Positions 1-36,036 of a stretch of DNA of 36,036 nt are shown here, piece after piece (within the stretch, counting starts at the first letter, position 1; every line of letters begins with the position of its first letter). Source of the DNA: a virus. A program made the translations under genes and the position numbers. The notes beneath the pieces are model-generated. The model did not search any database, was not told the origin of the DNA, and was given only the letters and a program-made list of their open reading frames with translations. The stretch lies in the IMG/VR virus record IMGVR_UViG_3300027760_000048, positions 1 to 36,036 of that record. One strand, written 5' to 3'.

Positions 1-2
1 AT

Positions 3-572
3 GGCGATAGCGGCAGTCCTAGTACTAAATATGCCGACTTGGCTAATTTCTATAACTCCGCAAAGAACGAAGGAGTTTTGTTTGAACAGTCCAACACTTA
101 TGAAATTTTTCAACTTGGTTCAGAAGTTGTCCGAGATGATAGTTCGTTCCAAAAATACAAGGGCGAATTAGATATGGTGTTCACTAGCCCTCCTTATTTT
201 GCTAAGGAAGCGTATAGTGAAGACCCAACACAATCATATAAAAAGTTTACTGGATATGATGCATGGCGTGAAGGCTTCTTGCGTCCAACGCTAGAGACTG
301 CTGTTGAGTATTTGCGTAATGACAGATACTTACTTTGGAATATTGCTGATGCTAAGTTTGGACAAGACATGTTGCCACTTGAAAAAGATAGCAAAGACAT
401 TTTGGAATCACTCGGTATGCAATTTAAAGGTGTGGTTAAGATGGCACTAGCACAAATGCCAGGCGGTAATCGTATTGATCCTGATACTGGTTTACCTAAA
501 GCAAAGAATTTTTGCAAGGTGAATGGTATGTGGTTGAAGTATGAACCGATTTTTGTTTTCTATAAGCCATGA
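3..572 (+). CDS. DNA methyltransferase, C-terminal part (5' end outside window)
   Basis: The reading frame is open to the left edge, so the N-terminus lies outside the window. An internal TTG at 39 is unlikely to be the true start. A TSPPYF motif at about 183-200 matches catalytic motif IV (S/D/N-PPY) of amino-methyltransferases, which put a methyl group on adenine N6 or cytosine N4. The chain ends in YEPIFVFYKP, a typical ending for this class. No AdoMet-binding FxGxG motif is visible, so it should lie upstream of the window edge, giving order I then IV. The stop overlaps the ATG of a restriction-endonuclease-like gene (ATGA at 569-572), which suggests a coupled modification/restriction pair. 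Target base and recognition site cannot be read from sequence. An orphan phage methyltransferase protecting phage DNA is the alternative. Confidence 0.85.
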   Translation, partial: GDSGSPSTKYADLANFYNSAKNEGVLFEQSNTYEIFQLGSEVVRDDSSFQKYKGELDMVFTSPPYFAKEAYSEDPTQSYKKFTGYDAWREGFLRPTLETAVEYLRNDRYLLWNIADAKFGQDMLPLEKDSKDILESLGMQFKGVVKMALAQMPGGNRIDPDTGLPKAKNFCKVNGMWLKYEPIFVFYKP

Positions 573-1159
573 CTTCAATCAATGAAGTGCTGAACCATTA
601 TTGGAATACAGTAGGTAACGATCAAGATACTTTCAAAATTAGAGGTGACAATCATTTTAGTAAATTGAATGATTACTTGAATGAGAGAATACCTACTAAA
701 GGCATTCCAGAATCGTTTATAACGTGTGCATATCGTAATAGAAAAAGTTGGGATATGCATTTTCCTGATATTAACGTTGCAATTGAGTATAAGACATTTA
801 CTGCAAAAGGTATTTCTGGAAATAAAAATAATCGCATTGAAGAAGCACTAGGATCATCGATAGATTTAAAAAGAAAACATCCACATTACAAATTGGGATT
901 TATTGCGGTGTTTGCATTCAGAGAAAATTCAATACAGGCAATAAAAGCAAGAGAAATAGTTATTGAAGTATTCGATAGAATGATTGATGATGGACACTAT
1001 GATATTTTTTTACCTATCCAAACAATGGGTATCGATAATCATTTTGAATTATCGGAAAAATATTCATTGAATACTTTCATAGAGTCTATCAATTATAATA
1101 CTCAACAAAAAAATGGATCTTTGATTGTGAAATCCAATCTAAATAATTTTTTTATCTAA
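569..1159 (+). CDS. PaeR7I/XhoI-like type II restriction endonuclease
   Basis: The 196-residue product carries the signature of the PaeR7I/XhoI family (enzymes of that family cut CTCGAG). W61-D62, then E73-Y74-K75, fits D-x10-E-x-K of the PD-(D/E)XK fold. GNKNNRIEEALGSSIDL at residues 84-100 closely resembles the family motif GNNxNNRxEEAxGSAxDL. It is shorter than PaeR7I, mainly in the C-terminal region, so it may be a minimal or diverged member. The ATG overlaps the methyltransferase stop, implying translational coupling. The frame is intact and all expected active-site residues are present. Phage genomes rarely carry a restriction enzyme, so possible roles are host DNA degradation, exclusion of other phages, or a selfish module. 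The family call rests on my reading of motifs; cleavage activity and specificity are inference. Confidence 0.75.
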   Translation: MTSINEVLNHYWNTVGNDQDTFKIRGDNHFSKLNDYLNERIPTKGIPESFITCAYRNRKSWDMHFPDINVAIEYKTFTAKGISGNKNNRIEEALGSSIDLKRKHPHYKLGFIAVFAFRENSIQAIKAREIVIEVFDRMIDDGHYDIFLPIQTMGIDNHFELSEKYSLNTFIESINYNTQQKNGSLIVKSNLNNFFI

Positions 1160-1170
1160 TTATTACTCTT

Positions 1171-1809
1171 ATGATACACAACACAACACATCTTCCCAAT
1201 ATAGGAATACTCAACGCAAAATTTACTGATGCTGAATTGAAACCAATATTGAATGAGATTAATGATATTAAGAGTAAAAATTTTTCTGGAACAAAAATTA
1301 ATTCAATTTTAGCTGGAAATATGGAGCATGAATTTGAATTAACTGAGTGTCATTCCTACGTAAGTTTTTTATTGGCTCCTGTGTTAAAAACATATAATGA
1401 ACAATTTGGAGTCATTGATGAAATGTCAAGGATTTTATTTAATAAACCCACACCAACACGCCTTGCAAAATTGTGGGTGAACTTTCAGCAAAAACATGAT
1501 TTTAATCCAATACATCGTCACGGTGGGGCGGTGAGTTTTGTCATATGGATTGATATTCCGTATGATATCAATGTCGAAAAACAACATCTAACATCAAAAA
1601 ATTCTGCGTCACCTCTTCCAGGATATTTTCAATTTACATACGTGAACATTTTAGGTGAGATAACATCACATAATATTCCAGCAGACTCTAAATTTAAAAA
1701 TCAAATGGTAATGTTTCCTGCAAGATTACCTCATTGTGTATATCCATTTAGAACTTCCGATGAATATAGGATTAGTGTATCCGGAAATTTTGTATTTGAT
1801 ATGCCATGA
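1171..1809 (+). CDS. 2OG-Fe(II) oxygenase family protein
   Basis: This 212-residue protein looks like the putative 2-oxoglutarate/Fe(II) oxygenases common in T4-like aquatic phages (TIGR02466-like). H115-R116-H117 follows the NPIHRHGG pattern. A distal histidine in PARLPHCVYPFR (H188) and R200 in EYRISVSGNF would complete the iron site and the 2OG-binding arginine. The second iron ligand is histidine rather than the usual aspartate/glutamate, or is not obvious. The gene starts 11 bases after the endonuclease stop and its own stop overlaps the next gene (ATGA). Substrate unknown; such enzymes hydroxylate proteins or modified bases. Its place beside a methyltransferase raises base oxidation, but there is no direct evidence for that. 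Confidence 0.7.
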   Translation: MIHNTTHLPNIGILNAKFTDAELKPILNEINDIKSKNFSGTKINSILAGNMEHEFELTECHSYVSFLLAPVLKTYNEQFGVIDEMSRILFNKPTPTRLAKLWVNFQQKHDFNPIHRHGGAVSFVIWIDIPYDINVEKQHLTSKNSASPLPGYFQFTYVNILGEITSHNIPADSKFKNQMVMFPARLPHCVYPFRTSDEYRISVSGNFVFDMP

Positions 1810-2324
1810 TGATAAGATGCATTACGTGTGAATCTATTCTAGAAGCAAACGAAAATAATTTCAGCAATACCTTTTTGGGTAAAATCGTCAATAAAGAATT
1901 ACGTGAGAGCATATGTAAAAAATGCTATAACTCTTATCATCAAAGAAAAAACTTAGAAAAAAAATCATTGGGATTGAGTAGAAAAGGCAAAGAAATATAT
2001 CAAAGAAAATTTGATGGTGCTAATGTAATAAAAAATACATCAGGAATTATTTACATCGTTGGGCATAAAAACGGACCATATAAGGTCGGTATGACAACTG
2101 GAAGAATAGAAAGAAGAGTTACTGCATTACAAACCGCTTCACCCAAAGAAATTTATACTTACTATACTAGTCCTAAGATGAATTCCATATTTCAAATTGA
2201 AGATGATATTTTATGTGAGTTAAAACCATATAATATTAAAGGCGAATGGTTTAATCTTGACATAAAAGTATTGACAAGCATTGTAGAAACCAAAATTGCC
2301 AAAAACGCCTCTATAGACCGTTGA
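1806..2324 (+). CDS. Zinc-finger plus T5orf172 (GIY-YIG superfamily) protein
   Basis: The 172-residue protein has two parts. The N-terminus holds CxxC pairs (CITC near residue 5, CKKC near 37) that would bind zinc, as in HNH/GIY-associated DNA-binding fingers. From about residue 80, IIYIVGHKNGPYKVGMTT followed by RIERRVTALQTASP and GEWFNL is the T5orf172/Mug113 pattern, a GIY-YIG superfamily domain. The ATG overlaps the oxygenase stop. It may be a homing-type or defence-type nuclease, or a non-catalytic DNA-binding member; activity cannot be judged from sequence alone. It closes the cassette: a 150-base intergenic region with a new promoter follows. Confidence 0.75.
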   Translation: MMIRCITCESILEANENNFSNTFLGKIVNKELRESICKKCYNSYHQRKNLEKKSLGLSRKGKEIYQRKFDGANVIKNTSGIIYIVGHKNGPYKVGMTTGRIERRVTALQTASPKEIYTYYTSPKMNSIFQIEDDILCELKPYNIKGEWFNLDIKVLTSIVETKIAKNASIDR

Positions 2325-2348
2325 TTTTAAAGGGTTTTTTACCATCAT

Positions 2349-2369
2349 TTTAGGCAAATGTTGCTTAAA
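2349..2369 (+). other. Intergenic hairpin after the R-M-like cassette
   Basis: TTTAGGCAA and TTGCTTAAA form a 9-bp stem (one G-U) with a 3-nt ATG loop. No U-run follows directly, so it is at best a weak terminator or an mRNA 3'-end stabiliser for the upstream cassette. The rest of 2325-2414 shows nothing else I can name. Confidence 0.35.
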
Positions 2370-2414
2370 TGCGACAAATGTGTTGTTTTAATGCTACACT
2401 ACGTCAAATAATCG

Positions 2415-2442
2415 TTGACATTCATTCCTACTGTGCTATACT
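2415..2442 (+). promoter_or_regulatory. sigma70-like promoter with extended -10, upstream of 2476
   Basis: TTGACA at 2415-2420, a 16-nt spacer, then TGC-TATACT with the -10 at 2437-2442. A consensus -35 together with TGn makes this a strong host-polymerase (early) promoter. The ATG lies 33 nt beyond the -10, with AGAGGAA as ribosome site. Confidence 0.8.
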
Positions 2443-2475
2443 AGATACATAGATTGAGATTACAGAGGAATTTAT

Positions 2476-3075
2476 ATGTCACATATCGAACGTCCTGGTG
2501 CCTACGAAGCCGCTATCAAGCGCAACATCTTGAACAATGCTACCAAAACTTTCTACAGGACATATCCTGATGCTGGCGATATTGTCACATTCCTGAATGC
2601 TAATTACAAAAATTCGTTTTACTCAAACCTTCTTCATTCGTTGGACACCTACGGCAAGTTGACGGAAAAACAAGTCCTTGCTGTACGCAAGTCTATGGCA
2701 ACAATGGCTGAACGTAAAGCACAATGGCAAGCCGAGGCGGTTGCTAAAAATGCAACCCGTACATTCGTTGGTACTGAAAAGAAAAAGATTACTGTTACCC
2801 TTACAGTTAAAAAAGCAATTGTGGTTGAGCGTCCTCGCTTCCACTACTATGATTCTGGCACCAGCCTTCTCCGTATTTGTGAAGATGCCGCTGGCAATGT
2901 TATCGTATTCAGCGGCAATGCAGATTTTCCTGCCGAAGGCGAGACTGCCACTATCACCGCTACTGTAAAAATGCACCGCTACTATAAGCAAGGTGACATT
3001 GAAGTGCCACAGACAGTTATCATCCGTCCCAAGACTGTTGCAACGGCACAACAACCTGTTGCAGAAACCGCTTGA
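2476..3075 (+). CDS. Conserved phage protein with OB-fold-like C-terminus
   Basis: The 199-residue product has no firmly recognised function. Residues 1-85 are helical and basic. From about residue 120 the pattern of a glycine-punctuated strand series (VIVFSGNADFPAEGE, then TATVKMHRYYKQG) resembles OB-fold-like regions in other phage proteins that end in a basic TVKxHxxYxG loop, which suggests nucleic-acid binding. The gene has its own strong early-type promoter and a good ribosome site (AGAGGAA). Its TGA stop is part of the -35 of the next promoter (3072-3077). Expression is likely early. Function is inference only. Confidence 0.65.
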   Translation: MSHIERPGAYEAAIKRNILNNATKTFYRTYPDAGDIVTFLNANYKNSFYSNLLHSLDTYGKLTEKQVLAVRKSMATMAERKAQWQAEAVAKNATRTFVGTEKKKITVTLTVKKAIVVERPRFHYYDSGTSLLRICEDAAGNVIVFSGNADFPAEGETATITATVKMHRYYKQGDIEVPQTVIIRPKTVATAQQPVAETA

Positions 3076-3100
3076 CATTTTAATCCACTTGAGTTAAGAT
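3072..3100 (+). promoter_or_regulatory. sigma70-like promoter overlapping a stop codon, upstream of 3107
   Basis: TTGACA at 3072-3077 contains the TGA stop of the preceding gene. A 17-nt spacer is followed by TAAGAT at 3095-3100. Only 6 nt separate the -10 from the ATG at 3107, so the predicted transcription start falls on or beside the start codon (leaderless or near-leaderless mRNA). Confidence 0.7.
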
Positions 3101-3106
3101 ACATAC

Positions 3107-5296
3107 ATGCTTAATAAACAAATTTCAAAATCCACTTTAGCAAAGTTACTTGCTACAGAGAATATTTCGGTAGAGTATCGCAAGGTGCAAACTGCATCAT
3201 TCGATATCGTGAATCGCCGTCTTACTCTTCCCATTATGAATGACACCACACCAGAAATGACAGACCTTTTTGTCGGACATGAAGTGGGTCACGCATTAGA
3301 TACACCACAATCATACGTTGAATCGGCTAAGGCTGGCGGTTCTGCATTCTCTACATTCTTGAATGTTGTTGAAGATGCAAGGGTCGAACGTAGAATGAAG
3401 GATCGATATCCAGGTTTACGCAAATCGATGGCTATTGCATATCGTCAATTTACTGAACGTGACTTCTTTGGTATCAAAGGTCAAGATGTAAACGCAATGA
3501 TGTTGATTGATAGAATCAATTTGCATTTTAAACTTGGTGCAATTGCAGGTATTAAATTCAATACCGAAGAAATGGTATACGTTAATGAAGTTGAAAAAGC
3601 AGATTCGTTTGAGGAAGTGAAAGATATCACCGAACGTTTGTATGCTTTTTGCAAAGCAGAGTTAGAACAAAAACGTAAAGAAGCCGAAGAAGAATTCGAA
3701 AAGCGTAAAGCTGATGGCGAATTCGATGACAATGAAGATTTTGGTGATGATAGTTTCGGTAGCGGTGAAGGTATCGAAGACTATGAAGACAAAAATCCTA
3801 ATGACTTTGATTCTAGTTTTGATGATGATTTTGGTGATGAAGAACCCGAAGACAATTTTGACAATGGCTATTCGAATACACCAACATTCGAAGATGCTAT
3901 GCCTAATGAGTTGAAGGCGTATGGTGATGAAGTTAAATCTGTAACCGATGAGAAATTTCAACAAGCATTGAAAGGTCTTGCAGAAACAAAAGAAATTTAC
4001 ATCGGCAAGATTGCTAGCCAGAATCAAATCAACGTAAAAGAATATATTGTTCCTTTCAAGGAATTAAAATTCTTTGAAGATAATTTTTACAATGATCCTG
4101 AGTTGCAAGCGCATGAGCGTTATGATTCTACTTTGCTAACGAAATTCGAAGCCAAGAATAAGAATCCAATTGCGTATCTTGTAAAAGAATTTGAAATGAA
4201 AAAGAAAGCGGCTGAGTTGCGCCGTGTAACAGTATCTGATACTGGTACATTGGACACCAACAAGTTGCATACTTACAAATTCAATGACGATATCTTCCGT
4301 AAGATTGGTTCTGTTGCAGAAGGTAAGAATCACGGTATTGTGATGTTCATTGACTGGTCTGGTTCTATGATGGACAATCTGTCTGGCACAATTGAACAGT
4401 TGATTACAATGGCAACGTTCTGCCGCAAAGTGAATGTTCCTTTTGATGTTTATGCTTTCAGTACTGAATGTAATAAAGGAATTCGAAAAGAATACGTTCC
4501 TACAACAAATGGTCAATTGCAAATTGATAATTTTTCTCTGTTAAACATTTTGTCTAGCAGTATGAAGAATGCAACATATCGCAAATTTGCAAATGACTTG
4601 TTGCAAGTTGCTGAAGCATATCAGCCTTATGTAAATCACCGTAGAAATTACAAGTCCAATTTTATCTGTGATAATATGAAACTTGGTGGCACTCCGTTGA
4701 ATGCGACAATTCAAGTTGCATCTAATGTTGTGAATGATTTCCGTAAACGTACTCGGTCGGAAATCGTGAATGTTATCTTTTTGACTGACGGAGAAGATTC
4801 TTCTACTCTTTGGACTGATGATGAATTAGGACATAGCCACCAGCGTATCGGACCTTCTGACCGCCGGTCAGTATCTTACATCGAAGATAAAGATTCAGCA
4901 AAAACTTATCGTGTAAGTGACAAAGGTGTAACACCTACTCTGTTGGAAATTCTAAAAGATCGTACTGGTTGTAATTTGATTGGATTCTACATCCTGCCAA
5001 AAAGCAAACGTTACTTCCAAAATGCAATGGCACGTTTCAACATGATGATGACAGAAGATAAGTACAAACAATTCCGTAATGAGAAATTTTTCTCTGTTAA
5101 CGGATATGGCTACTCAGAATATTTTCTGATTCCTGGTGGTGATGATTTGTCTACCGAAGATGATTCGCTATCAGACATTCTTGGCGAAGCCAAAGATGTT
5201 TCCGCACGTAAGTTAAAAGGCGCATTCTTGAAAATGAACCAAAACCGTTTGACTAATCGTGTTCTTCTCTCTAAGGTAATCAAGGAAATTGCTTGA
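3107..5296 (+). CDS. CobT-like protein: HExxH metallopeptidase-like domain plus vWA domain
   Basis: The 729-residue protein has three parts. An N-terminal domain carries HEVGH (residues 58-62) and NVVEDARVE (about 86-94), a gluzincin-like zinc site. A very acidic linker (about 205-255) is typical of CobT-type proteins. The C-terminal von Willebrand A domain has a MIDAS DxSxS at D416 (DWSGS), a later GGTPLNAT, and FLTDGEDS. With the CobS/MoxR-like ATPase directly downstream it forms the AAA+/vWA pair known from cobaltochelatase CobS-CobT and MoxR systems and from cobS-bearing cyanophages. True cobalt insertion is unproven; the pair could instead remodel or process a protein target. No good Shine-Dalgarno precedes the ATG, and the promoter sits 6 nt away, pointing to leaderless expression. 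Confidence 0.85.
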   Translation: MLNKQISKSTLAKLLATENISVEYRKVQTASFDIVNRRLTLPIMNDTTPEMTDLFVGHEVGHALDTPQSYVESAKAGGSAFSTFLNVVEDARVERRMKDRYPGLRKSMAIAYRQFTERDFFGIKGQDVNAMMLIDRINLHFKLGAIAGIKFNTEEMVYVNEVEKADSFEEVKDITERLYAFCKAELEQKRKEAEEEFEKRKADGEFDDNEDFGDDSFGSGEGIEDYEDKNPNDFDSSFDDDFGDEEPEDNFDNGYSNTPTFEDAMPNELKAYGDEVKSVTDEKFQQALKGLAETKEIYIGKIASQNQINVKEYIVPFKELKFFEDNFYNDPELQAHERYDSTLLTKFEAKNKNPIAYLVKEFEMKKKAAELRRVTVSDTGTLDTNKLHTYKFNDDIFRKIGSVAEGKNHGIVMFIDWSGSMMDNLSGTIEQLITMATFCRKVNVPFDVYAFSTECNKGIRKEYVPTTNGQLQIDNFSLLNILSSSMKNATYRKFANDLLQVAEAYQPYVNHRRNYKSNFICDNMKLGGTPLNATIQVASNVVNDFRKRTRSEIVNVIFLTDGEDSSTLWTDDELGHSHQRIGPSDRRSVSYIEDKDSAKTYRVSDKGVTPTLLEILKDRTGCNLIGFYILPKSKRYFQNAMARFNMMMTEDKYKQFRNEKFFSVNGYGYSEYFLIPGGDDLSTEDDSLSDILGEAKDVSARKLKGAFLKMNQNRLTNRVLLSKVIKEIA

Positions 5297-5327
5297 TGTT
5301 GCGTAAAAACAACAGTTTGAATAACCC

Positions 5328-5365
5328 TTGACTTACCATAAATACTCTGTTATACTACTAGTATT
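5328..5365 (+). promoter_or_regulatory. sigma70-like promoter with small palindrome, upstream of 5400
   Basis: TTGACT at 5328-5333, 17-nt spacer, TGT-TATACT with -10 at 5351-5356 (extended -10). AATACT (5341-5346) and AGTATT (5360-5365) form a 6-bp inverted repeat flanking the -10, a possible operator. Confidence 0.75.
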
Positions 5366-5399
5366 GAAATTGATTTTTAACTGAAAGGCAAATTATATT

Positions 5400-6587
5400 A
5401 TGATTACGCAAAGTGAAAAAGTTGCATTCGTTACCGAAGCCGCCAAACGTTTCGGTGCCATTGTAACCCGCCAGCAGTTGGTGACACTTTCTGAAGAGAC
5501 TGGCACCAAGCGCCAGTTCTGGCTTGAAGCCGACCAGTACCGAGTTGGTCGTGGCAAGTATCAGTTGCCCCTCCAAGAATTTAACGTTAACATGGCTGGT
5601 CTCGCACTAGTGCAATCCACTCCAGTTCCTTCTATGCCAATCTCCGAACCTATCATGGCTCCTGTTGCAAAGGCAGTAGCAAAAATGTCTTCCGTTGCAC
5701 GTATGCAAGAAGGCGCAATTATTCCTAAAGTGAATTCATTGTACGTTCCTTTTGGATTCTTTGACAACATGAAACGTATTGTTGCATCGAAGAAATTTTA
5801 TCCAGTATTCGTTTCTGGTCTCTCTGGTAACGGCAAGACCTTCATGGTCGAACAGGCATGTGCCCAATTGAAGACTGAATGCCTCCGTGTGAATATCTCA
5901 CCAGAGACTGATGAAGATGATTTGATTGGTGGCTTCCGTTTGATTGACGGTGAGACAAAATGGTTTGATGGTCCAGTTGTTCAAGCAATGAAGTCTGGTG
6001 CTGTTTTGATTCTTGATGAAATTGATCGTGGTTCCAATAAACTAATGTGCTTACAAGGTGTACTTGAAGGCAAAGGTTTGTTTGTTAAAAAGACTGGTGA
6101 GTTTGTTGAGCCAATGCAAGGCTTCAACGTTATCGCTACTGCAAACACCAAAGGTAAAGGTGATGAATCTGGTCGCTACATGGCCGCTACAATTCTTGAT
6201 GATGCGTTCCTTGAGCGTTTTCCAATTACAGTTGAACAAGAATATCCCGACACTAAAGTTGAAACAAAGATTTTGACTAAGTTGTTTACCAGCCTTGGTA
6301 TTGATGACAAAGCATTCGCAGAAAATCTTGTGAAGTGGGCTGATATCATCCGTAAGACTTTCGAAGAAGGTGCTATCGATGAATTGATTTCCACTCGCCG
6401 TTTGTCTCACATTGCCGAAGCCTACACTATCTTCAATGATAAGATGGAAGCAATCAAGTACTGTATTAACCGCTTTGATGCAGAAACCAAAACATCATTC
6501 CTTGATTTGTATACCAAGATTGATGCGGGTATCGACCCTACTGCGGAAGTGACTCCTGCGCCAGCAGATGATGACGTACCGTTCTAA
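5400..6587 (+). CDS. CobS/MoxR-type AAA+ ATPase
   Basis: The 395-residue protein is a AAA+ ATPase. Walker A is GLSGNGKT at residues 140-147, Walker B is VLILDEID at about 202-209, and NVIATANTKG resembles sensor I of MoxR/CobS proteins. The first 60 residues form a small helical domain, followed by a Pro/Ala-rich linker. Homologues are called cobS in cyanophages. Its partner is the CobT-like vWA protein upstream; such ATPases use ATP to drive the vWA subunit. The C-terminus ends in an acidic DDDVPF tail. It has its own promoter, AAGG as ribosome site, and a strong terminator directly after it, so it can be transcribed alone or with the CobT-like gene. Pathway role is uncertain. Confidence 0.85.
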   Translation: MITQSEKVAFVTEAAKRFGAIVTRQQLVTLSEETGTKRQFWLEADQYRVGRGKYQLPLQEFNVNMAGLALVQSTPVPSMPISEPIMAPVAKAVAKMSSVARMQEGAIIPKVNSLYVPFGFFDNMKRIVASKKFYPVFVSGLSGNGKTFMVEQACAQLKTECLRVNISPETDEDDLIGGFRLIDGETKWFDGPVVQAMKSGAVLILDEIDRGSNKLMCLQGVLEGKGLFVKKTGEFVEPMQGFNVIATANTKGKGDESGRYMAATILDDAFLERFPITVEQEYPDTKVETKILTKLFTSLGIDDKAFAENLVKWADIIRKTFEEGAIDELISTRRLSHIAEAYTIFNDKMEAIKYCINRFDAETKTSFLDLYTKIDAGIDPTAEVTPAPADDDVPF

Positions 6588-6610
6588 ATCTCCTTGGCAG
6601 TAATGCCTTT

Positions 6611-6638
6611 GAGGCTACGTAAAGTAGCCTCTTTTTTT
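6611..6638 (+). terminator. Rho-independent terminator
   Basis: GAGGCTAC and GTAGCCTC form a perfect 8-bp stem around a GTAAA loop, followed by seven T residues. It ends the CobT/CobS transcription unit. Confidence 0.92.
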
Positions 6639-6682
6639 ATACATATATAACACATGCAAACTTTTAATAATATGGAGAAATT

Positions 6683-7537
6683 ATGCAATTTGAAATTGAT
6701 ATTGGTAAGCTAAGAGAAAAGAAATTGTTCATTGCGACACCAATGTATGGTGGACAATGCCACGGTTCTTATACTAAAGCAATCGCAGACTTAATGACAC
6801 TATGCACAAAGTATGGAATTGAAGCTAAGTTGTTTTTCATTTTTAATGAGTCTCTAGTGCAACGTGCTAGAAATTATTTGACAGATGAATTTGTACGTAG
6901 TGGATATGACTTGATGATGTTTATCGATAGCGATATTCACTTTGATGCACAAGATATTTTTGTTATGATGCACTATGCAATCGAACGTGATGACATGGAT
7001 GTTATTTGTGGACCATATCCAAAGAAAGCAATTTCTTGGGAGAAAATTAAATCCGCAGTTGATAAAGGATATGCAGATAAAAATCCGAATGACTTAGAAG
7101 AGTTTGTTGGTGATTTTGTTTTCAATCCATCAGACAATCAAACTTCATTCCGAGTTGATGAGCCAGTTGAAGTAAAAGAATCTGGAACTGGATTTATGAT
7201 GATTAAACGTAGCGCATTGGAAAAATTCGACAAAGCATTCCCAATGCAAAGTTACAAACCAGACCACGCACGTACAGTAAACTTTGATGGTAGCAGAGAA
7301 ATCATGGCTTACTTTGATTGTGTTATTTGTCCAGATACAAAACGTTATCTTTCAGAAGACTATATGTTCTGTCAATGGATGCGTAAAGCTGGTGGAAAGA
7401 TTTGGTTGCTTCCATGGTTGCGTTTGAAACATGCTGGTAGTTATATCTTTGGTGGTTCTCTAACTGCGCTTGCCGCAATCAATGCATCACCTACTGCGGG
7501 TAATAATGTTCCAAAGAAAGAGAATGCTTTGAAATGA
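6683..7537 (+). CDS. GT-A type glycosyltransferase
   Basis: The 284-residue protein starts with a strand and nucleotide-sugar site (FIATPMYGGQCHGSYT), carries a DxD-type metal motif D82-S83-D84 in MMFIDSDIHF, and ends with SEDYMFCQWMRKAG, typical of family 2-like glycosyltransferases with a catalytic acidic residue. It probably transfers a sugar from a nucleotide sugar; the acceptor could be phage DNA, a virion protein or a host molecule. A GGAGA ribosome site precedes the ATG. The stop overlaps the next gene (ATGA). No promoter was recognised in 6639-6682, so transcription may come from read-through or a promoter type I cannot see. A DNA-glucosylating role as in T4 is possible but not shown. 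Confidence 0.8.
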   Translation: MQFEIDIGKLREKKLFIATPMYGGQCHGSYTKAIADLMTLCTKYGIEAKLFFIFNESLVQRARNYLTDEFVRSGYDLMMFIDSDIHFDAQDIFVMMHYAIERDDMDVICGPYPKKAISWEKIKSAVDKGYADKNPNDLEEFVGDFVFNPSDNQTSFRVDEPVEVKESGTGFMMIKRSALEKFDKAFPMQSYKPDHARTVNFDGSREIMAYFDCVICPDTKRYLSEDYMFCQWMRKAGGKIWLLPWLRLKHAGSYIFGGSLTALAAINASPTAGNNVPKKENALK

Positions 7538-7821
7538 TTGACTATCGATATAATGAAGACAAGACTTTGGAGGAACTGAAGTCTTATATTGATGCAACAT
7601 ACGGGCAACATTATTCCCGTGACAAATTCCAAGCAACAGAATTCATCATCGATGGTGGACACGGTGAAGGATTCTGTATTGGAAATGTGCTGAAATATGC
7701 ACAAAGGTATGGCAAGAAAGATGGACGTAATCGTAAAGACTTGCTAAAAATTTTACACTATGCTATAATCATGCTACACGTACATGACTTGAATGAAGGA
7801 AAACAAAATGAAATTAAGTGA
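7534..7821 (+). CDS. DUF3310 family protein
   Basis: The 95-residue product has the DUF3310 pattern: a YSRDKFQATEFI stretch, then FCIGNVLKYAQRYGKKDG and a closing helix DLLKILHYAIIML. Members occur widely in phages as small helical proteins, sometimes named nucleotide kinase-like; biochemical function is not settled. The ATG overlaps the glycosyltransferase stop, and its 3' end overlaps the start of the clamp gene by 14 bases. A complete sigma70-like promoter for the clamp lies inside its last third. Confidence 0.8.
   Translation: MIDYRYNEDKTLEELKSYIDATYGQHYSRDKFQATEFIIDGGHGEGFCIGNVLKYAQRYGKKDGRNRKDLLKILHYAIIMLHVHDLNEGKQNEIK
7741..7769 (+). promoter_or_regulatory. sigma70-like promoter inside DUF3310 gene, for gp45
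   Basis: TTGCTA at 7741-7746, 17-nt spacer, TGC-TATAAT with a consensus -10 at 7764-7769 and extended TGn. The clamp ATG is 38 nt beyond the -10. It would let the clamp be expressed independently of the glycosyltransferase operon. Confidence 0.75.
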
Positions 7822-8479
7822 ATCAACAATCAATGTGTTAAAGAACTTCTCTAACATTAACTCCGGTATGCTAATCAAAAGCGGAAACGTTATTCGTACT
7901 ATTTCAAAACAACAAAACGTTTTGGGTAAAGCTACAGTAACAGAAACATTTGATAGTGACTTTGTTATATATGACTTGAATCGCTTTTTGGGTTTGGTTG
8001 GTTCTCTTACCGATCCCGAAATCGCAATCAATGATGCCGCAAAGAATCTGACAATCAAGTCTGGCTCTTCAAAAACTACATACGGACTTTCTGATGAGTC
8101 CATGATTGTTGCACCGCCTGCGAAAGAGATTAAAGTAGAAAATGCGGAAGTGAATTTTCGACTGACAAAAGACGATTTGAATCAAGTATTGAAGTTGTCT
8201 GGCATCTTGGGTCTTCCAAACATTGCAGTTGTTGGTGATGGCTCTGAAATCTCTATCTCTGCACTTGATGTTAAGAATACTGACTCTGATAATTTCTCCA
8301 TCAAAGTTGGTGAGACTTCATCCAATTTCAAAATGATTTTCAATACAGAAAACTTGAAGATGATTCCCGGCACATATAATGTTGCAATTTCATCAAAGGG
8401 TATTTCGCATTTCAAGCACAGCACAGACCCAATTGAATATTGGATTGCTACTGAAGCTGGTTCTAAGTACGAGGGTTAA
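7808..8479 (+). CDS. 45: gp45-like sliding clamp
   Basis: The 223-residue protein matches T4 gp45 in size (228) and pattern: MKLSESTINVLKNFSNIN at the start, IYDLNRFLGLV, and a C-terminal YWIATEAGSKYEG. It forms the trimeric DNA polymerase processivity ring and, in T4, also activates late transcription with gp55/gp33. I chose the ATG at 7808, preceded by AAGGA at a 7-nt spacing, over an in-frame ATG 15 bases upstream. It begins a T4-like cluster (45, dsbA-like, 44, 62, regA) and has its own promoter at 7741-7769. In T4 its translation is repressed by RegA, whose gene lies nearby. Confidence 0.93.
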   Translation: MKLSESTINVLKNFSNINSGMLIKSGNVIRTISKQQNVLGKATVTETFDSDFVIYDLNRFLGLVGSLTDPEIAINDAAKNLTIKSGSSKTTYGLSDESMIVAPPAKEIKVENAEVNFRLTKDDLNQVLKLSGILGLPNIAVVGDGSEISISALDVKNTDSDNFSIKVGETSSNFKMIFNTENLKMIPGTYNVAISSKGISHFKHSTDPIEYWIATEAGSKYEG

Positions 8480-8483
8480 TATT

Positions 8484-8744
8484 ATGAGTAATGTGATTGT
8501 TCCGTCTTCTCCAGAAGACCGTAAAAAAATTCTGGATGCACTTGTAGAAATCTCCTCATCACTAACTCGCATTGAAGCAGAGCGTGATTTGATTAAAGAT
8601 ATTCTCACTACAGTTGAAGATAAATTTGAGTTGCCTAAAAAGTATACTCGCAAACTTGCAAAGATTTATCACAAACAAAACTTCACCGAGGTCCAACAAG
8701 AGCAAGACGATGTTGAGACTTTATATGAGAGTGTGGCTAAGTAA
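8484..8744 (+). CDS. dsbA: DsbA-like dsDNA-binding late-transcription protein
   Basis: The 86-residue product matches T4 DsbA (89 residues) best at its C-terminus: KIYHKQNFTEVQQEQDDVE followed by LYESVAK, compared with the LYHKDNR...ELYDTVFSK pattern of T4. In T4 this protein binds duplex DNA at late promoters and aids late transcription. The ATG at 8484 follows four bases after the gp45 stop. Pairing with the clamp fits a late-transcription role, and exact TATAAATA boxes are present in this window. Identification rests on a short similarity and on position. Confidence 0.7.
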   Translation: MSNVIVPSSPEDRKKILDALVEISSSLTRIEAERDLIKDILTTVEDKFELPKKYTRKLAKIYHKQNFTEVQQEQDDVETLYESVAK

Positions 8745-8756
8745 CACTCAGTTTGC

Positions 8757-8790
8757 ATTCTAACATGCAATGTGTTAGAATATATTTTTT
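8757..8790 (+). terminator. Hairpin plus T-run, probable terminator after the dsbA-like gene
   Basis: ATTCTAACA (8757-8765) and TGTTAGAAT (8773-8781) form a perfect 9-bp stem with a 7-nt loop, followed by ATTTTTT. The stem is AT-rich, so termination may be partial. Confidence 0.65.
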
Positions 8791-8791
8791 A

Positions 8792-8800
8792 TGTTATGAT
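8792..8800 (+). promoter_or_regulatory. Possible extended -10 promoter before gp44
   Basis: TGT-TATGAT with the -10 at 8795-8800. No convincing -35 lies 16-18 nt upstream, so activity would rely on the extended -10 or an activator. The ATG is 11 nt beyond the -10, and transcription starting near 8807 would remove the AAGG ribosome site at 8801-8804. Confidence 0.35.
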
Positions 8801-8811
8801 AAGGTGAACAC

Positions 8812-9750
8812 ATGCTACAAGATTATTTGTGGGTAGAAAAATATCGTCCTCAAACTGTCGAAGATACAATTCTTCCGGCAGACATGAAAGCAACATTTCA
8901 AAAATTTGTTGACGATAAAAATGTACCAAATCTAATTCTTACAGGCGGTCCTGGCGTTGGTAAGACTACCATCGCTAGGGCTATGCTTGAAGAACTTGGA
9001 TGTACTTATATTGTTATTAACGGATCGATGAACGGAAACATCGATACACTACGCAACGAAATTAAAAACTTTGCATCTACCGTTTCATTTTCTGGTGGAA
9101 GAAAATATGTTATACTTGACGAGGCTGATTATCTTAACCCGCAATCTACTCAACCCGCATTACGGAACTTCATGGAAGAGTTTTCTGCTAACTGTGGTTT
9201 TATCCTTACTTGCAACTTTCTTAATCGTATCATCGCCCCTCTTCACAGCCGATGCTCTGTTGTACAGTTTAAGATAACCAATTCTGATAAGCCAAAACTT
9301 GCTGGTCGTTTTATGAAACGTGTGACTGGCATTTTGCAAAAAGAAAATATTGAGTTTGAAGAGAAAGTTGTTGCTGAACTTATTATGAAACACTTCCCTG
9401 ATTGGAGGCGTGTTCTTAATGAACTACAACGTTATGCGGCCACAGGTAAGATTGATACTGGAATTCTTGCAAATATTTCAAGTGACAATTTCAAGGCATT
9501 AACAGAAAAATTAAAAGCAAAAGACTTTACTGGTATGCGTAAGTGGGTTGCAGAGAATCTTGACAATGAACCATCCGTTCTATTCAAACGAATCTTTGAC
9601 AATACTAATGAATATTTGGTGCCAGATTCTGTTCCACGTATGGTATTAATGCTTGCTGAATATCAATACAAGTCTGCATTTGTTGCCGATCAAGAAATTA
9701 ATTTTGTTGCATTCTTGACTGAAGCAATGATGGACTGCGAATTCAAATGA
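8812..9750 (+). CDS. 44: gp44-like clamp loader large subunit
   Basis: The 312-residue AAA+ protein resembles T4 gp44 (319). It begins WVEKYRPQTVEDTILP, a clamp-loader signature. Walker A is GGPGVGKT (residues 45-52), Walker B is ILDEAD (about 101-106), and the SRC arginine-finger motif is at 146-148. With gp62 it forms the 4:1 loader that opens the gp45 ring and places it on primer ends. AAGG at 8801-8804 is the ribosome site. Its stop overlaps the start of the next gene (ATGA). Unlike T4, where 44 and 62 are adjacent, an extra gene lies between them here. Confidence 0.95.
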   Translation: MLQDYLWVEKYRPQTVEDTILPADMKATFQKFVDDKNVPNLILTGGPGVGKTTIARAMLEELGCTYIVINGSMNGNIDTLRNEIKNFASTVSFSGGRKYVILDEADYLNPQSTQPALRNFMEEFSANCGFILTCNFLNRIIAPLHSRCSVVQFKITNSDKPKLAGRFMKRVTGILQKENIEFEEKVVAELIMKHFPDWRRVLNELQRYAATGKIDTGILANISSDNFKALTEKLKAKDFTGMRKWVAENLDNEPSVLFKRIFDNTNEYLVPDSVPRMVLMLAEYQYKSAFVADQEINFVAFLTEAMMDCEFK

Positions 9751-10178
9751 TTAATAAAAAATTTGATCGTTCATTATACAACAAATATGATAATGTTGGT
9801 AAGAATGTAGTAAAAAATTATTTCAAATCTAAATTAGACATAGATGCTATAGACAATTCAGATTTATATGGGGTGGATTTAATACTAACAAAAAATAATA
9901 ATGTTGTTGGATATGCAGAAGTAGAAGTTAGAAATAATTGGGATAAAGATAATTTCCCCTTTGACACATTAAATGTTCCTAGTAGAAAAAAGAAGTTACT
10001 TGAAAATGAATTGCCCACATTTTTCTTTTCCGTAAATAAAATTTTAACTAGAATGTTTTGCTGTAAAGCCGAAGTTGTGTTACAATGTCCTCTTATTGAA
10101 AATAAAAACAAATATGTAAAAGACGGAGAATATTTCTACAAAGTTCCAGTAAACACCTTAAAGTTAATTATATTATGA
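9747..10178 (+). CDS. Possible PD-(D/E)XK-like protein between gp44 and gp62
   Basis: The 143-residue protein is not firmly recognised. Residues 40-62 read YGVDLILTKNN then GYAEVEVR: an acidic residue (D44) followed by E58-x-E60 on a strand, a layout seen in PD-(D/E)XK nucleases, though the usual lysine is replaced by glutamate. The gene sits by ATGA overlaps on both sides inside the clamp-loader operon, so it is co-translated with gp44 and gp62. Its composition is rich in Asn/Lys and codon use looks more AT-rich than gp44, hinting at later acquisition. Function unknown; a nuclease or a repair accessory is a guess. Confidence 0.6.
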   Translation: MINKKFDRSLYNKYDNVGKNVVKNYFKSKLDIDAIDNSDLYGVDLILTKNNNVVGYAEVEVRNNWDKDNFPFDTLNVPSRKKKLLENELPTFFFSVNKILTRMFCCKAEVVLQCPLIENKNKYVKDGEYFYKVPVNTLKLIIL

Positions 10179-10594
10179 CACCATTTGACTATCTAAACGC
10201 TATCAACCAATCAAAAGAAAATATGATGGTTGGTACTGACAATGATGAACTTGCAGAAAAATCGTACAACCCATATATCGTTAATAAAGGACTATCTTAC
10301 TTCCCAGACACAATCCTATATTCAAATGAAATGAATATGCGGCATTTCTTGGACAATAAACCACAGTTTTTGTATTTACTAAATACCATCAGGCCTAAAA
10401 AAAGGTTCAGTAAATGGTTTAAGAATGAGGTGGTAGAGGATATTAATGTGATTTCAGAATATTTTGGCTATAGTTACGCTAAAGCTAAACAAGTACAGAA
10501 TCTCATAACCTCAGACCAACTTAAAATCATGCGACAAAAACTAGAAAAAGGTGGATTGAAGTCTAAGGAGAAAAAGAATGGCGGTGAACATTGA
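10175..10594 (+). CDS. 62: gp62-like clamp loader small subunit
   Basis: The 139-residue product has the gp62 pattern of T4-like aquatic phages: PFDYLNAIN at the start, YNPYIVNKGLSYFPDTILY, and KKRFSKWFK. T4 gp62 is 187 residues, so this is a short member. It is the single non-ATPase subunit of the clamp loader with gp44. The ATG overlaps the upstream stop (ATGA at 10175-10178), and its 3' end overlaps the regA start by 17 bases, a compact coupled arrangement like the T4 44-62-regA order. Confidence 0.85.
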   Translation: MTPFDYLNAINQSKENMMVGTDNDELAEKSYNPYIVNKGLSYFPDTILYSNEMNMRHFLDNKPQFLYLLNTIRPKKRFSKWFKNEVVEDINVISEYFGYSYAKAKQVQNLITSDQLKIMRQKLEKGGLKSKEKKNGGEH

Positions 10595-10985
10595 AGATTT
10601 ACTTGAAGTAAGATTAAAACAAGAAGACGATTTTTTGAAAGTAAAAGAGACACTAACCCGTATTGGCGTTGCATCACGTAAAGATAAAACTCTATACCAA
10701 TCATGTCATATTCTACACAAAAAAGGTAAATATTATATTGTACATTTTAAGGAGTTGTTTGCATTAGATGGCAAACCAACTGATTTTGAAGAGAATGATT
10801 TAGCAAGACGCAACACAATAGCAAAATTGTTAGCCGAATGGGGTCTTATTGAGGTTATAAATAAACCTACAAATGTAGAACAACCAATTGCGCCGTTATC
10901 ACAAATCAAAATTATCTCTTATAAAGAAAAAGATGATTGGTTATTAACAGCAAAATACAATATCGGAAACAAAAAGAGAGATTAA
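10578..10985 (+). CDS. regA: RegA translational repressor
   Basis: The 135-residue protein carries the hallmark RegA core DDFLKVKETLTRIGVAS, TLYQSCHILHKKGKYYIVH and ARRNTIAKLLAEWGLI. In T4, RegA binds start regions of several early mRNAs, including those of gp45, gp44 and its own, and shuts off their translation. AAGGAG precedes the ATG, inside the gp62 gene. It is probably autoregulated as in T4, but no specific operator was identified. T4 RegA is 122 residues; the extra residues here are at the C-terminus. Confidence 0.93.
   Translation: MAVNIEDLLEVRLKQEDDFLKVKETLTRIGVASRKDKTLYQSCHILHKKGKYYIVHFKELFALDGKPTDFEENDLARRNTIAKLLAEWGLIEVINKPTNVEQPIAPLSQIKIISYKEKDDWLLTAKYNIGNKKRD
10856..10863 (+). 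promoter_or_regulatory. TATAAATA box inside regA (possible late promoter for dps)
   Basis: An exact T4-type late box, 123 nt before the dps ATG. It lies in coding sequence of AT-rich DNA, so chance is a real alternative. Confidence 0.35.
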
Positions 10986-10986
10986 A

Positions 10987-11424
10987 ATGGATGAACTAGT
11001 ACAATCACTAAAAGTGTCTTTGGCGAATCACTATGCATTTTATTTGAAGGCACACTACTACCATTGGAACGTAACTGGTCCCAACTTTCCTCAGTATCAC
11101 GAATTCTTAGAAAACATCTATACTGAAGTGTATGGTGTTGTGGATAAAATTGCAGAAGAGATTCGAACATTGAATGCATATGCGCCAGGAAGTTTTAATC
11201 GTTTCATTCAGTTATCACAAATCCAAGGTGACGAATCTGTGCCACCAGCGGAAGTGATGATGCAGAGATTGTTGGATGATATTCAAGTTATGAACTCTAG
11301 TATTATGAGAGTATACGAACTTGCAGAGCAAGAGCGTTGCCACAACATAAGTAACTTCATGGCAGAACGTCAAGATGCATTTAACAAACATGCATGGATG
11401 ATTAGGTCAACTTTAAAGGCTTGA
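10987..11424 (+). CDS. dps: Dps-like ferritin-fold protein
   Basis: The 145-residue product has the Dps signature. H26 (YYHWNV), H38, D53 and E57 reproduce the spacing of the inter-subunit ferroxidase ligands H31, H43, D58 and E62 of Listeria Dps; the D47 position is E42 here. The C-terminal WMIRSTL also fits the family. Dps proteins form 12-mers that oxidise and store iron with peroxide and can bind DNA. The N-terminal basic tail that some Dps use for DNA binding is absent, favouring an iron/peroxide role. It follows regA by one base and shares its transcript, perhaps with a late box at 10856. It could protect phage DNA from oxidative damage or scavenge iron for the virion; both are inference. 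Confidence 0.9.
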   Translation: MDELVQSLKVSLANHYAFYLKAHYYHWNVTGPNFPQYHEFLENIYTEVYGVVDKIAEEIRTLNAYAPGSFNRFIQLSQIQGDESVPPAEVMMQRLLDDIQVMNSSIMRVYELAEQERCHNISNFMAERQDAFNKHAWMIRSTLKA

Positions 11425-11449
11425 CAAACGTTATATTATATGAGATAAT
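11421..11449 (+). promoter_or_regulatory. sigma70-like promoter, -35 containing the dps stop
   Basis: TTGACA at 11421-11426 includes the TGA stop of dps. A 17-nt spacer is followed by TGA-GATAAT (-10 at 11444-11449). It drives the secreted small protein at 11478. Confidence 0.78.
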
Positions 11450-11458
11450 GTTATCTCA
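11441..11458 (+). promoter_or_regulatory. Palindrome over the -10 (operator candidate)
   Basis: TGAGATAA and TTATCTCA are a perfect 8-bp inverted repeat separated by TG, covering the -10 and the transcription start region. It could bind a dimeric repressor; a host or phage regulator is equally possible. Confidence 0.5.
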
Positions 11459-11477
11459 AACTAAATTAGGAGATTCT

Positions 11478-11699
11478 ATGAAATCCATGAAAGTATTGAC
11501 AGCAGTAGCATTAACTACTCTCTCCCTAGTTGCCGTTGCGGCAGACAAACCAGCAGAAACAAAACCTGCGCCTGCAACAACAGCATCAGCACCTGCCGCT
11601 AAAGCAGACTCCAAAAAAGAGAAACCACATCCCAAAGTGATTACTCCAAAAGAGAAAGCCGCAAAAAAAGCAGAGGCTACAACAACCGCTAAGAAATAA
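11478..11699 (+). CDS. Small secreted Ala/Lys/Pro-rich protein
   Basis: The 73-residue product begins MKSMKVLTAVALTTLSLVAVA, a classic Sec signal peptide with a predicted cut after AVA (about residue 21). The mature part is low-complexity, rich in Ala, Lys, Pro and Thr, and basic. It resembles small periplasmic proteins of Proteobacteria, not a known phage family. I chose ATG 11478, with TAGGAG at 11467-11472, over in-frame upstream codons. It has its own strong promoter and its own terminator, so it is a single-gene unit. A periplasmic phage protein made from a host-type promoter could act in superinfection exclusion or envelope change; this is inference. Confidence 0.75.
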   Translation: MKSMKVLTAVALTTLSLVAVAADKPAETKPAPATTASAPAAKADSKKEKPHPKVITPKEKAAKKAEATTTAKK

Positions 11700-11715
11700 T
11701 TCTTAGTAATTTTTT
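11689..11715 (+). terminator. Terminator overlapping the stop of the secreted protein gene
   Basis: CTAAGAA (11689-11695) and TTCTTAG (11700-11706) form a 7-bp stem around ATAA, followed by TAATTTTTT. The TAA stop lies in the loop. Confidence 0.7.
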
Positions 11716-11740
11716 ATCATTATTTGATGAGGTATTTAAA

Positions 11741-11968
11741 ATGGCATTTGTAAATTCTAGCAAAACACAGACAGAACTCTTGGTATCATACTTGCGTGGT
11801 ACTGGTCGTGGAATCTCTGCACCACAAGCACGGTCTTTGTTTGGCATCAAAAACCTTCGTGCCCGTATCAGCGACTTGCGCCAAGCAGGTTTCAAAATCC
11901 GTAAGGACATGAACACAGAAGGCAACACAACATATTTTGTTTCACGCAGAATGGTTGGACAGGCTTAA
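11741..11968 (+). CDS. Small winged helix-turn-helix protein
   Basis: The 75-residue product reads as a compact winged HTH: helix TQTELLVSYLRGTGRGIS, recognition segment APQARSLFGIKNLRARISDLR, then a wing with FKIRKDM and TTYFVSRR. It resembles the small HTH domains (HTH_39-like) of phages. It could regulate transcription or act in DNA packaging or nucleoid binding. It is flanked upstream by a terminator and downstream by a late box, so its own promoter is not obvious; GAGG upstream of the ATG could serve as ribosome site. It is a candidate to bind one of the palindromes over promoters in this window, but nothing links them directly. Confidence 0.7.
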   Translation: MAFVNSSKTQTELLVSYLRGTGRGISAPQARSLFGIKNLRARISDLRQAGFKIRKDMNTEGNTTYFVSRRMVGQA

Positions 11969-11973
11969 TCTGT

Positions 11974-11981
11974 TATAAATA
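11974..11981 (+). promoter_or_regulatory. T4-type late promoter (TATAAATA)
   Basis: Exact TATAAATA six bases after a stop codon, in intergenic DNA. Transcription should begin about 11987-11990 and run into the structured region that follows. Confidence 0.75.
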
Positions 11982-11986
11982 AACGT

Positions 11987-12115
11987 ATCTCAGGGATGGG
12001 AACGTAAATGGCTCTTCTACCTTAGGAGCGTCTAACGCTGGCACAACGTTATGGTGTCCCTGTATGCAGTAAGCAGGATTAATGATACGCCTTCGGGGTA
12101 TCGGATTTTATTTTT
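11987..12115 (+). ncRNA. Probable structured late RNA (about 128 nt)
   Basis: The segment lies between a late promoter and a UUCG terminator and has no convincing coding frame. By eye, CAGGGA (11991-11996) pairs with TCCCTG (12057-12062), AACGT (12001-12005) with ACGTT (12046-12050), and GCTCT (12011-12015) with GGAGC (12025-12029), giving a long rod with an inner hairpin. An alternative AGCGT-CTA-ACGCT hairpin (12027-12039) competes. No tRNA, known riboswitch or ribozyme motif is recognised. It may be a free small RNA or a structured leader of the 12138 gene. Confidence 0.55.
12084..12115 (+). terminator. C(UUCG)G tetraloop terminator
   Basis: GATAC and GTATC pair around CC-TTCG-GG with one bulged G, forming a C(UUCG)G tetraloop hairpin followed by GGATTTTATTTTT. 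C(UUCG)G hairpins are frequent in T4 transcripts. Confidence 0.75.
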
Positions 12116-12137
12116 AACTCGCTTAATAGGAGAAACT

Positions 12138-12365
12138 ATGTTACAAAACATCAATAGTGCTATCGATGCATTTCAAAGCACAAAAACGCAATTCGTCAAA
12201 ACATTCGTCAAGAATGAAGAACTTGCAAAACCCCTCAATACTTTCATTGAAGCGCAAACATCTTACGCAAAGGCTGTCGCTGTAGAAGTCAACAAGTTTT
12301 ATACAACTCTTGGACTCTCTGCATACACATTCGATGCTAAGAAAGCATTTTCAAAATCTAAGTAA
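12138..12365 (+). CDS. Small phasin-like helical protein
   Basis: The 75-residue protein is predicted to be nearly all helix. FIEAQTSYAKAVAVEVNKFY recalls phasin-type amphipathic helices, but similarity is too short to assign. I chose ATG 12138, which has TAGGAG at a good distance; the longer frame from a GTG upstream would run through the terminator and is unlikely. It begins a short run with hsp20 and a 27-residue ORF that ends at a terminator. If the late box at 11974 reads through the UUCG hairpin, it is expressed late. Function unknown. Confidence 0.6.
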   Translation: MLQNINSAIDAFQSTKTQFVKTFVKNEELAKPLNTFIEAQTSYAKAVAVEVNKFYTTLGLSAYTFDAKKAFSKSK

Positions 12366-12378
12366 GAGGAGATACAAT

Positions 12379-12879
12379 ATGGGACATACACCAATTCCCG
12401 CTATCTTTGGCGGTCCAGGTTTCAAAGACTTTGATAAATTCTTTGTTGGCTTCGATGAACAATTCAATCGACTAGCAAAAATACATGATGATGTGACTAA
12501 GAACATTCCTAACTACCCACCTTACAACATTCGCAAGACTGGTGACAATACATACGTCATTGAACTTGCTGTTGCGGGTTTCGGTAAACAAGAAATCGAT
12601 ATCACTTTAGAAGACAACAAATTAATTGTTGCTGGCAATACAAAAGATGATGGAGACAATTTCTTGTTCAAGGGTATTGCTAATCGTGCATTCACTCGCA
12701 CGTTTGCACTTGATGACCAAATCGAAATTCAAGATGCCGCTTTGATTAATGGTATGTTGAAGATTGCTTTGGAACGAATCATCCCAGAACATAAGAAGCC
12801 AAAGAAGATTGAAGTTAAGGATGCTGAATCTAAAACTAAAAAATCATCTCAACAATATTTAACTGAGGATGAATTATGA
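12379..12879 (+). CDS. Hsp20/IbpA-family small heat-shock protein
   Basis: The 166-residue protein has a clear alpha-crystallin domain: YNIRKTGDNTYVIELAVAGF, then EIDITLEDNKLIVAG, AFTRTFALDDQIEI and NGMLKIALER. The N-terminus resembles IbpA (FDEQFNRL). These chaperones hold unfolded proteins for refolding, and cyanophages and related T4-like phages often carry one, probably to aid virion assembly. ATG 12379 was chosen because AAGAGGAGA precedes it; an in-frame upstream ATG would overlap the phasin-like gene. The C-terminal IxI motif is present only loosely (RIIPEHKKPKKIEV). The stop overlaps the next small ORF (ATGA). Confidence 0.93.
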   Translation: MGHTPIPAIFGGPGFKDFDKFFVGFDEQFNRLAKIHDDVTKNIPNYPPYNIRKTGDNTYVIELAVAGFGKQEIDITLEDNKLIVAGNTKDDGDNFLFKGIANRAFTRTFALDDQIEIQDAALINGMLKIALERIIPEHKKPKKIEVKDAESKTKKSSQQYLTEDEL

Positions 12880-12959
12880 AATCAGTAAAAAACTTCTTTA
12901 TGGCATTACTTGAAGCAATTCAAGATGCGAAAGAGCATAAAGCAAAACGTTTTAAATAA
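12876..12959 (+). CDS. 27-residue basic protein
   Basis: A short frame, MKSVKNFFMALLEAIQDAK then EHKAKRFK, begins at an ATGA overlap with the hsp20 stop and ends just before a terminator. It is one amphipathic helix with a basic tail, like small proteins found behind other genes in T4-like phages. Coupling and coding-like composition support it, but its length leaves doubt. Confidence 0.55.
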   Translation: MKSVKNFFMALLEAIQDAKEHKAKRFK

Positions 12960-12966
12960 ACACCGA

Positions 12967-12991
12967 GGGTGCCGCAATGGCACCCTTTTTT
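12967..12991 (+). terminator. Rho-independent terminator
   Basis: GGGTGCC and GGCACCC form a 7-bp GC-rich stem around GCAAT, followed by six T residues. It ends the phasin-like/hsp20 unit. Confidence 0.9.
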
Positions 12992-13006
12992 ATTATAGGA
13001 TATAAA

Positions 13007-13309
13007 ATGGCAAACTTAAGAATTTTAAAATTGACAACAGGTGAAGAGATTGTCGGTGATCTTGTAGAAGAAACTTCAGAAAAATATCGCATTGAGAATC
13101 CATGCATTCTTGGTATTGCAATGGGTCCAAATGGCAAAGCAAGTTTACAAATGCAACCGATGCTTTTATTTTCCGAACAAAAAGTTGTTGAACTTAAACC
13201 AGAACATGTTTTATATAATGTTTCAGTTGCAATTGAAATCAAAAACAAGTATAATGAAGTTTACGGTTCGGGCATTGTCGTTCCACCACAACAATCTATT
13301 ATTATTTAA
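13007..13309 (+). CDS. Sm-like small phage protein
   Basis: The 100-residue product begins MANLRILKLTTGEEIVGDL, a strand-turn-strand opening common to LSm/Sm-fold proteins, and continues YRIENPCILGI with further strands. Conserved in T4-like aquatic phages as a hypothetical protein. I chose ATG 13007 (AGGA with six-base spacing) because the upstream in-frame ATG lies inside the terminator stem. It may bind RNA in the manner of Hfq, but residues of the Hfq RNA-binding faces are not evident. It is followed after four bases by an oxygenase gene. Confidence 0.65.
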   Translation: MANLRILKLTTGEEIVGDLVEETSEKYRIENPCILGIAMGPNGKASLQMQPMLLFSEQKVVELKPEHVLYNVSVAIEIKNKYNEVYGSGIVVPPQQSIII

Positions 13310-13313
13310 TTGA

Positions 13314-14021
13314 ATGAACTCTTTATTTTTTCCTACAACTATCATTGACGGATTCTTAGACAATCCAGAAACTGTTCGGGAATATGGATTAGGATTAGAA
13401 TATAAAATTGATCCCAATTTTATGCGACCAGGAAAAAGAAGTGATTATATTCACAAATCAAATCCAGAATTTCACGATAGATATATTCATAGGATGCTAT
13501 CTATATTTTATGACGATACGACTGATATAAAAACTGCGGCATATAGTAACTACGACTTAATTGATAGTAGATATGGAACTGATGGTAGTTGGTTGCATAC
13601 TGATATGTCAAAATCAAAAACTAATGGTAGTGTTATTATGGCGACCGCAATTTTATTTTTGAATAAAAATCCTGGAGCGGGTCTTGGAATTTTTGATGTT
13701 AATGATTTAGATTATTTTAATAAAGGAAATGATTTCCATTTCAATAAGCGTAGAGAAGCGATAAAAAATTTAGATATTCCAGAATATAGAAAAGCACATG
13801 ATGAATATTTTGATGAGAATATTTTTGTTAAAGGGAAATTTAACAGATTAGTTCTCTTTGATGCTAGAGTTTGGCATGGTGCATTAGGATATTATGGAAC
13901 AAATGATGATGACACACGAATGACAATAGTAACGCAATTACATTCAGTATTGGCAACAAATTCTTCCGGTCAGTCAGTTAGTCTTCCAATGCCTAGATCA
14001 AAACGTTCTTCTGAAATTTGA
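13314..14021 (+). CDS. 2OG-Fe(II) oxygenase-like protein (DUF6445-like)
   Basis: The 235-residue protein has an iron-site triad H95-T-D97 (SWLHTDMS) and H188 (ARVWHGALGYYG), and a 2OG arginine R202 (TRMTIVTQL). The N-terminal FPTTIIDGFLDNPETVREYG and overall layout match DUF6445-type oxygenases found in phages and bacteria. Substrate unknown; protein hydroxylation is a common guess. Its composition is more AT-rich than the neighbouring polymerase. The TGA stop is embedded in the -35 of the polymerase promoter (14018-14023). Confidence 0.75.
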   Translation: MNSLFFPTTIIDGFLDNPETVREYGLGLEYKIDPNFMRPGKRSDYIHKSNPEFHDRYIHRMLSIFYDDTTDIKTAAYSNYDLIDSRYGTDGSWLHTDMSKSKTNGSVIMATAILFLNKNPGAGLGIFDVNDLDYFNKGNDFHFNKRREAIKNLDIPEYRKAHDEYFDENIFVKGKFNRLVLFDARVWHGALGYYGTNDDDTRMTIVTQLHSVLATNSSGQSVSLPMPRSKRSSEI

Positions 14022-14046
14022 CACAACATCAGAAAAAAGATACAAT
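14018..14046 (+). promoter_or_regulatory. sigma70-like promoter overlapping a stop codon, for gp43
   Basis: TTGACA at 14018-14023 includes the upstream TGA stop; a 17-nt spacer is followed by TACAAT at 14041-14046. The polymerase ATG at 14053 is only 6 nt further, and no ribosome site is seen, so the transcript should be leaderless or nearly so. Confidence 0.75.
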
Positions 14047-14052
14047 TACATA

Positions 14053-16545
14053 ATGAAATTTTATACGCACTTTTCTAAACTTGGCAATAATATTCTTGTT
14101 CGTGGTTACAACAACGGCAAGAAATTTATTGATAAAGTTGAATACAATCCAACTTTATATTTACCATCCAAAGATGGTGACTATAGAACGTTGGATGGAC
14201 AATCAGTTGCGCCTGTGTCCCAAGGCACAATGCGTGATGCTACTGAGTTTATGAAACGATATGAAGACGTTGACAACTTCAAAGTATATGGCTCAACAAA
14301 CTTCCCATACGTTTATATCAATGAAGCATATCCAGGCAAAGTAGATTATGATCCAGAACAAATTAAGATTGCAAATATTGACATTGAGGTTGGCTCTGAG
14401 AATGGCTTTCCTGAACCTGCATCTGCGACTGAGCCAATTACTGCCATCACGTTTAAGATAGCTGGACACTTCTATGTGTTTGGTTGTGGTGACTTTGAAA
14501 CCAATCGTGATGACGTAACATATCTCAAGTGCCGTGATGAAAATAATCTTACCATGCGTTTCTTGGACATGTGGGAAGAAACATCACCAGACATTGTGAC
14601 TGGTTGGAACATTCAATTTTTTGATATTCCATATCTGAACAATCGTATCACAAAACTCATGGGCGAGAATACTGCAAAGCGTTTGTCACCATTTCGTAGA
14701 ATCGGTGAACGTACAACTACGATTCACAATAAGCAACAAGTAGCATTCGACTTGGTAGGTATTGCTATTCTTGATTACATTGAATTGTACAAGAAGTTTA
14801 CTTACTCACAACAAGAAAGTTTTAGTCTTAATCACATTGCATACTTAGAACTTGGTGAGAAGAAGTTAGACTACTCTGAAGTCGAAAGTCTGCATCAGTT
14901 ATACCGAACAAACTTTCAAAAGTTTATTGAATATAACATCCATGACGTTGAACTTGTAGATCGCATTGATGCTAAGATGCAATTGATTGACATGGCACTT
15001 GCGCTTGCATATGACGCCAAAGTTAATTACACCGATGTGTTCACGCAAGTACGCATGTGGGATACTTTGATTCATAATGAATTGATTGAACAGAATATTG
15101 TTGTGCCACAGAATGTTCGTACACCAAAAGACGAACAGTATGCTGGCGCTTATGTGAAAGACCCAATCGTTGGTATGCACGAATGGGTTGTATCATTTGA
15201 CTTGAACTCATTGTATCCACACTTGATTATGCAATACAATGTTTCACCTGAAACAATTGTTGAAGGTCGCCACACTAGTATCTCTATTGATAATTTGCTG
15301 AACGGTGAATATCAAGCGCAAGGAGAATATTGCATGGCAGCCAATGGACATTATTTCAAGCGTGACAAGCAAGGCTTCTTGCCTGCTATGATGCAACGCA
15401 TGTATGATGATCGTTCATTGTACAAAAAGAAAATGATTGAGGCACAAAAGGCTTACGAAAAAGAAACCGATAAAGAACGTAAACGTGAAATAACAAATCA
15501 GATTTCAAAGTACAAGAACTTGCAGTTGGCAAAAAAAGTACAGTTGAACTCCGCCTATGGCGCACTTGGTAATCAATATTTTAGGTTCTTTGACATTAGA
15601 CAAGCAGAGGCAATTACTCTGTCTGGTCAGTTATCCATTCGCTGGATTGAAATGAAGTTGAATGGTTACCTAAACAAATTATTGAAAACTAAAGAGGTCG
15701 ATTATGTTATTGCATCGGATACAGATTCTGTATACGTCAATCTTGGTCCGTTGGTACATATGGTCTACGGACAAAAGAGTGAAACGAAAGTTGAAACGAT
15801 TGTTGATTTCGTCAACAAAGCATGTATCGAAAAATTCGAACCATTCATCGATAAAGCATATCAAGAACTAGCAGACTACATGAATGCATTTGAACAGAAG
15901 ATGCAGATGAAACGTGAAGTGATTGCCAACAAAGGTATCTGGACTGCAAAGAAGCGTTACATTCTAAACGTGTATGATTCTGAAGGTGTTCGATTTGCAG
16001 AACCAAAGTTGAAGATGATGGGTATCGAAGCCGTTAAGTCTTCCACACCAATGTCGTGCAGAGAGAAGATTAAAGAGTCATTGAAGATTGTGATGAATGG
16101 CAACGAACAAGACTTTCAATCATTCGTAGAAGCATTCAAACAAGAATTCAAAACTCTTCCATTTGAAGACATTGCATTCCCACGTGGAGTTAGTGACCTA
16201 TCTAAATATATGGGCAGTACGGAACTATATTCAAAAGGCACACCTATGCATGTGCGTGGTGCGATAATGTTTAATGCGTTTTTAAAGAAGTACAAACTGA
16301 CTAAGAAGTATCAGCTTATTCAGGATGGCGATAAGACAAAATTTTGTTATATGAAAGTTCCGAATCCCGTTCAAGAAAATGTGTTTTCTATTCTGACTGT
16401 ACTACCAAAAGAGTTTGGTGTAGAAAAATATATCGACTATGACACACAGTTTGATAAAGCATATCTTGATCCACTAAAAACAATTGTAAACACAATTGGT
16501 TGGAGAACCGAACGTGTTTCTTCATTGGAGAACTTTTTCACATGA
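14053..16545 (+). CDS. 43: Family B DNA polymerase (gp43)
   Basis: The 830-residue protein is the replicative polymerase. Exonuclease motif I is NIDIEVGSENGFPEP at about residue 110. Polymerase motif A is DLNSLYPHLI near 383, motif B is KVQLNSAYGALGNQYFRF near 496, and motif C is ASDTDSVY near 555. T4 gp43 is 898 residues. It carries out leading- and lagging-strand synthesis with gp45 and gp44/62. No frameshift, intein or intron is seen. In T4 it lies beside regA and represses its own translation; here it is some 3 kb downstream of regA behind accessory genes, with its own promoter. The start has no Shine-Dalgarno, unusual for a major early gene. Confidence 0.97.
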   Translation: MKFYTHFSKLGNNILVRGYNNGKKFIDKVEYNPTLYLPSKDGDYRTLDGQSVAPVSQGTMRDATEFMKRYEDVDNFKVYGSTNFPYVYINEAYPGKVDYDPEQIKIANIDIEVGSENGFPEPASATEPITAITFKIAGHFYVFGCGDFETNRDDVTYLKCRDENNLTMRFLDMWEETSPDIVTGWNIQFFDIPYLNNRITKLMGENTAKRLSPFRRIGERTTTIHNKQQVAFDLVGIAILDYIELYKKFTYSQQESFSLNHIAYLELGEKKLDYSEVESLHQLYRTNFQKFIEYNIHDVELVDRIDAKMQLIDMALALAYDAKVNYTDVFTQVRMWDTLIHNELIEQNIVVPQNVRTPKDEQYAGAYVKDPIVGMHEWVVSFDLNSLYPHLIMQYNVSPETIVEGRHTSISIDNLLNGEYQAQGEYCMAANGHYFKRDKQGFLPAMMQRMYDDRSLYKKKMIEAQKAYEKETDKERKREITNQISKYKNLQLAKKVQLNSAYGALGNQYFRFFDIRQAEAITLSGQLSIRWIEMKLNGYLNKLLKTKEVDYVIASDTDSVYVNLGPLVHMVYGQKSETKVETIVDFVNKACIEKFEPFIDKAYQELADYMNAFEQKMQMKREVIANKGIWTAKKRYILNVYDSEGVRFAEPKLKMMGIEAVKSSTPMSCREKIKESLKIVMNGNEQDFQSFVEAFKQEFKTLPFEDIAFPRGVSDLSKYMGSTELYSKGTPMHVRGAIMFNAFLKKYKLTKKYQLIQDGDKTKFCYMKVPNPVQENVFSILTVLPKEFGVEKYIDYDTQFDKAYLDPLKTIVNTIGWRTERVSSLENFFT

Positions 16546-16949
16546 GTACAAAAATACCATCAGAATATCTAGCGTTTAGAAAAGAAGATGATTTTGGATT
16601 TAGTGCAGTTGACGAATCAACGTTAACTAGACTAACAGACCCAACTACATTAGAAGATACAATTGCTGTTAAACAAACAGTAACACAATCTTCCGAATCT
16701 CTACAGCGTGTAGAAGAAAAACTAGATGCAATGCTATCGTTATATAATCAAGGTAAACTTGGTCTTGACGCAGAGCGCCAAAACATGATTGCAGAAGTTA
16801 AAATTAATTTAAAAGAATTAGAACAACTCATTATGCCTTTGCTTGTTAACTTGATGAAGAATCCAGAGAAAGAATATATCTACTGGCCTAATCGCACATC
16901 AAAAATTCAAGAGCAGATAGATAAAGTATTGTCGTTGACTAGAGGATAA
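16542..16949 (+). CDS. Conserved T4-like phage protein of unknown function
   Basis: The 135-residue product starts at an ATGA overlap with the polymerase stop. The first 50 residues are acidic and likely flexible, followed by helices with a coiled-coil pattern (SLQRVEEKLDAMLSLYNQG) and a conserved-looking C-terminus with KNPEKEYIYWPNRTSKIQE. Proteins of this type occur beside replication genes in aquatic T4-like phages. Coupled translation with gp43 hints at a replication- or assembly-related role, but nothing in the sequence defines it. Confidence 0.7.
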   Translation: MSTKIPSEYLAFRKEDDFGFSAVDESTLTRLTDPTTLEDTIAVKQTVTQSSESLQRVEEKLDAMLSLYNQGKLGLDAERQNMIAEVKINLKELEQLIMPLLVNLMKNPEKEYIYWPNRTSKIQEQIDKVLSLTRG

Positions 16950-16951
16950 TT

Positions 16952-17836
16952 ATGCTATTTGCTTTAATTACATTATTGAGTGCAATATCTTTATCTGCTA
17001 TTGCCGCATATTATTCTGTGATTGGTCTAATGGCTATCTTTGCGGCTAGTCCAATTCCAATTGCAATCATGGGTGGTGCGCTTGAGTTTTCTAAACTCAT
17101 TGCCGCATCTTGGGCGTATAAGAATTGGAAAATTGCACCACGATTCTTAAAGTACTATTTCACAATAGCAGTTATAATTCTAATGTTTATTACATCATTA
17201 GGAATTTTCGGTTATCTTTCCAAAGCACACAACGACCAAAATTTAGTTAGTGGAGATGTGCAAGCACAGATTGCGCTTATCGATGAGAAGATTAAAGTTG
17301 AAAAGGATAATATAGATGTTAATCGCAAAACTCTCAAACAAATGGATGAATCGGTGGACCAAGTTATGGTTCGCTCAAAAGATGAAAAGGGTGCCGAATC
17401 GGCAGCAAAACTTCGCAAAGCCCAACAGACAGAACGTGGTCGCTTACTTAAAGAAATCGAAACATATAACAAGCGGGTTTCGACTCTTAATGAAGAAAGG
17501 GCTCCTATCGCCGCCCAAATTCGTAAAGTGGAGGCGGAGGTTGGTCCGATAAAATACATTGCGGCTTTACTCTATGATGATGTTGATTCTAACATACTAG
17601 ATAAGTCTGTACGATTCGTTATTATTCTTTTGGTTCTTGTGTTTGATCCGATGGCAGTTTTACTTGTCATTGCAGGCAATTTTTCTTTGAGAGAAATTGA
17701 AAGAGAAAAACGAGAAAAGTCGGGTGGATATGAAATTAATATTCCATCCGTAACTACTGTTGGTCCCGTACCAATGGATAAAAATGAAGTCCTTAGTGCA
17801 AGAGAAATGTATCATAGAGATCAAGATTCTATGTGA
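16952..17836 (+). CDS. Multi-pass membrane protein with coiled coil
   Basis: The 294-residue protein has membrane segments at about residues 1-22, 26-48 and 68-91, a long charged coiled coil at about 105-195 (IALIDEKIKVEKDNIDVNR and onward), and a further hydrophobic segment at about 220-243 (IILLVLVFDPMAVLLVIAG). Only a short polar tail follows. Function unknown; similar membrane proteins are found in cyanophages and pelagiphages. It could act at the host inner membrane in superinfection exclusion or lysis timing. It begins two bases after the upstream stop. Confidence 0.7.
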   Translation: MLFALITLLSAISLSAIAAYYSVIGLMAIFAASPIPIAIMGGALEFSKLIAASWAYKNWKIAPRFLKYYFTIAVIILMFITSLGIFGYLSKAHNDQNLVSGDVQAQIALIDEKIKVEKDNIDVNRKTLKQMDESVDQVMVRSKDEKGAESAAKLRKAQQTERGRLLKEIETYNKRVSTLNEERAPIAAQIRKVEAEVGPIKYIAALLYDDVDSNILDKSVRFVIILLVLVFDPMAVLLVIAGNFSLREIEREKREKSGGYEINIPSVTTVGPVPMDKNEVLSAREMYHRDQDSM

Positions 17837-17844
17837 GAAAATTT

Positions 17845-18501
17845 ATGAGTGATATACAAATTATTGAAAATTTTATTCCAAAAGAACTGCAAGACGAAAT
17901 TGAAACCTTAGTGAACAGCGATATTTTTGAATGGAGACTTTACTCAGGAACATTACGTAAAGGTCTATATGATTATGAGAATAAAATTGGTATATACGAT
18001 ACATGGCAACTTAGTCACATATTTTTTTATGGTGGTCATCCAGTATCGAAATATACTAATATCATAGCTTCTATGTTATATCATATAAAAAAACACACGG
18101 GAAATGATTACAGAAAACGTTTGATGAAAGTGAAAACAAATTTATTGTTTCCCACCAATTTAAATATGGATGACAATTCTTGTCACATTCCACATGTTGA
18201 TGTTCATACTGATGGATGCAAAACAATATTATATTATATTAATGATAGTGATGGGGATACTTTTTTATTTGACGAATTTATTGATCCAGTCTTTAATAAA
18301 AACTTTGGTGGTACACACTATACGTATGAAGACGGTAAAGCAATTCCTTCAAATACAATGATATTGAATCGTAGAATAACACCTAAAAAAGGTACTGCAA
18401 TATTATTTGATTCGAATCGATATCATGCAAGTTCTTCTCCCAAAATTGCCGATAGAAGATTTGTTATTAATTTTGTTATATCGGAGAAAGATTTAATATG
18501 A
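17845..18501 (+). CDS. 2OG-Fe(II) oxygenase (prolyl 4-hydroxylase-like)
   Basis: The 218-residue protein has the HxD...H...R layout: H117-V-D119 (HIPHVDVHTDG), H194 (DSNRYHASSSP) and R204/R205 (ADRRFVINFV). The opening IQIIENFIPKELQDEIE is typical of phage prolyl-hydroxylase-like enzymes. I prefer ATG 17845 to a GTG 12 bases upstream. It is the third such enzyme in the window and has diverged strongly from the other two. Its stop overlaps a 26-residue ORF (ATGA). Substrate unknown. Confidence 0.75.
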   Translation: MSDIQIIENFIPKELQDEIETLVNSDIFEWRLYSGTLRKGLYDYENKIGIYDTWQLSHIFFYGGHPVSKYTNIIASMLYHIKKHTGNDYRKRLMKVKTNLLFPTNLNMDDNSCHIPHVDVHTDGCKTILYYINDSDGDTFLFDEFIDPVFNKNFGGTHYTYEDGKAIPSNTMILNRRITPKKGTAILFDSNRYHASSSPKIADRRFVINFVISEKDLI

Positions 18502-18578
18502 AATTTCTTGGCGAAGAATACGAAAATAAAGATTTTACCGGTAAACAGTATTGCATTGAGGACGGAATTGAGTTATAA
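18498..18578 (+). CDS. 26-residue putative protein
   Basis: A short frame starts at an ATGA overlap with the oxygenase stop and ends in the -10 region of the uvsX promoter. The product is acidic and ends in YCIEDGIEL. Coupled start is the main support; it may be noise. Confidence 0.35.
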   Translation: MKFLGEEYENKDFTGKQYCIEDGIEL

Positions 18579-18579
18579 T
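18551..18579 (+). promoter_or_regulatory. sigma70-like promoter for uvsX
   Basis: TTGCAT at 18551-18556, 17-nt spacer, perfect TATAAT at 18574-18579. The uvsX ATG lies 35 nt beyond the -10. Confidence 0.75.
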
Positions 18580-18614
18580 ATTTTATTAAACACGTATCAT
18601 GAAGGAAAAACACA

Positions 18615-19688
18615 ATGAGTAATTTTTTTACAGACTTGGTGGATCAGTTAAAAGACGAAGACACTAAAATTTTATCTGAAGGTGGTGCATCTGCTGAGTA
18701 TAGTGGATGCATTGATACTGGTTCATATGCATTGAATGCTGTTCTATCGGGTAGCATTTATGGCGGTGTTCCTAATAACAAAGTGACTGCATTCGCTGGT
18801 GAATCGTCAACAGGTAAAACATTTTTTGTACTTGGCATTGTTAAACAATTCCTTGATGCAAATCCTGAAGGTGGTGTTATCTATTTTGATACTGAAGCCG
18901 CAGTTACAAAACAGATGATGGAATCCCGTGGCGTTGACACTAAGCGTGTCGTAATCTCCGAACCAGATACAATTCAAAAGTTTCGTCATACTGCATTGCA
19001 AATCATTGAGAAGTATCAAGCACAACCAGAAGCAAAACGTAAACCAATGATTATGGTTCTTGATTCTCTTGGTCAGTTATCTTCAACTAAAGAAATGGAA
19101 GATACTGCTGAAGGCAAAGAGACTAAAGACATGACCAAGTCTGCAATTCTCAAAGCAACATTTCGTGTATTGAATTTAAAACTTGCTAAGATTGGTGTAC
19201 CTTTGCTTGTAACGAATCACGTTTATGACGTTGTTGGTGCATACATCCCAACTAAAGAAATGTCTGGTGGCTCTGGTTTGAAGTACACAGCATCCACAAT
19301 CGTTTACTTGTCTAAGCGTAAAGACAAAGATGGTACTGAAGTTGTCGGTAACATCGTTCGTTGCAAGTTACAGAAGTCACGTTTGACTAAAGAGAACTCT
19401 CAAATTGAAGTGAAGATTACATACAGTAAAGGCTTGGACCGTTACTATGGATTGCTTGACATTGCAGAGAAGCATGGTATCATTAAGAAAGTTTCTACAC
19501 GATATGAACTTGCCAATGGCACTAAAGTATTTGGTAAGAACATCAACGAAGAGCCAGAGAAATATTTCACACCTGATATCTTAGCATTGATTGACGAAGC
19601 ATGTAAAAAAGAATTCTTGTATGGACAAGAAAACGATAGCGGTATTGTTGATGAGGTAGAAGAATTGGAGTTAGCCAATGAAGATTAA
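18615..19688 (+). CDS. uvsX: UvsX RecA-like recombinase
   Basis: The 357-residue protein is a RecA-type recombinase: Walker A GESSTGKT at residues 62-69, [14 protein letters not shown] after it, and [12 protein letters not shown] as Walker B. T4 UvsX is 391 residues. It binds ssDNA and drives strand invasion in recombination-dependent replication. AAGGAAAAA precedes the ATG and a good promoter lies upstream. The C-terminal tail is acidic. It overlaps the next gene by 11 bases, and gp41 helicase follows, a T4-like grouping. Confidence 0.95.
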
Positions 19689-20022
19689 TGAAGACTATGA
19701 AATCACAACCCGTGATATCAAATACAAAGACAAAGATACTGTAGCATCCATCAAAATTAATTCTGGCATGTATAAAGATGTGGAATTTAATTTTGGTGAG
19801 ATTAATTTCTCCGAAGAAGAAAATCCTGATGGAACGTATTCAATCGGCTTCAACTATGATATAATAGATGAAGAACACAAGGCGTTACATGGTAATAAAA
19901 ACTTTGAAACGCACCTCGGTGAAATTTTAAATGATCTTCTAAAACACTCATTAGAAGAAGCAGAAAAAAGGTATAAGAATGAACTTGGAACAAAAAATAC
20001 TGAAACACCTGATATTGGATGA
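19678..20022 (+). CDS. Hypothetical protein between uvsX and gp41
   Basis: The 114-residue acidic product overlaps uvsX by 11 bases and the helicase gene by 44 bases. It shows alternating strands ([20 protein letters not shown]) and a C-terminal helix with [20 protein letters not shown] do not recognise the family. Its place between recombinase and helicase suggests a replication accessory, but this is only context. Confidence 0.65.
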
Positions 20023-21388
20023 AGAGTATACACGTAAGACACTACCATTCATTAGGGGCGAGTATTTTCAAGAGTCTTCAGAAAAACTATTGTTTACTGA
20101 GATTCAGAGTTATGTGAATAAGTACAACTCAATGCCAACGCAAGAGGCGTTGGTTATTGAGATTGACAAGAAAATTAATCTAACAGATGACCAGCACAAG
20201 AAAACTATTGCGTTAGTCAAACAGATTACAATCGATCCTGAAGTATCAGACACTAAATGGTTGATTGATGCGACAGAAGATTTCTGTCAAGAGAAAGCAA
20301 TCTACAATGGCATCATGCAGAGTATTCAAATTCTGGATGATAAAAACAAAACTGAAAAACTTGATAAAGGTTCAATCCCTAAAATCTTAGCAGATGCACT
20401 TTCGGTTTCTTTTGATAATCACATTGGTCACGATTTTATTGATGACGCAGAAACACGATATGACTTCTATCATAAAGTTGAAAAGCGAATCCCATTCGAC
20501 CTAGACTATCTGAATAGAATCACTAAAGGTGGGCTTGCAGAAAAATCTTTGAACATTGTTCTTGCTGGTACTGGTGTTGGTAAGTCATTGTTCATGTGTC
20601 ATTGTGCGGCAGCCAATCTAACGATGGGTAAGAATGTTTTGTACATCACAATGGAAATGGCTGAAGAACGTATTGCAGAACGTATCGATGCAAACTTGAT
20701 GAACGTTGAATTGGATCGATTGGTTGGTATGCCTAAAGAAACTTATCTACGCAAAGTTGAATCTTTACGTGAGAAGACTAAGGGTAAATTAATCATCAAA
20801 GAATATCCAACCGCTAGTGCAAACGTAAATCACTTCTCGCATTTGTTGAATGAGTTGAAATTGAAACGTCAATTTATTCCTGATATCATTTACATTGACT
20901 ATCTAAACATTTGTTCTTCCGCACGTATGAAGATGGGTTCTTCTATTAATTCTTACACATACATTAAAGCAATTGCAGAAGAGTTGCGTGGGCTTGCAGT
21001 TGAACATAAAGTGCCTGTCGTATCAGCTACTCAAACAACAAGAAGTGGTTACACAAACTCAGACGTTGGACTTGAAGATACTTCAGAATCGTTTGGTTTG
21101 CCTGCAACAGCAGACTTGATGTTTGCTTTGATTTCAACCGAAGAACTTGCAGAGTTGAATCAGATTATGGTCAAGCAGTTAAAGAATCGATACAGCGACC
21201 CAACAACAAACAAGCGTTTTGTGATTGGTGTTGACAGAGCGAAAATGAAACTGTATGATGCAGAAGAGTCAGCGCAGACTAACATTTCCGATAGTGGGCA
21301 GATTGAAGAGGATAAACCTGCATTTGATAAGTCTAGTTTCGGCAAAAGAATGCAGAAAAACCGAGATTTTGGCAATCTAAAGGTTTAA
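19979..21388 (+). CDS. 41: gp41-like replicative DNA helicase (DnaB family)
   Basis: The 469-residue product matches T4 gp41 (475). An N-terminal helical domain opens with [20 protein letters not shown]. The RecA-like motor carries Walker A LAGTGVGKS near residue 196, MEMAEERIAERIDANLM, a Walker B at IIYIDYLNICS, and VSATQTTRSG. It unwinds the fork as a hexamer with gp61 primase. AAAGG lies 5' of the ATG, within the upstream gene. A short hairpin and promoter follow the stop. Confidence 0.95.
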   Translation: MNLEQKILKHLILDEEYTRKTLPFIRGEYFQESSEKLLFTEIQSYVNKYNSMPTQEALVIEIDKKINLTDDQHKKTIALVKQITIDPEVSDTKWLIDATEDFCQEKAIYNGIMQSIQILDDKNKTEKLDKGSIPKILADALSVSFDNHIGHDFIDDAETRYDFYHKVEKRIPFDLDYLNRITKGGLAEKSLNIVLAGTGVGKSLFMCHCAAANLTMGKNVLYITMEMAEERIAERIDANLMNVELDRLVGMPKETYLRKVESLREKTKGKLIIKEYPTASANVNHFSHLLNELKLKRQFIPDIIYIDYLNICSSARMKMGSSINSYTYIKAIAEELRGLAVEHKVPVVSATQTTRSGYTNSDVGLEDTSESFGLPATADLMFALISTEELAELNQIMVKQLKNRYSDPTTNKRFVIGVDRAKMKLYDAEESAQTNISDSGQIEEDKPAFDKSSFGKRMQKNRDFGNLKV

Positions 21389-21404
21389 TTTCACATTGTG
21401 AAAT
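21388..21404 (+). other. Short inverted repeat after gp41
   Basis: ATTTCAC and GTGAAAT form a 7-bp stem around ATT immediately at the gp41 stop. No T-run follows, so it is a weak hairpin or a protein-binding site. Confidence 0.35.
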
Positions 21405-21425
21405 ATTCCTTTCCCTAAATATCCC

Positions 21426-21454
21426 TTGACGGGATGCCATAAAAGTGATAAAAT
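21426..21454 (+). promoter_or_regulatory. sigma70-like promoter with extended -10, upstream of 21476
   Basis: TTGACG at 21426-21431, 17-nt spacer, TGA-TAAAAT with -10 at 21449-21454. The -35 sits in the loop of a small repeat, ATCCC-TTGAC-GGGAT (21421-21435). Confidence 0.7.
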
Positions 21455-21475
21455 ATAATTTTATGAAAGACTAAA

Positions 21476-21817
21476 ATGGATCTTAAAAATTTAAACGTTC
21501 CTTTAAACTACTTGAAAGAAAAACGTGATATGATTAAACTTGCAGAATGGTATAATTGGGTTGTGAAATCTTTTGGTGAAATTTGCGGCTGGATCGGATT
21601 GATTCTAATTCATGGTTCTACAGTACCAGCAACATACTTGGCAATTAAAGGCGAACCCACTATACTTCCACCATTAAGCATGGTCGTTCTAATTTGGAGC
21701 GGATTATTGCTATTCTTTGTTCGTTCTGCGATTATGAAAGATAAACTATACATGCTTTCAAATGGTATCGGATTTTTCTTGCAAAGCATTATGTTAGCAT
21801 TCTTGGTGTTAAAATGA
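21476..21817 (+). CDS. Small three-helix membrane protein
   Basis: The 113-residue product has a cytoplasmic-looking charged start and hydrophobic segments at about residues 31-50 (FGEICGWIGLILIHGSTV), 65-83 and 93-112. No family is recognised. It has its own promoter at 21426 and overlaps the following coiled-coil gene by four bases (ATGA). An early-expressed membrane protein might change host envelope properties or anchor replication; neither is shown. Confidence 0.65.
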   Translation: MDLKNLNVPLNYLKEKRDMIKLAEWYNWVVKSFGEICGWIGLILIHGSTVPATYLAIKGEPTILPPLSMVVLIWSGLLLFFVRSAIMKDKLYMLSNGIGFFLQSIMLAFLVLK

Positions 21818-22011
21818 GAGTAAATTCAATCACAGAATATAATAATAAAATATACGAACAAATGCAAGTTCGACATATAGAACGTAGACAAGAAGATTTG
21901 CGATTAGAAGAACGTAGGATTAAACAAATGCGTGAAGTATCAGAGCAAGCACGTATTGAAATGAATCGTAGAATGAATCGTCCTGGACAGAATGTAGATA
22001 GAATGGCATAG
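21814..22011 (+). CDS. Small charged coiled-coil protein
   Basis: The 65-residue product is almost one long helix rich in Arg, Glu and Gln (QEDLRLEERRIKQMREVSE). It is ATGA-coupled to the membrane protein before it. Function unknown; the coupling suggests the two work together. Confidence 0.55.
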   Translation: MRVNSITEYNNKIYEQMQVRHIERRQEDLRLEERRIKQMREVSEQARIEMNRRMNRPGQNVDRMA

Positions 22012-22014
22012 TGT

Positions 22015-22764
22015 GTGAAAACAATATCATTGTTTGTTAATCATCCCGAATGTTCAACAGATTGTTGTGATGGGATGATTAAAGCACTATCGCCAAATTA
22101 CAAAATTAATCTATTCAATACAGATAGTGATTTACTGACAGTTTTAAATAATACAGATATAATTGCATTTCCTGGAGGTATCGGAGATGCAGATTCTTAT
22201 GATAAATTCTTTAGACGTAAACGTGCTAATATGATAGCAGATTTTGTTGAGTCTAAAGGATATTATCTCGGAATATGTATGGGTGCATATTGGGCTGGTA
22301 GTCACTATTTCGATATACTAGATGATATTGAACCTGTTCAGTATATTAAACAAAATACGGCAGACATTCGTAGGTCTTATTCTACAGTTGCCAATGTTAC
22401 TTGGAATGGCAATCCTGAGACAATGTTCTTCTACGATGGATGTGCATTGACAGGCAATCTAGAACGTGCTAAAATAGTCTCTACTTATGCGAATGGTGAC
22501 GCTATGGCAATCATTCAGAACCGTATAGGTGTGATTGGTTGTCATCCTGAGAGTCAAAAGTATTGGTATGAGAAACCTAGACAGTACATATCAAAACACT
22601 GGCACGAAGAACGAACGCATAAATTATTGTTGGATTTTGTTGATGAATTGACTGAAAATGCTAATATACACATATCAAAAATCGAAGAAGAAAAAAGTTC
22701 CCGCAAAGAAAATGGCGGAATATCAGAAGTGGCAAGATTCCTTACCGACAACTTCATTCTCTAA
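22015..22764 (+). CDS. Class I glutamine amidotransferase-like protein (BPL_N-type)
   Basis: The 249-residue protein has a GATase1-like fold: IIAFPGGIGDADSYDKFF, a nucleophile elbow GICMGAYWAG with C88, and GCHPES with H177 and E179 as the rest of the triad. This is closest to the N-terminal domain of biotin-protein-ligase-like proteins (BPL_N). It begins with GTG at 22015, four bases after the upstream stop, with no strong ribosome site. Its last 107 bases overlap the next gene in another frame. Substrate unknown; it has no fused synthetase domain. Confidence 0.75.
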   Translation: MKTISLFVNHPECSTDCCDGMIKALSPNYKINLFNTDSDLLTVLNNTDIIAFPGGIGDADSYDKFFRRKRANMIADFVESKGYYLGICMGAYWAGSHYFDILDDIEPVQYIKQNTADIRRSYSTVANVTWNGNPETMFFYDGCALTGNLERAKIVSTYANGDAMAIIQNRIGVIGCHPESQKYWYEKPRQYISKHWHEERTHKLLLDFVDELTENANIHISKIEEEKSSRKENGGISEVARFLTDNFIL

Positions 22765-22999
22765 AGGCTTCAAAAAACCTGCCAAAACAGTAGAAGCATA
22801 TCAGCCTCCGAAAGCATATGTACGTGAAACTGTACGTCATCCCAGTTTAGCGACAGTTGGCGACAGTTGCACTAAACCAATTCATGGCAAAGTTTACACT
22901 GGCGACAAGATGATCGGTATTGGTACGCTACACAAAAGCAATGCAGTTCCTATTTTCTCTAGCGATGATGCAAAGGACCAAGCGTCAATGCGAAGATAA
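22658..22999 (+). CDS. Conserved T4-like phage protein with GxGTLHKSNAVPxF motif
   Basis: The 113-residue basic product ends with MIGIGTLHKSNAVPIFSSDD then AKDQASMRR, a C-terminus I recognise from a conserved hypothetical family of T4-like aquatic phages (GIATMHKSNAVPV...IANMRR). A basic start with KKKKVPAKK also fits the family, supporting ATG 22658 and hence a real 107-base overlap with the amidotransferase-like gene. An in-frame ATG at 22712 is the alternative start. Function unknown. Confidence 0.7.
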   Translation: MLIYTYQKSKKKKVPAKKMAEYQKWQDSLPTTSFSKGFKKPAKTVEAYQPPKAYVRETVRHPSLATVGDSCTKPIHGKVYTGDKMIGIGTLHKSNAVPIFSSDDAKDQASMRR

Positions 23000-23000
23000 T

Positions 23001-23008
23001 TATAAATA
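23001..23008 (+). promoter_or_regulatory. T4-type late promoter (TATAAATA)
   Basis: Exact TATAAATA, 25 nt before the DUF6267 ATG. Predicted start near 23014. Confidence 0.8.
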
Positions 23009-23032
23009 GGTCTATTGCAACGACAGACCTAT
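23006..23032 (+). promoter_or_regulatory. 8-bp hairpin joining late promoter and start codon
   Basis: ATAGGTCT (23006-23013) and AGACCTAT (23025-23032) pair perfectly around an 11-nt loop. The 5' arm overlaps the late box and the 3' arm ends one base before the ATG. Read-through RNA would form it; RNA started at the late promoter would lack the 5' arm. Confidence 0.6.
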
Positions 23033-23033
23033 C

Positions 23034-24260
23034 ATGCTTAAATTTAAAGAATACCTTATAGAGAAAAAAAACACTCACATGGAACATGCGGAAGACGATG
23101 TTCTAAATGGTGGTGTTGAAGGAACAAGAGACAGCATAAACGCACTCAGAGCGGTGCGTGACATGCTTGCTGGACATTCCAAAAGCAAAGTTGACATTTC
23201 AGTCAAGTGGGATGGTGCGCCAGCAGTCTTTGCAGGACAAGACCCAACAGACGGCAAATTCTTTGTTGCGAAGAAGGGTGTCTTCAATAAAAATCCCAAA
23301 GTATACAAAACTCCAGCAGATATCGATGCAGACACTTCTGGTGACTTAGCAGACAAACTCAAAGCGTGTTTGATGTGGTTGCCTAAGATTGGTATCAAAG
23401 GCGTCATTCAGGGCGACTTGCTATTCACACAATCCGATTTGAAGACAGAGACAATCGATGGTGAATCATATGTCACGTTTCATCCAAACACTTTAGTCTA
23501 TGCAGTACCAACAGGAACAGAACTTGCTAAACAAATACAAAAAGCAAAGATTGGTATTGTCTGGCACACAATCTACGAAGGTGATTCTTTCGAAACAATG
23601 TCAGCAGTCTTTGGCAAAGACATTCTAAGCACACTTACTCAAAGTCCAAACGTTTGGATGACAAGTGCAGTCTATCACGATGTTTCAGGTAAAGCGACAT
23701 TGACTCAAGTAGAAAATGACGAAGTGACATCGATTCTATCTGAAGCCGGAAAGATATTCCAAAAACTAGATGCCGCTACTCTAAACTATATCAATACAGA
23801 CGAAGACTTGATTGAACGCATCAAGACATTCAACAATTCAAAAGTGCGTCAACAGTTGAAAATCACTAACGTCAAAGCGCACGTTAAAGAATTAATTACA
23901 TACATTGAAGACTATTACGAGAAACAAGCCGAAGGCAAAGGTGAACGTGGTCGTGCTACTCAGATGCTAAAGAAGAGCAAAGTTCTCAAATTCTTCTCAC
24001 CAAAAAACAAAACACATTTAGAAGATATTTTCACAATGATGAATCTATTAGCAGAAGCGAAGTTGATTCTAATTAAGAAGATGGATGAAGTTAAGACGTT
24101 GAATACTTTCTTGTTGACAAAGAAAGGTTACGAAGTAACTGGTGTTGAGGGTTATGTTGCTATTGATAAGATTAAAGGCAATGCAGTCAAGTTGGTTGAC
24201 AGAATGCAATTCAGTTACGCAAACTTCTCACCTGATGTTATTAAAGGTTGGCAGAGGTAA
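23034..24260 (+). CDS. DUF6267-family protein, nucleotidyltransferase-like motifs
   Basis: The 408-residue product belongs to a family (DUF6267) of T4-like aquatic phages. Its core contains KWDGAPAVFAG with K58-x-D60-G61, the KxDG core of covalent nucleotidyltransferases (ligases and capping enzymes), then a DGKFFVAKKGVFNKN stretch and VIQGDLLFT further on. The arginine two residues after the glycine in many ligases is absent, so enzymatic identity is uncertain. Helices dominate after residue 240. It starts the late/structural part of the window under a late promoter, so it may be virion-associated or act in packaging repair. Confidence 0.75.
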   Translation: MLKFKEYLIEKKNTHMEHAEDDVLNGGVEGTRDSINALRAVRDMLAGHSKSKVDISVKWDGAPAVFAGQDPTDGKFFVAKKGVFNKNPKVYKTPADIDADTSGDLADKLKACLMWLPKIGIKGVIQGDLLFTQSDLKTETIDGESYVTFHPNTLVYAVPTGTELAKQIQKAKIGIVWHTIYEGDSFETMSAVFGKDILSTLTQSPNVWMTSAVYHDVSGKATLTQVENDEVTSILSEAGKIFQKLDAATLNYINTDEDLIERIKTFNNSKVRQQLKITNVKAHVKELITYIEDYYEKQAEGKGERGRATQMLKKSKVLKFFSPKNKTHLEDIFTMMNLLAEAKLILIKKMDEVKTLNTFLLTKKGYEVTGVEGYVAIDKIKGNAVKLVDRMQFSYANFSPDVIKGWQR

Positions 24261-24307
24261 TAAGGTTTAATTTGAAACCGGACACCTTTATGTATACATC
24301 GGGTAAA

Positions 24308-24315
24308 TATAAATA
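24308..24315 (+). promoter_or_regulatory. T4-type late promoter (TATAAATA)
   Basis: Exact TATAAATA 36 nt before the ATG at 24352, in the 91-base gap after DUF6267. AAAGGAAAA follows as ribosome site. Confidence 0.8.
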
Positions 24316-24351
24316 CTGGTAGATATGCACTAAACAAAGGAAAATAATAAA

Positions 24352-25146
24352 ATGGCACAAGAAGGATTTTTATATGAAGAGAATGCATATAAAGCGTTGA
24401 ACAAATACAAAATTTCAACGGGTGGAACTGCCGGTGCATCACACGACAAACCAGATTTGACTATTCAAAATAAATCGAAGAAAACTACTGGTTGTGAACT
24501 TAAAAATTCACCGACTGCCGCTGGTTCTTTAGTTATGAAATACTACGATGGTAAGTGGCAATTCGGTGATATTGGAACTGATCCTGAAAAAGAATTCTTA
24601 GTTGAATTAGCAAAGAAATTCAACTTGCTAAGAGAGATGAACACTAGTGGAACTCATGGTAAAGACTGGCGTGGTAAGGTGCCTTCTTTGCAAAATGATG
24701 AAAGAGGTAAAAAAGTCATAGTTGGTGCTAAAGATAAGGCGGCCGCCTACAAATCAGATTTAGAAAAGTTTGGGGCGCAAAATGAAGTGCATGTGCCTAT
24801 TCCAGCAAAAGCAATATGTGACTATTACATTGCAAAAAAATGTTCGTATATCAATGTGGGAACTCACGGATTCTTTACATTAGCAGGCAAAGACTTATTG
24901 GGTCTACAGCCAAAACTCAAAGCAAACAAGAATTCTCCGATTCCTGATTTTGCTACTAATGCATCTGCTGTTATTCGTGTTCGCTGTCAATATAAGGGTG
25001 GTGGAGACTATCAGTTTGTTATGACGTTACAATTCGGTAAAGTATCAAAATCCCCATATAACATTGCACCCCTTAAAAAAGGCGCTAGTGCGGCAATCGA
25101 TGAAGTAGCATTAAAGGCAGACCCCATAATTCTAGCATTCATGTAA
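24352..25146 (+). CDS. PD-(D/E)XK-like protein, late-expressed
   Basis: The 264-residue product has P34-D35, a 13-residue gap, and E49-L-K51 (HDKPDLTI then TGCELKNSP), the metal-binding core of PD-(D/E)XK nucleases. A conserved glutamate near the start (YEENAYKAL) fits the first core helix. The C-terminal half has a strand-rich region ending in DPIILAFM. Similar genes lie at this place in cyanophages, without an assigned role. Late boxes before and after suggest a late function such as resolving or trimming DNA for packaging, or a protein carried in the virion. Confidence 0.7.
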   Translation: MAQEGFLYEENAYKALNKYKISTGGTAGASHDKPDLTIQNKSKKTTGCELKNSPTAAGSLVMKYYDGKWQFGDIGTDPEKEFLVELAKKFNLLREMNTSGTHGKDWRGKVPSLQNDERGKKVIVGAKDKAAAYKSDLEKFGAQNEVHVPIPAKAICDYYIAKKCSYINVGTHGFFTLAGKDLLGLQPKLKANKNSPIPDFATNASAVIRVRCQYKGGGDYQFVMTLQFGKVSKSPYNIAPLKKGASAAIDEVALKADPIILAFM

Positions 25147-25148
25147 AT

Positions 25149-25156
25149 TATAAATA
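25149..25156 (+). promoter_or_regulatory. T4-type late promoter (TATAAATA)
   Basis: Exact TATAAATA three bases after the upstream stop and 63 nt before the ATG at 25220. Confidence 0.8.
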
Positions 25157-25219
25157 AAGTATAACTCAGTTAGGCTACGGCAAACCTGTACAGATAAGTC
25201 TACGGAAAACTCTAAGAAT

Positions 25220-27652
25220 ATGAAATCGTTTAAAGAATCAGTATTGCTTGATGAAGCAAAAGCAAAAGGCAAAGTAATTGTCGTGTACGGTGGTGGCTTT
25301 CAGCCATTTCATGCCGGACATTTGAGTAGTTACACTCAAGCCAAATCCAAATTTCACACACCAGACTTTTATGTTGCATCTAGCAACGACACAAAGGTCC
25401 GCCCAATCCCATTCAAAGATAAAGAATTCCTAGCACAACAAGCAGGAGTTACAGACGATTTCGTTCAGGTCGTTCAGCCGATTAATCCGGAAGAGATTAT
25501 GAAGAAGTATGACGAAAAGAAAGACATTCTCATTCTTGTTCGTTCAGAACGTGACCCAATGAAGTACACAAAAAAAGATGGTTCACCAGCATATTATCAG
25601 CCATTTGTTAGCATTGACAAATGTGAATCATTTGAGACACACGCATATATTTTTGTAACTAAGAAACATGACTTTACAGTTAATGGTAAAGAAGCATTCT
25701 CTGGCAGTCAAGTTAGAAAAATGTATTCAGACGCAGACTCAGAAGAAAGAGATAAAATCATAAGCGATTTATATCCAAAAGCAAAAAATAAAGCTAAAGT
25801 GAAAAAACTTTTAGACAAATACATAGGTGGTGGCATGAACGAAGAATTAGAACAACAGGACGAAGCAGTACTTGGTTACGCACAACGTAGACATAGAGCG
25901 CAACAATTTAAAAGAATGGCTAAGAGATTGCTTAGATCAAGACAGTTGCAAGCAAAACGTGCGCCAGATAATAAACGTGTCCAGAGAGGGGCTAAAAAAT
26001 TAGCATATAAATTCTTCAGACAGCGTTATGCTTCTGGTGGAAAAAGTTATGCGGATTTGAGTACTGGAGAAAAAATCTCTATCGATACACGATTACAAAA
26101 AATGTTACCTAGCATTAGAAAACTAGCGGCACGTTTAATTCCTCTTGCAAGAAAAAATGCATTGGATAGAAGAACGCAAGCAATGATGGCATCTAAGGTT
26201 AAAAAAGAAGACGTTAATCAAATGTTTGGAACATTTGTTGAAGCAGTTAAAACTCCAGAGGCTAGGAAAGAATCTTCTAGACTAGACCAATTAGTTCGTT
26301 TAGGTTTAGCTGATACAAAATCTCTATCTACCATAAAGCGTTCTGTTGATAAATTAAAAAGCGGAGATGTATTGTCTCCACAAGAACGTAGCGCAACGAA
26401 TGATTTGCTAACAACATTACTTGATATGGTAACATCAAGTGACGCATTATTCAGAATGACAAAGACACAGTTGCAAAAAGAATCAAATCTAATGTGCAAT
26501 TATACTCCAGAAGGTGTCATGTGTGAACAGCACGGAATGAATGATTGCATGTATGAAAGTGATGATGGCGATTACGAAGATGATGATTCCGCAGAGATGG
26601 ACGGAATTTCAATGGCACAAATTCAATTATCTAACATTTGTGACGATGCTGAAGATTTAATCCAGCAGTTGGATGATATGGATGAAGAACCTGATGAATG
26701 GGTTCTATCTAAGATTACTAAGGCAGAAGATTACATTGCTACAGTTCGTGACTATCTAGAATTCGATGATAACTTTGAAGACGATGGTGAAGATGATGAT
26801 GGAGAATATGGTAATGAAGTCGATGCGTATATAAATGATATGGAGCCGGCCGACTTTGGTGATGCATACGAAGAATTTAAACCAATCATTGAAGAGATTA
26901 AGAGTCTATACAATAAGTCTGAGAAGTCTGGCATTTCATATGACGTTCTAAAAGAAGTTTATCGCCGTGGTTTAGCATCAACTAAAAAAGGTACGATGAC
27001 ACAAGAACAATGGGCTTTTGCTAGAGTGAATTCATTCATTACACGTAGAGGTAGTTCTTGGTTAAATGAAGATAAAGATTTAGCAGAAAAAGTTACATTG
27101 AATAAAATGTTTGAAGCATTAGAATGGGGTACAGATGCAATGCGTAAATCATACGCAGCCGATACTCCAGGACAATCAACGGATATTCAAAATGCAGACC
27201 ATTGCTGTGATGATTGCAAAGAAGTTGATGAAGGTTTGAAAGACCCAAAAGATAATCCTTGCTGGAAAGGATACAAACCAGTTGGCACAAAAGTTAAAAA
27301 TGGTAAAACTGTTCCTAATTGTGTTCCCGTTGAAGAAGATATTGCAGAAGAAGTTGATTGGGTAAATATTTTATTTGAAGCAGATTATCAAGGTAAAACT
27401 GTCAAATTAAATGATCCATTCAGAACACCTGATGGTCCTAAAAAGTTTGGTGTCTACACTATGGGTCCAAATGGTAAAGTTGTTGTCGTTCGTTTTGGTG
27501 ATCCTAATATGGAAATCAAACGTGACGATCCTGAAAGATTAAAAAGCTATCGTGCTAGACACGGTTGCGACAATCCTGGACCAAAGTGGAAAGCAAACTA
27601 TTGGTCTTGCCAAATGTGGCGTTCAGACAAAAGCGTAAGCGATTTAGATTAA
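25220..27652 (+). CDS. Cytidylyltransferase-like domain fused to a large modular virion-type protein
   Basis: The 810-residue protein is modular. Residues 1-200 are a nucleotidyltransferase of the HxGH class: HAGH at 31-34 and SGSQVRKMY near 161, as in NMN adenylyl- and cytidylyltransferases. Residues 215-310 are a very basic helical module (RRHRAQQFKRMAKRL onward) known from T4-like prohead core-type proteins. An acidic segment follows (about 445-555). Near 680 is NPCWKGYKPVGTKVKNGK ending in CVPVEE, and near 779 RHGCDNPGPKWKANYWSC, both recurring in aquatic T4-like structural polyproteins. It is under a late promoter. It probably enters the prohead and may be processed by the prohead protease; this is inference. 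Confidence 0.75.
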   Translation: MKSFKESVLLDEAKAKGKVIVVYGGGFQPFHAGHLSSYTQAKSKFHTPDFYVASSNDTKVRPIPFKDKEFLAQQAGVTDDFVQVVQPINPEEIMKKYDEKKDILILVRSERDPMKYTKKDGSPAYYQPFVSIDKCESFETHAYIFVTKKHDFTVNGKEAFSGSQVRKMYSDADSEERDKIISDLYPKAKNKAKVKKLLDKYIGGGMNEELEQQDEAVLGYAQRRHRAQQFKRMAKRLLRSRQLQAKRAPDNKRVQRGAKKLAYKFFRQRYASGGKSYADLSTGEKISIDTRLQKMLPSIRKLAARLIPLARKNALDRRTQAMMASKVKKEDVNQMFGTFVEAVKTPEARKESSRLDQLVRLGLADTKSLSTIKRSVDKLKSGDVLSPQERSATNDLLTTLLDMVTSSDALFRMTKTQLQKESNLMCNYTPEGVMCEQHGMNDCMYESDDGDYEDDDSAEMDGISMAQIQLSNICDDAEDLIQQLDDMDEEPDEWVLSKITKAEDYIATVRDYLEFDDNFEDDGEDDDGEYGNEVDAYINDMEPADFGDAYEEFKPIIEEIKSLYNKSEKSGISYDVLKEVYRRGLASTKKGTMTQEQWAFARVNSFITRRGSSWLNEDKDLAEKVTLNKMFEALEWGTDAMRKSYAADTPGQSTDIQNADHCCDDCKEVDEGLKDPKDNPCWKGYKPVGTKVKNGKTVPNCVPVEEDIAEEVDWVNILFEADYQGKTVKLNDPFRTPDGPKKFGVYTMGPNGKVVVVRFGDPNMEIKRDDPERLKSYRARHGCDNPGPKWKANYWSCQMWRSDKSVSDLD

Positions 27653-27665
27653 AGCGGAGATACAC

Positions 27666-29873
27666 ATGAAAAATATAGAAGAAGCAAAAGTTGGATCAGG
27701 TACAGCAGTCGCAAATAAAGACGCAGAAAAACGTGCCCAATTAACATTGAAGAGCATTAAATTGAGAATCAAGCAACAAAAAGAACGTGAAGCACTTGCA
27801 TCACAGAAAAAAGCTGTTAGTACTGAAGAAACAGTTGTGGAATCATTCAGCCCATCTCAGATTGCCGCTTTGAAAGCAGAGTACTCTAAGATTAATACAA
27901 TTGATCCAGATAGCGACACATACAAGAAGTTGATTGCTATGCTTGATAAATTAGATTTAAAATCTTTAAAATCTCTTGCTGATGCAAATGTAAAATTTGT
28001 ATCTAAACTTGCACAGAATCGTGTTCTTAGAAAGAGCATGAAAAAAGAAGACGTTCAGCTTGATGAAATTTCAACGAAACTTTTAGCTAAAGCCGCACAC
28101 GCCGCTTCCGATCCTGATGCAGATTATCATTATGGTAAGTCACACGATCCTCAAAAATTTGCAGATCGTGCTAAGAAAACCAAAGATGCAAAATCTGCGG
28201 CCGCAGTTCAAGGTGCCGCAGATGCTAAAGGCCACTATACAAGACCAGGACACACTCTTGGGTCCTATGATAAACTCGCACACAGAAGTCCAGCCCGTGT
28301 AACTAGCGCAGGAAAAGCAAACAAACAAGATGTTAACAAATTAAAAAAGAGTATAAGTCTAAAGGTTGAAGAAGGTGAATCTATTGATGAATTGTCTACA
28401 AACAAATTAGCAGACTACAAAAAGAAAGCCGGTGCAGATGCATCAGCCGCAGACAAAGCAGGCGATATCAAAAAAGGTAACAAACGTTTCTCTGGCATTA
28501 TGAAAGCCACTAGAAAACAATTTGACAATGATTCAAAGCAAGGTATGTCAGAGGCTTCACAAAGAGTTGACTCACTTGTGACTGACGCATTAAAAGTGAT
28601 GCAAGGTTCAGAATTAAAAGACGCTGTGCAAGCACTAAAGACTGTACTTGGAGATAGAGAATACAATGACCGCCGTGGGCATTACAATTTCTATGTTAAA
28701 CAACTAGTTGACATGTATGGTAAGAAAACAAATGAAGAGTTGTCACCAAAGCAAAAAGAAATTGACAAGAACAAAAACGGAAAGATTGATGGTTTTGATT
28801 TAGCCGCAATTCGCAATAAAAAGAAACCACAAGGTGCAGACTTTGCCGCACAAAGACGTAAAGAAAGACTTGCATCTAATGGGCGTATGGATGAAGGAAA
28901 ATCTGATTACGAAATCTATCACAAAGATTATTCTTCAGCAGTACAAACAGCTATCAAACAAGCAGAGAAGCGTGGCTTTGAAGTAGACATGGATGATTGG
29001 CACGATAAAGTTGCTACTGGTCCTAAGAAACCTTCTGCTGGTAAAACAAATTCATTCTCCGTCAAGTTGAAGAAAGACGGCAAAGAATCTAAGAAAACAT
29101 TGCACCTTCAAGTGTACAACATGGACAATCACAAGTATGAGTTGAACATGTACATTGAAGAAGTTCAGTTGGACGAATTGAACAAAGATACATTGTACTC
29201 TTATGTGAAAAAATCCGAAAAGGATCAAGACATTCAATTGGATAAACTTTCTAGAGCCCTTGATAATAAAAAAAATATAGCCAAAGCAGTTGCGGCATTT
29301 AACAAAAATAGTCACAAATTTGCAAATAGGAGTGCTGGCCAAGAAAGAGCAGAAAAGCGTTTAGCCAAAGAAGCGGCATCACCTGCACAGCAAGCGGCTA
29401 TCGCTATTGCTATGAAGAAGGCTGGTAAGAAGCCAAAAGATATGGAAGAAAGTGACGCATACGACAAAAACGTTAAGCCTAGCGACAAGCCACACGATAA
29501 AGATGCCGCAGCCCAACGAGCAAAGCTAGCCGCATTGGCTGCCAGAAAAAAAATGTCTGAAGGTTTGATGGACAGAATTAAAGCTATCAAACGTGGTGTC
29601 GAAGCTAAAGCTAAAGCAGACGATCATTTCGACAAAGCAGGTGATCCAAAGAATGCAAACGCAAGCAAAGACTTAAAGAAAGCAGTTCGCTATCACAATC
29701 TTTTAAACAAAGAAGAAGTTGTGCTTGAAGCTAAGAAAAAAACTTTCAAAGATGTTAAAAAGAAAATGAAAGAAGAAACCCCAAGCAATGCTTCAGTCAA
29801 AAGGGGTGAGGCATTAACTGGTAAAAAAGAACCAATTGAAATCAATCCAGAATTAAAAGAAGAAGTAAAATAA
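27666..29873 (+). CDS. Modular repeat polyprotein, probable prohead/internal virion protein
   Basis: The 735-residue, Lys/Ala-rich protein is built of short helical modules separated by similar links: VQLDEIS at about 130-136, ESIDELS at 238-244, and VQLDELN at 500-506. Modules include YHYGKSHDPQKFADRAKK (155-171), LSTNKLADYKKKAGADAS (243-260), an EF-hand/dockerin-like loop DKNKNGKIDGFDL (367-379), and a LDKLSRALDNKKNIAKA region (527-541). The L/I-D-E links fit the (L/I)-x-E cleavage rule of the T4 gp21 prohead protease. Similar mosaics occur in T4-like aquatic phages. It may be cut in the prohead into many internal peptides. It starts 14 bases after the previous modular gene and shares its KKEDV link. 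Confidence 0.7.
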   Translation: MKNIEEAKVGSGTAVANKDAEKRAQLTLKSIKLRIKQQKEREALASQKKAVSTEETVVESFSPSQIAALKAEYSKINTIDPDSDTYKKLIAMLDKLDLKSLKSLADANVKFVSKLAQNRVLRKSMKKEDVQLDEISTKLLAKAAHAASDPDADYHYGKSHDPQKFADRAKKTKDAKSAAAVQGAADAKGHYTRPGHTLGSYDKLAHRSPARVTSAGKANKQDVNKLKKSISLKVEEGESIDELSTNKLADYKKKAGADASAADKAGDIKKGNKRFSGIMKATRKQFDNDSKQGMSEASQRVDSLVTDALKVMQGSELKDAVQALKTVLGDREYNDRRGHYNFYVKQLVDMYGKKTNEELSPKQKEIDKNKNGKIDGFDLAAIRNKKKPQGADFAAQRRKERLASNGRMDEGKSDYEIYHKDYSSAVQTAIKQAEKRGFEVDMDDWHDKVATGPKKPSAGKTNSFSVKLKKDGKESKKTLHLQVYNMDNHKYELNMYIEEVQLDELNKDTLYSYVKKSEKDQDIQLDKLSRALDNKKNIAKAVAAFNKNSHKFANRSAGQERAEKRLAKEAASPAQQAAIAIAMKKAGKKPKDMEESDAYDKNVKPSDKPHDKDAAAQRAKLAALAARKKMSEGLMDRIKAIKRGVEAKAKADDHFDKAGDPKNANASKDLKKAVRYHNLLNKEEVVLEAKKKTFKDVKKKMKEETPSNASVKRGEALTGKKEPIEINPELKEEVK

Positions 29874-29874
29874 A

Positions 29875-30369
29875 ATGAATAATGGATTGCCGCAAATTTA
29901 TTGTGACATGGATCAAGTGTTAGTCAACTTTGTTGGTGGTGCTAATAAAGCATTAACTGCCGCAGGGCTAAAGTCTTTCCCACAAGAAGAAAAGAATGCT
30001 AAATGGGAAGCACTAAGTAATGTATCAAAATTTTGGGCTAACTTAGAGCCAATGCCTGATGCTATGATGTTGTGGAGATATATTAAGCCACATAATCCAT
30101 ATGTGCTATCGACACCATCTAAACGTATGGCAACATGCAAACCAGAAAAGATTGAGTGGGTTCGAAAGCATTTAGGTAATGTAGAACACATTTATCTTGT
30201 CCCAAGAGAGGATAAACAAAAATATGCAGTAAATAGCGATGGAACACCAAATCTATTGATTGATGACTATGAAAAAAACATCAAAGAATGGGTTTCCGCT
30301 GGAGGAATCGGAATACGACATATAAATAGTATGAACACTATTTCACAATTACGAAAACTAGGATATTAA
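29875..30369 (+). CDS. 5'(3')-deoxyribonucleotidase-like HAD phosphatase
   Basis: The 164-residue protein is of the NT5C/HAD type: YCDMDQVLVNF near residue 9 holds the DxDxV motif I, and LLIDDYEKNIKEW near 127 is motif IV with two aspartates. VLSTPSKR gives the Thr/Ser of motif II. These enzymes remove phosphate from deoxyribonucleotides and balance dNTP pools. It begins one base after the polyprotein stop. A late box for the next gene lies inside its 3' end, so it is probably made with the late genes. Confidence 0.8.
   Translation: MNNGLPQIYCDMDQVLVNFVGGANKALTAAGLKSFPQEEKNAKWEALSNVSKFWANLEPMPDAMMLWRYIKPHNPYVLSTPSKRMATCKPEKIEWVRKHLGNVEHIYLVPREDKQKYAVNSDGTPNLLIDDYEKNIKEWVSAGGIGIRHINSMNTISQLRKLGY
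30321..30328 (+). promoter_or_regulatory. T4-type late promoter inside the nucleotidase gene
   Basis: Exact TATAAATA 56 nt before the structural gene at 30385. Confidence 0.7.
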
Positions 30370-30384
30370 TAAAAGGAGAACACC

Positions 30385-31164
30385 ATGGCACTATGGGGAA
30401 ACAACGCCGCACTTGCATTGACGGGTACAGTAGCAACAACTAACGGTTCAGCTACAGTTACTGGAACTAGCACAGTATTCACAACAGAAACAAAAGTTGG
30501 TGATGTTATTAAAGTTAACAGCACTTTCGCAAAAATTATCGGAATCACTAGCAATACTGCATTGACGATTAGTCCAGCTTGGTCTATCGCCAATACATCA
30601 GGTGTTAGTGCTACGTTAAAGCAATCACCAAAACATCTTGCCGCTGGTTCTGATACTACAGTTCAAAGCGTCAACTTAATTTATGGTGTTGACGTAAACG
30701 AAGCAACAGCTAACAATGAAATTCCTGGATGGGTTTACACAAACATCTATACTGATACGCATGGAAACATTCGTAGAAAGTCTGAAGTCTTGGCTTCATT
30801 TGCTACTATGTCTACTGCAACAGACGATGAAGACGTAGCATATCCAGATTACAGACTTGTTATTGGTACACAACCAACAAGCAAATCAGTTACTTCTGGT
30901 ACGGCTAACACATTTACTATTGTTGTAACATCTGTACCAACTGGTGCTACGATTAACTATCGTTGGCAACGTGCTGCCAATGCGAATGCCGCATTTGCAG
31001 ATTTGACGAACACTGGCACATGGACAAATACAACAGCGGCAACCGTAAACTTTGCAAACTCAACCCTTGCAGTAAGCGGTTCTATCTATCGTGTTCAAAT
31101 GTCTGTTACAGGCGGTACTGGTGCAAACACAGTATCTGCAAACGCAACATTGACAGTTGTTTAA
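30385..31164 (+). CDS. Virion structural protein with C-terminal Ig-like domain
   Basis: The 259-residue product begins MALWGNNAALALTGTVATT, an opening shared by structural proteins of T4-like aquatic phages. A central Gly/Thr/Val-rich beta domain precedes a C-terminal Ig-like domain (about 155-259) with QPTSKSVTSGTANTFTIVV and INYRWQR and a closing NATLTVV strand. Ig-like domains on phage virions are thought to bind cell-surface glycans weakly. It has a late promoter, an AAGGAG ribosome site and a hairpin terminator after it, consistent with high expression. Confidence 0.8.
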   Translation: MALWGNNAALALTGTVATTNGSATVTGTSTVFTTETKVGDVIKVNSTFAKIIGITSNTALTISPAWSIANTSGVSATLKQSPKHLAAGSDTTVQSVNLIYGVDVNEATANNEIPGWVYTNIYTDTHGNIRRKSEVLASFATMSTATDDEDVAYPDYRLVIGTQPTSKSVTSGTANTFTIVVTSVPTGATINYRWQRAANANAAFADLTNTGTWTNTTAATVNFANSTLAVSGSIYRVQMSVTGGTGANTVSANATLTVV

Positions 31165-31168
31165 TACA

Positions 31169-31190
31169 TGGGGACTTAGGTCCCCATTTT
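31169..31190 (+). terminator. Hairpin terminator after the Ig-domain gene
   Basis: TGGGGAC and GTCCCCA form a 7-bp stem around TTAG, followed by TTTT. The T-run is short, so it may be partial. A second small hairpin (CCCA-TTAAAT-TGGG) lies at about 31215-31228. Confidence 0.65.
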
Positions 31191-31247
31191 GGTCCGAGTC
31201 CCGGAAGTAGCATTCCCATTAAATTGGGTTTACATTAAGGAAAAGAA

Positions 31248-31784
31248 ATGGCAGATAAAAAAGTAACGCAGTTAACAGCATTGACTGCACCATCAAAAGA
31301 CGATTTATTATTAATCATTGATGACCCATTAGGTTCGCCAGTAAGTAAAAAAGTTACTGTTGGTGATTTCTTTGGCACAACCTCACAAGTAACATCAAAC
31401 ACAATCAATCTTGCTTCAGTAGGCGCAACATCGTTTACCGCAAACAGTTTTACGGTAACGTCAAACACTCAATCCACTTTAACTAAAGGTGTTTCGATTA
31501 ATAGTTCTCTTGCTGACTCTGATACTGTAATTGCATCTGACAATCAAGCAAATATGTTTTATGTTGATGCCTCGGCAGATAAAATTGGTATTGTAACAAA
31601 CGCACCAACAGAAGCACTTGATATTAATTCTGACGCAGTTCGTTTACGCACAACAAGAACACCAGCGAGTTCAAATAATACTGCTGTTGGTTGGGGCGTA
31701 GGTACAATTGCTTGGGATGCAAATTATTTGTATATTGCGACAAGTTCATCCGTAATTAAGCGAGTGGCACTAAGTACGTTCTAA
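31248..31784 (+). CDS. Fibre-like structural protein
   Basis: The 178-residue protein starts MADKKVTQLTALTAPSKDD, a common start of phage head- or tail-fibre-like proteins (the KxTxLxxLxxPxxxD pattern). The rest is Ser/Thr/Asn-rich beta with GIVTNAPTEALDINSDAVRL, typical of trimeric fibre repeats. AAGGAAAAG precedes the ATG. Its TAA shares one base with the next ATG. The exact virion location cannot be told. Confidence 0.75.
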   Translation: MADKKVTQLTALTAPSKDDLLLIIDDPLGSPVSKKVTVGDFFGTTSQVTSNTINLASVGATSFTANSFTVTSNTQSTLTKGVSINSSLADSDTVIASDNQANMFYVDASADKIGIVTNAPTEALDINSDAVRLRTTRTPASSNNTAVGWGVGTIAWDANYLYIATSSSVIKRVALSTF

Positions 31785-32140
31785 TGACAACTTTAAATAA
31801 TGATAATTTTGATGAGTACGCAGTAAGCAACTACATAAATCCCAATTGCATATCTGTATTAGAATTCTTAGATGATTTGAAAACAATCAAATATATCAAA
31901 AGGTTAATAAACAAATATGTAGATAAAAAAGAGTTGAAAGAGCGATTGATTTTAAATCACATAATTTCTCTTTCAAATGTGTTTGGTGCTGAAGCTACAG
32001 TCAATATGTTAGCGTTTAAGATAGACAAAAAAAATCGTGATATATTAAACGCATTTCTTCTATATCTTGAGTATGTAAAAGCTGAAGATTTAGAAGTGTT
32101 AGATTTATCATTGTACAACAATTTAAAGAAGAGTATATAG
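31784..32140 (+). CDS. Conserved T4-like phage protein of unknown function
   Basis: The 118-residue helical product contains LILNHIISLSNVFGAEATVN, a pattern I know from a small conserved family in T4-like phages without assigned function. It overlaps the fibre-like gene by one base and is followed one base later by a GTG-start gene, so the three form one translation unit. It may be an assembly factor. Confidence 0.65.
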   Translation: MTTLNNDNFDEYAVSNYINPNCISVLEFLDDLKTIKYIKRLINKYVDKKELKERLILNHIISLSNVFGAEATVNMLAFKIDKKNRDILNAFLLYLEYVKAEDLEVLDLSLYNNLKKSI

Positions 32141-32141
32141 A

Positions 32142-33182
32142 GTGTCAAATTTAGTAGACTTATACTTAGTGTATAGAATTTTAAGACTGTTTACTACTCC
32201 ATTTGCGGAGTGGGAAGCATTTAAAACTGGCGTTATTGACGATGGTGGAAATATTATTGTTCCTCCAGAAAAAAGAACGCCCGCACAAGAAGAATCATTC
32301 ACTAAATTTGATTTATTAATTTCAAAATTAAAACGTGTGTTGGAAAAATTACCATTCGGTAAAAATAAACTTGCATCATATGCCGCCGCTTTGTTTCTAC
32401 TAAAAGAAGAAAAGAATATTAAAGAAGAGACAATTGAAGAGCAATTCTTAGATTATTACAATGGGCAAAGTTATTTAACTGAAGACGCACCAGTAAACAA
32501 TGTTGGTGGTGGTAATATTGCTGGCGCTAATGGTGACCCACCAAAGCCAACTAAAGTTATGATGCGTAGATTTGCGAATCACGATGTGTTTGTTGTTGAT
32601 GCGAAGAAATTCAATGACGCACGATTTGGTAAAAAGAAATATCTTAAGTATGAAAAATACGTTGGTAATGATGAAGTTGGAAATGCAATTCGTACTTATG
32701 GGCGCAAGTATCCTAAGAAGCCAATTATTATACAAGACGAATTAACTGGTGCTATGACATTCTTACGTCATGGACGTTCAGGAATGTTTACAGAACAATT
32801 TGAAAGAGAACAATTAGTTGAGGAAGTCTCTCAGGCGCAATTGAATGAGTTGGAAAAATACTTAGATCAATTGTTCAAAGCATTAAATGTTGATGTCGCA
32901 TTTACTAAACATTTTTTAGATAGAGTTAACGATGCACGTAATGGTAAACCTATCACAGTAGATGAATTACAATTATTATTTAAAAAGACAATTCAAAAGT
33001 ATGGAAAAAGAATTCCTGCGTTAGGACCAGATGCAGAAGCAGTATTAAATGATATGAAGACGCAGATCAATTTACCATTCGTATTGAAATGGGATAGAGA
33101 TGCTGAAGAGTTAGACTTGGTAGCAAAAACAGTTATGCGTAAAAAGAATTTTATGACGCACAATCAAAAATTCACAGTATAA
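32142..33182 (+). CDS. Conserved phage protein with HFLDRVND motif
   Basis: The 346-residue product starts with GTG one base after the upstream stop. Residues 1-110 are helical and resemble a structural segment; a Gly/Asn-rich linker (VGGGNIAGANGDPPKP) leads to a middle domain. The C-terminal domain (about 245-346) carries KHFLDRVNDARNGKPITVDE and then ELDLVAKTVMRKKNF, recurring in aquatic T4-like phages. An HxxDR motif with following basic residues recalls some phage-borne RNase/toxin-like domains, but catalysis is speculative. Probably a late virion or assembly protein. Confidence 0.65.
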   Translation: MSNLVDLYLVYRILRLFTTPFAEWEAFKTGVIDDGGNIIVPPEKRTPAQEESFTKFDLLISKLKRVLEKLPFGKNKLASYAAALFLLKEEKNIKEETIEEQFLDYYNGQSYLTEDAPVNNVGGGNIAGANGDPPKPTKVMMRRFANHDVFVVDAKKFNDARFGKKKYLKYEKYVGNDEVGNAIRTYGRKYPKKPIIIQDELTGAMTFLRHGRSGMFTEQFEREQLVEEVSQAQLNELEKYLDQLFKALNVDVAFTKHFLDRVNDARNGKPITVDELQLLFKKTIQKYGKRIPALGPDAEAVLNDMKTQINLPFVLKWDRDAEELDLVAKTVMRKKNFMTHNQKFTV

Positions 33183-33190
33183 GGAATAAT

Positions 33191-33310
33191 ATGTTAGAAA
33201 CAATTTTTTGGATTTTAATCGGTGCATTTGTTGGTTGGCATTTTCCACAGCCAGCATGGGCTAAGACGTTAGAAACTAAAGTGCGTTCTGCATTCGCAAG
33301 TAAAGAATAA
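33191..33310 (+). CDS. 39-residue single-pass membrane protein
   Basis: MLETIFWILIGAFVGWHFP begins a 39-residue product with one N-terminal transmembrane helix, then QPAWAKTLETKV and a basic tail. Small proteins of this design (ending their helix in W-x-x-PQP-x-WAK) are common in cyanophages. AAGGAATA precedes the ATG. Its position in front of the spanin pair makes a holin or lysis accessory possible, but no test can be made from sequence. Confidence 0.7.
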   Translation: MLETIFWILIGAFVGWHFPQPAWAKTLETKVRSAFASKE

Positions 33311-33312
33311 TC

Positions 33313-33759
33313 ATGTGGATTTTAGAATGGTTGCCCAATTGGGCATTTTATGCAATATTCTTTATTGGATTGTTAGGGATTATTGCAACTGAGTTTTTTA
33401 AGTTTATTCCTGTATTGTCAACATATAGACTACCGATACAGATATTATCTGCTATAGCATTATGTTTTGGTACTTATATGGCAGGTGCTATATCAGACAA
33501 TGAATCTTGGCTTGCTAAAGTAAAAGAATTAGAAAAAAAAGTTGCTGAAGTAGAAGTTAAATCTGCTGAAGAAAATGTAAAAATAATTGAAAAAGTTGTC
33601 AAGAAGATAGAAGTAGTTAAAGTTCAAGGTGCAGAAGTTGTTAAGTACATTGATCGTGAAGTTGTTAAGTATGATACTATATTTGCACCAGGAGGCGCAT
33701 GTGAAATTCCTAAAGAATTTTTTATAGCACATGATGATGCTGTCAAGGATCCAAGATGA
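33313..33759 (+). CDS. Inner-membrane spanin candidate
   Basis: The 148-residue product has two hydrophobic segments (about residues 11-30 and 40-60), then a long coiled-coil region (LAKVKELEKKVAEVEVKSAE onward) ending in a short globular part with one Cys. Its 3' end overlaps a lipoprotein gene by four bases (ATGA). This is the layout of Rz/Rz1 spanin pairs that fuse inner and outer membranes at lysis. Classical i-spanins have one N-terminal helix; with two, positive residues between them (KF, YR) would place both ends in the periplasm, keeping the coiled coil correctly located. Confidence 0.7.
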   Translation: MWILEWLPNWAFYAIFFIGLLGIIATEFFKFIPVLSTYRLPIQILSAIALCFGTYMAGAISDNESWLAKVKELEKKVAEVEVKSAEENVKIIEKVVKKIEVVKVQGAEVVKYIDREVVKYDTIFAPGGACEIPKEFFIAHDDAVKDPR

Positions 33760-34022
33760 ATAAATACCTTGCATCATTATTGCTTATCCTATTATCGGGA
33801 TGTTCTACTGTCGTTCCTGTGACAGTAAAATTTCCTGATGCTCCAGATGAAATGAAAGTTAAGTGCCCGTCTTTAAAAACTATGGACGGATCTAAATTAT
33901 CTGAGATATCTAAAACAATAACCCAAAACTACACAACGTATTACGAATGTGCAGTTAGAAATGACGCTTGGATAGAATGGTACGAAACTCAAAAGAAAAT
34001 TTACGAGAAACTAAAGAAATGA
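33756..34022 (+). CDS. Outer-membrane lipoprotein spanin candidate
   Basis: The 88-residue product begins MNKYLASLLLILLSGC with a lipobox LSG-C16, so it should be cut and lipidated at Cys16 and placed in the outer membrane. The mature part has two further Cys residues and ends in a helix rich in charged residues. The ATGA overlap with the inner-membrane partner and the lipobox support an o-spanin role. Its stop overlaps the next gene (ATGA at 34019-34022). Confidence 0.75.
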   Translation: MNKYLASLLLILLSGCSTVVPVTVKFPDAPDEMKVKCPSLKTMDGSKLSEISKTITQNYTTYYECAVRNDAWIEWYETQKKIYEKLKK

Positions 34023-34450
34023 GTGATATAGTAGAATTAAAAGTTGACGTTGAGGTTTTAAAAAATCAAGTCTTGACAATCACACAACTCTGTGGTAAAA
34101 TGGATTCGCTTATTGAAAAGCTGGTGGATAATCACGACCGTATGGTCAATCAAATATATGACGATATGGAAAAAAGAAAAGCAGACACCAACACGGATAT
34201 CAAAGAATTGCACTCTAGAATCACCACAATTAGCCGTGAAGTTTCCGACAAGGTAGAATTGACGGAACGTAGAATCATGGATGAAATTAAAGCACTTCGT
34301 GAAGAAATTCAAGAGCATAATCGCAAAGAGGATAATGAATTGCGTAAGATCATGGAATGGAAGTGGATGGCCGCTGGCGCAATTGTTGTGCTTGCATGGA
34401 TCATGTCTAACATCAAAATAGATGCGGTATCAAAACTATTTGGTAACTAA
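34019..34450 (+). CDS. Coiled-coil protein with C-terminal membrane anchor
   Basis: The 143-residue product starts at an ATGA overlap; an upstream in-frame start would lie inside the spanin gene. Residues 1-115 are nearly continuous coiled coil (VEVLKNQVLTITQLCGKMDS, then ELHSRITTISREVSDKVE), followed by KWMAAGAIVVLAWIMSNIK, one transmembrane helix. Similar tail-anchored coiled-coil proteins occur in many phages, some called holin-like. Linked translation with the spanins suggests a lysis role. Confidence 0.7.
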   Translation: MSDIVELKVDVEVLKNQVLTITQLCGKMDSLIEKLVDNHDRMVNQIYDDMEKRKADTNTDIKELHSRITTISREVSDKVELTERRIMDEIKALREEIQEHNRKEDNELRKIMEWKWMAAGAIVVLAWIMSNIKIDAVSKLFGN

Positions 34451-34479
34451 TTGACTTTCAGTCGAATGTATGCTATAAT
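34451..34479 (+). promoter_or_regulatory. sigma70-like promoter with extended -10 for primase
   Basis: TTGACT at 34451-34456 abuts the upstream TAA stop; 17-nt spacer; TGC-TATAAT with -10 at 34474-34479. All elements are near consensus. Confidence 0.85.
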
Positions 34480-34489
34480 GTACATTCGA
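34462..34489 (+). promoter_or_regulatory. 9-bp inverted repeat enclosing the -10 (operator candidate)
   Basis: TCGAATGTA (34462-34470) and TACATTCGA (34481-34489) are perfect inverted repeats around the ten bases holding the -10. Centre-to-centre spacing of half-sites is 19 nt, about two helical turns, as for dimeric repressors. No T-run follows, so it is not a terminator. Confidence 0.6.
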
Positions 34490-34520
34490 TGAACATTGTA
34501 TATTATGAGAAACATTAATT

Positions 34521-35543
34521 ATGAGTATTTGGATCGATCAAAAGTACATCGGTACACTCTCAGTTCGCTTGGACAAATTCGTTCGCAAAGGCGACTACAC
34601 CTACAACTTCAGATGCCCTATCTGCGGTGACTCCCAAACAAATCGAAACAAGGCACGTGGATACATCTTTGCACAAAAAGGTGGACTCTTCTACAAATGC
34701 CACAATTGTGCAGTCAGCATTTCACTAGGCAATCTAATCAAAGCGGTTGACCCAAACCTCTACAAAGAGTATTGCTTAGAGCGATACAAAGAGGGTGAGA
34801 CTGGTCGCAAAGCACACAAAGAACACGGATTCGTTTTTAAACCCGTCACATTTGGCAGTAATAAAACAGACAATCTAAAAGGTGTTCTAACTCCACTATC
34901 TAAACTCAGCGATACGCATGAAGCGATTGTATACGCACGTTCTAGAAAGATTCCTGAAGATAAATTAAAGACACTTTATTACGTTGACAATGTGCAGAAG
35001 TTAAAAGTTTTCTCGCCAGAGTATGAAGAGAAGATTGTAACTGAAGAACCTAGAATCGTATTACCATTCTATGATGAAGATGATGAATTAGTTGGCTTAA
35101 CGGCACGTGGCATTCGTGGTGAGAAACAAAGATATCTTGTGATGAAAATAAAAGATGATTTGCCCATGATTTACAATATGAACGGGATAGATATAACACA
35201 GACTATTTTTGTTACTGAAGGTCCGATTGATAGTCTATTTTTACCTAATGCTGTTGCAGTTGGAAATTCTAATTTAAAGTACGTACTCAATTACTTACCT
35301 AAAGATAAGTTAGTATTGATTTATGACAACGAACCACGTAATAAAGAAATCGTAAGAGAGATTGGTGAAGCAATTAAATCAGATGCGAATGTTGTGATCT
35401 GGCCTAAATCATATGATGAAAAAGATATAAATGATATGATACTCGCCGGAAAAGAACAGGATGAAATCATCAATACTATAAATAACTTTACTTTTCACGG
35501 CCCAAAAGCACTACTTGAATTTAACATATGGAAGATGAGATGA
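34521..35543 (+). CDS. 61: gp61-like DNA primase
   Basis: The 340-residue protein matches T4 gp61 (342). A zinc-binding module holds C32/C35 (RCPICGDSQTN) and C60/C63 (KCHNCAVS). The Toprim catalytic region has IFVTEGPIDSLF near residue 231 and LVLIYDNEPRNKE after it. It makes RNA primers with gp41 helicase. A near-consensus promoter with an operator-like repeat lies upstream, so expression should be early and perhaps repressed later. Its stop overlaps the thyX ATG (ATGA). Confidence 0.95.
   Translation: MSIWIDQKYIGTLSVRLDKFVRKGDYTYNFRCPICGDSQTNRNKARGYIFAQKGGLFYKCHNCAVSISLGNLIKAVDPNLYKEYCLERYKEGETGRKAHKEHGFVFKPVTFGSNKTDNLKGVLTPLSKLSDTHEAIVYARSRKIPEDKLKTLYYVDNVQKLKVFSPEYEEKIVTEEPRIVLPFYDEDDELVGLTARGIRGEKQRYLVMKIKDDLPMIYNMNGIDITQTIFVTEGPIDSLFLPNAVAVGNSNLKYVLNYLPKDKLVLIYDNEPRNKEIVREIGEAIKSDANVVIWPKSYDEKDINDMILAGKEQDEIINTINNFTFHGPKALLEFNIWKMR
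35477..35484 (+). promoter_or_regulatory. TATAAATA box inside primase gene (uncertain)
   Basis: Exact late box 55 nt before thyX, within coding sequence. thyX would normally be early, so chance is likely. Confidence 0.25.
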
Positions 35544-36036
35544 ACGTAAAATTAATAAGTTATTCACAACAAGCAATTGATCCGAGCAAACAAGATGAAT
35601 TTGAATTCGAACTACCAAACTTACAGGACCTTGTCGCATATTGTGCAAGAGTATCGAATCCATCCAATCAGTCCAATAGTGAGACTTCAGAAAGACTCAT
35701 CAAATACCTCATCAAACACAAACATTGGAGTCCACTTGAAATGGTCTCCGCATGTATTGAAGTTGAAACAACAAGAGATATTGCAAGACAATTGTTGCGA
35801 CACAGAAGTTTTAGTTTCCAAGAATTCAGCCAACGATATGCTGATCCTACTAAAGAACTCAATTTCGTACTTAGAGAAGCACGGCTACAAGACAATAAAA
35901 ATAGACAAAACAGTATAAAGACAGAAGATATTGAATTGCAAACACGTTGGGCACTAATGCAACAAAGAGTAATTGATGAGGCAAAATATGCGTACAATTG
36001 GGCGATTGAACATGGTATCGCAAAGGAGCAGGCGAG
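35540..36036 (+). CDS. thyX: ThyX flavin-dependent thymidylate synthase, N-terminal part
   Basis: The frame begins at an ATGA overlap with the primase stop and runs off the window edge after 165 codons, with no stop. It carries the ThyX motif RHRx7S: R87-H88-R89, then S97 (RHRSFSFQEFSQRY). The preceding SPLEMVSACIEVETTRDIARQ is also typical. ThyX makes dTMP from dUMP with FAD, NADPH and methylenetetrahydrofolate. T4 itself uses the unrelated ThyA (td); ThyX is common in cyanophages. Coupling to primase places dTMP supply with replication. Confidence 0.95.
   Translation, partial: MNVKLISYSQQAIDPSKQDEFEFELPNLQDLVAYCARVSNPSNQSNSETSERLIKYLIKHKHWSPLEMVSACIEVETTRDIARQLLRHRSFSFQEFSQRYADPTKELNFVLREARLQDNKNRQNSIKTEDIELQTRWALMQQRVIDEAKYAYNWAIEHGIAKEQA

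Follow-up and report, generated by a model that had tools for sequence, protein, structure and literature searches.

A XhoI-family endonuclease gene with a polymerase-like C-terminal tail in an exchangeable slot of T4-like phages

Behind a DNA methyltransferase gene, M, a T4-like phage contig carries a gene for a protein of the XhoI/PaeR7I endonuclease family, R, that ends in a hydrophobic tail resembling the one of the phage's own DNA polymerase, gp43. The reading that is favoured here, with a modest degree of confidence and on sequence grounds, is that R is an endonuclease with site specificity, tethered to the replisome of the phage and probably directed against competing phage genomes. The family of R, its intact catalytic residues, the slot in which its gene resides, the sequence and the rarity of its tail and the purifying selection acting on it were all computed. 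The window, i.e., the whole stretch of DNA that was analysed, is a complete IMG/VR record of exactly 36,036 bases. Its features are listed in Table 1, together with those of related contigs.

An earlier note, made from the letters of the window, had assigned it to a T4-like phage, which is confirmed by clear homologues of gp43, gp44, gp45, gp62, RegA and UvsX. The coordinates, reading frames, ATGA overlap and TSPPYF motif that it gave for M and R are all as described, and W61-D62, E73-x-K75 and GNKNNRIEEALGSSIDL are indeed present in the 196-residue R. Likewise, M is a methyltransferase with an SPPY motif, as supported by its Pfam match, and the ATGA overlap agrees with the proposed translational coupling from M to R. 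The note was right about the two overlapping genes and about the nuclease features of R, but it overlooked that R has a tail of clamp-binding type and that its gene occupies a cargo slot, in which other nuclease-like genes can take its place. It is this clamp-type tail, together with the exchangeable nuclease slot, that constitutes the added and more interesting part.

Table 1. Features of the window and of related contigs (positions in the window unless a contig or record is named).
Feature	Position	Strand	Basis or remark
M, 3′ 189 codons, N4C/N6A-type DNA methyltransferase	3-572	+	motif IV TSPPYF; PF01555 E 6.7e-5
R, 196-aa XhoI/PaeR7I-family endonuclease, ATGA overlap with M	569-1159	+	Pfam, PADLOC, alignment, model, hhalign
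Predicted catalytic residues D62 (752-754), E73 (785-787), K75 (791-793)	752-793	+	unchanged across 38 homologues from phages and bacteria
Family signature N87-D99 (NNRIEEALGSSID)	827-865	+	alignment
C-terminal extension of R past the XhoI domain	1097-1156	+	last 12 residues pLDDT below 50
Putative gp45 clamp-binding motif SNLNNFFI	1133-1156	+	
2OG-Fe(II) oxygenase, second cargo gene	1171-1809	+	PF13759 E 2.2e-8
T5orf172/MUG113 GIY-YIG-type protein, third cargo gene	1806-2324	+	PF10544 E 1.5e-11
Conserved slot end (GTTGATTTTAAAGGGTTTTTT)	2320-2345	+	directly after M stop in empty-slot relatives
Promoter-like site of next gene, TTGACA-16-TATACT	2415-2442	+	conserved after slot
gp45 sliding clamp, presumed partner of R tail	7793-8479	+	phrog_223 E 2.3e-73
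143-aa protein in gp44-gp62 interval	9747-10178		ATGA overlap with gp44 stop; weak PDDEXK_14 match (E 0.05)
gp43 DNA polymerase	14053-16545	+	clamp-binding-type tail SSLENFFT at 16519-16542
R copies with gp44-like end	L284:4995-5519, L177:1675-2199, L292:183-707		
Unclassified 223-244-aa family with D...GIDVKS	L012:3478-4212, L027:6599-7321, L228:4995-5708, L231:4995-5666		
Tailed methyltransferase and methyltransferase-like proteins of S-CAM7	KU686212:46845-47633, 43820-44221, 50736-51137		

Family and Fold of R

Judged by profile comparison and by its predicted structure, R is a true homologue of the XhoI/PaeR7I family (PF04555) and not a chance match; it has a PD-(D/E)XK fold and belongs to a distinct phage clade. 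As a single sequence, R of the window scores under the 25-bit cut-off of the Pfam XhoI model (19.9 bits, E 7.6e-4), as does a homologue with 88% identity to it (24.3 bits, E 3.3e-5), and single-sequence searches of PDB and NCBIfam returned no match. The type II restriction endonuclease models of PADLOC (REase_II) match R at 3e-6 to 3e-7. Homologues were obtained from other phages by IMG/VR scans (36-88% identity) and from bacteria by a scan of genome contigs. When 12 phage R proteins were compared with 21 bacterial or prophage XhoI homologues by hhalign, the match reached 99.4% (E 5.5e-22) over 169 columns, and in an alignment of 38 sequences 13 columns are invariant, i.e., W12, K59, W61, D62, E73, K75, R89, E91, E92, G95, D99, G110 and F135. 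The claim of a PaeR7I/XhoI-type PD-(D/E)XK enzyme is thereby sustained.

The structure prediction that had been proposed as a check, alongside a profile comparison, points in the same direction, as the model of R is confident (pLDDT 88.9, pTM 0.85) and adopts the PD-(D/E)XK fold. Its structural comparison is led by restriction enzymes (PspGI with Z 10.4, BbvCI with 9.8); PspGI, BbvCI and BstEII, among the best structural matches, range from Z 8.7 to 10.4, and NucC also ranks high with 9.7. Foldseek alone gave zero PDB matches below 1e-3 with this model. With PaeR7I and XhoI, R shares the PD-(D/E)XK core, the W-D and E-x-K residues, the NNRxEEALGSxxDL signature and the domain order. It differs from them in its size (about 196 vs about 240 aa), in a shorter N-terminus without the REGAF...PW loop, in the extra clamp-type tail and in having no fixed N6A (NPPY) partner. 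In the tree, the phage R proteins form one deep clade separate from the bacterial ones (100/100), and dN/dS values of 0.10-0.26 indicate purifying selection.

A search of 50,697 records of isolated phages found no R homologue, only chance-level matches at E about 2, and a plasmid search with R retrieved only distant PaeR7I enzymes. Matches in BFVD to proteins of S-CAM1 and S-CAM7 were not located within the examined part of the S-CAM7 record.

The C-Terminal Tail

R of the window ends in ...IVKSNLNNFFI, nearly letter-identical to the ...ERVSSLENFFT of gp43 of the same phage. In T4, gp43, gp55 and gp33 bind the sliding clamp gp45 via similar, interchangeable hydrophobic C-termini, the one of gp55 being placed on a variable linker (PMC2988020). 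R has in common with these proteins a hydrophobic C-terminal motif behind a flexible stretch, but they are polymerase or transcription factors and not nucleases. The PCNA-binding motif is Qxx[I/L]xxFF (PMC9690074). By its sequence, by the disorder of the last 12 residues in the model and by its rarity in the background, the R tail fits the gp43-type hydrophobic motif on a flexible linker; the acidic component of the clamp-binding motif is absent from the window copy.

An L-x-x-[F/Y]-F end, followed by no more than three residues, is present in all seven R proteins of the window and L168-L173 groups, seven tails that are non-independent owing to homology within a clade, and it is absent from the bacterial and prophage XhoI rows of the 38-sequence alignment. 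Among 1,370 distinct C-termini (ORFs of at least 100 aa in T4-like contigs), the pattern L..[FY]F.{0,7} is seen in 26: seven R proteins, four copies of a slot protein of 237-244 aa, six gp43 proteins, three methyltransferase-like proteins of S-CAM7, one RegA-like protein and five others. In L180, a coherent variant is shared by gp43 (STLEDLFA), R (TTTLTELMV) and the neighbouring methyltransferase (QTLSEFLA). The phage R lineages L177/L284-L292, L293, L283 and L295 are untailed, and untailed proteins end exactly at the start of the extension. Since several lineages lack it, tethering is not required across the whole R family. Moreover, the tree does not place the two tailed clades as sisters, which implies either two origins of the tail or several losses.

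Restriction-modification genes are annotated in T4-like cyanophages such as S-CAM7 (KU686212), which encodes a type II restriction subunit and an adenine methyltransferase ending in RRLTQFFN; two 133-aa methyltransferase-like proteins of this phage end in GLEAFF and its gp43 in TLESFFG. These restriction-modification genes, some with similar methyltransferase tails, belong to other protein families than M and R, and their tails are unmentioned in the records and literature found. The idea that such tails are a general trait of phage methyltransferases was dropped, as they occur in three to four of seven T4-like or marine enzymes and in none of four from other phages, which are too few.

A Cargo Slot Behind M

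M is truncated at its 5′ side by the left end of the record. The full-length protein, which the earlier note had hoped to complete, is supplied by the close relatives L002 and L003 (533 aa, with motif I DPSSGWGGR ahead of TSPPYF). The M family was found by scan in at least 270 IMG/VR contigs, 80 of which were fetched; L002 and L003 are the only ones among these 80 with R behind M. At M identities of at least 93% and with a readable slot, R follows M in three of about 18 loci, the window included, and the slot is empty behind M copies of 97-98% identity.

In cargo-free close relatives, the distance from the M stop to the following gene is 157-159 bp. The spacer of these empty slots starts close to TTGATTTTAAAGGGTTTTTT and bears a promoter-like TTGAC...TATACT, and this sequence recurs behind the final cargo gene of the window and of further loaded loci. 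Because of this recurrence, the M stop codon is, on sequence comparison, the edge of a cargo slot lying between the M stop and the M terminator. Its contents vary: R, a 2OG oxygenase and a T5orf172 protein in the window, 2OG oxygenase and R in L002, R in L003, a 2OG oxygenase in L014, hydroxylase-like proteins in L010 and L018, a 240-244-aa protein with a D...D-V-K-S motif in L012, L016 and L027, and two oxygenases with another PD-(D/E)XK-like protein of 195 aa in L028. The oxygenase thus stands before R in L002, after R in the window and alone in L014. The GIY-YIG/T5orf172 protein may serve the slot as its mobility partner.

The protein with the D...D-V-K-S motif may be nuclease-like, to go by this motif alone. 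Its predicted structure is of low confidence (pLDDT 32, five sequences), and no convincing match to it was found in Pfam, PADLOC, PHROG or PDB sequences. The unclassified D...GIDVKS family carries an L..FF tail in or near the M slot; the L231 copy, which lies outside the slot beside a QueE-like gene, is untailed.

R Homologues in Other Phages

In L168-L173 and L182, R is found among unrelated genes in hypervariable stretches. No member of the M family was found in these contigs, nor PF01555 in six tested contigs of this set. A search for R among relatives of the solitary-R group, 29 fragment contigs examined without a positive control, found none. In L181 (record G009, 145 kb), several in-frame stops and frameshifts interrupt both R and gp43, owing either to poor assembly or to a reassigned stop codon.

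In L177 and L284-L292, R comes after gp44. In L284, L177 and L292, its last residues copy the C-terminus of the gp44 before it (CECEFK, MECELK and MSCKFK vs AECEFK, VECEFK and MSCEFK), as if it had been inserted with a duplication of the gp44 3′ end. Since R homologues occupy it in L177, L284-L292 and L293, the gp44-gp62 interval is a second nuclease hotspot. In the window, this interval holds a 143-aa protein (Table 1).

Proposed Replisome Tethering and Alternative Explanations

The favoured reading, in which R is tethered to the replisome, sees R as a phage-adapted XhoI-family PD-(D/E)XK endonuclease that forms exchangeable cargo between the stop codon of a core methyltransferase and its terminator; as it is carried there, it is presumably produced together with M. 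We infer clamp binding, the cleavage site, the target and the protection. The L-x-x-F-F extension mimics the gp43 tail and probably binds gp45. The phage loads gp45 onto its own replicating DNA, so a clamp tether would direct R to phage DNA in preference to the host chromosome, placing it on DNA that bears clamps, i.e., replicating or late-transcribed phage DNA. The sliding clamp is conserved among T4-like phages, which makes the DNA of a co-infecting relative a plausible target. The likely use would then be cleavage of co-infecting related phage genomes at a XhoI-like site, the phage sparing itself by lacking sites, by methylation through M, or both.

A genuine type II restriction-modification pair, as the earlier note had proposed, in which M methylates the site of R and protects the phage, R restricts competitors or host DNA and the tail is secondary, is a clearly less probable explanation. 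It draws on the ATGA coupling and on the finding that R has a member of the M family as its neighbour in either order, M-R in the window and R directly before an M homologue (49% identical) in the more distant phage L295; in addition, R is directly followed by a PF01555-like methyltransferase (TSPPY) and then gp43 in L180 and L283, and a D12-type methyltransferase lies about 0.4-1.3 kb beyond R in L177/L284-L292 where the contig is long enough. However, M usually occurs without R, and R has three unrelated methyltransferase families as neighbours or none, as in the L182 contig (G010), where 135.8 kb encode no protein of at least 80 aa with a [DNS]PP[YFW] motif. M is present beside R, and the pairing is only partly supported: M and R as a complete type II pair are unproven, although in some lineages R and a methyltransferase may be partners. 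Deletion of the PaeR7I methyltransferase has been reported neither to be lethal to the cell nor to leave restriction active (PMC3488263), so that a PaeR7I/XhoI-family enzyme that works alone or with a loose partner is "not impossible".

The sporadic presence of R at several unrelated insertion places, the changes of order within the slot (M-R-2OG, M-2OG-R, M-R) and the gp44-like ends would also suit a freestanding endonuclease of homing type, which would propagate its own slot through cleavage of phages lacking it. This is improbable, as the invariant residues match a type II enzyme family, the nearest folds are restriction enzymes, the slot also bears non-nucleases (2OG oxygenases) alone and no single insertion site is common to the R copies. 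More doubtful still is a clamp-stimulated repair nuclease cutting mismatched DNA, like NucS/EndoMS, which has the same architecture of a nuclease with a C-terminal clamp motif (PIP) and is activated by clamp binding (PMC8228993). NucS/EndoMS is nevertheless a cellular, mismatch-specific enzyme of another nuclease family; R belongs to the XhoI family, is devoid of the NucS-type N-terminal domain and has a sporadic cargo distribution unlike that of a repair function.

Replisome tethering of R, if true, would account for the ability of a lytic phage to direct a site-specific nuclease against the genomes of rival phages during co-infection, and it predicts that the tail peptide binds gp45 and that deletion of the tail shifts the target. 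The common view of restriction enzymes is that they diffuse freely. More tentatively, T4-like phages may possess a class of replication-coupled restriction enzymes, in which unrelated nucleases and some methyltransferases each gained the clamp tail of the polymerase, so that cutting and marking would ride the phage clamp, selective for phage DNA, as an inter-phage weapon. The slot behind the core methyltransferase, which swaps different nuclease-like genes, is a place to seek more of them. HHPV4I is a known virus-encoded restriction enzyme, for which the exclusion of other viruses has been raised; it differs from R in being a modification-dependent SRA-domain enzyme of an archaeal pleomorphic virus that acts on methylated DNA (PMC10101028).

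Depletion of Candidate Sites

CTCGAG is absent from the R-bearing genomes examined and also from close R-less genomes. Among pentamers of equal composition, CTCGA/TCGAG is depleted most strongly in three solitary-R sets (in one of them, 2 were found and 154 expected) and ranks second in the window group. Many R-less relatives are depleted too (ratios 0 to 0.65); site avoidance was for this reason rejected as proof of R specificity, and the depletion is compatible with a XhoI-like site or self-avoidance. Whole contigs of the window group lack CGCG and have far fewer GATC, AGCT and GGCC sites than expected, whether they carry R or not, a pattern that suggests heavy restriction pressure from the host.
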